Part shown: positions 1 through 64,000 of the stretch, one piece after another
Layout of the letters: each line of letters starts with the position of its first letter
Position numbering within the stretch: position 1 is the first letter of the stretch
Assembly: GCF_965363235.1 (NCBI RefSeq)
Contig: NC_134841.1
Coordinates: 54,457,078 to 54,521,077, forward strand
Reading direction: 5' to 3'
DNA from: Mytilus galloprovincialis
Taxonomy: Eukaryota; Mollusca; Bivalvia; Mytilida; Mytilidae
DNA length: 64,000 nucleotides
The notes under the pieces: model-generated
The model's input: the letters and a program-made list of their open reading frames with translations, nothing else
Database searches by the model: none
What the model was told of the DNA's origin: nothing
Position numbers and translations under genes: made by a program

Positions 1-1710
1 CTTTTACAAAAATCTTCTCCTCTGAAACCACTGGGCCAAATTTAACCAAACTTGGCCACAATCATCATTGGGGTATCTAGTTTAAAAAATGTGTGGCGTG
101 ACCCGGTCAACCAACCAAGATGGCAGCCACGGCTAAAAATAGAACATACGGGTAAAATGCAGTTTTTGGCTTATAACTCAAAAACCAAAGCACTTAGAGG
201 AAATCTGACATGGGGTAAAAATATTTATCAGGTCATGATCTATCTGCCCTGAATTTTTCAGATGAATCGGTCAACCCGTTGTTGGGTTGCTGCCCCTGAA
301 TTGGTAATTTTGAGGAAATTTTGCTGTTTTTGGTTATTATCTTGAATATTATTATAGATAGAGATAAACTGTAAACAGCAATAATGTTCGGCAAAGTTAG
401 ATTTACAAATAAGTCAAGATGACCGAAATGGTCAGTTGACCCCTTTAGGAGTTATTGCCCTTTATAGTAAATTTTTAACCATTTTTCATAAATCTAAGTA
501 ATCTTTTACAAAAATCTTCTCCTCTGAAACTACTGGGCCAAATTAATCCAAACTTGGCCACAATCATCTTTGGGGTATCTAGTTTAAAAAATGTGTGGCG
601 TGACCCAGTCAACCAACCAAGATGGCCGCCACGGCTAAAAATAGAACATAGGGGTAAAATGCAGTTGTTGGCTTATAACTCAAAAACCAAAGCCCTTAGA
701 GGAAATCTGACGTGGGTAAAAATGTTTATCAGGTCAAGATCTATCTGCCCTGAAATTTTCAGATGAATCGGTCAACCCGTTGTTGGGTTGCTGCCCCTGA
801 ATTGGTAATTTTGAGGAAATTTTGCTGTTTTTGGTTATTATCTTGAATATTATTATAGATAGAGATAAACTGTAAACAGCAATAATGTTTGGCAAAGTTA
901 GATTTACAAATAAGTCAACATGACTGAAATGGTCAGTTGACCCTTTTAGGAGTTATTGCCCTTTATAGTCAATTTTTAACCATTTTTCATAAATCTTGGT
1001 TATCTTTTACAAAAATCTTCTCCTCTGAAACTACTGGGCCAAATTAATTAAAACTTGGCCACGATCATCTTTGAGGTACCTTGTTTGAAAAATGTGTCCG
1101 ATGACCTGGCCATCCAACCAAGATGGCCACCACGGCTAAAAATAGAACAGGGGTAAAATGTAGTTTTTTGCTTATAACTGTGAAACCAAATCATTTAGAG
1201 GAAATCTGACAAGGAGTTAAATTGTTAATTAAGTCAATATATATCTGCCCTGAAATATTCAAATGAATTGGACAATTGTTGGGTTGCTGTCCTCAAATTG
1301 GTAATTTTTAAAGAAATTTTGCTGTTTTTGGTTATTATCTTGAATACTATTATAGATAGCGATAAACTGTAAACAGCGATAATGTTCATCAAAGTAAGAT
1401 CTACAAATAAGTCAACATGACCTAAATGGTCAATTTACCGCTTAAGGAGTTATTGCCCTTTATAGTCAATTTTTAACAATTTTCATTAATTTGGTAAATT
1501 TATGTAAATTTTTACCAAATATTTTTCTCTGTTACTAATGGGCAAAGTTCATTATAGATATAATTGTAAGAAGCAAGAACGTTCAGTAAAGTAAGAACTT
1601 CAAACACATCACCATCACCAAAATACAATTTTGTCATGAATCCATTTGTGTCCTTTGTTTAATATGCACATAGACCAAGGTGAGCGACACAGGCTCTTTA
1701 GAGCCTCTAG
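1..1710 (+). repeat. Helitron-like array, family A (5' end outside window)
   Basis: Three tandem units of about 500 bp start at 1, 503 and 1004, each opening with CTTTTACAAAAATCTTCTCC. The 3' terminus is AGGTGAGCGACACAGGCTC, then a short hairpin (GGCTC...GAGCC), then CTAG followed by T. A hairpin just before a CTRR end is the hallmark of Helitron 3' ends. No transposase is present, so this would be a non-autonomous derivative. It is inserted in a LINE endonuclease reading frame, which resumes at 1711. The open frames inside it come from the repeat itself and are not genes. Other copies of the family lie at 11985-13759 and 17588-19950, and a relative at 10439-11197. Confidence 0.7.
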
Positions 1711-2830
1711 TTTATGATTACATGTTTTTACCCTTTTCTTCTTCTTTTTTAGTGATACCTTGCATACTTTTTCATATATTGAATGAATACTATATGTGGC
1801 ATCATTCACATTCTTTTTGTCCAAGATAATTTCGTTATTCAAAAAATATTTCAGCTCATTTTGAATGACAGGATGTGTAAATGATTTCTGGAAATTTTGG
1901 ATACTTTCTGTGTCCCATTTATACCTCAAAGGAAAGTCTTTCATATGACTTTTATTTTTTTCCAATTGGAAAGATGCTAAAATCTTAAAAGTGATTTTGC
2001 AATGGCAATCTGAAAAATTTGCCTTAAAATCAGATACATTAAAATATAAAATCTGCTGAAGAAGGCTTTGAGAACCTAAAGCATAATCAACTACACTGCA
2101 TCCGTTAGGTTTGAAACATGTAAATTTACCAGTGCTATCACCACACATATGCCTATTCAAGATACGTAACTGATTACCTATACAAAATTCTAGCAAGTTT
2201 TTCCCTCTGGAATCAGTAATTAAATCTTTACTGAACCTTTCCTCTGTAAAACAGTCTACATCATAACTTTCATCAAATAAAGGAACATGGGAGGTGCTGT
2301 CACCATCAATATAGTCTTTTTCTGACCCAGTTCTGGCATTAAGATCCCCTACTAACAGGATGTCCCCTATAGACCCATAACTATCAGTTATATCCTTTTC
2401 TATTATCTCCAATAGGTCTGTTTGGCTTTTGGGAGCATAGTATATCAAGCACAGATATATATCTTTGTTTAAATTGAAAAAATCTTTCTTCAATTTTAGC
2501 CATTGGTATTCTGAGGTCCCGTTATTTAAAAAATTTACAACTTTACGAATTTCTTTGCGTATGAGAATCCCTAGACCACCAAAATATCTGTTATTTTTAG
2601 ATTTTGGCCTGCAGAATGGGTAGTACAAAAAGTTTTCAAATTTCAAATGATGTTCATAGCCAACATGGGTCTCCGTTCATAATACTAAATCATTTTCTGC
2701 TAATTCTGATAAAAAATACTTATCATTTGACTTATCATGATGTTCTGACAACAACCCCCCAACATTCTGATAATTTTAACACTGAATCTCAGACATCTGG
2801 ACAGGATATATTACTTGGTATTAAACAGCA
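1711..2830 (-). pseudogene. LINE endonuclease (EEP-fold) fragment, broken
   Basis: Translation on the minus strand gives the apurinic-like endonuclease of a non-LTR retrotransposon. Readable landmarks, in order: NVGGLLS near the start, ENDLVL then TETHVGYE, GGLGILIRKEI, LIYYAPKS, the catalytic GDLNARTG, VVDYALGS, and SDCHC where SDH is usual. A TGA interrupts the frame between ENDLVL and TETHV (around 2676). The downstream end is cut by the Helitron-like element, so no reverse transcriptase follows. The open stretch below 2646 runs on into the repeat, and the last residues there are not LINE sequence. The fragment sits head to head with the plus-strand LINE that starts near 2850. Confidence 0.75.
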
Positions 2831-2850
2831 TGATACAAACTGTGTAATGT

Positions 2851-3996
2851 TTGATAATGAGTCTATTAAATGTAGATAATTTATTATTACCTCTCCCTCA
2901 GGTCAGTTTAATAATTGATGTGAAATTATCCTATGTCTCTGTGTTTATTTTAGCAATAAGTGTTTGTATATATTATATAATCAATTTAGAAAACCATGCA
3001 CTGACAGCTAATGATAAGATTTTTAATTCTTATGGTTTTAGTAAATCAAAAGGTATCAGGATTCGTTCTCATAATGTTAATAGGATTGAAAGTAAATATG
3101 AAGAAATTAAACATAACCTTATGTTTTCTGATAACCAACCTGATGTATTAGGATTGTGTGAAACATTTTTAACAAAACACACAACTGATAATGAATTACA
3201 AGTACCTGGTTATGTATTTGAAAGAAAGGACAGAACATCTTAAGGTGGGGGTGGTCTGATTGTTTACTTTTCTGAAACTATTAAATTTTTAAGAAAAAAC
3301 AACATAGAAATAGGGGGTACGGAAACAATGTGGTTTGAAATTAAACCAGATTACAAAAAATCTTTTTTATTATGTTTTGCTTATAGGCCACCAAAATCAC
3401 TGATAGATTGGGTTGATGATTTTGAAAAAGAAATAAGAATGGCAATGACCATGAATTCAGATATAACAATTATGGGTGATTTTAATTTTAATTTTAAAGC
3501 ACCAAACAAACCTCCTCAAAAATGGCTAAATGTTTTAGATTCATATAATTTTCAACAACTGATTGAAAAAGCCACAAGGGTAACAAAAGATACTAGTACA
3601 CTGATTGATCATATTTATGTCAATAATCCAAATATGGTAGAGGAATCACATGTGTGTAGATATGCAATAAGTGACCATTATCCTATCTGTTTAACAAGGA
3701 AAGAAGTCAACATAGGCAAAAAGAATACACACAGTACAATTACATATAGAAATTTTAAAAATTTCAACCAAAACAATTTTTTATTAGATCTGCAATCTAC
3801 ACCTTTTCATGAAATTGAATTTGAAGAAAACCCCTCTGACTGTCTACAATTGTTTTATGATATGTTGAACAAGGCTTTAGATAAACATGCTCCTGTTGTT
3901 AAAAAGAGAGTTAAAAGGGACAGGCAGCCTGAATGGTATAACAGTGAAATCATTTATGCTAGGAATATGAGAGATAAATATAATGCACTTGGTTAA
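2851..3996 (+). pseudogene. LINE ORF2 endonuclease domain with one nonsense codon
   Basis: The N-terminal 60 or so residues are hydrophobic and unremarkable. The endonuclease begins at IRIRSHNVNRI and continues with DVLGLCETFL, an internal TAA at 3241 in the same frame, GGGGLIVYF, FAYRPPKS, the catalytic MGDFNFNF, the LIDHIYVNN block and the terminal ISDHYPI. The frame is otherwise open until 3996, where a shift moves translation to the frame starting near 3983. The protein would nick target DNA to prime reverse transcription. With these breaks it is not expected to be made. Confidence 0.8.
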
Positions 3997-5797
3997 AACT
4001 AAACAAATTGTAGATAACTCAAAAAAGAATTATTATGAAAATATGGTAAAAGACTCCAATGACCCTAAAACCTTATGGAAATGTCTTCACAGTCTGAACC
4101 CAAAAGTTAAAAATACACCATTTGAGTTAGCCACAGAAGATAACAATACAACTAAAAGTAAAAAATGTATAGCTGATACTTTTAATAACTTTTTCACTTC
4201 CTGTGCTGAAAAACTAAGAGAACAAGGAAATTATACACCTGTTAACAAAGCAGATTTTAGTAATCTAAGTAAATTTGTTAAAAATAAATTACATAAACAT
4301 GAAAATTTTTCTATACCACCAGTGAACATGAATGAGCTATTTAATGAATAAGCAAAACTTGATATAAATAAAGCATCTGGTATGGATAATATTGGACCAA
4401 AAATCCTAAGATTAAGTGCCCCTTTTATTGCATCACCTCTCATATATATTTAACAGAATGATAGATACTGGTATATATCCTTCATTACTGAAGAATGCTA
4501 AGGTAACACCAGTTTTCAAGGATGGTGACAAGCTTCTAGCAACAAATTACAGACCTATATCTGTTCTTCCAACTTTATCAAAATTAATAGAAAAACATGT
4601 TTCTAATAAAATGTACAAATATTTATCAAAACTTAAACTTTTGCACCCTACACAATCTGGTTTCAGGCCGTAACATTCTTGTCAAACTGCACTTATCAAT
4701 ATCATTAACAAATGGTTGCAAGAAATGAATGATGGTAATTTAAATCTAGCAATTTTATTAGATTTTAAAAAAGCTTTTGATTTGGTAGATCATGATATTC
4801 TTTGTTTAAAGCTTAAAATTTATGGATTTAGTGAGGCTTCTGTTAGTTTTTTCAAGTCATTCCTCAATAACAGAAAACAGCAGGTAAACATTTGTAATGT
4901 TTATTCTGAACAACAACATGTAAAATTTGGTGTCCCCCAAGGTTCTATACTTGTTCCCCTATTGTTTGTATTATTTATAAATGACCTTCCCTTATGCATT
5001 GAAAATTGTGAAACAGACCTATATGCTGATGACACCACTCTTCATAAATCTGGGAAAAACATATAGAAAACATACATGATGATGTTCAAGAAGATTTATA
5101 CAGGGTTGAAGAGTGGTGTAAAATGAACAACATGTTCATTAATGCAAATAAAACAAAATGTTTGGTTACTGGAACAAAACAGAAACTATCAATTCAGACC
5201 TGTCAACCAAACTTGATAATAAATTCAAAAGTACTACAAAATTCTTCATGTGAAAAATTATTAGGTGTTAAAATTAATGACAACACACTTAACTGGAAAA
5301 ATCAAATTGACCAAGTTTGTGCTAATATATCATCCAGAATATACCTTCTTTCTAAAATAAAGAAATTTTTAGATATAAATGCAAGGAAAACATATTACAA
5401 TGGGTATATTCTTCCCTTAATTGACTACTGCTGTATTATTTGGGGTGAATGTAAAAATGAAGGGATAACAAGAATTTTAAAACTCCAAAAAAGGGCAGCA
5501 AGATTAATTCTAGATGCAGATCCTTTATCCCCCTCAGCCCCCTTATTTAAAAAACTTGGATGGATGACAGTTGACAATAGAATAAAATACCACAAATATT
5601 TACTTCTATATAAATATATGCATATGGAAGCACCAATGTACCTAATTCAAAAATTTAAACTGAAATCAGATAATAATCCTTACTCCTTAAGAGGCGTCAC
5701 TCAAGGTAATCTGATAGTTCCTAAGCCAAAAGCTGAACTATTTAAGAAATCCTTTGCTTATTCTGGATCAGTATTATGGAATGGACTACCATTGTAA
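3983..5797 (+). pseudogene. LINE ORF2 linker and reverse transcriptase, frameshifted
   Basis: The linker (IVDNSKKNYYENM, LWKCLHSLNP) leads into DINKASGMDNIGPKIL, typical of the region before RT motif 0. After a frame change come FKDGDK and NYRPISVLP, a stop at 4671, then motif A (LDFKKAFDLVDH), motif B (GVPQGSILVPLLF) and motif C (YADDTTL). Another frame change near 5060 is followed by the thumb/C-terminal region (LLGVKIND, LQKRAARLI, LWNGLPL). All catalytic aspartates are visible, so the lineage was once active. Translation is cut at 5797, where the MULE fragment begins. Confidence 0.8.
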
Positions 5798-5799
5798 TA

Positions 5800-6345
5800 T
5801 GTTGCTTTATGTTAGTGCCTTTGTCTTCTTCAGTAGCTCAATGATCTCGTAGATGTTTGGGTGAGCGTGTTTGAGTAGCTTCTTATGTTTGTTGTGCCAT
5901 CCTTCCAGGTGATTTGTACATGGTGCAGGGTCCTTCTGTGTAATAGTGGTTCCATAGAAAGCGGTAGTTTTCAACCCAAAACCCTGTCACGTAATCTGTA
6001 AATGAAGTTGTAGCGGGTATGTTTTCAGTTTCTCCAATGTCTTCTAAAGTGTTTAGCCAAACATCGTCAACAAGGTGGGTGGAACAAGAGGCACCAGTAG
6101 TACTGCGGCTCGTCGTATGAGTTAAGTAATGTCTTCATTTTCTTTATAATAGGACTGTAGTCCATATTTCTGTGCCGTTCGCCATATACACTGGGTGAAG
6201 TGGAAGAAGCAGCCTTTCACGGATACCCCTGGACATACTGTCTGTGTTGCGTTGTTGGTTGCTGTCTCGTAGTCAATAGATTGTGTTTCTGGTTGAAGTT
6301 GTAACTGGTATTGTTGATAATGTCTACTGAACAGTTGCATATTCT
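5800..6345 (-). pseudogene. Mutator-like (MULE) transposase fragment
   Basis: The minus-strand translation begins MQLFSRHYQQYQ and contains VKGCFFHFTQCIWRTAQKYG, a block typical of MULE-domain transposases (a core carboxylate region followed by the CxxHF-like helix). After a TAA and frame changes, later pieces are recognisable: LIRRAAVL, VDDVWLNTLEDIGE, FWVENYRFLWNHYYTEGP, and TNHLEGWHNKHKKLLKHAHP. The order and spacing fit one transposase C-terminal half that has lost its frame at two or three points. It lies inside the plus-strand LINE and probably marks an old insertion. No terminal inverted repeats were found. Confidence 0.7.
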
Positions 6346-6800
6346 AGTTGTTAAATTTAATTGGATAATTTAATATTTTACTAAATTTTGAAACAGTTTA
6401 TTGTATTGAACATAAAAAAAAATTAAGTTGAATAAATTAAAAGATATTCAAATGAGATTTATTCTATTAAATTTTTAATCTTTAGTTTCTTTATTTCACT
6501 TTTCATCTTTTTTTCAGAATGTACCAATAAAAATATTTGTTGATAAATTGAAATATTTATTCATTTTAGTACACATTTTTTCCTATTTTTATTTTTATAA
6601 AATAAAACACATTATTCTGCCAAATATATATAAAATATAGAAAATTTTTGCACATTTTCCTTGATTTCATAGCAGAATATAATATTCTTTTTTAATTTTA
6701 CAGGTAAAATAAAAGGTAAAAGATATGACTATAATTCAGAAATAAACTATAATTGTTAAAACAACAATTCCCTCTATGTTTGCATATACATGTAATTAAA
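6346..6800. other. AT-rich filler between the MULE remnant and the LINE tail
   Basis: A very AT-rich stretch with long A and T runs. No coding frame, splice pair or RNA gene was seen. It probably belongs to the inserted DNA transposon, since the LINE 3' UTR resumes after it. Confidence 0.4.
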
Positions 6801-6957
6801 AGTGGGCAAACCAGGATGACACCAAATAACTATGTGTAAATATCTGTTTTGATTGTATTGTAATTTGTATGTGAGGGCCTCAGGGAAGATTAGTTTATTG
6901 TAACTAACTGAGTTTACCCTCTTTAAATAAAGAATTTATTATTATTATATTATTATA
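6801..6957 (+). repeat. LINE 3' UTR tail with ATT microsatellite
   Basis: The sequence GAGGGCCTCAGGGAAGATTAG, then CTGAGTTTACCCTC and TTAAATAAAGAA, then repeated TTATTA, is the usual layout of a CR1/L2-like LINE 3' end. It marks the right border of the element that starts near 2851. Confidence 0.6.
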
Positions 6958-7287
6958 TATTCCAGCTGCATATGTTTAAGCTCTAAAGAAATGTTTGAAA
7001 ACAAACAGAACGTATAAAAGAAATCGTAAATTGCAATTAATACGTCATTGGAATGCAACTGCAATACACATTCTGAGGTCACACAGGTTCATACAATACT
7101 CAGTCCGGTAGTGGGTGGAGCTTTAAAGCGATTTCTGTATAGTATACAGATACAGCATAGCAATATCTGTAGGGCTGTATCTGTATAGAACACCCAATTA
7201 AGGATAAAACCAATTATCAATTTATGGTCTCGATAATATGTACTAACATTTTATGTGTATTTTTTTACATACGTCATCTAATTAATC
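6958..7287. other. Presumed 5' flank of the exonuclease gene
   Basis: No repeat or coding frame was recognised. It directly precedes the first ATG of the exonuclease gene, so it should hold its promoter and 5' UTR. No clear TATA box or initiator can be assigned by eye. Confidence 0.35.
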
Positions 7288-9778
7288 ATGGAGATGACCT
7301 CTGAAGACTGCCAAGAGTCATATCATTTCACACATTATAATAAACATGAATATAATGTGGAACCTTTTTTTATTTTGACAGGAATGAATGAACAAAATGT
7401 TGATGAGATCGAAACACCTGGTCCACCTGAGATTAAAGAATTCACTGACAACATTCTTACAGCACCCATTTTGATATTTGATTTAGAAACTACTGGCCTT
7501 CGTGAGTGTATTTTTTTAAAACAAAGTTTTTGTAGCTCCCAAGCATCAAATAATGCTGCTTTTAGATGTCAATTTGGTTCAAGTTTAAAGTATACTAGAT
7601 ATCAAAGAGATGGGAGCCATCTCTGTGGGCCCCGCTGTGAATAATGTGCATTAAAAAATTGTATCTTTACCATAGGACATGGGTTTGTCAACTGAAATCA
7701 AAGTTTTTGACCTTGACCTTTGACCTATGAAGTTGTAAATAAATTATGACACACCCTTTGGTGTTGGTTTATAAACATGTCAAGTATAAACTTTGAAATG
7801 ATAAAGGTTCTCAAGATATAGAGCGGACACGATCTTTACCATAGGACATGCGGTTGTCAACTGAAACCAAAGTTTTTGACCTTGACCTTTGACCTAGGAA
7901 GTTGCACATAAATTATGACACACCCTTTGGTGTTGGTTTATATACATGTCAAGTATAAACTTTGAAATGATAACGGCTCTCAAGATATAGAGCGGACACA
8001 ATCTTTACCATAGGACATGGGGTTGTCAACTGAAACCAAAGTTTTTGACCTTGAACTATGCCCTAGGCAGTCGTTCATAAATTATGACACACCCTCTGGT
8101 GTTGGTTCATATACATGTCAAGTATAAACTTTGAAATCATAACGGTTCTCAAGATATAGAGTAGACACGATCTTCACCACAGGACACAGGGTTGTCAACT
8201 GAAACCAAAGTTTTTTTACCTTGACCTTTGACCTAGGAAGTTGTACATACATCATGACACGCCCTCTGGTGGTGGTTAATAAACATGTAAAGTATAAAGT
8301 ATGAAATCATAATGGTTCTCTAGATATGGAGCGGACACAAAGTGTTACGGACGGACGGACAGACTGATCACTATAGGGGACCGCCTTTGGCGGGACCCTA
8401 ATTAAATTCTCTCTCTATATATATATATGCTGACAATATATTTGCTTATTATATGATGCAGATAGTGATGTAATCAAATTGAAGCTTTTGGGTTAAAAAT
8501 GAATAAAAAAACTAATCACATATAAAAAAGAAGATGTGGTATGATTGCCAATGAAACAACTTTTCATCAGAGACCAAATGACACAGAAATTAAAACCTTT
8601 AGGTCACCGTACTGCCTTCACCAATGAGCAATGCCAACACCGCATAGTCAGCTATATAAAAGGCCCAGAAATGATAAATGTAGAACAATTAAAAAAATAA
8701 TACAAACTGCATAATTTATGTACCAAAAAAATATGATTGAAATACAAATATGTAACACAGCAACATATGACGACTACTGAATTACAGGCTCCTGACTTGG
8801 GACAGGCACATACATACAGATGTTGCAGGGTTGAACATGTAAGCAGGATCCCAACCATCCCTCTAACCTGTGACAGTTTTGTACAAATCAAAATTTCAGC
8901 ATTAAGTTTTAAAGATGTACCTTTTTCTAGCAAAGATCTAATTGGCTTCTTTTATCACAAATTTTAATGCAGTAATATCATTATTTTTTTTTCCAGAGAG
9001 AACCTCTGATATTATACAGATAGCAGCCTTTTCCCAAAATAACAAATTCTCCAGCTATATAATGCCAAATAGAGCTATATCAAATGGGGCATCAGAGGTA
9101 ACGAAGATATCAGTTATTGGCAGTCAAATGTATTATAATTTACAAGCTGTACCATCAAAACTACAAAACGAGGCATTCACTGATTTTAATGATTTTGTTA
9201 AGAGTTTTCTGGTCAAACCACTTCTTGTTGGCCACAACATCAAATGTTATGATTACCATGTGCTGTACAATTCCCTTAGATTTCATAATATGTGGAATGA
9301 TTTTGCATCTAACATAAGTGGCTTTTTGGACACTTTGGAACTCTTTAAACTGTTATATCCAAAAAGACCATCTTATAGTCAAACAGCTTTGGTGCATGAA
9401 CTGTTAGGTGAAACCTATTCTGCTCACAATGCAGTAGATGATACAGAAGTTCTGTACTGACTGGTTCAATCTAAGGGAGATATCAAAGGCAACATTCAGG
9501 CTTTAGTTTTTTCAGCAAATTATCCCAAAGAATTCAGTCATCAGCAAGACAACCTCCAATCTTTCACCGATGCCACTTTTTCTAAAGCTATTTCTAGAAC
9601 CCTTGCATTGAAGGCTGCAAGATCAAATTTAAGATTAGAACATTTTAATATTGCTGTTAATGGATTAGATGGACTGAAGTCAGTTCTATCAAAACTAACT
9701 TATGAAGGAATTGTGAGAGTCACTACTAACAAGAAAGCTATTATAAAGATCTTTGACTTTCTTACCCGTGAAAGTTAA
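7288..9778 (+). CDS. DEDDh 3'-5' exonuclease gene, two exons, with in-frame TGA
   Basis: Exon 1 (7288-7501) ends at C/GTGAGT in phase 1. Exon 2 (8997-9778) follows a T-rich tract and CCAG. Joined they give 332 codons. Exo I is IFDLETTGL, completed across the junction to QRTSDIIQIAAF. Exo II is VGHNIKCYDYHVL. Exo III is HNAVDDTEVL with the catalytic H and D. This is the DnaQ/TREX-like fold, which removes 3' nucleotides with two metal ions. A TGA at 9458-9460 sits just after Exo III, yet the frame stays open for 105 more codons (LVQSKGDIKGN ... FDFLTRES) and ends in TAA. That tail resembles the C-terminal domain of mollusc proteins annotated PolC-type-like. Either the protein ends at about 225 residues with a complete catalytic domain, or this is a young pseudogene or a sequence error. 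I have not identified an ortholog. Confidence 0.75.
7602..8401 (+). mobile_element. Pearl-like non-autonomous Helitron (HINE), copy 1
   Basis: It starts near ATCAAAGAGATGGGAGCC and contains about four tandem units of 165-170 bp, each including ACCTTTGACCTAGGAAGTTG. An (ACGG)n microsatellite and ACAGACTGATCACTATAGGG follow, then a terminal hairpin (CCGCC TTT GGCGG), then CTAA before T. The arrangement of 5' end, about 160-bp repeats, ACGG microsatellite and hairpin end is that described for bivalve pearl elements. It lies in the exonuclease intron. A reverse-oriented relative is at 24072-25393. Confidence 0.8.
8523..8890 (+). repeat. Interspersed repeat family R, copy 1
   Basis: It begins at GAAGATGTGGTATGATTGCC and passes through GGCTCCTGACTTGGGACAGG towards CCTCTAACCTG. 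At least nine other pieces occur in the window on both strands. The family has no coding capacity and no inverted ends that I can see. It is unclassified here; a SINE-like or truncated retroelement origin is possible. The copy sits in the exonuclease intron, just upstream of the exon 2 acceptor. Confidence 0.7.
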
Positions 9779-10438
9779 ATTTCAAAATTAAACACTGTTC
9801 TAATATTCAAGATAACATGGGCATAATTCCTAAAAAAAATGCTATCATGGCTGAATTTCTAACATACATTGTATTCAAGATTTGACAAAAGAAGTTAAAA
9901 AAATCAAGTTAAATCACAATTCCATGATTAAGTTTGTTCTGATAACAGTTAATTAAAAGTAACTATAGGCTTATAATTGAATTGTTATGTCAGATGCACG
10001 TTTCGTCTACATAAGACACATCAGTGACGCTCAGATAAAGAAAATTAGAAAGCGAAACAATCACAAAGTTGAAGAATATGAGAATTGAATTTTTTTTTAA
10101 AAGTTGTGCCAAATACAACTAAGGAAATCTTTGCCTGGGATAAGAAAATCCTTAGTATTTAGAATAATTTTTTACTTTTTCAAACAGTAAATTCAAAACA
10201 AAACATGACCATATAATTGATATTCATGTCAACATCGAAGTGCAGGCTACAGGGCTGGGGATACTGTGGGTGACGAAACGTGACTTCAGTCCATCTAATC
10301 CATTTTTTTTTTTAATATATGAGTTATATTAGCCAATAAAGCTGAAACTTGATAATTTTTAAACTTTAATTTCATTTTCATATATATTAAATCAAAAAGT
10401 AATAAAGTTTGAAAATGTTTATTAATTACAGATAATTT
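9779..10438. other. 3' flank of exonuclease gene with repeat scrap
   Basis: The AATAAA at 10335-10340 is a candidate polyadenylation signal for the exonuclease transcript, though distant. The segment 9985-10080 (GCACGTTTCGTCTACATAAG, CATCAGTGACGCTC) looks like a fragment of a common bivalve repeat. Nothing else was recognised. Confidence 0.4.
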
Positions 10439-11197
10439 TTGGCTCACCTGGTCCATCATCCAAGACGGCCGCCAGCACGGGACTTAGTTTAACATAGGGG
10501 AAATGCATACAAATGACTTCTTTTAGAGAACCACTGAATGGAACGAAACCAAACATAGCATGAATGTTCCTTATGAGGTGCTGACCAAGTGATGTTACTT
10601 TGTAGCCGATCAAACATCCAAGATGGCCGCCAGTGGGGGGACTTAGTTTAACAGAGGACCCTATGGGAAATGCATACAAATGATTTTTTATAAGGGAACC
10701 AATGAATGGAATGAAACCAAACATAGCATGAATGCTCCTTATGAGGTGCTGACCTAGTGTTGTTACTTTGTAGCCGATCCATCATCTAAGATGGCCGCCA
10801 GCGGGGGGACTTGGTTTAACATAGGACCCTACAGGAAATGCATACTAAAGTCTTCTTCTAGAGAACCATTAAATTGAATGAAACCAAACATAGAATGAAT
10901 GTTCCTTTCATTAGGAGGTGCTGGCCAAGTGTTGTTACTTTGTAGCCGATCCATCATCTAAGATGGCCGCCAGCGGGGGGACTTGGTTTAACATAGGACC
11001 CTACAGGAAATGCATACTAAAGTCTTCTTCTAGAGAACCATTAAATTGAATGAAACCAAACATAGAATGAATGTTCCTTTCATTAGGAGGTGCTGGCCAA
11101 GTGTTGTTACTTTGTAGCCAAATTTTATCTTTGTTAATATGATTTCAAAAACCCAAGTAGAGTTAGGTGAGAGATACAGGCTCTTGAGAGCCTTTAG
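10439..11197 (+). repeat. Helitron-like array, family A relative with 170-bp units
   Basis: The 5' end GCTCACCTGGTCC and 3' end AGGTGAGAGATACAGGCTC plus GAGCC hairpin match family A. The interior is different: about four units near 170 bp with AAGATGGCCGCCAG and GTTACTTTGTAGCCGAT, and the last two units are almost identical. The termini are conserved while the core is exchanged. The minus-strand open frame here is a repeat artefact. Confidence 0.65.
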
Positions 11198-11439
11198 TTT
11201 TAATTATGTCCCTTGATGAATGAGAGTGTTCTGATTATTTAATATTGTTTTAATATATCCGATGGATCAATCTGTTATAGAGTTGTCACTGGCTCAGACG
11301 TACTTATAAATATAATTATTTTCTGTGACTGTATCTTACATTAATTTGTAGGATCCTTTCCTATAGATAATTTAGCTGATCTGTATAAATAACATCTCCA
11401 TGCCTTATACATGTTATATATCATGTACTATAGTACGAC

Positions 11440-11640
11440 GCTAGATTAAAACTGACGTGGAAAGGTAACACTCAGCCACAGTGCAGGCGATTTGGTGTCA
11501 CAATATCTCAGTAGCATGGGTTCGAATCCCGGTGAGGGAAGAAAAAAAAAATTGCGAAAGCAAATTTACAGATCTAACATTATTGGGTTGATGTTTAGAC
11601 GAGTTGTATATAAGTTGTATATATATATATATATATATAC
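11440..11640 (+). repeat. tRNA-derived SINE fragment
   Basis: An RNA polymerase III B box, GGTTCGAATCC, lies at about 11519 and is preceded by a degenerate A-box region (GGTGTCACAATATCTCAGTAGC). It is followed by an A run and the body CTAACATTATTGGGTTGATG ... GACGAGTTGTATAT, ending in a TA microsatellite. That layout fits a bivalve tRNA-related SINE. It is not a functional tRNA gene: no cloverleaf closes around the B box. Confidence 0.6.
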
Positions 11641-11984
11641 ATACATTATTTTAAACATGTTGTAATATTTTTGGAGGAGTAATGCAGAAATGTTGTTAAA
11701 GTTTATGCGAAAAATCAGATCTATAAATGAATGGTTTGATGGAGTGGAATAGTTAGAAAATGAATAATAAGGAGTGTTTCTAATTTTTTAACATTGTATA
11801 CTTCGTTAAGGCCAGTTAAAACTTTTTATAAACTATTGTGTAGTTTGAAAGTTTTTAGGTATGAACTAAAAGTATCTAATATAGGTTTTATGATATATAA
11901 ACAATTTCTATTAGCAGTTAGACAATGTAAGATGTTTCAATTGAATATACTATATGCCATTAAAATGAACTGTATCTCCTTTTT
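11641..11984. other. Unassigned AT-rich spacer
   Basis: I see no gene, splice pair or repeat end between the SINE and the next Helitron-like array. The short open frame ending near 12012 runs into the array and has no recognisable content. Confidence 0.3.
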
Positions 11985-13759
11985 AGCTGACCTGGCCGGA
12001 AGGGCCAAGTGAGCTTTTCCCATCAATTTGCGTCCGGCGTCCGGCGTCGTCCGTCATCCGTCGTCGTCGTTAACTTTTACAAAAATCTTCTCCTCTGAAA
12101 CTACTGGGCCAAATTTTACCAAACTTGGCCACAATCATCATTGGGGTATCTAGTTTTAAAAATGTGTCCGGTGACCCGGCCAACCAACCAAGATGGCTGC
12201 CATGGCTAAAAATAGAACATAGGGCTTATAACTCAAAAACCAAAGCATTTAGAGCAAATCTGACAAAGGGTAAAATTGTTTATCAGGTCAAGATCTATCT
12301 GCCCTGAAATTTTCAGATGAATCTGACAACCCATTGTTAGGTTGCTGCCCCTAAATTGGTAATTTTAAGGAAATTTTACTGTTTTTGGTTATTATCTTGA
12401 ATATTATTATAGATAGAGATAAACTGTAACAGCAATATTGTTCAGCAGAGTAAGATTTACAAATAAGTCAAGATGACCGAAATAGTCAGTTGACCCCTTT
12501 AGGAGTTATTGCCCTTTATAGTCAATTTTTAACCATTTTTCGTAAATCTTAATAATCTTTTACAAAAATTTTCTCCTCTGTCACTACTGGGCCAAATTAA
12601 TTCTAACTTGGCCATAATCATCATTTGGGTATCTAGTTTAAAGAATATGTGGCGTGACCCTGCCAACCAACCAAGATGGCCTCCATGGCTAAAAATATAA
12701 CATAGGGGTAAAATGTAGATTTTGGCTTATAACTCTAAAACCAAAGCATTTAGAGCAAATCTGACATAGGTAAAATAATCTATTAGGTCAAGATCTATCT
12801 GCCCTGAAATTTTCAGACAAGTCGGACAACCTGTTGTTGGGTTGCTGCCCCTGAATTAGTGATTTTAAGGAAATTTTGCAGTTTTTGCTTATTATCTTAA
12901 TTATTATTATAGATAGAGATAAACTGTAACAGCAATAATGTTCAGCAAAGTAAGATCTACAAATAAGTCAACATGACCAAAATTGTCAGTTAACCCATTA
13001 AGGAAATATTGCCCTTTATAGTCAATTTTTAACCATTTTTCTAAAATTTTAGTAATCTTTTAAAAAATCTTCTCCTCTGAAACTACTCGGCCAAATTTAA
13101 CCAAACTTGGCCACAATCATTATTTGGGTATCTAGTTTTAAAAATGTGTGGCGTGACCCTGCCAACCAACCAAGATGGCCACCATGGCTAAAAATAGTAC
13201 ATAGGGGTGAAATGTAGATTTTGGCTTATATCTCTGAAACCAAAGCATTTAGAGCAAATCTGACAGGGGATAAATTGTTTCTCAGGTCAAGATCTATCTG
13301 CCCTGAAATTTTCAGACAAAACAGACAACCTGTTGTTGGGTTGCTGCCCCAGAATTAGTAATTTTAAGGAAATTTTGCAGTTTTTGGTTATTATCTTGAA
13401 TATTATAATAGATAGAGATAAACTGTAAACAGCAATAATGTTCAGCAAAGTAAGATCTACAAATAAGTCACATGACCAAAATTGTCAGTTTACCCCTTAA
13501 GGAGTTATTGCCCTTTATAGTCATTTTTTAACAATTTTCATAAATTTTTGTAAATTTTTAGAATATATTTTCCACTGTAATTACTGGGCCAAGTTCATTA
13601 TAGATAGAGATAATTGTAGCAAGAAGAATATCCAGTAAAGTAAGATCTACAAACACATCATGATCAGAAAAACACAATTTTGTCATGAATTTATCTGTGT
13701 CCATTGTTTAATATGCACATAGACCAAGGTGAGCGACACAGGCTCTTGAGAGCCTCTAG
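11985..13759 (+). repeat. Helitron-like array, family A, complete copy
   Basis: The 5' end AGCTGACCTGGCCGGAAGGGCC forms a hairpin, as in the cleaner copy at 17588. A GTCCGTCGTCGTCG-type CG-rich stretch follows, then three units of about 490 bp starting near 12073, 12556 and 13059. The 3' end is the GGCTC/GAGCC hairpin and CTAG before T. Both flanks are T runs (TTTTT before, TTTTT after), consistent with insertion at a T-rich target without duplication, as in Helitrons and Helentrons. Confidence 0.7.
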
Positions 13760-15089
13760 TTTTTGTGTGGCAAATTCAGATTTGAATATAGAAAAGTTCA
13801 ACTCTTTCACATGTCTTACATTTATATAGAAATATCCTATGATACACTTTCCGCACAAACCCTTTATTTGCTTTAAAACCCTCTGCTAGAAAAGTGGGTA
13901 GTATATAGTACTTTTTGGTATCTATGGTCCTTTCTACATTCTGTTCCAGATGTGTATTTTCAATATCTCAACCTACATAATGTATTTATTTAAAATTTTA
14001 TGACTCTTAACAAAATGGAAAATCCCTTGTGTGCTTTATATTTTACATCTTAATGTCTTTTGAGTTTGCCAGGGATAAATATGGATATTACTTATATTAC
14101 CAAGTCGTCAAACTTTGGACAGTGTTTGTGTCGATTATTGGGCATGGCTTGCAGTTTTTCTAGTTGTCAAATGTAACAATCAGTATCAGTTTTGATATAT
14201 TGCAGTCTGCACAGAAAACTTTTCCATCTTCTAGTCTGGAAACTAAATATCAAAATTTGTCCTTATATGACTATATTAAATTTTGAAAATTTTCACTAGT
14301 CCGAATCAATATTTACTAGTCTGGGGCATCGGACTAGTGGCTAACCTTGCAGACTGATATTGTAGAGTATCAGTTTTGATATATTGTAGAGTATCAGTTC
14401 TGATATATTGTAGATACCAAATTTGTCAATAAAACATAGATTTCAACAGTCAAAGAAAATTTCACAAATTTTTGAAATATCTGTTATATTTCCATATTTT
14501 ATTTAGGAATCAATCTTAAGAAATTATTATGGAAAAATTTCATATAACATTTTTCTGCAATTTTCCATTAGTTTCTAAAGTTACCCAGTCTAAGATACAA
14601 TTATATATATTCAATATTTAACTTTATATAAAATGTTTGAGCTTGTGTCTGAAAATGGAGTTAAAGAAATAAACTGTGTCTTACAATTGTTGTTCATTTA
14701 TTACATTTGTTATAAGGGATGATGAGTGAAATAATAAAAAAAAAAGAAGGAAAATGAGGGATTTCTGAATAGGTTTAAAAGCACTAGTGCACTTTGAAAG
14801 GTTATAGTGGTATATGAATAAAATAATTTTGTTAAATTAATGACTGCTGCAAATCGAAACATGTGTTTCAACATTTTTATTGCTAATTGTATTTATACGA
14901 CCAGGAATGATTGTGGTCACATAATGGTAGGGGGATGTCTGTGTACTTGTCTGAAAACAATAATTTTTGAGACAATAACTTTAGTTATTATATGACTACA
15001 TATTTTCTATTTTCTCATTGGTTAAAAGCATAGGAAATCCTTATTGATACAATTAGATATATATATATATAAATAAGGAGATACAGTAT
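13760..15089. other. Unassigned intergenic or intronic sequence
   Basis: AT-rich sequence without convincing exons. It holds a small minisatellite (14348-14412). Around 14890-14975 there is a scrap resembling the CGTATAAA repeat family (TTATACGACCAGG, GACAATAACTTTAGTT). If the gene beginning at 16588 has more 5' exons, they should lie here or further left, but I could not find them. Confidence 0.35.
14348..14412. repeat. 29-bp minisatellite
   Basis: The unit GTATCAGTTTTGATATATT plus GTAGA is repeated a little over twice, with another degenerate copy near 14183. Confidence 0.6.
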
Positions 15090-15225
15090 TTTTGCCAATG
15101 AGAAATGATATGATTGCCAATCAGACAACTGAAACCAGAGACCAGAGACCAATCTATTGGTACTGCCTTCAAAAATGAGCAAAACCTATACCATTTCGCA
15201 AGATATGACAGGGAATTAAATGGCA
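15090..15225 (+). repeat. Family R fragment, diverged
   Basis: ATGATATGATTGCCAATCAGACAACTG, then ACTGCCTTCAAAAATGAGC, then ATACCATTTCGCA, is a shortened and mutated version of the family R body. Confidence 0.5.
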
Positions 15226-15239
15226 AATGTGAATCATTT

Positions 15240-15990
15240 TTCACTCTAAGCGTTTGGTATTTTGTTTTCAAAATTATCTAAAATGTTCCCTACAATCCTA
15301 GGTTGACAGTTGAAATATGAATATATGACCTTTGACATTTGACCTTATGATTTGATTATATGACATTAAATCCAATGTTGACCTGCATTTCACTACAGGA
15401 TCTTATACCTTGATAAATCATAATAAGGATTTTATCTCTACTAAAATGTGACCCACCCCAATTTGTTTCCTCTTTCTGAACTTCACTTGCAATTCTCTTT
15501 GAATAGTTATTTTCATGGAAATCTGTAATTTAATTCTCTTAAATTTTGTAAGAAGAAGGTAATGCAGATGATGTTTTCTCTCTTTGTCCTTTCCCGCCAA
15601 AAATGAAAAATTGGATAAAGAATGTGAAATTTTTTTCTAAAACCAACGGTGACCTATATTTTTTTTTACCTTAACATGTAAAACTATATATACTTGTGCT
15701 TGTTGGAAAACAAATTTAAACAACATCTTATATAAATTGAATCCGTTATTAAAATCTAAGTATGTCAACACACAATTTTCGCCTATTATTCCTTTGTAAA
15801 ATAGCAAAATCACCTTCTTTTTTCGGTCAATTATGGAGCTCTTAAATGAACGGTGACCCCCTAATTTTATTTCATTATTTTGATCTACTTACTTAAAGGA
15901 ACAAAATATCAAGTTATCAGGAATTTCTTATATAAAGTGATTATAGCCTCGAGCCTCCTAAAACTTATTTAAACTTTTAACTATGAACAG
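15240..15990. other. Unassigned sequence
   Basis: No coding frame with splice support and no recognised repeat border. The 60-codon minus-strand frame at 15418-15600 has a lysine-rich, low-complexity composition and no support. Confidence 0.3.
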
Positions 15991-15996
15991 CTTATA

Positions 15997-16097
15997 CTGT
16001 GGATTCATTCATTTTCGTTGGATACCGATTTTCGTGTTTTTTCGTTGGTAGAGGCGAACCATGAATTTAAATATTCAAGAAATCATTGAATCCACAG
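15997..16097. mobile_element. 101-bp MITE with TA target duplication
   Basis: The ends are inverted repeats: CTGTGGATTCATT on the left and AATCATTGAATCCACAG on the right. TA flanks both sides (15995-15996 and 16098-16099). The size, short inverted repeats and TA duplication fit a Tc1/mariner-type MITE. Confidence 0.65.
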
Positions 16098-16205
16098 TAT
16101 TGTAATTTAAGGCTAAAATTGTATAACCCTGTTTCACAGCAACAGAAAATGACAGGTATATTGTAATTTAAGGCTTTGTATAACCCTGTTTCTCAGCAGG
16201 TCTTA
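16098..16205. repeat. Short tandem duplication
   Basis: The block TATTGTAATTTAAGGC ... GTATAACCCTGTTTCACAGC occurs twice in direct order, the second copy slightly shorter and ending in TCTCAGCAGG. Confidence 0.6.
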
Positions 16206-16587
16206 CATGTAAGATTACTGTTTAAACTTATTTTGATAACTATCAACAGCTAATACTTCAATTTTTCCATTGTATACATGTATGTTCCAATCTTTGTGTT
16301 GGAAACAATCTGAAGGATAAGGTTTTATAATGAAGGACTATAATACCTTAGAGAATTAGGGGAGATTTCAATTCAAAAATATAGATCAATTTTTCACTGC
16401 ATTATCCAATAAGGGGGAAATATTGTTAGGAAAACTTAATTAAAGACTTTGAAAATCTAATTGAGACAGGAGATAGATCACAAAACTATTCATTGAAATC
16501 TCAGCAGATTAAGATTTACAACTACATGTATAGCTTAAGTTATTTAATGAATTATGATTTTTTTTCTACTTTCCAATATTTATACAG

Positions 16588-19500
16588 ATAGTGATGATTG
16601 GAAGGAGCAGACGTCCCAGAATCCATCAGATTTCTGTCATATATCACATGTTGTTAGTGTATTGTGTTGAATTATGGCATACAGGGTAATTATCTTAGAA
16701 AAGTTTAAACATTATAAACATATCATTGACAGACAAAAGCAAGGTCATTATAGTCTATAGAATTAATGTGTTCCTTTATTCAAAAGGCTGGTTAAAACAA
16801 GGTAAATAATCATGTATTTATATCATTTGGTATCTGGTGGTGAGTTGTTTCATAGGCAATCATACCATAATTTTTTTTATATTTAGTCAAATCCTCTAAG
16901 AATAATATATAAACTATATCATTTTTCTTGGATAGTCGACAAATTATCCTGGTATTATTTGTTTATTATAGATCAATTTATTTGTGAATGATGTGGTGAC
17001 TGTATTACTATCCCTGAAGAGACTATTGGTACCAGTAGAAGTATGTCTATTACCGTTAACACAGTTCCTACAGTCTTACATTAACTCATTACAAGAGTGG
17101 TTATACAGAAGCTGTTACTCATTGAATTTCTCTGGATTTTTTTAGTCCGGGTAAGTCAAACATAAAAAATCACAGACATTTAGTTCACTCAGTGGCATAA
17201 TAATATACATTATTGTTTAGGCACCAGCTAAAGCACAGATCTGTCTGTTTCTGCTCTTTTGTTGGGTAGTTGTCTCTTTGACACAACCACCTTTTCTATT
17301 TGCTATTCTTTTATGTATTAGCCTTTCTCAAAAGGAGGACAATGTTGAAATGTTGAAATGAATAAGAAAGTATTAAATCATTTTCTATTGGTTTGTCTTT
17401 AGAAATGGGAAATATAAGAATTTTTTTCTATACAATGTTTTTTATTTTAGCCAATCCAAGAATTGACAATATGGGAAATATAGGATTTTTTTCTATTATG
17501 ATGTTTTATTTGTGCCAATCCAGGAATTTTTTATGAAGTGCAGTGCAGGTGAAAGAATTCAGAAAAACTATGATAAAATGCATTTTTAGCTCACCTGGCC
17601 TAAAAGGCCATGTGAGCTTTTCTCATCACTTGGCGTCCGTCGTCGTCTGTCGTCGTTAACAATTTTTCAAACATCTTCTCCTCTGAAACTACTGAATGGA
17701 TTTGAATGAAACTTAGCATAATTGTTCCTTAGATTATCCTGCACAAAGTGTGTGCTTTGATTTTTTATCCGTCAAAAAACATGGCCGCCGTTACTTAAAA
17801 TAGAACATAGGGGTCAAATGCAGTTTTTGGCTTATATCTCAAAAACGAAAGCATTTAGAGCAATCTGACATGGGGTAAAAATGTTCATTAGGTCAAGATC
17901 TATCAGCCCTGAAATTTTCAGATGAATCAAACAAACCATTGTTGGGTTGCTGCCACTTAATTGGTAATTTTAAGGAAATTTTGCAGTTTTTGGTCATTAT
18001 CTTGAATATTATTATAGATAAAGATAAACTGTAAACAGCAAAAATGATCAGCAAAGTAAGATCTACAAATAAGTTAATATGACCAAAATTGTCAATTGAC
18101 TCCTTAAGGGGTTATTGTCCTTTAATGACATTTTTTCACAATTTGTTCATCACATTTGCTAACTTTAATAAATCTTCTCCTCTGAAACTACTGAATGGAT
18201 TTGGATGAAACTTAGCATGATTGTTCCTTAGATTATCCTGCACAAAGTGTGTGCTTCGATTTTTGATCCGTCAAAAAACATGGCCGCCGTTACTTAAAAT
18301 AGAACATAGGGGTCAAATGCAGTTTTTGGCTTATATCTCAAAAACGAAAGCATTTAGAGCAAATCTGACATGGGGTAAAAATGTTCATTAGGTCAAGATC
18401 TATCAGCCCTGAAATTTTCAGATGAATCAAACAAACCATTGTTGGGTTGCTGCCACTTAATTGGTAATTTTAAGGAAATTTTGCAGTTTTTGGTCATTAT
18501 CTTGAATATTATTATAGATAAAGATAAACTGTAAACAGCAAAAATGATCAGCAAAGTAAGATCTACAAATAAGTTAATATGACCAAAATTGTCAATTGAC
18601 CCCTTAAGGGGTTATTGTCCTTTAATGACAATTTTTCACAATTTGTTCATCACATTTGCTAACTTTAAAAAATCTTCTCCTCTGAAACTACTGAATGGAT
18701 TTGGATGAAACTTAGCATGATTGTTCCTTAGATTATCCTGCACAAAGTGTGTGCTTCGATTTTTGATCCATCAAAAAACATGGCCGCCGTTACTTAAAAT
18801 AGAACATAGGGGTCAAATGCAGTTTTTGGCTTATATCTCAAAAACGAAAGCATTTAGAGCAAATCTGACATGGATAAAAATGTTCATTAGGTCAAGATCT
18901 ATCAGCCCTGAAATTTTCAGATGAATCAAACAAACCATTGTTGGGTTGCTGCCACTTAATTGGTAATTTTAAGGAAATTTTGCAGTTTTTGGTCATTATC
19001 TTGAATATTATTATAGATAAAGATAAACTGTAAACAGCAAAAATGATCAGCAAAGTAAGATCTACAATTAAGTTAATATGACCAAAATTGTCAATTGACC
19101 CCTTAAGGGGTTATTGTCCTTTAATGACAATTTTTCACAATTTGTTCATCATATTTGCTAACTTTAAAAAATCTTCTCCTCTAAAACTACTAAACCAAAT
19201 TCAACCAAACTTCAACTGAATGATCAGTAGGGTGTATAAAATAAAGTTTGTGCTTTATTTTTTATTTCGTCAAAAAACATGGCCGTCATGGCTAAAAATA
19301 GAACACAGGGTAAAATGCAGTTTTTGGCTTATATCTCAAAAACTCCAGCATTTAGAGCAAATAAGACAAGAAGTTAAAGTATTTATTAGGTCAAGGTCTA
19401 CCTGTCCTGAAATTTTCAGCCGAATTGGGTAACTGGTTTTTCAGGTATAATGCCCCTGAATTGATGATTTTAAAGAAATTTTGCAGTTTTTGGTTATTAT

Positions 19501-22500
19501 CTTGAATATTATTATAGATACAGATAAACTGTTAATAGCAAAAATGTTAAGCAAAGTAAGATCTACAAATAAGTCAATTTGACCAAAATTGTCAATTGAC
19601 CCCTTAAGGAGTTATTGCCCTTTAAAGACTTTTTTCACAATTTGTTCATCATGTTGACTTACTTTAAAAAATCTTCTCCTTTGAAACTGCTGTATCAATT
19701 TCAGCCAAACTTAGGCTAAATGAGTTTCAGAGTATCTAGTATAAATTTTATATTTCATTTCCTTGTATGTCAGAAACATAGCTCCTATGGCTAAAATAGA
19801 ACATAGGAGAAAATGATTTTTTTTTTGCTTTTGAAGAAAATAGGACGATTCAAAGAACATTTAAATAAATTGAAAAGCCAAAATAATCATTGATGAGAGA
19901 TTTAACCAAAAAAATTAAGGTGAGCGATTCAGGCTCTTGAGAGCCTCTTGTATTATGTACCCCTGGCCTGCTTTTAAAAGCAGGCAGTATTTAGTAATGG
20001 GTCCATCTGTGAGTTATTTTCTTCGTCTGTCTATTCATTTGTTTGTTCAACTTTTGAATATCAGCAACTTCCCCTACATTGAAAATTTCTCAGAATGTTC
20101 GCCATAAACATTTTGCATTGCATTGCTTTTTTTTCCAAATTATTTTGGGGGTTTCCATCAGCAAACTCATGGACCTTTCAAAGGGTAGTGTACCATTTTA
20201 AGCTCACATTAAGCTTGATTTTATCCGATTGCTTAGCAACACCTTGTCAAAACATAATAGTTCCTAATCATTATGAGTTTTCTTGAAACTTTGTCAATTT
20301 TAGATTATGTATTCTTGTTTAGATAAATTGTCCAAAAGTTTTCCTTATTAAAAATCCCATTTAAGTATGACACTTTTTCTGTTAGAAATAATCAATAGAA
20401 ACTTGGGTTGAGTTCTCTCTTTTATCTACTGATATAATATAAAAAAGAAGATATGGTATGATTGGCAATGAGACAACTGTCCACAAGAGACCAAAATGAC
20501 ACAGAAATTAACAACTATAGGTCATCATACGGCCTTCAACAATAAGCAAAGCCCATACCGCATAGTTAGCTATAAAAGGCCCTGAAATGACAATGTAAAA
20601 CAATTCAAACGAGAAAACTAATGGCCTTATTTATGTACCAAAAATGAACAAAAAACAAATATGTAACACATTAACAAATGACAACCTCTTAATTACTGGC
20701 TCCTGACTTGGGACAGGCACATACATACATAATGCGGCGGGTTAAACATGTTAGCGGGATCTCAACCTCCCCCTAACCTGGGACATTGGTATAACAGTAC
20801 AACAGAAGAATGAATTATAAAAATCTGTTGAAAAAGGCTTAACTCATCAGATGGACAAAAATTCAAGTGGATGTGGCCGGGTACTTGTACATCCCAACAA
20901 CAAAAAGAAACTAGGAACAGATCTGACAGTACTTGCAGTTATCTGACAGCTAGTTCAAAGCCACTAACTAATAAAAAAAGATCTTTTTGTTAGTCAATTA
21001 TTGTCTTTTTTATTCTAGAATTTTGAGAAACAAGTGTTTGAGGTACTTAAAGGAGATCATGGTTCTGTAGAATATCCTCAGCTCTTGATACAATGCCTTT
21101 ACGGTATGTTAAAACCAATAAAAATGGTAAAAGGGTATCTTTTATTTTTCATTTGCATTTTATAAAGGAAAAAAATTGAGGAATATTGGAAAACATAGAC
21201 TAAACATTCTAATGCAGTATCCCATTATTTAAGGTATAAAACAGAATTTGCTAACTATTGAATGTAAAGGAATGGGTTTGATCATTGTTAGATACATGAA
21301 AATGAGGATTATTTTTTATGCTCAACCTAGGGGTATTATGTTTCACGATCAGTTGGTCTGTTTGTTTGTTCATTTGTTCGTTTGTTTGTTTGTTTGTCCG
21401 TCTGTCTTGCTTCAGGTTAAATTTTTTTGGTCAAGTTTTTGATGAAGTTGATGTCCAATCAACTTGAAACTTTGTACCTTACACAAGTTCCCTACAAAAT
21501 TATCTATAATTTTAATGCCAAAATAAAGTGTTTACCCCAATATATATATCTATTGCATTTGATCAGAGTGAAAATTGAAATTTTACTTTTATTGAAAATG
21601 TGATAACTAATTTGTCATCTTGTTATAATAATTTTAATCCAATTAAAAGTGTTCAGATATTTGTTTTTCCAGCATCTAATGAAGTTTATGACAGAAGAGA
21701 ACCATCAGGGTATAGCTACTCTTACCTGAAGCTGTAAGTTTATCTATTTGGCTGATTATCTCCCCTTGAATTTTGAAAATCAGGGAATGGAACCATCAGG
21801 TCCATCTTCGCTAGCCAAAGGTTACGATCCACTCTCGTTCTCTTCACCCTTGGCAGATTAAGCCAACATTTGTGAAAACAATGTTGTGCCATCTATCGGA
21901 AGATTAAAGTCACACCCATTCCGAATACATTATTCTTGACCAATGGTAGCACTTGAACTCTTCAATTTGGAGGTAAAAACACGGTACCGTCTAGATTCTA
22001 CACACTTGATAAAGCTGGAAACGAAAATATACGTCAACATTCATGCATTTGTGCATGAAACATACACAGGAACTTCTATTAATTGATTAAAAACATTCAA
22101 GTTGTCACTAAATATAGTCGTATGTTTAAAGAATTTAAAGACTTGTTGCCAAATAAACACGTGGCAATTGTTTACAAACACTTTCTACATTTACACGTGA
22201 TCATGTTATAGGCGCTTTTTAATTGGATGCAGCGAGTTCCGACTGCAACCAATAAAAATCCTTACCTTTTGTCTCCAAAATTTTATCTCAATCCGCCAAG
22301 GGTGAAGAGAACGAGAGTGGATCATAACCCTTGGCTAGCGAAGATGCATCAGGTCATCACAACTTCTTTCTGTAACTTTAAGTTTAACAATTTTGGCTGA
22401 TTATCTTCTCTTGAATTTCTGAATCAAGGAATAGAAAAATCAGGGTATCTATACTATTAAACGAGAAGTTCTCATTTTGTGTGTCACTTCTCTTCCTCCC

Positions 22501-25500
22501 ACAATAAATTAATCATCATACCTCTATGTCCTATAGGTACCATGCATAGTCGCATTTGTCATCCATTCTCATGAGTATTCAGTTTGGGTTATTTTGGAAG
22601 AAAAACGAAAATAAAGGTGTCCGGATACATTGTTTCCGACATCTGACTGACTTTTAAGACAGACATAACTACTGGTTTTAACACGGAAAACCAATTGTAT
22701 GATAGATAATAAAAATGAAGAATAAATAAGCCAATCAGAGCGTGATATCGTGGTATTTAGATGGTAAGAACCACTACTATTAAACCTCGGTTTCACTTAC
22801 ACATAATTTTCATAAGTACTCTGACGGATACAGGACAATTATTTCGCCATTATCTGCATGTATACTATGATTAGTATACTACTATAATAAAAAGGATCGC
22901 TATGGAGAAGAAACTCATACCTGCAAACTTTTCAAAATCCCCAAGGGGGTTTGGCGTGCAAGATGGCTGTCATAGTCCTAAAAAAGAACCTTCAAGGGGG
23001 CCTGCAAATACATTTTAATGTCATTGTAAAATTAATTGTTTTGTTTAAATTGTGGACAAAATGGCTCTTTCAAAATTTCAATTTTGGAGCCTCCATGGGG
23101 GAAATCCCCCACAAATAGTGACAGTTGGCAGGTATGGAAACTTAGAATTAATAGTTAATAAAAAATTAAATACACTTTAATATTTATAATATAGATATGT
23201 ATGTTCTTTGTATACAGAGACGTGAAAATAATGGACTATAACAGAAACCAAAATAATCACGGACTTTGAAAAAAAGAGAGAGAGCTTAAAAATATTGTCC
23301 TGTCTCCATGTACCTATATGACTTTTGATATCATTTCTTAAATTCTCCAGACATAAAATCTTTTACAAAAAATCATCCTAAAATAGTTAACATACTTTCA
23401 ACCAAGCTTAAATGCCTGCAATTTCCTTTTTTAGTCAAACATGACTTCCAGTTTTAAACTTGGACAAAAATTTCATAAGAGTACTCAGGGACAGGACAAT
23501 AATTATCGCTTTGATGGAGACTCTTTATATAAATAGCAGTGATGATCACCTAGGAGTCAAGAAGAAATTTAAAATTGATAGTTGATAGCAAATACACTTT
23601 TTTTTATAGTATACGTATGTTCATAGTGTACAGAAACACGAAAATGATAGAATTTAACAGAAAGAAAAAAAAAAATAACAAATTTTGGAAACAAGAGAGA
23701 GGGCTGAAACTGTTTTCAAGTACCTATGAATTTTAATACCTTTTTCTAAAATTCTCCAGACATGCAATCTTTTACTGAAATTCTCCAGACACAAAATCTT
23801 TTACAAAAAATCTCCCTACAACTGTCTGTCAACAGTTTACATTACTTTCAACCAAGCTCTAATTCCCGAGATTTCGCGGGTGTGTTCTATTCATTAATGA
23901 TTTTTACAGGAGTTATAGGAACTTTTTGCTTAATTTGGCTGTACTTTCATGTAAGCAAAGACCTTATGAATGATTTATAAGTAACATTTCAATATTATTT
24001 AGTGTTTTCCTAACATAGCTAGAAATGGTACTGGTTGATGTCAAGGCACATCAACCAATGAGATCTTATTATTAGGGCCCCGCCAACGGCGGGTCGCCCT
24101 ATAGTGATCAGTCTGTCCGTCCGTCCGTCTGTCCGTCCGTCTGTCCGTCCGTAACACTTTCGTGTCCGCTCCATATCTAGAGAACCGTTATGATTTCATA
24201 CTTAATACTTAACATGATTATTAACCAACACCAGAGGGTGTGTCATGTTGTATGTACAACTTCCTAGGTCAAAGGTCAAGGTCAAAAACTTTGGTTTCAG
24301 TTGACAACCCCGTGTCCTGTGGTGAAGATCGTGTCCGCTCCATATCTAGATAACCATTATGATTTCAAAGTTTATACTTGACATCCATTTTAACAACCAC
24401 CAGAGGGTGTGTCATGATGTATGTACAACTTCCTAGGTCAAAGGTCAAGGTCAAAAACTTTGGTTTCGAGTTGACAATCCTGTGTCCTGTGGTGAAGATC
24501 GTGTCCGCTCCATATCTAGATAATCGTTATGATTTCAAAGTATATACTTGTCATACATTTTAACCACCACCAGAGGGCGTGTCATGATGTATGTACAACT
24601 TCCTAGGTCAAAGGTCAACGTCAAAAAAACTTTGGTTTCAGTTGACAACCCTGTGTCCTGTGGTGAAGATTGTGTCCGCTCTATATCTTGAAAACCGTTA
24701 TGATTTCAAATATTATACTTGACATCTATTTTAACCAACACCAGAGGGTGTGTCATGATATATGTACCACTTCCTAGGTCAAAGGTCTGTCTGTCTGTTG
24801 GTCTGTCCATCGCTAACAAATTTGATCCACATTATATTTTGAGAGGACAGCTGTTATTATTTCATACTTTATACCTGACAAACATTTTCAACTTAACATA
24901 TATATTAACCAACACAAGAGAATGTGTCATAATGTATGCATCCTAGGTCTAAGATCAGTCTGTCGGTCTGTCCATCTGTTCGTTGTTCTTAACAAATTGT
25001 GTCCGCTCTACCTCTCGAGAACCATTAATATTTCATACTTTATACTTGGTGGGTCATAATATATTGAAGGCATAATTCTAAAAATATGTGACAAATATCA
25101 ATTGGGCAGCACCTTTAAACATATTGTTCAAACATCAATCCATATATCCAGAAGTCACCTTAGAGTAGTAATCAATGAGTTCACATCATGCAGTCATATC
25201 ACTATTATACTATGAAAGTAAGATGAGAATATTTATCAGTTTTAACTTAAAATCTTAGATCAAAATCACACATGAGACTATGTAATAACTTCAAATAATG
25301 CTTCATATCAGATTATCCATACAACTTATTTACCCCACGTTATTGACAGCGGGGCCCACAGAGATGGCTCCCATCTCAATGATATCTAGTTGCGATACTT
25401 AACCAGTCTCATAATATGCAATAATAAAAAGCCTTCAAAAATTCTGAAATTAACGTAAGTCAAAAGATTTGTTTGTTCCTATGTTGTTTGAATATAAACA

Positions 25501-28500
25501 CAGAAACCTCTGTACCTTTGAAATTATGCATCTCATGTTTTATTTTTAAATGATTTTCAGGTTTCCCAGAGCAAAGCAAACACTTCTGTAGCGAATTTAT
25601 GTTTTTATTAGTGTTGTTAAATCATACAGCAGATCAGAGTTTGTCAAGTGGATAATGTAGAACCATAACTTGATTAAACCACTGAGTTCACAATTAGGTA
25701 AGTCAAACAGTGGTCTCAGATTTTCTCACTCATCTATATTTTGTTGGTTTGTGGTATATAAATTATTACCATATATAAGATTTTTCACGTCTTGGCTTTT
25801 TTTCACAATTTGATGGGAGGTTTAATTTTCATTGCGTACAAATTTCACTGAATGGGAAAATACATAAGGAAAAAATAACTGTATTGAATTGTTAAAGTTG
25901 TAATCAACATAAATTTACTTTAAATCAAATGAAACTTCAAATAAAAAAAAAAATTATGAATACGTTTTTAATTTAAGGAATAACTATCATATTTTTTTCT
26001 GTCTATGAAGAAATAACTTCAAAAATGTGGTGTACACTGAATAACCTGCACTCAATATCAATGCTTCTTTTTTGATTGTTTACTATAAGGTGACAATCTG
26101 TTCACTTCAGCCTCAAAACAGGACAATTAATTAGCTGCCATATTTTCAAATCATAACAGATCGTGATTTTTTTTTACGATTATACTTTATATGGATCCTT
26201 AAAAAATGATAAAATCATGCACAGAATACTAAATTTATGATAGATGAATGCATTGGTTCAAGAATTGGATAAACATTATTTTTCACCAGTCACTCGTTTC
26301 ATATGACTTTAACTAACAGTTAATCAATATCAAATAAATGAGTACCACAAATGAAAAAAAAACACTTTCAAGGAAATTAAAATTTTCACATTGGAGTATA
26401 ATAAAAGTTGATGGTTTTGAACATTAGAGACACAAGGTATACTAAAATCTGTGTAAATGTCATTTTTTTTTACATTACATGCAAAACGTTAGGGTGATGA
26501 CAATAATCAATGGAACACCATTAAAAAACATTTTTAACCAGTCAATGGTTGCTGTGTTGACATTATGAAAACAGATGTTTTTATGAAGTATATATACTCT
26601 TGTGATCTCTCAAACAACATAAAAGACACAATAATTAAAAAGATATAGGATGATGTGGTGTGAGTGCCAATGAGACAACTCTCCATCCAAATAACAATTT
26701 ATAAAAGTCAACCATTATAGGTCAATGTATGGCCTTCAACATGGAGCCTTGGCTCACACCGAACAACAAGCTATAAAGAGCCCCAAAATTACTAGTTTAA
26801 AACCATTCAAACGGGAAAACCAACGGTCTTATCTATATAAAAAAACGAGAAACAAGAAACACGTATAAATTACATAAACAAAAGACAACTACTGTACATC
26901 TGATTAAAAGTCTTTCAAACAGCCATAAATGATAGGATATGCAAGGAAATATATGTGGAGTCAAATTTTGGCGTTTCTTTATATGCCAGTAGTAAAGTGA
27001 GAGAAAAAAAATGATATACAGTATTATATACTTAGAAGAAAACACATGTAAATTGTATGTGGAATACAATCAATGGCAATTGTGCTGTATCAACAATCCA
27101 TGTGGAAGGAGATATGGTATGATTGCGAAAGAGACAGCTATCGATCAGAGTTCAAATGCAGTGGATGTAAACACTTAAAGACCACTGTGCAGCCTTCAAG
27201 TTCACAAAGTTCAACAATGCTTCCTTCTTTTGAAAAAAAAACAATTTAAAAACAAGGTAGACTGATTGAATATTTACCATTGGTTGTGAGTGTGCATAGA
27301 AAAGCACATTTTCTACCAGATTTAAAGTTTAAACGAAACTCCCGAAAAGATAATGATAAAGTATAAAAAAGGTCGAAAGTACAAAGAATCCTCAGATATT
27401 ATTTGTGGTATTTTCTGCGATGTCAAATATCAATTATTTTGTAACTTTTCTATAGGAAACACTTATAATCTTTGAAATGGGGTATGGTTAATAAACTTCA
27501 AAGTTTCATACACTTAAAAGTCTCTCTCAATTTTTAGAAAGTCTAGGAATAATTTAAAAGAATGATGGACAGAAACTAATATTTTTTTTTAATTGTCTTA
27601 TTTTATTTCCAGATTTGCCTACAGATTATATTCTTATAACTAAAGTAATGGCAGCATTAATGGGCAGGAGATTTTTGGAAAGTAACCTGATAGTAGATGT
27701 AGAAATTTATGAAGAACATGATCAAGGTATATCCCATGTTTCTTTTCATCTAAAAAAAAAATGCTTGTGACAAATTGATGTTTTAAAATTTAAAAAAAAC
27801 TGTTTTGAATATGATTGAAATATTTGCAACTTGACATTAAACAAACTATTTTCAATCAGTGATAATTATCATATTGTTTCTGTGGAAAACAATGTATAAA
27901 CTATGATAAGTTAAAATGATCTACTTTTAAATGAAAAAAACGGGGAACAATGTGTATGCTTCTATGAAACATATTGTTTCAAGAATAGACAGGTATCTCT
28001 ACAATATATCAAGCTCTTGCTTTAAGGTAACACGATACCGAATGACGTTACGCCATGAGTTATCGTTCCTGACGTTATCGAATAACGTTCACACATATAA
28101 GCCAATGCAGCGGGTTTTGTGTGGCATTTTTAACGGTAACTTTCCCTAGATGCAGAGTGCCGAGAGTTTTGATGCAATACGTAGCGGTTATTTGACATAG
28201 ATTGTTTTATCGTTTTCCGGCAATCATTCTGCTCATTCGGTTAATCTTTAAAAAGTATTACTTTACTTTTTAAATATTCTGTTTCTTTGATATTTAAGCA
28301 TCTTCACGCTTTATCTATATATGTTCTTATGCATAACAGACACAGTTTTATCACTTTATTTTTATTCTTGGTATAGATATAGGAAGATGTGGTGTGAGTG
28401 CCAATGAGACAACTCTCCATCCAAATAACAATTTATAAAAGTAAACCTTGGTTTATTTTTGCAATAAGTTCTTATTCATGATTCGCGCTGTATCCCCATG

Positions 28501-31500
28501 AAATTTTGTTTTGAAAGTAGAAATCTAATTTATAGCACAGGTATTTGGGGCATGGACCCCCCTTTTTTGGACCTCACTAAAAAAAAATTGTTTGGTGTTT
28601 TTTTTATTTATTTACAATTTTCTACAATGTATAAACATATATCAAGTCTCAAAAATCCATTGCTAGTCGATTACAATAATTTTTTTACTATCCATACGAG
28701 CCCTTCTTTTTTCACTTGGGGCTCGTATGGATAGTAAAAAATTTATTGTAATCAACTAGCAATGGATTGTTGAGACTTGATATATGTTTATACATTGTAG
28801 AAAATTGTAAATAAATAAAAAAAAAACACCAAAAATTTTTTTTTTTTTTTTAGTGAGGTCCAAAAAAGGGGGTCCATGCCCCAAATACCTGTGGTCTACT
28901 CAGGACGGACAGCAACATCGGAATGAAGCATTAGAAAGTTAACGAAGGCTGAGAAATACATGGGCACTTGATTCGGCAGAAATAAAATAACAAAATTAAG
29001 GTTCCGTTAGAGTCTGAATAAAGCCCGCCCCGAGTATCCACTTGCGTCTACAAACGCAAGTTGGTAGTTGGGGCTGGCTGTAGTCAGACCGGTTCCATGT
29101 TCCCTGATTCCGTTATAATTTTTTTCTCGAAATTTACATGCAAACGACTGACTTTTTATTATTCAAACGGCAAGAGACTGTAAAAAAGCTAGATCTTGAA
29201 ATCATTTAGATTTTATATTCGTGTTAATTTACGCTTGCATGGGTATTCGGTGTTTTTTTAGTTTTGAATTGGAAAGAATGTACATGTACAAGTTGGGAGA
29301 CAAAACGACTGAAAGAAAATTAACAAAGTTACCTTTTAGGACTCTGGGGGCCATATTGCTCGCATACTAGGCGTCGGAAAAGGTCCGAAAAGTTTCTTTC
29401 TTAAAATTAGTTTTTAGAACGAGTATACAAGTATATATATACATGTATAGCGTCAATTAAAATTTTCCCGACCATCATCGCGGATGCCCTGCCTCTATTG
29501 CAAAACCTACCTATTGTATTTATTGTTAACTTGTTCTCGTCCTGAGCATGCATGAAATATTTTCCACTGGACGTTAACCAACCAATAATCAAAGCAATCA
29601 ATCCTACAATTCACACCCGTCACTTGGAACTTTAGTTGTTAAAATTTAAATCATTGCCTCTATTTTTTTCAAAAAATTCGAAAAAGTTTAAACGCAGACC
29701 GCGAGGAAGACCAAAATTGAACAGTTACGCAAAACTAAATATCTACGTTACCGCTTGCTCATTTTGGAAGTGGGGTAACATGAGACTTTATTTGTGAAAG
29801 TACTAGTACAAATATTTTTTTTTTGTGTACATGTACATGTTATTTGTACAAAAGTTGGCTGATAGAATGATAAATGGAGATATGTGATATGCAATATATA
29901 AGATAGCAACAGCTGGGCATTTATTAACTGACATCAACACCTTGAAGACATCAAGAAAATCGTAACTAATGCTAATTGGAATAGTATCTTTACACTTCTT
30001 ATTTGTAGTTTTAGTAAAAGTTGGAAAATTTTGAGTATGTGTAGTATTATTGTCACAGTAACATTTCAGTCTCTTGGTTAATATTAGTTTAAGTCTTTTA
30101 AAACTTTTGCCCTTCTCTAGAAAATTCAAACCATTATGAAATATAAGGAGATGCGGTAAAATTTCCAATTAATCAACTTTCCACCAAAGACGAAATGACG
30201 GAAATGCTAGCCTTCTTACATTGCTACTACATTTCAGATCTCCAAATTACCATTCCATTATATGAACTGCATATTCAAAAATATGCATTGTCACCAAATT
30301 ACTTATAGAGCACGTTTCATCATATTGTTTTACATTTGTCCGTTCGACCGTTAATCCCGCACTTAGTATATATAGGGTTAATTCGGCTAATTATTTAGGA
30401 CTACAGTAGTTTTGCTTCAGCTTTAAAACTATGTACCTGGTGTTACTACTCATATTATAGGTGCGCATATCGTCTGGAGTTTCTTTTTTGTTTCATGACA
30501 GGTTGCTGGATTAGGCATTTTGATAAAATACAAAGGCACACAGAGTACAGACTCCGGCTTACATCTGATACAGGTTGAATTTCAAGCTGGAACTTTTAAA
30601 TTTCGCAGTTGTTTTACTTATATAAAGAATGCATATATGATTTCAAGATTTGTTATGTAAATAATTTTTCACAAATGACAGAATGTTGAAATTTGTGAAA
30701 TTTTGCATACAGTTTGCTAACCCGAATAATTCAGTCCCTCCCCGTAATCGATCTCTCCTACTTACTTAATGTAGTAAGCGGAATATAACGACTGAATTAA
30801 TTCGGGTTAACAGTTTGCAAGGTTTGTCCGACTTGCTGAGCAAACAAGTAACACATTTACACCACGCAGAGTACACTATACTACATGTATTGTATGTACC
30901 AAGTCAAGAATATGACAGCTGTTTATCATTCTTTTGATGTTTTTCAGCTTTTGATTTCGTCATTTGAAAAGGGATTTTTTTCGTTTTGAATTTTTCTTGG
31001 AGCTTTGTTATTCTATTTTTTGGAATGTGTATTTTATCATGATTATTATTTTTCCTCATAATTTTCACTAATAACAGAATGTTTAATCTTTTTTGACTGG
31101 TACATCAAATGTGTATTTTATAAACAACTGTTTTCAAAATTGTATTGTATCGTCCCGAACATACATGAACTATTTGCCACAGAACGTTAAACAACCATCA
31201 AACCGAGCAATTAAAAAACAGTTAAATGAATCAATTTTTTTGAAATACTATATTTATGCATCACGGGATGCAGTGATGATACCACCATTGTCTAATATGA
31301 TGGAGTTAAAAATCAGTAATGATGAATCTCACGTGAAATATTTCATTTAATTTTCACGTAAACTTAACAAAAATCTGAAGGAATTTTTTATGGTTTTAAT
31401 CAAATTTTAGAACAAAGATATTATTTAAATAATTTTATTTCAAATATTTACGTGAATTTAACGTGTACAAAATTCCGGTGATTTATGCATGAACTATTAT

Positions 31501-32918
31501 CATACGATTCACATGGAACCTGTTCACGCAAGTTTCAAGTATATGCTCGTTTGATGTGAAAATCAGACGATATTGATATTAATTCATATGAGTGACATTC
31601 CATGTGCAGGACGAAATAAAATTATATCTGATTCAGTAGAATTTTATATTGCATTACTAGGAACTTTACGACAGTCGACAGGGGAAATGAAAATAAAATA
31701 TACTCATTCAGATCCCGACACATATTTTTTTCTCCATTTCTCTGAGAAGGAATAACGTTATATTCCGTACACCATAACGTCACACGTTTTTGGTCAAATT
31801 CTAGGCATATCGATCAACTTTGAAGCCATTTATTTCAAAAACAAGGATGGTGACATATGAGTTTCTATACGTGTATGGATTCACTATGCAATCCTGGATA
31901 TTATGTTAGTTTTTTGTTTTTCTCCGTATATAAGAAAATAGCCATCCATTCGAAAATCTAAAAAGGTAAGCCGAAAAAAAGGCATTTCCCCTATATACCT
32001 AAGTAAATTTGTCGCCAAAATTGACGTTTTCTTATGAAAATTACAAAAAAACAAAAATGGTGACCCCCATTTTTTATTACATATTCCGATGTAACTCGAT
32101 TCAAAGAACACGTATGCCAAAAATTTGGGAAATCGGGAGATATGCCATTCGGTATCGTGTTACCTTAAGTTGAGATAAGAATCAGCTTATTTTATGACAT
32201 AACTAGTCATACAGTCATAAAAGTTTGTATTTACTGTAATTATAAGATATTAATTTCACGAAACATGAAAACCTACTGTAAACAACCTTTTTTTATTTTT
32301 AAATATTTAGTGAATAATCTATAGACTGAATATATTTTCATTATTGTAAACTTTTCTTAAGCAGATATGATTGCTAGAATTCTCTTTTCCAAAAAAAATA
32401 GTCATGTGCTATAGTCTTTCAGCCTTAAAGATTTCCTTTTACTATGAGAATTTTGGTCAATAGCAAACTAGAAGATTTTTTTCTTGTTACAGCATACAAT
32501 ATGTACCTACGTCTATACATGTATATTTGTAGATAATAGACTGGACCTGGGTACAAGCCTTGATACAACAAATTATCCTCAATTGAGCATCATGGAAAAT
32601 GAACAAAATAACAGAAAGGGAGATAACTCATCGACTAATAGTGATGCAACACCAAGTGATACATATCCAAAAACTCAATATCGGGTACATGGCAAAACTT
32701 TAGTGTCACCTGTGCAGCTACCAAGACAGGAAAACAGAAGCTTTAATAAACCAGTCTTTCAATTATACTGTGATACACCAATGTCTTTCAGTACTTTATT
32801 CACCGAGAGTGATGGTCCTAGTTTTGAAAATTGTGATAATCATTTTTACTACATTGCTACCATGACAACTCTCCACAATGCAGAAAACCATGAACCTCCA
32901 TCAGAGTTAGATATTTAG
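16588..32918 (+). CDS. Unrecognised seven-exon gene (5' part missing), with frame lesions
   Basis: Exons supported by splice sites and phase: A 16588-16685, B 16972-17150, C 21019-21103, D 21673-21733, E 25561-25697, F 27613-27726, G 32533-32918. All phases from C to G close perfectly and G ends in TAG. Sample peptides: A DDWKEQTSQNPSDFCHIS, B VNDVVTVLLSLKRLL, C QVFEVLKGDHGSVEYPQLL, D SNEVYDRREPSGYSY, E HFCSEFMFLLVLLNHTAD, F YILITKVMAALMGRRFLES. G is a polar, probably disordered tail ending in EPPSELDI. Lesions: TGA at 16668 (A); a one-base loss in the T run at 17137-17143 (B); a one-base gain near 25566, a compensating loss near 25655 and a TAG (E). A to F look helical and leucine-rich, perhaps an ARM/HEAT-like solenoid, but I do not recognise the family. 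It may be a recent pseudogene, or a real gene with assembly errors. Confidence 0.6.
16830..16885 (-). repeat. Family R end fragment
   Basis: TGAGTTGTTTCATAGGCAAT and CATACCATA are the reverse complement of the family R start, followed by a T-rich stretch. Confidence 0.45.
17588..19950 (+). repeat. Helitron-like array, family A, intron copy
   Basis: The 5' end AGCTCACCTGGCC TAAAA GGCCATGTGAGC folds into a near-perfect hairpin and is followed by GGCGTCCGTCGTCG. About four units of roughly 490 bp follow; the first three are almost identical, pointing to recent expansion, and the fourth and a partial fifth are diverged. The 3' end is GGCTC TTGA GAGCC then TCTTG. The array sits in the intron between exons B and C of the unrecognised gene. 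Open frames at 18721 and 19220 are repeat artefacts. Confidence 0.75.
20015..20440. other. Intron sequence without recognised features
   Basis: AT-rich sequence with no splice-supported exon. The 63-codon frame near 20095 has no recognisable content. Confidence 0.3.
20443..20870 (+). repeat. Interspersed repeat family R, longest copy
   Basis: This is the best-preserved copy. It begins GAAGATATGGTATGATTGGC and contains GGCCTTCAACAATAAGC, GCATAGTTAGCTATAAAAGG, CTCCTGACTTGGGACAGGC and GCTTAACTCATCAGATGGAC. It would serve well as the query for defining the family. Confidence 0.75.
21351..21407 (+). repeat. GTTT microsatellite
   Basis: Imperfect (TTTG/TTCG)n tract within the intron between exons C and D. 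Confidence 0.7.
21803..22346. mobile_element. 544-bp MULE-type MITE with perfect 9-bp target duplication
   Basis: Terminal inverted repeats of about 57 bp start CATCTTCGCTAGCCAA and end TTGGCTAGCGAAGATG, with only a few mismatches between arms. The direct repeat CATCAGGTC flanks both sides (21794-21802 and 22347-22355) without a mismatch. Long inverted repeats with a 9-bp duplication are typical of Mutator-like elements. There is no transposase. The insertion lies in the intron after exon D, within a locally duplicated stretch (GGCTGATTATCT is present on both sides). Confidence 0.85.
22356..23149. other. Intron sequence with unclassified repeat-like segments
   Basis: The segment from about 22450 (CTATACTATTAAACGAGAAG) has the look of a dispersed repeat, but no termini were found. 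The 75-codon minus-strand frame at 22569-22796 has no recognisable domain. Confidence 0.35.
23150..23880. repeat. Diverged direct duplication of about 300 bp
   Basis: The block 23150-23440 (AATACACTTTAAT, GTATACAGAGACGTGAAAAT, AATTCTCCAGACATAAAATC, CTTTCAACCAAGCTTAAATG) recurs at about 23580-23870 with the same order of landmarks and many substitutions. It is an old segmental duplication or two copies of one repeat. Neither copy codes. Confidence 0.6.
24072..25393 (-). mobile_element. Pearl-like non-autonomous Helitron (HINE), copy 2
   Basis: Reverse orientation of the element at 7602. The 3' end is at the left: TTAG (complement of CTAA), a CCCCGCC AACG GGCGGG hairpin, CTATAGTGATCAGTCTG and an extended (CCGT/CTGT)n microsatellite. 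Four units of 166-170 bp then start with TGTCCGCTCCATATCTAG. The interior is longer than copy 1 and its later units are decayed. The 5' end (GGGCCCACAGAGATGGCTCC ... GATATCTAG) is at the right. It lies in the intron before exon E. Confidence 0.8.
26637..26900 (+). repeat. Family R, subfamily 2 copy
   Basis: GATGATGTGGTGTGAGTGCC, GAGCCTTGGCTCACACCG and CCATTCAAACGGGAAAACC define a subfamily with a different middle part from the 20443 copy. Confidence 0.65.
27107..27240 (+). repeat. Family R fragment
   Basis: GGAGATATGGTATGATTGCG, then CACTGTGCAGCCTTCAAG: a truncated copy close to exon F. Confidence 0.55.
28536..28893. repeat. 358-bp near-perfect palindrome
   Basis: The left arm starts CACAGGTATTTGGGGCATGG and the right arm ends CCATGCCCCAAATACCTGTG. 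The arms are about 170 bp and differ mainly in the length of A/T runs. The centre is CCATACGAGCCC, a short TTCTTTTTTCAC spacer, then GGGGCTCGTATGG. It could be a foldback element; no clean target duplication was found. The open frame 28498-28734 runs through it and is spurious. Confidence 0.85.
29500..29600 (-). repeat. Common bivalve repeat fragment (CATGAAATATT... type)
   Basis: CATGCATGAAATATTTTCC, ACTGGACGTTAACCAACC and AATCAAAGCAATCAATC recur in altered form at 31130-31210. Both are pieces of one dispersed family; the strand is arbitrary. Confidence 0.5.
30718..30809. mobile_element. 92-bp micro-MITE with 9-bp target duplication
   Basis: Inverted ends TAACCCGAAT and ATTCGGGTTA continue into AATTCAGT/ACTGAATT. 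The direct repeat ACAGTTTGC flanks it exactly (30709-30717 and 30810-30818). One of the smallest possible MITEs; the duplication length suggests mobilisation by a MULE- or hAT-type transposase. Confidence 0.8.
31130..31210 (+). repeat. Common bivalve repeat fragment, second piece
   Basis: ACATACATGAACTATTTGCC and ACGTTAAACAACCATC match the 29500 fragment with scattered changes. The 85-codon frame around it is not considered a gene. Confidence 0.45.
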
Positions 32919-34075
32919 GTGGACAAATGTATCTAAAGTCATGTATCTTCCAATTATTTTCTGCATATTATTTATAGTCGTAGAAAGTTTTATTCTGGCG
33001 TCTTAGTTTCAATTTTATTTACTAATGACGATTTGTATTTGTAAATTACTGAAAGAATTAAATATATGTGATTATATGTTACCTTTGGAAACTATGACAT
33101 CTAAAGTATCTTGAAAAATTGTTTAAATTCTGTTTTTAAGATATATCAATTGCCAACAAACACCAATGGCGAAGGTCAAATGACCTTACTAGGAACTCTT
33201 CAGATTTTATCGTGAGAGTATTCGTAATCAAAGCTCTCGACAATATTTTAAGAAAACACAGGATACATTATTGTGTATATGATCTTTGTTTTTCCTGTTT
33301 CAAATTTATATTCCTCAAGGAGTCTAGATTTTTTTGTTTCTTAAATACTAATAATCAAGATTAAGAAATGAAAAGACAAAAAATTTAAAATTCAATAAAA
33401 CAGATCTATGGAAACTGTGAATGGCAAAATTTCAAACTTTGATTGTCCATTTCAACCAGCTGAAGCCGGCTCGGCAGTACGAGTAAGTTCTCTTTTGAAA
33501 ACGAAAAAAAAAACCACTAAAAGATTAAGATCTTTTAAGTTAAGTATATATTAATTTTTGGAATTTAATTTCTTTTCATATTGTTCATCAAAAATATTTC
33601 ACCGAATAAGGTCCAAAAATGAAGGTAAAGATAGAATTTTAGTGTCAGTTTAAAATTTTAGATGTTCAGGACGTATTAATGTTGAAAATATGCCGCACAC
33701 TGCTTTATTTTGACCTTTGATAAAATAGTACTACTAGAACTAGTCAAAGCTGCAAAGTCAGCTTGTGCCTTATACAAACTGTCACTTTCTTAAATTGTGG
33801 TTGAACTAATGTTTAACAATGATTAGTGCTCTTGCTCTTGTAAAAACTGTGCTTTATATGTTTATTTAAAATCATGTTCTCTTGTGACATTTAAACAAGT
33901 GTGCTTCAACTGTTGTGTAAAATAACTTATTGATTTAGTGCTTTAGTATAAACATTATAAGAAACATTCAACACAGGGACTATTGTTTGAAATTTTATAT
34001 TGTTCTGTTATTGTAACTTGTTATTACATATCTTTAAATATATATGATGAATAAAAATTTGAAAACCCCTTATCT
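32919..34075 (+). other. Presumed 3' UTR of the seven-exon gene
   Basis: After the TAG that ends exon G the sequence is AT-rich and free of recognised repeats. The clearest polyadenylation signal is AATAAA at 34050-34055, followed by a short A/T-rich region. This gives a 3' UTR of roughly 1.1 kb if used. Confidence 0.45.
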
Positions 34076-34389
34076 TCTATTATTATCAAGTAAAAATGGC
34101 AGGTGTCTGCAGGTATGGAATCAGTTCTTTTAACAAAAAAAGAAAGAAATGCAGTTTCAACACACAAAAAACATTGGGTACGCCAAAAAATGTTAATAAA
34201 AAATCCCCAGTTATGAGACCCAAACTGTTGTGGCTTGACAACTCTGTCACATGTCTGTAGAAGTGCATATACACTTTCCTTTCTGGGATGTTGGTTTTCA
34301 AGAAACTTCCTAGTAAAAGTGTCACAGTTTTAGCTGCAAAGGTCCAAGTTCCTATGGCAAATTGCATCATCTATATTTACAGAATTGCA

Positions 34390-36020
34390 ACCTATAGTTT
34401 CTAAAAAAACAGGCTTAACCAAGAAAATGAAATTTGACCAATGAACCATGAAAATGAGGTCCAGGTCAGATGAACCATGCCAGGCAGACATGTACAGCTT
34501 ACATTCCTTCTTTGCAACAAATATATCAGACCTATTGCTTGAAGTCTAAGAAAAACAGACCAAACCACAAAAACCTAACAATGAGCCATGAAAATGAGGT
34601 CAAGGTCAAATAAAACCTGTGGTACTGACATGTAGTCATCATAAAATATGTCCATACACCAAATATAGTTGACCTATTGCATATACAGTAGTAGTATAAG
34701 AAAAAAGTCAAAACTCAAAATCTTAAAGGAGTAGGTCCAAATTTATAGCAGTTTTACAAAATTATTAAAATGAAACCTGTTAGTTATTTATTGGAAAGTA
34801 GAATGCTTCTGCTACATAAATATGGGCTATTTTTGACAATTCAATGCACATTTCTTGTGTACTTGTGTATTATTGAGTCATGTTAAATTACTGAAATCTT
34901 CACAATTTTAGCATTTTAGCTGAATTTTAGACGGTTTCTGTCTTAAATGATATGGCCACATTTGTGTTCATTCTTAATCTTGAAATGTAAGTTGTATTTG
35001 ATAATAATACATAACATTTATAAAGGTTGAGGATGAACACGGATGTGTCCACTTTCATTTTTGACAAAAAACATCTGAAAAGTGATAATTTTTATAGATT
35101 TTTCATATTTCAGCTAGAATCGGAGCGTTTTTAATGATTTTAAAAATCATTTAAGATCTTTCACTTAAACTAAATGAATCAATTGAAATGGTCTCTAAGT
35201 GTTTAAAAAGTGTTCAAAATCTTTCGTCAGATGAACCTGAAATTTGAGGCCAAAATCAGCCCTTACCGGACCTACCCTTTGACCACTGAAACATGAAAAT
35301 GAGGTCAAGGTCAAATGACACCTTCCAGCCAGCTAGACATATACTCCTTCCAATCATTCCATGCACCAAATATGATAGAACTTATTCTCTATAATAATTG
35401 CATAAAGTATAAGAAAAACAGACCAAAACACAAAAATTTAACTATAACCAATGAACCAAGAAAATGAGGTCAAGTTCAGATGAGACCTGCCAGTTGGACA
35501 TGTACACCTTACAATCCATTCATACACCTAATATACTAGACCAATTGGTTATAGTATCTGAGATATGGACTTGACCACCAAAACTAAACCTTTTTTACTG
35601 ACCCATGAACTGAGGTCAGGGTCAAGTGAAAAAAGTTTGACAGGCATGATGACCTTGCTAGGTACACACATACCAAATATAGTTATCCTATATCTCATAA
35701 TAAAAGACAAACTAACAGTACAAAAAACTTAACTTTTTTTCAAGTAGTCACTGAACCATGAAAAAGAGGTCAAGGACAATGGACATGTAAAAGAGGGAAA
35801 ATTCTTAACATAAGACATCTATATACAAAGTATAAAGCATCAAGGTCTTCCACCTTCGAAAATATAAAGCTATTTTAAAATAATTTAACTAACGCTACCC
35901 AGATCACTATCACTATGTCGAGCTTTCTGCTACAGAAGTCTACAAAAACCATAAAAAAATTGACCTTAAACTGCATTCGATGATCCACAATAGTGTATAC
36001 AATTTCAAAGGATTGGGTCA
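34390..36020 (+). repeat. Tandem-repeat element with about 150-bp units (Helitron-like end)
   Basis: Repeated landmarks are CCATGAAAATGAGGTCAAGG, TGGACATGTACACCTTACA and AAGAAAAACAGACCAAA, spaced at about 150 bp. The right end, near GTCGAGCTTTCTGCTACAG, can form a small TTTCTG/CAGAAG hairpin, as in other Helitron-like bivalve repeats here. A 542-bp MITE interrupts it. The minus-strand frame 34086-34370 just before it has no support. Confidence 0.6.
34737..35278. mobile_element. 542-bp MITE with TTAA-type target
   Basis: Left end AGGAGTAGGTCC and right end GGACCTACCCT are inverted repeats. The left flank is TTAA (34733-34736) and the right flank TTGA (35279-35282), a duplication with one later change. 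The surrounding 150-bp repeat resumes on both sides, which fixes the borders. Confidence 0.65.
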
Positions 36021-36159
36021 AAAGTCAAATCACAAAAACCACAAGTGGGACTATAACTATCGCCCAGAAATATATGAAATACCATTTTCAAAGGCAAGCC
36101 ACAACTCTTGAACAATTATTGTAAAAAAATCTGACTTGACCAGTATTTTTAAGCGCCTA

Positions 36160-36465
36160 TTATAGCGTTGCTGCATTTGTTTGCACCTGTCCATAGTCAG
36201 GAACCTGATGTTCATTGTTTGTTGATGTGGTTCATAAGTGTTTCTCATTTCTCGTTTTTTTATATAAATTAGACAGTTGGTTTTCCTGTTTGAATGGTTT
36301 TACAGTATCCATCTTTGAGGCCCTTTATTGATGCTGTTGAGTGTGAGCCAAGGCTCTATGTTGAAGGCTGTACTTTGAGCTATAGTAATGGTTTACTTTT
36401 ACAAATTGTGACTTGGATGGAGCGTTGTCTCTTGGCACTCATACCACATCTTATATCTAGTTACT
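36160..36465 (-). repeat. Family R, subfamily 2 copy, reverse
   Basis: Reverse complement of the family: CTTGGCACTCATACCACATC at the right, GAGCCAAGGCTCTATGTTG in the middle. The two open frames overlapping it on either strand are artefacts. Confidence 0.65.
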
Positions 36466-36982
36466 ATAACTTCTACACCTAAAATATTTAGGCTTAAACA
36501 AATCAAACAATATAATAAACAATCTTTATTGCCATATAAACAAATGAAACATGTATGTGACAAACTAAAACAAAAAAAAAACTAACATACACTCATGCAT
36601 ATGTATATAGTATATATATATCAATTGTTGCAAGTATAAAATATAGTGACAAGTCAAAATACCAATTACAACATAATAATATAACACAAAACTTTTAACC
36701 CTGGTATATTAAGAGTCCCCTGTCCTCAGTTCCATTAACTGTTTCATAAAGGAACCTAAACTTTGTACATGTTGAAAATTTGATGGGTTAAGTATATATT
36801 GTAGCTTTTTTTATCAGTGCAACTCATAAAGTTGGGATTTTGAGAAGCATTTTCAGTGAAGTAATTATTTCTTAAACTTTTATTTATTACACAATGAAAG
36901 AAGAAGTGAAATTTATCATCAATTATCTTTAATAGGGCAAAAATAACTTTATCTAAGATTTCGTAGTACTTTTTAAGTCTAC

Positions 36983-37219
36983 CTAATTCAAGTTACAGAC
37001 TAGGATGGTAATAAGTTTACGAAATTCAAAGTTTGAATTCAACAAGTAAAATTCTGTCTCAGTATCTGTTTTGAGATCTTTGTAAAGAAAAAGTTTATTA
37101 TGTTCACATAAATTTTCAATATTAGTTTTATACAGGCTTTTATATTTATTTGAAATTCCTCCTTTGATAACATTTTTTTTTAGAGATTTGACTTCCTTTA
37201 TAGTATTACATGAAGACAC
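36983..37219 (-). pseudogene. LINE C-terminal piece
   Basis: Seventy-eight open codons with CEHNKLF and TETEFYLLN match the zinc-knuckle-like end of LINE polyproteins, where a cysteine pair precedes E(T/D)E(F/Y)HFL. The frame ends in TGA or TAA near the LINE 3' UTR. The neighbouring coding pieces are separated by stops and by the family R insertion. Confidence 0.5.
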
Positions 37220-37394
37220 AACTTATTGGGATCCTCTATCTCTTTATGTATAATATCTTTGGCATATGTATACCAGGAGTACACATTTTAAGAATCTAAC
37301 ATCTTACAAATTTCAAATGATTCTTTAAAAAGAGGATTAGTATCTTTAGTGTGTAGCCTAGCCAAATAAAGTAGACCCAGCCACATTATTTATG

Positions 37395-37675
37395 TATGTG
37401 CCTGTCCCAAGTCAGGAGCCTGTAATTCAGTGGTTGTTTTTGTTTATGTGTTCCATATTTGTTTTTCGTTTATTTTTTTACATAAATAAGGCTGTCAGTT
37501 TTCTGGTTTGAATTGTTTTCTTATTAGGGCCTTTTATAGCTGACTATGCTGTATGGGCTTTGCTCATTGTTGAAGGCCGTACGGTGACCTATAGTTGTTA
37601 ATGTTTGTGTCATTTTGGTCTTTTGTGGTTAGTTGTCTCATTGGCAATCATACCACATCTTCTTTTTTTATATTT
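37395..37675 (-). repeat. Family R copy inserted in the LINE
   Basis: Reverse complement of the 20443 type, from TGCCTGTCCCAAGTCAGGAG to GGCAATCATACCACATCTTC. The LINE coding sequence resumes after it (NLATHLKYRRLP region), so the insertion post-dates the LINE. Confidence 0.75.
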
Positions 37676-37689
37676 AATAAAATTTTCTA

Positions 37690-38415
37690 TTGGTAACCTT
37701 CTATATTTAAGATGAGTTGCCAAATTTGTTGAGCATTTTCTAACACCTAATATATATTTACAGAATGATAAATGAACCTTTTCAAAAGGTGATCTATCTA
37801 TAAAAAAAAATGGATCAAAAATTTTGTGACTATAGTTTGCACGAGTTTTGGCTCTTATGAATGGTAGGTATGAGTCCATCATACATACTTTAATACGGGT
37901 ATGACTAATGAATCAAAAAGCTAAATGCTACTTTGATTGGCACATTACAAATAGCTGAAAATCAGGAACATAAAGCAAATATAATCTTCATAGCTTTCTT
38001 GGCTAGATCATTAAAGCTATAGTTAAGGTTACCATTTCTTCTAAGAACAGACCCAAGAAATTTATATTCTTAAACATTGTCAATCATCATTTGAGTTTTA
38101 TATTTAATAATTGGTTTTTCTAATTTACAGTTTTTGTTTCTGAAATAACATGTATTTTGTCTTCTTTATGTTTACTGTTAAGTGCCATTTATCACAGTAT
38201 TGGGATAATTTGTTCATACTATTTATAAGTCCATCTTTAGTTTCTAAGAGTAAAATTATGTCATCTGCAAATAGAAGACTATTTAAATCTGAATCTGCTA
38301 GTTTAAGTTTAAAGCTTCATTTAAAAATATATCATTTATATCATTAATGAAAATGTTAAACAATGTGAAACAATGTAGGACTGATTGTGTCGCATTGGCG
38401 TTCTCCTCTCTGTTT
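37690..38415 (-). pseudogene. LINE reverse transcriptase, motifs B-C and thumb
   Basis: Minus-strand pieces: GERQCDTISPTLF, LFNIFINDINDIFL, LLFADDIILLLETKDG, LSQYCDKWHLTVNIKKTK, then after breaks PFEKVHLSFCKYILGVRK. A short duplication of TTGTTTCACATTG next to motif B and several stops show decay. Confidence 0.7.
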
Positions 38416-38421
38416 TTAAAG

Positions 38422-39214
38422 CAGGTGCTCCGCAAGGTGCATGCAGCTTTATACGACCGCAGAGGTCGAAACCTGAACAGTTGTGGTAAGTATGGACACA
38501 CCATTGAAGCTTGATACAGCTCTGAATTTTGATTCTGATAAAAATTTTGACATAATAGTGTTTCTGACACAAAACAAATGTCAAGATCTTATAAATATAT
38601 TGTGCAATTAAAGGTTTCTTCTTCAAACAATAAAATAAAAAAAAATAAAAGTGAAAACTACTACCCCTTTTTTGCAATTAGTCCAAATCCTGATATTTCT
38701 TTATATATAATTTACAAGAAGTGTAAGGAAGGTGAATCCAATCATACCAAACATTGTATGATAAATGTTTTTGGAATTACCTTTCTTTCACTGCTTTTAA
38801 ATTGTCTTAAATGTCCATTGAACAGATAAAACCTATTTTTTCCCCTTTTTTTGCCCCTAATTCCAAAATATTTCAAGCCATAATCCTCCAAAGTCAATAC
38901 TAACCATCCCTTCATGGTATGAAAACTTGTGGTATAATTTGAGAGAGATTCATACACTTAAACATAAGTTATTGTTTGAAAACAACAAAAATGCTTATTT
39001 TTGGTCCCTAATTCCTAAACTATTGGGACCATAACCCCCAAAATCAATCCCAACCCTTCCTTTAGTGGTATTGAACCTTCTTGTAAAAATTTATAGAGAT
39101 GCATTCACTAAAACTAAAGTTATTGTCCTGACACTAAATGTGTCTTTGGACGACGACGCAGACGACATGATTGTATTATACTACGAAAAAAAAAAAATTG
39201 CAGTCCTATTAAAA
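38422..39214 (+). repeat. CGTATAAA-family repeat, copy 1
   Basis: It starts CAGGTGCTCCGCAAGGTGC, continues GCTTTATACGACCGCAGAGG and TGAACAGTTGTGG, has tandem pieces with CCCCCAAAATCAATCCCAAC, then a GACGACGACGCAGACGAC tract, and ends TTGCAGTCCTATTAAA, a decayed form of the TTGCGGTCGTATAAA end. Both ends carry the same CGACCGC motif in opposite orientation. It splits the LINE between motifs A and B. Open frames here are artefacts. Confidence 0.65.
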
Positions 39215-39520
39215 AATGGAGTTGAGGCATTATCAAATTTAAGTGAAGATTCTGTGTCTAAAAACTGTTTTTTTATTACTTGGTATAAATTTTGGCCAAC
39301 CCCTAATTTAGCCAATTTGAACTTTGAACACAAGACAATCTCTCCAGAGTCAAATGCTCCTTTTAAGTGCACAAAACATGCATATATATTTTTATTATTT
39401 TTATGCAGATATTCATTGATCAAAGTTTTCAATATAAACAAACTGTCGGAATATCCTATGGTTTTCCCTGAAATCAAACTGAGAGGCAGAAAATTTATTT
39501 ATCATAAATATTTTTAGTCT
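39215..39520 (-). pseudogene. LINE reverse transcriptase motif A segment
   Basis: The frame reads GYSDSLFILKTLINEYLHK, NIYACFVHLKGAFDS (motif A, with H where D is usual in F-x-D), KLAKLGVGQNLYQVIK, and SSLKFDNASTPFF, then runs into the repeat. The changed catalytic residue confirms the copy is inactive. Confidence 0.65.
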
Positions 39521-40289
39521 ATTATTTAGAATACTACTAAATATTTTATACAGACAGTTGATTAAAGAAATACCTCTGTAGTTGCCAGGATGGCCTTTAT
39601 CTCCAGATTTGAATATTAATATAATAAAAGATGAATTCCAGTGTTTTGGATAATGACCAGTTTTTAAAATAAGATTGAAAAGTTTAACATAAGATTTTAA
39701 TGTAACTGGACTATTAATAACTTCATATGCTATTTTATCAGGACCATTGGCTTTACCTTACTTAAGTTTTAATAACGACTTCTTTAATTTCAGCGCATGT
39801 GATTGGTTTATCAGTTTCTAAAGTTACAGACATGTCTCTTTCTATAAATTTTAATTCTTCTTGTATCTTATTTTTTAAAGCTTAATATTCCCTAAACAAC
39901 ACAACGTAATTTAAATGTTTAGCTGATTTTACAGAGTTATCTCCCTGTAGTGTTAGGTACCACCTTAATATAGTAATCAACTTCAGTTTTATTCAACTCT
40001 TTGTATGTCACTAATTTGGTTAAAGTTTTTTACATTATAATGTTCTATCTATTGTCTCTCTTAGTATGGGTTACTTATGTGTTGAATGTATTGAGTTAAA
40101 AGAATATGTTAATAAAGTTGCAAAGTTTTCAAAATAATATAATTTAGAAATTAAAATATTATTGTCCATTGTTTTCCACTGGTGAAGATGTTATATATTC
40201 CTCATACTGTTACTTGTGTCATTCAATTATCCATCAATTATGACTCGTATTTTTTTATAACTACTGGTAGTCTGGTATGTATGTTATTC

Positions 40290-40695
40290 TTCCACTAAAT
40301 AGCAGTAGTGGTTTGTACTGTATTTCTGCGATCCTGCGGTTTCAACACATATTACATCGTCATCTTAATCTTCAGGATTGCTGAGGTGTAAGTATTCTCT
40401 GTCAGTACATCTATGGTTAATTTTTCTGGTGTCTTTTGTGTGTTAACCAGAGTTGAGTCTGGGTATTTAGATGGTGCTGCTACGATTCTAAATTTTGGAG
40501 TTATTTCCTGTTTAGTGCTAGCTTCTACCGGTGGAATCCATTTGGCTATTGGTTCTGCTGTGGCTTTAGGTCAGAGTTGCCGTTTTCTCCTTGAAGTCTG
40601 TTGTTGTTGTGCATACACAAAAATTGTCTGAATTACATTGTATTTTTGTTATAGTTATCCAACACAAACCTTTTATGCAGCCACAGTAGAAGTAA
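40290..40695 (-). pseudogene. Unexplained coding-like segment, cysteine-rich then polar
   Basis: After a possible acceptor (CTTTTTCAG at about 40697) one minus-strand frame reads GYFYCGCIKGLCW and NSDNFCVCTTTTDFKEK, with five cysteines in about 30 residues. A second frame then reads KATAEPIAKWIPPVEAS, ITPKFRIVAAPSKYPDS and LTIDVLTENTYTS. A third reads DDDVICVETAGSQKYS. Such long sense-like peptides in a chain of shifted frames suggest a decayed coding sequence. I do not recognise it. The acceptor side resembles 46441-46516. It may be the 5' part of the neighbouring LINE or an unrelated gene. Confidence 0.35.
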
Positions 40696-40979
40696 CCTGA
40701 AAAAGAAATATAGATTCTTAAACATATCTTAGTCAAAACTATATAATTAAAACACCTATTAATGCAAGAGAATAATTATCTAAAAATAACAATAAGAATA
40801 ATATATATACACATAACTTTTCTTTTACTTTTTTTTAAAATGGTTTTGGTGGCATTATTAACTGTTAAAACACCAGTCTTTATTAGCAAAATAGGATGAA
40901 CAACAAGTTATTTGATGTCTGACATTAAATATAATGTTTTTCTTTATAATTGATTTATCATTCATCAGGCCATTACGCT

Positions 40980-41130
40980 TCTCATTTTTCATGTTGTGGA
41001 CTTTTATAGTTAACAATACAGTATAGTTTTTTTCTCATTGTTGAAGGTGGTAAAGTGATATGAGGTGCTAAAATCCTTGTCATATGTGTCAATTGACTCA
41101 TTGCATTGGCAATCACACCGCATCTCTTAA
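40980..41130 (-). repeat. Family R fragment, reverse
   Basis: CATTGTTGAAGGTGGTAAAG and GGCAATCACACCGCATCTC are the diverged reverse complement of the family R start. Confidence 0.55.
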
Positions 41131-41991
41131 TTTTATTATAGTGGTAACCAGGTGCTCCGCAGGGCGCAGCTTTATACGACCGCAGAGGTCGAACCCTGAA
41201 CAGTTGGGGCAAGTATGGACAAAACATTCAAGCGTGATACAGCTCTGAATTTGGATTGTGATCAAATTTTTGACATTACATGTTTTTTTTTTACACAAAA
41301 CAAATGTCAAGATTTTACAAATCAATTAAAGATTTCTTCTTCAAACTTTTTAAATCTAAAATTAAATAGTTGACACAGCATAGGTTTCTGACACAGAATG
41401 AATGTGGTCTAATGAACTTAAAAGTTTTTTTTTTGCCTTTGAGCAATTCACTATGCTGTTGAATATTAATCCTCTCAAAAAAATGTTTGAAGAAATTTTC
41501 TTTTTATTTATGAAATCTGAAATGAGAAAAATTTAAACCCCCCCCCTTTTTTTCACATCCCCGCTTCCCTTTTTCCAAAACTGATATCAATTCAAATTTC
41601 TAATGGAGTTTGCAACAATAACTACTCTTTTAAATACATCATAAAATATTAAAATGTAAAATAAAGTATTTGTTATCACTGAATGGTAAAGATTGGTTGG
41701 TAGTAAAAGTGAATATACATTGTTTATTGTATAAAACAATAAAAATAACTTCATCAGCAACATTTTATATTGGCAAATTTCCAATGAAGTTATTTACATA
41801 AAGTTATTGGCAAATAAAAATAGAAAATGACATCATAGTCATGTCTGGCAAATGTCCAACATACATTATCTAAAAACATTTTAGATAAGATAAGGAAAAA
41901 AAGCTTCATCAGTAACATTTTTTATTAATTAACTGGAGCTTATTTGACTAAATACGAGTAAAACTGCCAAATCGATAATTTTGTCCTATAA

Positions 41992-42019
41992 GGCCAATAC
42001 GGATTTTTCCGTATTGGCC
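41992..42019. repeat. Perfect hairpin in Crypton 5' region
   Basis: GGCCAATACGGA, a TTTT loop, and TCCGTATTGGCC: a 12-bp perfect stem about 105 bp before the first ATG of the recombinase gene. It shares the core CCAATA/TATTGG with the large palindrome at the 3' end. Confidence 0.85.
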
Positions 42020-42125
42020 CGGGTTTAGCAAGCCCAATATTAGCATATTCGATTAGCTCTAGACTAATCGGTTGAAATCCCGATAACTCTAGAGAACTAC
42101 GGCTAGTGTCGTCTGACAGGAGAAA

Positions 42126-44701
42126 ATGACAACAAAACGATGGAGCAATAGCTCTATAAAAAATATAGATGATGCGATGGATGCGTTAGTTGAAGACTAT
42201 TTTCACTACGACGATTTATCTAATAGGGAGGCAGAGTACATCAAGAGAAATCTCGCGGATGTCAATGGGGAAGGAAATTTGATTCTGGAAGAAGTTGATT
42301 CAGCGAATTTCAACTTCCCAAATGAAATTCTGCAGGACATTGAAAATGCACAGAATCATGAGATTGATCCTGATCCTGATCCTAAGGTCAATAATTGACA
42401 CTACTGTTCTCTGTGTGCTATCTTCCTCCTCTTATGGTACACCGTTGCTCGAGGTAATATCTCGCGGTACTTTTTTTGACGAATCAGACAAAGAAAATAG
42501 CTCGAGTAGCAAGAGGTTTCGCTCTGTCACTGATGAAGACACTGACTCTTTTCTAGCTTTAAGTGTTAACAAGAACACAAAAACTAAAACAAAGAGTGAC
42601 TTGAAAGTGATGCTGGATTTTTTCATATCTGTTGGAGAAATGCGTGATTCAGTGGAAATACCTGCCAAAGACTTGGACAGTCTGTTATCAAGATTTTTTC
42701 TTGGAGTCCTGAAGAAAAATGGTGACGAATATGAGCCTGACTCTTTATCCTCTATGTTCAACAGCTTGGATAGACATTTGAAGGACTCAAAAAGTAGTAT
42801 AAGGTACGATTATTTTCATGTAGATTATTTGATATCTGTGAGACATGTAACTCCCTTGTCTTGATATAGCATGATAGCCTTTGCATTATTCTGTCAAGCA
42901 TTATGACTCGAATATTCAGTGCCAATATTTTAATTTTAGCCTTGTGTCATTTTTTTTGGTAAAAACTATATATATCATCTGGGTCAATGTGGTTTTGATG
43001 ATCTTAAGCTTGTGTACAATGAATATTCCTTGGTTTCTCTTTGCTATAAGTATAAAACATGTACATACAAAAATTACATGTCAGATATTATGCATATCTT
43101 TTCTTTAATGTTTCAGTATTAAAAAGGATCCTGAGTTCAACCACACAAGACGGGTATTAGAAGCGAAGCGAAAGGCATTAAAGTCATTGGGCAAGGGCAG
43201 TAAACCAAACAGAGCTGAACCTTTGACGACTGAGGAAATCCAAATCTTGAGGGAGAAAGGCGTTATTGGAACACGTAAGTTTAAAAAAAATGTTGTATTC
43301 CAGCGTGTCAGTCAGTAACTTTTAATTAAACATTTTTCTAACCTTGTGGCAAACAAATTATTTTATTTCCTTGTCGCCCTCTATCCATCCCTGATTATTA
43401 AATGGTTGTTCTAATAAAAAATGTTTAAAATACACATAAGGTCTTGAACAATGAGAGTGTCTCCAGAGGTCTTTTGCATTTTGATACAGTATTTGTCCTT
43501 TAAATACTATTTTAAGTTGGATATTTACATTAAGATACATGTATTTTAGTTAAGTTCTTTTTTTTTTCTTTTTCCAGAAAACCCTGATGCATTACTGAAT
43601 GCTGTGTTTTTAAATAATGCAACATACTTTGGTCTACGAGGTCGACAAGACCATGTTAACATGACATGGGGAGATGTCAAGTTAAAAGCTACATCTGATG
43701 GAAAGGAGTATTTGGAATTTAATGGTGAGATTATGTTATGATTTCCATCATTTAAATAGTTGATATTTTAAATCTTTTAGAAATCACAGAATATATACTT
43801 CTGTGGATAATGGATGTACATGTACAACAGTCCTGACAAAAGTTGGTAATTTGTGCTTTTAAGGATATTAACCATTGTTTTATATTTATCAAAACAAATC
43901 TTACTTACTATGCAATACATGTTTTTTGTTATATAAAAGTGAAAGTTTTGTACAGACAGGAAGGATAATTCTTCTTTAAATATTGACATAAGCATACTTT
44001 TTTCAGAAAGAAGCACCAAAACCCGTAGTGGAGCAAAAAGCAGGGATTTCCGGGATATTACGCCAAAGATTTTCGGGGAAGGAGGAAGTAATTGCCCTAT
44101 TCATGTTTACAAGGAATACAAACGGCATAGACCTCAAGACACATTAACTGATGAACATAGATTTTATTTGAGGCCTTTAGATAATAAACATGAGGAAATA
44201 TGGTACACTCGCCAAACCATAGGCAAAGATAAATTAGGTAAAATGGTAAAAAATATGGCAGAAAAAGGAGATCTTCAAGGAAGAAAGGTTAATCATTCGG
44301 GACGTAAAACTTTTGCTACCACACTACTTCAAAATGGTAGACCTGCCAATGAAGTTGCTCAATTAGGAGGCTGGAAAGGCATTAGTACCTTAACTCATTA
44401 TTCAGTACCGTCTATTGAACAACAGCAACAAGCTTCTCACACAATATCTAAGGTCATGTTGCCGAACTCAGATTTACAGACGACATCAGATTCAGAGGAA
44501 CCTTGTGAACTTTCAAACTCAAATACATTAGTTCATAATAATTTAAATGCAAATGTATCAAATACAAATAATCAAACTGCTAACAAACATGACAACCCAA
44601 TGGCCATGTTTGCAGGTGCAACTATAACAGGTGGTGTTTTCAATATTAACATATACTCAGGGGAAAGAAAGAATACTATAAACTGCAGCCAAGAGCTTTA
44701 A
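42126..44701 (+). CDS. Crypton tyrosine recombinase (four exons)
   Basis: Exons: 42126-42803, 43117-43274, 43578-43724 and 44007-44701. All three introns have GT/AG borders, and the phases close. The protein starts MTTKRWSNSSIKN with an acidic N-terminus, then an N-terminal DNA-binding-like domain (LDSLLSRFFLGVLKKNG, SSMFNSLDRHL). The catalytic core shows FGLRGRQDHV (first Arg), the HSGRKTFATTLLQNG block (His and second Arg) and GWKGISTLTHYSVPS with the tyrosine nucleophile encoded at 44399. The C-terminal tail is polar and ends with the glycine-rich AGATITGGVFNINIY. The enzyme would cut and rejoin DNA through a 3'-phosphotyrosine. Only one defect is seen: a +1 frame change near 42380, in a GATCCT repeat (or a tiny intron). 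A poly(A) signal lies at 44762. It resembles the domain found in host KCTD1/ZMYM/QRICH1-type proteins derived from Cryptons. Confidence 0.8.
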
Positions 44702-44761
44702 TCTGAAAACTAGATAAAAACATGTTTTTTACTTGTTGTGTTTATTTACTGTTGATTATTT

Positions 44762-44767
44762 AATAAA
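44762..44767 (+). promoter_or_regulatory. Polyadenylation signal of the Crypton gene
   Basis: AATAAA, about 60 bases after the stop codon, in a T-rich context. Confidence 0.55.
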
Positions 44768-44923
44768 ATTGTTACTATTTTATTGTTTTGATTAAAATCC
44801 TCAATTTTCATTGATACATATTCAAATCACTACTATTGAAGTCCTGAATGTCAGATTTTCACACTATTTTCAATCTTCATATTGGCCCGGCTAGAGTTCA
44901 TATTGGACTGGTTAATTAATAAA

Positions 44924-45065
44924 GGTATCATTGCGTAACAATTTTCATATTGGCTTAGTTATAGGTCCTCGGGCAGCCATATTGGCCTTCGGCTTCGCCT
45001 CAGGCCAATATGGTACCCTCGGACCTATAACTAAGCCAATATGAAAATTGTTACGCAATAATACC
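44924..45065. repeat. 142-bp palindrome at the Crypton 3' end
   Basis: The left arm GGTAT-ATTGCGTAACAATTTT-CATATTGGCTTAG is matched by CTAAGCCAATATG-AAAATTGTTACGCAAT-ATACC on the right, and the stem continues inward to CATATTGGCC / GGCCAATATG around a TTCGGCTTCGCCTCA loop. The arms are almost perfect for over 60 bp. It abuts the right junction with the host repeat. Confidence 0.85.
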
Positions 45066-46440
45066 ATAATATTGGCAAATTTCCAATGAAGTTATTTACA
45101 TAAAGTTATTGGCAAATAAAAATAGAAAATGACATCATAGTCATGTCTGGCAAATTTCCAACATATATTATCAACTACTATTCTATACAAAGAAAGATAA
45201 CTCTAATTGAAAATTAACTGCTATTGCACAATATTGTGCAATTAGATATTTCTTGCTATTGTGCAATACTGTGCAATTGAAAATTTCTTGCTATTGCACA
45301 ATACTTGATATGGAATCCTGATTTGGACCAACTTGAAAACTGGGCCCATAATCAAAAATCAAAGTACATATTTAGATAAAGCATATTAATAAGCCCAAGA
45401 ATTTAATTTTTGTTAAAATCAAACTTAGTTTAATTTTGGACCCTTTGGACCTTAATGTAGACCAATTTGAAAACTGGACCAAAAATTAAGAATCTACATA
45501 CACAGTTAGATTTGGCATATCAAAAACCCCAATTATTCAATTTTTAATGAAAACAAACAAAGTTTAATTTTGGACCCCAATTTGGACTAACTTGAAAACT
45601 AGGCCAATAATTAAAAATCTAAGTACATTTTTAAATTCAGCATATCAAAGAACCCCAAGGATTTAATTTTTGTTAAAATCAAACTAAGTTTAATTTTGGA
45701 CCCTTTGGACCTTAATGTAGACCAATTTGAAAACGGGACCAAAAATTAAGAATCTACATACATAGTTAGATTCGGCATATCAAAGAACCCCAATTATTCA
45801 ATTTTTGATGAAATCACACAAAGTTCAATTTTAGACCCTTTGGGCCCCTTATTCCTAAACTGTTAGGACCAAAACTCCCAAAATCAAACCCAACCTTCCT
45901 TTTATGGTCATAAACCTTGTGTTTAAATTTCATAGATTTCTATTTACTTATACTAAAGTTATGGTGCAAAAACCAAGAATAATGCTTATTTGGGCCCTTT
46001 TTTTGGCCCTTAATTCCTAAACTGTTGGAACCAAAACTCCCAAAATCAATCCCAACCTTCCTTTTGTGGTCATAAACCTTGTGTCAAAATTTCATAGATT
46101 TCTATTAACTTAAACTAAAGTTATAGTGCGAAAACCAAGAAAATGCTTATTTGGGCCCTTTTTGGCCCCTAATTCCTAAAATGTTGGGACCAAAACTCCC
46201 AAAATCAATACCAACCTTCCTTTTGTGGTCATAAACCTTGTGTTAAAATTTCATAGATTTCCATTCACTTTTACTAAAGTTAGAGTGCGAAAACTAAAAG
46301 TATTCGGACGCAGGACGACGACGACGACGCCGACGCCGACGCCAACGTGATAGCAATATACGACGAAAAATTTTTCAAATTTTGCGGTCGTATAAAAATC
46401 AACATTGACATGCTATTAGATAAATAGTTCATAAATCTGT

Positions 46441-46516
46441 CTCCTGATTCTCACCATAAAGGTCAGCTCCAATGGCTATTGCCAGCCTCAATCCTTATGG
46501 ACAAGCTGTGATGCTA
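46441..46516 (-). pseudogene. Exon-like remnant, minus strand
   Basis: TATATTTTAG is followed by about 65 bases and a GTGAGA donor. The clearest frame reads SITACP, a stop, then GLRLAIAIGADLY. The acceptor side resembles the segment ending at 40697, so the two may be decayed relatives of one exon. Confidence 0.3.
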
Positions 46517-46716
46517 ACCTAAAATATAAAATGCTTTATCATCAAAAATTGGTTTATAGTATATAAAGGTAATACATGTTGAGAATATATGAATTAGACA
46601 GCTATCCAGCAACACAGCAATTACTTATGCAATTAGAAGATATCCTTTAATTTACTCATATAATGGTACTGATAAATGAGAGTAGACTCCATTTAGTTTA
46701 AACATATCTATTTATA

Positions 46717-46965
46717 GTGGATTGGGAAACAAGTTTTGCAACTTATATTAATCCCTTTCCACTTTGCGGGTGCGAGTGTTGTGCTTGTAGCGGCATTAGC
46801 CTACTCTTTTTTGAAATCTACAAGGGTGTCTTTAACGTGCAAGAGATATGGCTCTCTCTTGACACGGGTCAGCCATTTATCGTCCCCTTCCGACGGACTA
46901 TCATCGTTTCCTCAAGACAATACTCGCAGATGGTGCCATTTCACTTGTCAAGATAACATTTACTA
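46717..46965. repeat. GC-richer unclassified repeat segment
   Basis: It is conspicuously less AT-rich than its surroundings (ACTTTGCGGGTGCGAGTG, CTCTTGACACGGGTCAGCC, TCCCCTTCCGACGGAC). Overlapping open frames exist in two phases without recognisable domains. It has the look of the conserved part of a dispersed element; no ends were found. Confidence 0.4.
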
Positions 46966-47850
46966 AATATTGTTTTGATTTCTTACTACATAAATCAGAT
47001 TAGTATTATATCAACACTTAAGTTTGTAAAATTCCTATAAAGATGTAATACAAAAAAGAAGTAAAAGAATAATGACTTGATTTCAACTGCACAAAAATCT
47101 CAATAATTTACTGAGTTATCTCTTATTGAATAAACAAATCTTGGTTGAAATTGTCTCCCCTTTGAAGTAATATTCCAATCTGTAGGCTTACTTTTTATAA
47201 TTTTAATAGTAAATCTTGTTGATATACCTGGTACACGTATCTTTAAATATTTAACAGGTAAAATAATTCAGTGTTTTGCATGCAGAAAATAAAGTTTTGT
47301 TTCTTGTTTCCCGGTAAGTTTTACACTCCTACCTAGGAGTCTTCTCCCGTATTCGGAAGAAGAATAAGAAGTTTCTTAATTTTTATCAAATATTACTAGA
47401 GAATGTGTAGAAATTGTTAGGCTTAAATAAACTTGCCTTTCTTATTATCTTGGTAAAGCTGCAATAATTTCTGACTTGGTTGAAGATTTCTTTAACCATC
47501 TTCCATGGAATAATGCTCTGCTGGCTTGGATATGGAAAAACTATTTGAGAAAAATAATTGAAACAATATTTAATGCAAAAGAATAAGTAACTGAGCATTA
47601 CAATGATGATGTACAGTATATAACATTTCTTTACTAGGAAAAATTTAACAGTCCCTCAAGTTATAACTGATATTTTTCGCAAATACCCCCATAACATGAT
47701 ATATGTGTTTACAATTTTTATGGTTTTTTTTGTTTTTTTTAAATAGTAATATTTGATCAAACAGGAAATTCTTGATAATGAAAAGCCCCAATTTTACAAA
47801 CCCTGCCTATAAAAGTTAAAAGTGATATTATAACAAGTCAATCTAATACA
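46966..47850. other. Unassigned AT-rich sequence
   Basis: No splice-supported exon and no recognised repeat border. The minus-strand frame 47386-47598 contains a peptide-like stretch (WKMVKEIFNQVRN) but has no family resemblance I can name. Confidence 0.3.
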
Positions 47851-47972
47851 TGCATGCCATTCTTAATAATGTTTCAATAATAATTAACAACACTATTAAG
47901 AAAAAGACATTTTCATTCGACCAAGTAGGTCAACTTTTGGGTTTTATCCATTACCTGTTGCACCCCTCAGTT

Positions 47973-48048
47973 CACAGGCACTCGTCTCAGAATTTTTTTT
48001 CCTATATACCTTTATTTAGGGGGGAAAAATCTGAGACGAGTGCCTGTG
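47973..48048. mobile_element. 76-bp hAT-type micro-MITE
   Basis: Perfect 19-bp inverted repeats, CACAGGCACTCGTCTCAGA and its complement, surround a short T-rich centre. The 8-bp direct repeat CCTCAGTT flanks it exactly (47965-47972 and 48049-48056). Eight-base duplications and CA(G)-type ends are typical of hAT elements. The open frame 47850-48194 runs through it. Confidence 0.85.
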
Positions 48049-48439
48049 CCTCAGTTTCAGAATCGACTAAGCTCTCCATCAGGATATTTATATGTAATCC
48101 ATCAAGGTATTTATTATATCACAATTTTGCTTTAAATAATGATGGAAAGGTTATAAATATTAGTCGCAATAGGTTTTCTTTCCAGTGCCTTTGACCAATG
48201 CAGACAATTAGCACAACCTTCACACCAAAATTTATCATTTTTCTGGAATGGAATTTTCATTTCCCTCAAAATACCTTCTATTTTTAAATGCTCATAACTT
48301 TTTTATTAGTGCAAGTTTTTGGAAAAACTAAATTGTTTGTTAAAGTAGAAACATTAATGAATTTAAATCAATAATAAAATTTTCCAAAAGAAGAACGCAT
48401 CATTGTGTAATTAAGGTTACTTTTCTAAATTCATTTTAA

Positions 48440-49001
48440 ATCACATAAATTCCTACCCAGAATATTTGAGAAAAATCAATGAAAAGTTCAAAACTCAACC
48501 TACAGTTTTATGCATCCTTGGCTGTCATAACATTACTATGCTACAAATGGATGAAAAAGACAAGTTGTTACTACAAGAGATCTTGAGAATGAAGCTTAGC
48601 GAAGATGCAATTAGTAGTATGCAGCTTTACAACACCACCAACAAGAATGAAGCTGTGCACAGGTCTTTGAGTGTGAATTTACCTAAGAATGTATGTAATC
48701 TTCTCAAGAGACATGGAGGCCAGATTGGCATCTGGAATTCACAGAAACAACAACATGCCAGGAACCTCAGCAAAGCATGGATAAAAAGTTTACCTACAAG
48801 CAAGACTATGGAAAAAAACTGAAGTTAAACATAGATGTCTTACACATTGTTACACAGAGTGGGGAAAAAATAGTGGAACATAGAGAGGCCAAGCTAAAAA
48901 GTAAAGAGCAAGATGTTTACAGAAAAGGACAGTTGGACCCAGTGCCTGCCTTTCTTAGCCATAGTACTAACTGCAAGAGAAAACTACCACCAGCACCATA
49001 G
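48440..49001 (+). pseudogene. DNA-transposon transposase C-terminal fragment
   Basis: The frame gives MQLYNTTNKNEAVHRSLSVN, LPKNV and GGQIGIWNSQ, then in another frame KKFTYKQDYGKKL, HIVTQSGEKIVEHRE and YRKGQLDPVPAF. The N-K-N/C-E-A-(V/F)-(N/H)-R-(S/A)-(L/I)-S-V-x-LPKNV block is typical of the C-terminal part of large Mutator-like or Kolobok-like transposases seen in invertebrates. The frame changes near 48780. Nothing of the catalytic core is present. A TTAA-type MITE lies just downstream. Confidence 0.5.
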
Positions 49002-49179
49002 ATGAGACAGCAACCCAGCAACTCAACCAAAGGTCCTTTTAAGGACCACCCAAATCCTTCAAAAAGATATGTGAAATTGGTGTTTACACCAATTAAATAA
49101 AGTAAACATTTAATTTAATATTACTTAGGGGCAGTTTTTTCTTGTAATTTTGCTCAATATTTTGGAATAAGTCCTTTAA

Positions 49180-49868
49180 GGATGTACTTAGGTGAGGTAA
49201 GGTGAAAATTAATAAATTAAGAAGTTAAAATTGATGCTGGTAGAGCATCAGTCAAGGATAAAAATAAGCTAAAAATATTGATAGGTCATGGACCTCCTTT
49301 TCGAGATATTTGAGATTTAAAATATGGTGGGAAAAGGCTGACTCGGACTTTTACTTATACATGTATTTGCATTGGTATTATTAGGTCTCAAAACAAAAGA
49401 AAGAAAATTAAGAATCTTCTAAAATTTTGGTAAATGACCTTTCATGAGCTATTAAGTCTTATATAAAAAGATAAGGCAGCAACCATTTGATTTTCTGGGG
49501 GGGGCTATAGTTTTTTTGGGAAAAAAAAGTTTGTTTCCAGTTTTTGGAGAAAAAAATAATTTGTTTTTGATTCTGAGAAAAAAAAATTGTTTGTTTCACC
49601 CTCAGCTGCCACTATATGTAATGCTAAAATTGAAAGAAAAAAATTGTTTTCGACTTGTCGCGAAAAAAATAGATTGTTTTTCGCCACCGGCGAAATAAAA
49701 AATTTGTCCAGAAAAAAAAACCATAGCCCCCCCCCCCCCCCCGAAAATCAAATGGTTGCTGCCTAAATGGGTGTTATGGGGCAAAATATTTTACATTGTA
49801 TTGTATGGAAAAACACCAAGGAGTCCGAACATTTGACACAAATTCCAAAACCTCACCTAAGTACATCC
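49180..49868. mobile_element. 689-bp TTAA-flanked MITE
   Basis: Inverted ends GGATGTACTTAGGTGAGG and CCTCACCTAAGTACATCC are perfect, with TTAA on both sides (49176-49179 and 49869-49872). The body contains a second MITE. It belongs to the TTAA-using class, as does the 4.1-kb element at 28026, but has a different terminal sequence. Confidence 0.85.
49475..49763. mobile_element. 289-bp MITE nested in the TTAA MITE
   Basis: The ends GGCAGCAACCATTTGATTTTC and GAAAATCAAATGGTTGCTGCC are perfect inverted repeats with TAA duplicated outside (49472-49474 and 49764-49766). A 3-bp TAA/TTA duplication with GG ends fits PIF/Harbinger. The interior is a chain of TTGTTT and GAAAAAAA blocks, with G and C runs near the ends (the C run at 49729-49742). 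Open frames on both strands here are low-complexity artefacts. Confidence 0.8.
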
Positions 49869-49879
49869 TTAAATGATTT

Positions 49880-50660
49880 AAATGAAATATTTCTTGGCAG
49901 AATGAGTAGGAATTTGCTCAAAACAGAAAAATTATGAGCCCCTGATTTGAGATTTGCCGCAAAAGTTTCAACATATAAACTTAACAAACCCAAAATATGG
50001 TAAAATAGGCATCAAAAATTATTTTCCAATCATTTACTATAAATTAACAATAAAATATCTTTGCATTTCAAATTTGAAGCAAATGGTGCAAATCAGGAGA
50101 CCATATTGTCTTCTTAGGTCGGAGAACACAGTTATTTTCCTTAAAATTGTCTTTCAAAACATATTAATGACAATTAAAAAAAAATCCACCTGCTCTTTTC
50201 CGATAAGATTTGGTGTGCATAAAGTTTGACTTTTATCCCAAAACATACCAAAAATTCAGAAAACTCCAGCTGCTCATTTTCAAACATAAGGACACCGGTA
50301 TGGATAAAGCCAGAGAGCTTCCGAGAAGGGAAAATTCCACCTTTATTTTCATTAGGGCAAGGTTCCGGTGCAAAAAGTTGACATGCATTTTACACAACGA
50401 ATTACAAATATTTTTAAAGTCTTATCTTTTACCTAAATACAAACAAATAGTAAAAAAAAACAGTCAAGGAAAAAAAATTAAGAAAACATTACAAATGTAA
50501 GAAATATAGACCCCCTTAATTTTACTGATACATCATTCAAGTGTAGAAAAATTACATTTGTCTTTCTGTAAGTATATCCTCGGAACAAGAAAATCTTCAT
50601 CAAACACTGACCGTACAAGGGCTGTATAGCCAGACAAGGTCGTTAAAAACTTCCATTTGT
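49880..50660. other. Unassigned, possibly old transposon body
   Basis: AT-rich with two overlapping plus-strand frames (49954-50229, 50210-50500) of lysine-rich composition and no recognisable motif. Nothing further can be supported. Confidence 0.3.
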
Positions 50661-51462
50661 TGTTCATTAAACATAGCTGTGAGAACAGAGCTTTCTAAAA
50701 AAATGCTAAGCTAAGAGATAACTTTGGGAAGGTGTAAAAGGCAATACAGAGATACAAGATACGAGATACGAGATACAGCGATACAAGCATACAAGAAACG
50801 AGATACGAGATATGAGAAACAATTATAAGTAATATGAAAAAAATAAGTCAAGTGTGTTGAACTACACTAATTTCATTTAGACAAACTGTTAAAATTGTAA
50901 ACTCTGGGAACTAATAGATAAATTTGTCAACATCAATTTAAAACACAAGCATTACAATAAATAAAAGCTTCTGAAGATTATACAATTTTATTTGAGGTTA
51001 TTGGCCTGTGCCATAATTTGATACTACCATGGTCAAACATAAAAATTCTTTAGTGATTTATTTATTTAAAACAGATAAACATCTTGTTAATTATATAAAT
51101 GTAGACTATTTCAACATAGATTTTTAAATTGATTTCTTAATCATTTGTTTATTGTCATCTTATTTAAAAATAATAAAGTCATATTAATATTCACTATAAC
51201 AATTATGTTTTTGTGTACCTTATAATTTGTAAAAGACTTTCTGTTTTCTACTGGAGTTAAAATGACACACACAAATACTTCTGTGGAATTTTATCTCATT
51301 CATCTTTGTGAAATTATGCTTTAATGAGTTATCTGTTAACTATTTTTTTTTCACAATCATAAAAATTACCATTTAACAATTGGGTTAAAACTAATTTATA
51401 AGGGTCTGGAGTGTGGGGGTGGGGGTCTGTTATTCTGTAAACATTTAATTTTCACCCCTTTT

Positions 51463-53305
51463 TATACGACCGCAAAAAATTTGCATTCGTATATTGCTAT
51501 ATATCACGTCGTCGTCGTCCGTAGACAGATTGGTTTCCGGACAATAACTTTAGTTTAAGTGAATGGATCTCTATGAAACTTAAACAAAAGGTTCAATACC
51601 ACAAAAGGAAGGTTTGGATTGTTTTGGGGGGTAATGGTCTCAACCGTTCAGGAATTAGGGGCCAAAAAGGGGCCAAAACAAGCATTTTTCTAATTTCTGG
51701 ACAATGACTTGTGAATAAAATTTTTGATTGCTATGAAATTGTACCACAAGGTTCAATACCACAAGGTTCAATACCACAAGTAGAAGGTTGAGATCGATTT
51801 TGGGGGTAATTGCCAAAACCGTTCAGGAATGAGGGGCCAAAAAGGGGCCCAAAACAAGCATTTTTCTAGTTTTCAGACTATAACATGTGTTAAAGTGTAT
51901 GGATATCTCTTAAATTGTACCACATTTTACAAATATAAAATTTCTTAACAAATTTGGGGGCGGGGGGGGGGGGGGGTAAAAAAAAATGGGGGGCCAAACT
52001 TTTTTTTCTTCCAGATTTATGAAATTACCAGTTTTTTGGAAAAAAAATTGGGGGTAAAATATTTTTAGGGGTGGGGGGGGGGCAATTTTTTTTTTTTTTT
52101 TAAATTTAAGGATTATTCACAATTTATTTTGCTATTTCTTTGTCTATAGTCTAAAAACAGAGGATTGGACTTCTGCAGTCGTATCTAGCTGCGCTCGGCG
52201 AAAAAAAATAATCTATTTTTTGAAAGTGATTTTTTACGCATTATTCTCTTATTTTTTCCCATGTTTTTTTTAATCTTTAAAAAATAGTAAAAACATTCTT
52301 TAAAATGAATGAGAACAGCAAGGTTTTCTTTTGATTTTGTGTTGATGTGTATTCTGCATGATTTAAATGTTAAAGTTTCTTGAAGTAACATGTCCAAGTT
52401 TTCACCAGTTCTTTCCAGTGAATTTGACTACATGACGATAAATAACACATGCTATTAAACATATAATTTACACCACCCCACCCCACTCCCCCAAAAAATA
52501 AATTGTTAAGAAATTTTAATTTTGTAAAATATGGTACAATTTCAGAGATATCCATACACTTTAACACAAGTTATAGTCTGAAAACTAGAAAACTGCTTGT
52601 TTTGGGCCCCTTTTTGGTCCCTCATTCCTAAACGGTTTTGGCATTTACCCCCAAAATCAATCTCAACCTTCTACTTGTGGTATTGAACCTTGTGGCAATC
52701 AAAAATTGTATTCACAAGTTATTGTCCGGAAACTAGAAAAATGATTTTTTTTTTACCACAAAGAAAATGTTGGGTGTATTTAGGGGTAATTGTCTAAACC
52801 ATTCAGAAATTAGGGGCCAAAAACAAGCCTTTTTCTAGCTTTCAGACAATAACTTGCAGTGTATGGATCTCTCTTAAATTGTACCACATTTTTCAACAAA
52901 AAAATTGTTACGGTTACGTTTCATCAAGATTGATCCATCTGTTTAGATGTTAGGTTTAAAAGACTTGTTGCCACATATTATATATTAAAACTAAGTAAGT
53001 TCAATAATCTCCATTGAAAAAAAACCAACCAGAAATATCCGAAGAGTTGTCCTTACAAGACATATTGACAAACAAACGGACGGACAGACAAAAGAACAAA
53101 CCGATAGACGAACAGATGGATGAACGGAAATCCAGAAGGAACGATGGACGGACAAATGGATGGACGGACAGGGTGATTCATATATATACCCCTAATTCTT
53201 TTTCTGGTGTATAATTACAATCTAAATTCAGACCTGTATCAAAGTTGAAAACTGTTCAGGTTTTGACCTGTGGTCATATCAAGCTGTTCTAAGCGAAGCA
53301 CATTT
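51463..53305 (-). repeat. CGTATAAA-family repeats, reverse, with internal inversion
   Basis: The terminus TTTATACGACCGC is at the left, followed by GTCGTCGTCGTCC and tandem units. One 5' end (TCTGCAGTCGTATCTAGCTGCG) is at about 52195 and a second (GACCTGTGGTCATATCAAGC ... GAAGCAC) at about 53300. The part from 51748 to 51958 recurs inverted at 52487-52700. A stretch of ACGGACGGACAG-type tetranucleotides (53085-53170) lies near the right end. Confidence 0.55.
51748..52700. repeat. Large inverted repeat with G-rich apex
   Basis: Arms of about 210 bp (landmarks CCACAAGGTTCAATACCAC on the left, GTGGTATTGAACCTTGTGG on the right) surround about 530 bp. The left arm ends in a run of 15 or so G (51961-51976) and the spacer holds further G runs (52070-52083); the right arm begins with CCCACCCCACTCCCCC. 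These could form G-quadruplexes or a long hairpin. Confidence 0.7.
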
Positions 53306-54029
53306 TTACTAATTAAAAAGATAAAGGTATATTATTTTGCATCAGAGGCCAATCCATAACTTTTTAACTCCCCTCTCCCCCAAGGTAATTATTTCAACTT
53401 AAAGGTCATTAAGAAGCAGAAACATATTGACGACTGAATACTGATGAATGGTGATAAAAACAATAAATTTCTTCAGTTTATTTGAAGGTCATATAATGTT
53501 GTATTCACTGTTGATAAGGAGTATTTAGTGCTTTCTTGACCTTTACATATGCATGCACTTTTTAAGTATGACATCATTCAAAAAACGAAAAGGGAATATT
53601 CTTGTGAAGGGAAACACAATCATTGCACAGAAGTAGAAAAAAAGACTTTTATATATTTGTATAAAATGAAATAACAATGGTTTTATTAAAGTCTAGTCGT
53701 TTATTTAGATTTAAGGAATATTTAATATCTTATCAAGAAATGAATTTTAATTAACCCAATGCAATACCCCAATCAAAAACAAGGTGTAAATTATTTCGAG
53801 TATTCTTGTTAATTACACCATAATGTCGTTAGTGTATTGATACCCTGCTATTATCATGCTTTCCCGTAAAATAAGGTAAAAATCCTGAAAAAAAACGTTT
53901 TACATTAATCATAATATCTTGTTTGTACATAAGATACACCTACTTGGGTTAACCCCCTCATGGTGTATCTATTATAATACATACACTATATAGTACCTGC
54001 CGCGAGACGGGAGGGTGTAATTTTACTGG

Positions 54030-54290
54030 TTGTCGCTTGTTGCTGTTCCTCATATTTGTTTTTCGTTTAAAGTTTTTTAAATAAATCTGGCCTTTGGTTT
54101 GTCCTGTAGGAATTGTTTTACACTTATTTTGGGGCCATTTATTGCTTACTACAAGTCTTTGCAGTGTGAAGCTCCATGTTGAAGGCTGTGACATATGATT
54201 ATAACCTATAATTGCTTATATTTACTTCTATACATGTATGTATAGGTCTTGGACGGAGGGTTGTCTTATTGGCAATCATACCATATCTTC
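54030..54290 (-). repeat. Family R copy, reverse
   Basis: CTCATATTTGTTTTTCG, CCATGTTGAAGGCTGTG and GGCAATCATACCATATCTTC in reverse orientation, inside the MULE-like element. Confidence 0.65.
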
Positions 54291-54674
54291 ATGTGTTTAT
54301 ATGTATAAAAATGTTAGGTAGATATTTCTGTTAATTTTGCATATGCTGACTTCACAGGGTCTGATAGTGTTAATGAACCAAATGTGCAATCATGCACTAT
54401 TATTTGAATATATAATATTTGAAATTTATGTACGTTCAGCCACACATTTTACACCCACCATGGCAGACATGTTTATTCACCTTTCAGGAACAAATTAACA
54501 ACACTTAAAAAGGACATTGACAGGAACATATCTGCAAAGTTTGGTGAAATTATATTTAGTGGTTCTCAAAACAAATATCAAATCATGAAAACTTAAGGAA
54601 TGACACAGACGACAGACTTCAAGTGATGACAATAGCTCACAGTGTAAAAGTCTAATAATAAGAAAAAAACTTAC

Positions 54675-54747
54675 CTTTCATTTCTCGTTCTGGTAAACCC
54701 CTAAGGGCTTCTGCATAAGTTTTCTTTAAAAAAAATTTCTTCGACAT
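54675..54747 (-). CDS. First coding exon candidate of the MULE-like element
   Basis: The minus-strand ATG at 54747 opens MSKKFFLKKTYAEALRGLPE, then REMK, and is followed by a consensus donor G/GTAAGT. The exon is 73 nt and ends in phase 1. It lies about 750 bp inside the element's right terminus, where a transposase gene would be expected to start. I found no convincing next exon, probably because later repeats occupy the interior. The family is not recognised. Confidence 0.45.
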
Positions 54748-55664
54748 GTTGCTTTGCTGAACCAGTATCTAGCAGTGGCTTATTTATTGTCCAACATTGG
54801 AACCATTCCCATAACCTCAGTTTATTATATTTTTAAGATGTAAAGTGACACTATTAACCTCTGTACTGTTTCAAAATTGTTTAATTGCTGACATTGTGAT
54901 AAAAAGTTTACTGATAAAAATGCAATTTTATTACCTTTTCCACATACACTTTCAACAAATTGTCAGTATATTTTTTTATTTTTGAAAGGGACCTATGGTT
55001 TGTTAATTTGATATGCTACATTTCATGAGTGTTACAAGGTTGTGTCTTAAATATTGAAAAACATAAAACATTTTTTTTTTAATTCTGATAACAACAATTA
55101 AATGTATACATATTATGTCATTAAGATAAATATGATTCTTCAATTCAAAATAACTGAAATAATTGATAGATATTCATCAATGCAAGTTTTTATCTTGCAA
55201 GATCTGTCACCAAATAAGCAATTTTATATAATTTTTTCAAATGAACCATAGAGAATTTAAAATTATTTTTTTTGCATAAGACTGTGTCCTCTTTATGCCA
55301 TTGTATTAGAATAACTGAAATTTGTAAAAACATTAATATCAATGATTAATGCATTAACAAGTTTCATGTATTTCCATAATATACATTTTTTTAGCTTTAA
55401 TTAATTATTATATAATTTTCAGTTATTTTGTATCTCGTATCTCGTATCTCGTATCTTGTATCACTGTATCTCGTATCTCTGTATTGCCTTTTACACCTTC
55501 CCGATAACTTTATAGGAAATGTAATTAAACATATGCAAGATTTTATGTCTTGGCAAGAAAATGAAAAAAATAAATATCTTCTTTGCCCATCAACCTCAAA
55601 AGAAGTAGAAAGCTTAGGGTCCTATTTTAAACAGGCATTAGAACTTAGGACAGGGGACTCTTAA

Positions 55665-55670
55665 TTTATT
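55665..55670 (-). promoter_or_regulatory. Candidate polyadenylation signal for the micro-exon array gene
   Basis: AATAAA on the minus strand, about 255 bases after the stop codon of the candidate terminal exon, in A/T-rich sequence. Confidence 0.3.
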
Positions 55671-55925
55671 TATAAAATATATTTATATATCATATAGATA
55701 GATTGTGTTGCTTTTTTACTTTTTTTTGTTTTTATGGTTTTGTTTGTTAAATGTATTTTGTGTATTATTTGTCACAAACTTATTGTTCAGAGTTTACATG
55801 ACAATAAATATTTGAATAAACTTTTACATACATTAACTTTAATGTATATCAAGACTATACATACTCAATTTCAGACCAAGCAGACAATAAATGCACCAGC
55901 AAATGCATATCTTGCACCCCTACCT

Positions 55926-55961
55926 TCACACCAAAATTTTATCATTTTTATACGACGCACC
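55926..55961 (-). CDS. Candidate terminal exon of the micro-exon gene
   Basis: The last monomer on the left ends in a normal acceptor (CTGGCAG). The 36 bases after it read GASYKNDKILV and TGA in phase 0, the phase used by the array. Its opening GGTGCGTCGTAT resembles the repeat exon start GGCGCGACGCAG, so it could be a diverged repeat exon that became terminal. This is inference; no transcript evidence is available. Confidence 0.35.
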   Translation of the reverse strand, partial: GASYKNDKILV

Positions 55962-56149
55962 CTGCCAGAAAAAAAAGCAACATTAGACATACACAAAGGG
56001 AACCATTAGACATACACAAAGGGAACCATTAGACATACACAAAGGCCTTAACAGAAAACATACCGTTAAATGTGCCCTAGGCCACACGACCTAAAGGGAA
56101 AAAAAAAGGAACCATTAGACATACACAAAGGCCTAAACAGAATACATAC

Positions 56150-56176
56150 CTGGAATTCCTCAATCTGCGTCGCGAC
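56150..56176 (-). CDS. Representative micro-exon of the array
   Basis: One well-formed unit given as an anchor. Acceptor CTAGCAG, exon GTCGCGACGCAG plus ATTGAGGAATTCCAG (V-A-T-Q-I-E-E-F-Q), donor GTATGT. If the first AG of TAGCAG is used, the exon gains CAG and the peptide an extra Q without a frame change. The next unit starts exactly 88 bp to the right. Confidence 0.5.
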
Positions 56177-59100
56177 CTGCTAGAAAAAAAGGAAAGACAA
56201 CATTAGACATACACAAAGGTCTTAACAAAAAACATACCTGGAATTCCTCAATCTGCGTCGCGCCCTGCCAGAAAAAAAGAAAAGACAACATTAGACATAC
56301 ACAAAGGTCTTAACAGAAAACATACCTGAAAATCCTCAATCTGCGTCGCGCCCTGCAAAAAAAAAAAAAAGGCCACACGACCTAAAGGAAAAAACAAGAA
56401 CCATTAGACAAACACAAATGTCTTAACAGAAAACATACCTGGAATTCCTCAATCTGCGTCGCGACCTGCTAGAAAAAAAGAAAAGGCGACATTAGACATA
56501 CACAAAGGTCTTAACAGAAAACATACCTGGAATTCCTCTATCTGCATCGCGACCTGCTAGAAAAAAAGAAAAGGCGACATTAGACATACACAAAGGTCTT
56601 AACAGAAAACATACCTGGAATTCCTCAATCTGCGTCGCGACCTGCTAGAAAAAAAGAAGAGGCGACATTAGACATTCACAAAGGTCTTAACAGAAAACAT
56701 ACCTGGAATTCCTCAATCTGCGTCGCGACCTGCTAGAAAAAAAGAAAAGGCGACATTAGACATACACAAAGGTCTTAACAGAAAACATACCTGGAATTCC
56801 TCTATCTGCATCGCGACCTGCTAGAAAAAAAGAAAAGGCGACATTAGACATACACAAAGGTCTTAACAGAAAACATACCTGGAATTCCTCAATCTGCGTC
56901 GCGACCTGCTAGAAAAAAAGAAAAGACAACATTAGACATACACAAAGGTCTTAACAGAAAACATACCTGGAATTCCTCAATCTGCGTCGGGCCCTGCCAG
57001 AAAAAAAGAAAAGACAACATTAGACATACACAAAGGTCTTAACAGAAAACATACCTGGAATTCCTCAATCTGCGTCGCGACCTGCTAGAAAAAAAGAAAA
57101 GGCGACATTAGACATACACAAAGGTCTTAACAGAAAACATACCTGGAATTCCTCTATCTGCATCGCGACCTGCTAGAAAAAAAGAAAAGGCGACATTAGA
57201 CATACACAAAGGTCTTAACAGAAAACATACCTGGAATTCCTCAATCTGCGTCGCGACCTGCTAGAAAAAAAGAAGAGGCGACATTAGACATACACAAAGG
57301 TCTTAACAGAAAACATACCTGGAATTCCTCAATCTGCGTCGCGACCTGCTAGAAAAAAAGAAAAGACAACATTAGACATACACAAAGGTCTTAACAGAAA
57401 ACATACCTGGAATTCCTCAATCTGTGTCGCGCCCTGCCAGAAAAAAAGAAAAGACAACATTAGACATACACAAAGGTCTTAACAGAAAACATACCTGGAA
57501 TTCCTCAATCTGCGTCGCGCCCTGCCAGAAAAAAAGAAAAGACAACATTAGACATACACAAAGGTCTTAACAGAAAACATACCTGGAATTCCTCAATCTG
57601 CGTCGCGCCCTGCCAGAAAAAAAGAACAGACAACATTAGACATACACAAAGGTCTTAACAGAAAACATACCTGGAATTCCTCAATCTGGGTCGCGACCTG
57701 CTAGAAAAAAAGAAAAGGCGACATTAGACATACACAAAGGTCTTAACAGAAAACATACCTGAAAATCCTCAATCTGCGTCGCGCCCTGCAAAAAAAAAAA
57801 AAAAGGCCACACGACCTAAAGGAAAAAAAAAGAACCATTACACATACACAAAGGTCTTAACAGAAAACATACCTGGAATTCCTCAATCTGCGTCGCGATC
57901 TGCTAGAAAAAAAGAAAAGGCGACATTAGACATACACAAAGGTCTTAACAGAAAACATACCTGAAAATCCTCAATCTGCGTCGCGCCCTGCAAAAAAAAA
58001 AAAAAAGGCCACACGTTCTAAAGGAAAAAAAAAAGAACCATTAGACATACACAAAGGTCTTAACAGAAAACATACCTGGAATTCCTCAATCTGCGTCGCG
58101 ACCTGCTAGAAAAAAAGAAAAGACAACATTAGACATACACAAAGGTCTTAACAGAAAACATACCTGGAATTCCTCAATCTGCGTCGGGCCCTGCCAGAAA
58201 AAAAGAAAAGACAACATTAGACATACACAAAGGTCTTAACAGAAAACATACCTGGAATTCCTCAATCTGCGTCGCGCCCTGCCAGAAAAAAAGAAAAGAC
58301 AACATTAGACATACACAAAGGTCTTAACAGAAAACATACCTGGAATTCCTCAATCTGCGTCGCGCCCTGCCAGAAAAAAAGAAAAGACAACATTAGACAT
58401 ACACAAAGGTCTTAACAAAAAACATACATGGAATTCCTCAATCTGCGTCGCGACCTGCTAGAAAAAAAGAAAACACAACATTAGACATACACAAAGGTCT
58501 TAACAGAAAACATACCTGGAATTCCTCAATCTGCGTCGCGACCTGCTAGAAAAAAGAAAAGACAACATTAGACATACACAAAGGTCTTAACAGAAAACAT
58601 ACCTGGAATTCCTCAATCTGCGTCGGGCCCTGCCAGAAAAAAAAGAAAAGACAACATTAGACATACACAAAGGTCTTAACAGAAAACATACCTGGAATTC
58701 CTCAATCTGCGTCGCGACCTGCTAGAAAAAAAGAAAAGACAACATTAGACATACACAAAGGTCTTAACAGAAAACATACCTGGAATTCCTCAATCTGCGT
58801 CGCGCCCTGCCAGAAAAAAAGAAAAGACAACATTAGACATACACAAAGGTCTTAACAGAAAACATACCTGGAATTCCTCAATCTGCGTCGCGCCCTGCCA
58901 GAAAAAAAGAAAAGACAACATTAGACATACACAAAGGTCTTAACAGAAAACATACCTGGAATTCCTCAATCTGCGTCGCGACCTGCTAGAAAAAAAGAAA
59001 ACACAACATTAGACATACACAAAGGTCTTAACAGAAAACATACCTGGAATTCCTCAATCTGCGTCGCGACCTGCTAGAAAAAAAGAAAAGGCGACATTAG

Positions 59101-59640
59101 ACATACACAAAGGTCTTAACAGAAAACATACCTGGAATTCCTCAATCTGCGTCGCGACCTGCTAGAAAAAAAGAAGAGGCGACATTAGACATTCACAAAG
59201 GTCTTAACAGAAAACATACCTGGAATTCCTCAATCTGCATCGCGACCTCCTAGAAAAAAAGAAAAGGCGACATTAGACATACACAAAGGTCTTAACAGAA
59301 AACATACCTGGAATTCCTCTATCTGCATCGCGATCTGCTAGAAAAAAAGAAAAGGCGACATTAGACATACACAAAGGTCTTAACAGAAAACATACCTGGA
59401 ATTCCTCAATCTGCGTCGCGACCTGCTAGAAAAAAAGAAAAGGCGACATGAAACATACACAAAGGTTTTAACAGAAAACATACCTGGAATTCCTCAATCT
59501 GCGTCGCGACCTGCTAGAAAAAAGAAAAGGCGACATTAGACATACACAAAGGTCTTAACAGAAAACATACCTGAAAATCCTCAATCTGCGTCGCGCCCTG
59601 CAAAAAAAAAAAAAAAAAGGCCACACGACCTAAAGGAAAA

Positions 59641-62600
59641 AAAAAGAATCATTAGACATACACAAAGGTCTTAACAGAAAACATACCTGGAATTCCTCAA
59701 TCTGTGTCGCCACCTGCTAGAAAAAAAGAAAAGGCGACATTAGACATACACAAAGGTCTTAACAGAAAACATACCTGGAATTCCTCTATCTGCATCGCGA
59801 CCTGCTAGAAAAAAAGAAAAGGCGACATTAGACATACACAAAGGTCTTAACAGAAAACATACCTGGAGTTCCTCAATCTGCGTCGCGACCTGCTAGAAAA
59901 AAAGAAAAGGCGACATTAGACATACACAAAGGTTTTAACAGAAAACATACCTGGAATTCCTCAATCTGCGTCGCGACCTGCTAGAAAAAAAGAAAAGGCG
60001 ACATTAGACATACACAAAGGTCTTAACAGAAAACATACCTGAAAATCCTCAATCTGCGTCGCGCCCTGCAAAAAAAACAAAAAAAAGGCCACACGACCTA
60101 AAGGAAAAAAAAAAGAATCATTAGACATACACAAAGGTCTTAACAGAAAACATACCTGGAATTCCTCAATCTGTGTCGCCACCTGCTAGAAAAAAAGAAA
60201 AGGCGACATTAGACATACACAAAGGTCTTAACAGAAAACATACCTGAAAATCCTCAATCTGCGTCGCGCCCTGCAAAAAAAACAAAAAAAAGGCCACACG
60301 ACCTAAAGGAAAAAAAAAAGAATCATTAGACATACACAAAGGTCTTAACAGAAAACATACCTGGAATTCCTCAATCTGTGTCGCCACCTGCTAGAAAAAA
60401 AGAAAAGGCGACATTAGACATACACAAAGGTCTTAACAGAAAACATACCTGGAATACCTCAATCTGCGTCGCGACCTGCTAGAAAAAAAGAAAAGACAAC
60501 ATTAGACATACACAAAGGTCTTAACAGAAAACATACCTGGAATTCCTCAATCTGCATCGTGACCTGCTAGAAAAAAAGAAAAGACAACATTAGACATACA
60601 CAAAGGTCTTAACAGAAAACATACCTGGAATTCCTCAATCTGCATCGCGACCTGCTAGAAAAAAAGAAAAGACAACATTAGACATACACAAAGGTCTTAA
60701 CAGAAAACATACCTGGAATTCCTCAATCTGCGTCGCGACCTGCCAGAAAAAAAGAAAAGGCGACATTAGACATACACAAAGGTCTTAACAGAAAACATAC
60801 CTGGAATTCCTAAATCTGCGTCGCGACCTGCTAGAAAAAAAGAAAAGGCGACATTAGACATTCACAAAGGTCTTAACAGAAAACATACCTGGAATTCCTC
60901 AATCTGCGTCGCGACCTGCTAGAAAAAAAGAAAAGGCGTCATTAGACATACACAAAGGTCTTAACAGAAAACATACCTGAAAATCCTCAATCTGCGTCGC
61001 GCCCTGCAAAAAAAAAAAAAAAGGCCACACGACCTAAAGAAAAAAAAAAAGAACCATTAGACATACACAAAGGTCTTAACAGAAAACATACCTGGAATTC
61101 CTCAATCTGCGTCGCGACCTGCTAGAAAAAAAGAAAAGACAACATTAGACATACACAAAGGTCTTAACAGAAAACATACCTGGAATTCCTCAATCTGCGT
61201 CGCGACCTGCTAGAAAAAAAGAAAACACAACATTAGACATACACAAAGGTCTTAACAGAAAACATACCTGGAATTCCTCAATCTGCGTCGCGACCTGCTA
61301 GAAAAAAAGAAAAGGCGACATTAGACATACACAAAGGTCTTAACAGAAAACATACCTGGAATTCCTCAATCTGCATCGCGACCTGCTAGAAAAAAAGAAA
61401 AGACAACATTAGACATACACAAAGGTCTTAACAGAAAACATACCTGGAATTCCTCAATCTGCGTCGCGACCTGCCAGAAAAAAAGAAAAGGCGACATTAG
61501 ACATACACAAAGGTCTTAACAGAAAACATACCTGGAATTCCTAAATCTGCGTCGCGACCTGCTAGAAAAAAAGAAAAGGCGACATTAGACATTCACAAAG
61601 GTCTTAACAGAAAACATACCTGGAATTCCTCAATCTGCGTCGCGACCTGCTAGAAAAAAAGAAAAGGCGTCATTAGACATACACAAAGGTCTTAACAGAA
61701 AACATACCTGAAAATCCTCAATCTGCGTCGCGCCCTGCAAAAAAAAAAAAAAAGGCCACACGACCTAAAGGAAAAAAAAAGAATCATTAGACATACACAA
61801 AGGTCTTAACAGAAAACATACCTGGAATTCCTCAATCTGTGTCGCCACCTGCTAGAAAAAAAGAAAAGGCGACATTAGACATACACAAAGGTCTTAACAG
61901 AAAACATACCTGGAATTCCTCTATCTGCATCGCGACCTGCTAGAAAAAAAGAAAAGGCGACATTAGACATACACAAAGGTCTTAACAGAAAACATACCTG
62001 GAGTTCCTCAATCTGCGTCGCGACCTGCTAGAAAAAAAGAAAAGGCGACATTAGACATACACAAAGGTTTTAACAGAAAACATACCTGGAATTCCTCAAT
62101 CTGCGTCGCGACCTGCTAGAAAAAAAGAAAAGGCGACATTAGACATACACAAAGGTCTTAACAGAAAACATACCTGAAAATCCTCAATCTGCGTCGCGCC
62201 CTGCAAAAAAAACAAAAAAAAGGCCACACGACCTAAAGGAAAAAAAAAAGAATCATTAGACATACACAAAGGTCTTAACAGAAAACATACCTGGAATTCC
62301 TCAATCTGTGTCGCCACCTGCTAGAAAAAAAGAAAAGGCGACATTAGACATACACAAAGGTCTTAACAGAAAACATACCTGAAAATCCTCAATCTGCGTC
62401 GCGCCCTGCAAAAAAAACAAAAAAAAGGCCACACGACCTAAAGGAAAAAAAAAAGAATCATTAGACATACACAAAGGTCTTAACAGAAAACATACCTGGA
62501 ATTCCTCAATCTGTGTCGCCACCTGCTAGAAAAAAAGAAAAGGCGACATTAGACATACACAAAGGTCTTAACAGAAAACATACCTGGAATACCTCAATCT

Positions 62601-64000
62601 GCGTCGCGACCTGCTAGAAAAAAAGAAAAGACAACATTAGACATACACAAAGGTCTTAACAGAAAACATACCTGGAATTCCTCAATCTGCATCGTGACCT
62701 GCTAGAAAAAAAGAAAAGACAACATTAGACATACACAAAGGTCTTAACAGAAAACATACCTGGAATTCCTCAATCTGCATCGCGACCTGCTAGAAAAAAA
62801 GAAAAGACAACATTAGACATACACAAAGGTCTTAACAGAAAACATACCTGGAATTCCTCAATCTGCGTCGCGACCTGCCAGAAAAAAAGAAAAGGCGACA
62901 TTAGACATACACAAAGGTCTTAACAGAAAACATACCTGGAATTCCTAAATCTGCGTCGCGACCTGCTAGAAAAAAAGAAAAGGCGACATTAGACATTCAC
63001 AAAGGTCTTAACAGAAAACATACCTGGAATTCCTCAATCTGCGTCGCGACCTGCTAGAAAAAAAGAAAAGGCGTCATTAGACATACACAAAGGTCTTAAC
63101 AGAAAACATACCTGAAAATCCTCAATCTGCGTCGCGCCCTGCAAAAAAAAAAAAAAAGGCCACACGACCTAAAGAAAAAAAAAAGAACCATTAGACATAC
63201 ACAAAGGTCTTAACAGAAAACATACCTGGAATTCCTCAATCTGCGTCGCGACCTGCTAGAAAAAAAGAAAAGACAACATTAGACATACACAAAGGTCTTA
63301 ACAGAAAACATACCTGGAATTCCTCAATCTGCGTCGCGACCTGCTAGAAAAAAAGAAAACACAACATTAGACATACACAAAGGTCTTAACAGAAAACATA
63401 CCTGGAATTCCTCAATCTGCGTCGCGACCTGCTAGAAAAAAAGAAAAGGCGACATTAGACATACACAAAGGTCTTAACAGAAAACATACCTGGAATTCCT
63501 CAATCTGCGTCGCGACCTGCTAGAAAAAAAGAAGAGGCGACATTAGACATTCACAAAGGTCTTAACAGAAAACATACCTGGAATTCCTCAATCTGCATCG
63601 CGACCTCCTAGAAAAAAAGAAAAGGCGACATTAGACATACACAAAGGTCTTAACAGAAAACATACCTGGAATTCCTCTATCTGCATCGCGATCTGCTAGA
63701 AAAAAAGAAAAGGCGACATTAGACATACACAAAGGTCTTAACAGAAAACATACCTGGAATTCCTCAATCTGCGTCGCGACCTGCTAGAAAAAAAGAAAAG
63801 GCGACATTAGACATACACAAAGGTTTTAACAGAAAACATACCTGGAATTCCTCAATCTGCGTCGCGACCTGCTAGAAAAAAAGAAAAGGCGACATTAGAC
63901 ATACACAAAGGTCTTAACAGAAAACATACCTGAAAATCCTCAATCTGCGTCGCGCCCTGCAAAAAAAAAAAAAAAAGGCCACACGACCTAAAGGAAAAAA
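59641..64000. repeat. Higher-order repeat in the array, 2,135-bp period
   Basis: Rare variants recur at a fixed distance: the read-through frames at 59961 and 60166 reappear at 62096 and 62301, and the ATTTAG exon at 60801 reappears at 62936, each 2,135 bp apart. Inside one period a shorter block is repeated at 731 bp (60801 and 61532). The array therefore grew by duplication of multi-monomer blocks, not only single units. Confidence 0.8.

Follow-up and report, generated by a model that had tools for sequence, protein, structure and literature searches.

The window, by which we mean the whole 64,000-nucleotide stretch of Mytilus galloprovincialis DNA analysed here (C4:54457078-54521077, in an assembly of 1,384,861,812 bases), ends in a tandem array whose every unit looks like a very short exon followed by a very short intron. 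Is this a gene built of micro-exons, a satellite that resembles exons and introns by chance, or a satellite that grew from a genuine exon-intron unit? The probable answer, in our judgement, is a satellite grown from a micro-exon/mini-intron cassette, splice-competent in form and with no sign of coding selection.

Structure of the repeat unit

On the minus strand, the donor GTATGT of each monomer leads into an intron containing CTAAT, then a T-rich tract and TAGCAG, and finally 27 nt that end in CAG, after which the next donor follows. When donors were defined as GTATGT[AT]TT[CT]TGTT on the minus strand, all 87 of them in positions 55962-64000 had an AG exactly 27 nt upstream; thus every unit of the window places between GT-AG signals a segment with a length divisible by three, as in micro-exon genes, which bears out the earlier note's report of about 90 tandem 27-nt micro-exons with full splice signals. 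Its statement that exon plus 61-nt intron make up a typical 88-bp monomer is correct for 71 of the 86 donor intervals, which are exactly 88 bp (27 + 61), most of the others being units of 113-117 bp that carry an additional acceptor and T tract. In most units the acceptor is ambiguous, and the layout test gives an exon of 27 or 30 nt, because TAGCAG offers two acceptors.

The 27-mers of 86 of the 87 units are alike, with the consensus VATQIEEFQ (type a); the remaining one, VVWPRAHLT (type b), differs in sequence and lies at the array edge. Frame 0 is open in 83 of the 86 a-type segments and interrupted by TAG in three; once the 86 segments are joined, frame 0 contains 3 stops, frame 1 contains 7 and frame 2 contains 76. 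The features of this part of the window are as follows.

55962..64000, minus strand: window portion of array W, with 87 units each made of a 27-nt exon-like segment and an intron of ~61 nt; the array extends past the window edge
63930..63956, minus strand: a-type segment GATQIEDFQ; on this strand, no complete one precedes it in the window
62936..62962, minus strand: a-type segment with in-frame TAG, VATQI*EFQ
61532..61558, minus strand: a-type segment with in-frame TAG, VATQI*EFQ
60801..60827, minus strand: a-type segment with in-frame TAG, VATQI*EFQ
59901..60900, no strand assigned: duplicated stretch, identical to 62036-63035 (shift 2,135 bp)
56064..56090, minus strand: b-type segment VVWPRAHLT, flanked by acceptor CTTTAG and donor GTATGT, at the array's 3' edge
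55926..55963, minus strand: last acceptor (AG 55963-55962) and a phase-0 reading GASYKNDKILV followed by TGA

The stretch 59901..60900 is a recent duplication of many units within array W, identity to its counterpart being 1.0 in both 500-bp windows compared. The GASYKNDKILV stretch is possibly a terminal exon and equally well a broken unit; its first nine bases are similar to the last units of two other arrays (C and D, see below), which enter other sequence.

The array family and its flanks

The figure of about 90 units given in the earlier note is right for the window, but the array is about three times as long as its in-window part (274 exon-like segments) and has sister arrays on the same contig, C4:

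Array W, C4:54513253-54538141, minus strand: 274 exon-like segments
Array A, C4:54017583-54028542: 122 exon-like segments
Array B, C4, at least 56685071-56715076: at least 339 segments, with matches from 56672238
Array C, C4:57862057-57879952: 196 segments, beginning beside a run of N
Array D, C4:57997687-58012743: 164 segments
Array E, C4, at least 58165667 to about 58194930: at least 315 segments
Array F, C4, about 36529743-36544880 (36.53 Mb): seventh array
C4, 53.28-53.31, 59.10 and 97.23 Mb: additional monomer matches

Monomer, polarity and splice layout are common to six arrays, read partly or whole, and the seventh, at 36.53 Mb, agrees with them. Long head-to-tail arrays of one monomer, with 274 segments in W and 122 to at least 339 in the five others, are typical of satellite DNA. 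Exact matches to a 35-mer from the intron number 2,032 genome-wide (839 + 1,193; none for the reversed control). At least 1,117 of them are on C4, 71 inside the window and 1,046 elsewhere in the C4 stretches read; all are on C4 among the 100 matches listed. All 35 matches of a monomer search of the genome were also on C4 (part of the candidates scored), as were, among the matches listed, those of a second array search with 271 matches (part of the candidates scored). Mean monomer distance is 0.016-0.053 within an array and 0.090-0.109 between the groups W/B and A/C/D/E, so that monomers are homogenised within these groups, the concerted evolution characteristic of satellites.

Units at the array edges carry the second 27-mer, b (VVWPMGHLQ and variants). 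In the fetched DNA the b segment is 27 nt long in five of five full copies; six places in the genome fit the b pattern, all on C4, the copy of array F being missed by it, and the pattern itself is no test of length, because it fixes the length. The a and b consensus sequences differ at 12 of 27 exon sites (the five b copies at 12-15) versus 2 of 37 sites in the following half of the intron (Fisher P 0.0004), the 37 intron bases that follow individual b copies showing 1-4 differences from the a intron. It is unusual for a plain repeat that unlike exons are separated by introns so nearly identical; this fits constraint on the intron, without proving it.

Between W, A and D, the 5' flanks contain blocks that reach the array and are 90-97% alike; that of F has a different part in common with the others, at 85-92% identity. 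An 875-bp piece of the D flank matched at least eight places (its own among them), each over 715 bases or more with 90-100% identity, and all of these lie on C4 (40 of 305 candidates scored). Diverged copies of the 5' flank, at 77-85% identity, lie on C10 (L034, 52.01 Mb) and C2 (L035, 39.85 Mb), with no monomer match in the 10 kb read around each; possibly they represent the state before the array arose. Several kb upstream of arrays A and D, the common 5' flank contains a tandem repeat of ~62 bp (L013-L015, L030).

On the other side, the 3' ends of arrays A to E fall inside a monomer, and the bases that follow differ, except that C and D are alike; 3' blocks common to B, C, D, E, W and F lie at a greater distance from the arrays. 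A common 3' exon was considered and rejected, since the 3' block begins at varying distances from the array and has indels between copies. The 3' block of array F, into which its last unit runs, was set aside by judgement as flank or transposon sequence. The common flank blocks extend for kilobases, with other repeats inside, and suggest that the locus with its flanks was multiplied by segmental duplication of one locus.

Downstream of array D there are two related Cys-rich domains (L025:1156-1419 and 9397-9630), 42% identical and without a Pfam match, and an Ig-like fragment (L025:8772-8888) below the Pfam cut-off. Apart from one chance-level match, these pieces had no counterpart in the window or in the other loci compared.

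Coding constraint and splice signals

The earlier note proposed that one gene encodes a nonapeptide-repeat protein. In its full form this reading assumes a working family of micro-exon genes, transcribed from the minus strand, whose 27-nt exons are joined into a protein with a length set by exon choice and array size; we consider it unlikely. Much of the anatomy speaks for it: the layout is perfect in all 87 window units, with a length divisible by three, frame 0 is mostly open (83/86), and the second exon type is also 27 nt long. At W, A, D and F the flank always lies on one and the same side, a further point in its favour, and tandem 27-bp exons have a precedent in Schistosoma mansoni (PMC4015677).

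The changes that have accumulated in the exons point the other way. Among 1,327 segments selected from six arrays (27 nt, AG before and GTATG after, a consensus matched at 19 or more of 27 sites, broken units left out), 113 distinct changes comprise 72 non-synonymous, 35 synonymous and 6 stop changes versus 71.3, 32.2 and 9.5 expected from the observed mutation spectrum with no selection, a rough comparison, as the event tests count related units as independent. The fit to neutral expectation is equally good in the other two frames, so that protein-coding constraint is absent, as in satellites, and selection to keep the reading frame, as in a micro-exon gene, is not seen. The three codon positions vary alike (summed by hand over 1,017 units of 80-96 bp, longer variants left out), and the b segments vary mostly at protein-changing sites, as judged by eye. 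Frame-0 stops occur in 16 of the 1,327 selected segments.

Over the six arrays, the 27-nt segment is present at 1,079 of 1,130 scored donors and missing at 51, two of which are merely unscored at sequence ends. Joined in silico, the exons of W, B, C, D and E contain 148, 74, 7, 28 and 91 frame-0 stops, respectively, and those of A none; the joining follows the exon calls of the script, which label some 25-nt segments as 28 (alternative AG), and the frames inherit that. The coding reading may make use of the long frame-0 runs in joined A and C, open for 989 aa and 1,642 aa. Both donor scoring and joining covered shorter stretches of B, D and E than their final extents. Neutral changes, codon positions that vary alike, missing 27-nt segments and stops together make a conserved protein through these arrays unlikely.

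Parts of a gene were also sought around the arrays. ORF lists and flank alignments gave no clear candidate for a coding first exon in the 5' flanks, including one with a signal peptide, and no constant coding exons were recognised beside the arrays in the flank portions read; no common last exon was found, nor an ancestral short gene with these exons. Moreover, the array edge truncates the 5' flank at differing points in F, D and A/W, which argues against an essential exon nearby.

Searches for spliced or related sequences were empty or weak. Exon-exon joints were absent from 291,517 bases of fetched DNA, and one 31-place junction pattern had no match genome-wide; missing retrocopies are weak evidence, because most genes leave none. 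Of 35 genome matches to a protein query, many containing stops and none more than 51% identical (lowest E 1.5e-4), none was a convincing intronless relative. The nonapeptide had no relatives in a large protein set at E 10. A longer protein query retrieved four proteins with E values between 5.7e-8 and 0.71 and 32-37% identity; three have Pfam PF13349, and the one bearing a source name comes from a bacterial assembly. All were judged to be chance matches of a repetitive query. There was no hit in PDB at E 1; the best Pfam row (DUF5520, E 0.0003) was, like all others, below its curated cut-off; and nothing was found for the peptide strings in the paper texts searched, for two patterns in viral contigs, or in Rfam for positions 55500-57500 of the window.

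If not a gene, the array could be an ordinary satellite whose monomer resembles exon plus intron by chance, its signals being meaningless. Absence of coding constraint speaks for this, and since many tandem repeats exist, a rare layout could arise somewhere. The exon-intron layout of the monomer is nevertheless rare by chance: among dinucleotide-shuffled circular monomers (20,000, both strands considered), 4 passed a strict splice-layout rule, 51 a relaxed rule, and 21 the relaxed rule with exon length divisible by three, the rules being textbook ones, not fitted to M. galloprovincialis and composed after the monomer was seen. Uniform random monomers (20,000) passed 1 and 17 times. Furthermore, two unlike 27-nt segments, a and b, with different acceptor contexts, have donor, branch-like site and length in common. 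For these reasons we regard a chance resemblance as quite unlikely.

Are the splice signals maintained? With expected changes calculated from rates by base and CpG class, intron positions 1-36 have 65 changes versus 103.5 expected, whereas the exon has 133 versus 118.8. Within this half of the intron there are 9 changes versus 17.0 in the donor (positions 1-6, P 0.03), 45 versus 69.7 in positions 7-30, and 11 versus 16.8 at the branch (positions 31-36, P 0.09); the AG has 5 versus 7.1 (P 0.29), intron positions 37-48 have 57 versus 41.6, and exon positions 1-24 have 122 versus 107.2. The donor-to-branch half of the intron is thus conserved better than the exon, though beyond splice sites too. 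Upkeep of splicing is not proven by this, because the conservation exceeds the known splice sites and donor, branch and AG are weakly or not significantly constrained; for the chance reading, GT and AG are not clearly more conserved than other sites, and the conserved half of the monomer need not concern splicing.

Origin of the arrays and comparison with known systems

We infer that the arrays originated from a real exon-intron unit and were amplified and spread by unequal exchange and segmental duplication. The ancestral locus would have contained 27-nt exons of two kinds, a and b, separated by introns of ~60 nt that were almost identical. An a unit may then have been amplified by unequal exchange, filling the middles of the arrays and leaving older a and b units at their edges, and the locus with its flanks would later have been copied along one contig, C4. 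Nearly every unit still has the splice signals, but the 27-nt segments now evolve as non-coding DNA does. Should the minus strand be transcribed, the introns are predicted to be removed, giving a spliced RNA of variable length without a conserved protein.

That the arrays are in fact transcribed and spliced, with single transcripts running through hundreds of near-identical 27-nt exons, RNA length set by array size and by pairing among hundreds of equivalent splice sites, and a splicing-active satellite kept in the form of a non-coding RNA or of a rapidly changing repeat peptide, seems doubtful to us. Such splicing would make the arrays a natural test of how donors and acceptors, all equal and present by the hundred, are paired by the spliceosome, and an example of a satellite that arose from an exon-intron unit. 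Unspliced arrays would be a caution to gene prediction, as a satellite with perfect splice signals can give false giant repeat proteins.

A mobile element (Helentron-like, as in oysters) that carries the array as its internal tandem repeats and spread by transposition is a most improbable explanation: both flanks are common to several loci and diverged, monomer-free flank pieces (10 kb read each) lie on C10 and C2, but well-conserved flank copies and array matches are on C4 only among the matches listed, with no Helentron-like dispersal over chromosomes, and the common flank blocks run for kilobases with other repeats, as in segmental duplication.

To our knowledge, no satellite has a full exon-intron cassette as its monomer. 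Schistosome micro-exon genes (MEGs) mostly carry a signal peptide; the flanks of the arrays gave no clear first-exon candidate in ORF lists and alignments. For the S. mansoni antigen 10-3, Davis et al. in 1988 reportedly described tandemly repeated exons encoding 81-base repeats. The earlier note knew of no description of such a periodic array. Tandem 27-bp exons have in fact been published for S. mansoni 10-3/MEG-4 (PMC4015677; see also PMC3723592 and PMC3961193), but neither an exon-intron satellite nor an array of hundreds of tandem micro-exons was described in the accessible portions of the mainly open-access literature searched, and to this extent the statement stands. Transcripts and antigen are known for 10-3/MEG-4; the M. 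galloprovincialis arrays differ in having hundreds of units each and segments without coding constraint.

Symmetric micro-exons are common to the arrays and schistosome MEGs (PMC4015677). The MEG exons are 3-81 bp long with long introns between them, up to 5 kbp (PMC10526429), while the array introns are ~61 nt and nearly identical. In tandem exon duplication with mutually exclusive splicing, exon and intron are likewise copied in tandem (PMC9013439); one exon is chosen there within a coding gene, whereas no constant coding exons were found in the flank portions of the arrays that were read. Satellites of bivalves and other animals resemble the arrays in their long head-to-tail, homogenised monomers at several loci (PMC8268682 and PMC7492417), and oysters have satellite-carrying Helentron elements (PMC7492417).

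Several other features were observed in the window. Downstream of the array, 54660-54760 (minus strand) is a possible first exon of another gene, reading MSKKFFLKKTYAEALRGLPEREMK and then GTAAGT, with no Pfam match. Two arrays of ~170-bp units (7663-8338 and 24160-24787) have consensus units that are apparently reverse complements of each other. Non-LTR retrotransposon pieces occupy 3244-5797 (plus strand), with Pfam matches to endonuclease PF14529 and reverse transcriptase PF00078, and a further endonuclease-like ORF, slightly below the Pfam cut-off, is located at 1615-2676 (minus strand). An ORF at 8942-9460 (plus strand) matches the exonuclease family RNase_T (PF00929). Finally, ORFs at 42283-44701 (plus strand) match DUF3504 and phage integrase above the cut-off and QRICH1 below it, and presumably belong to a tyrosine-recombinase gene or element.
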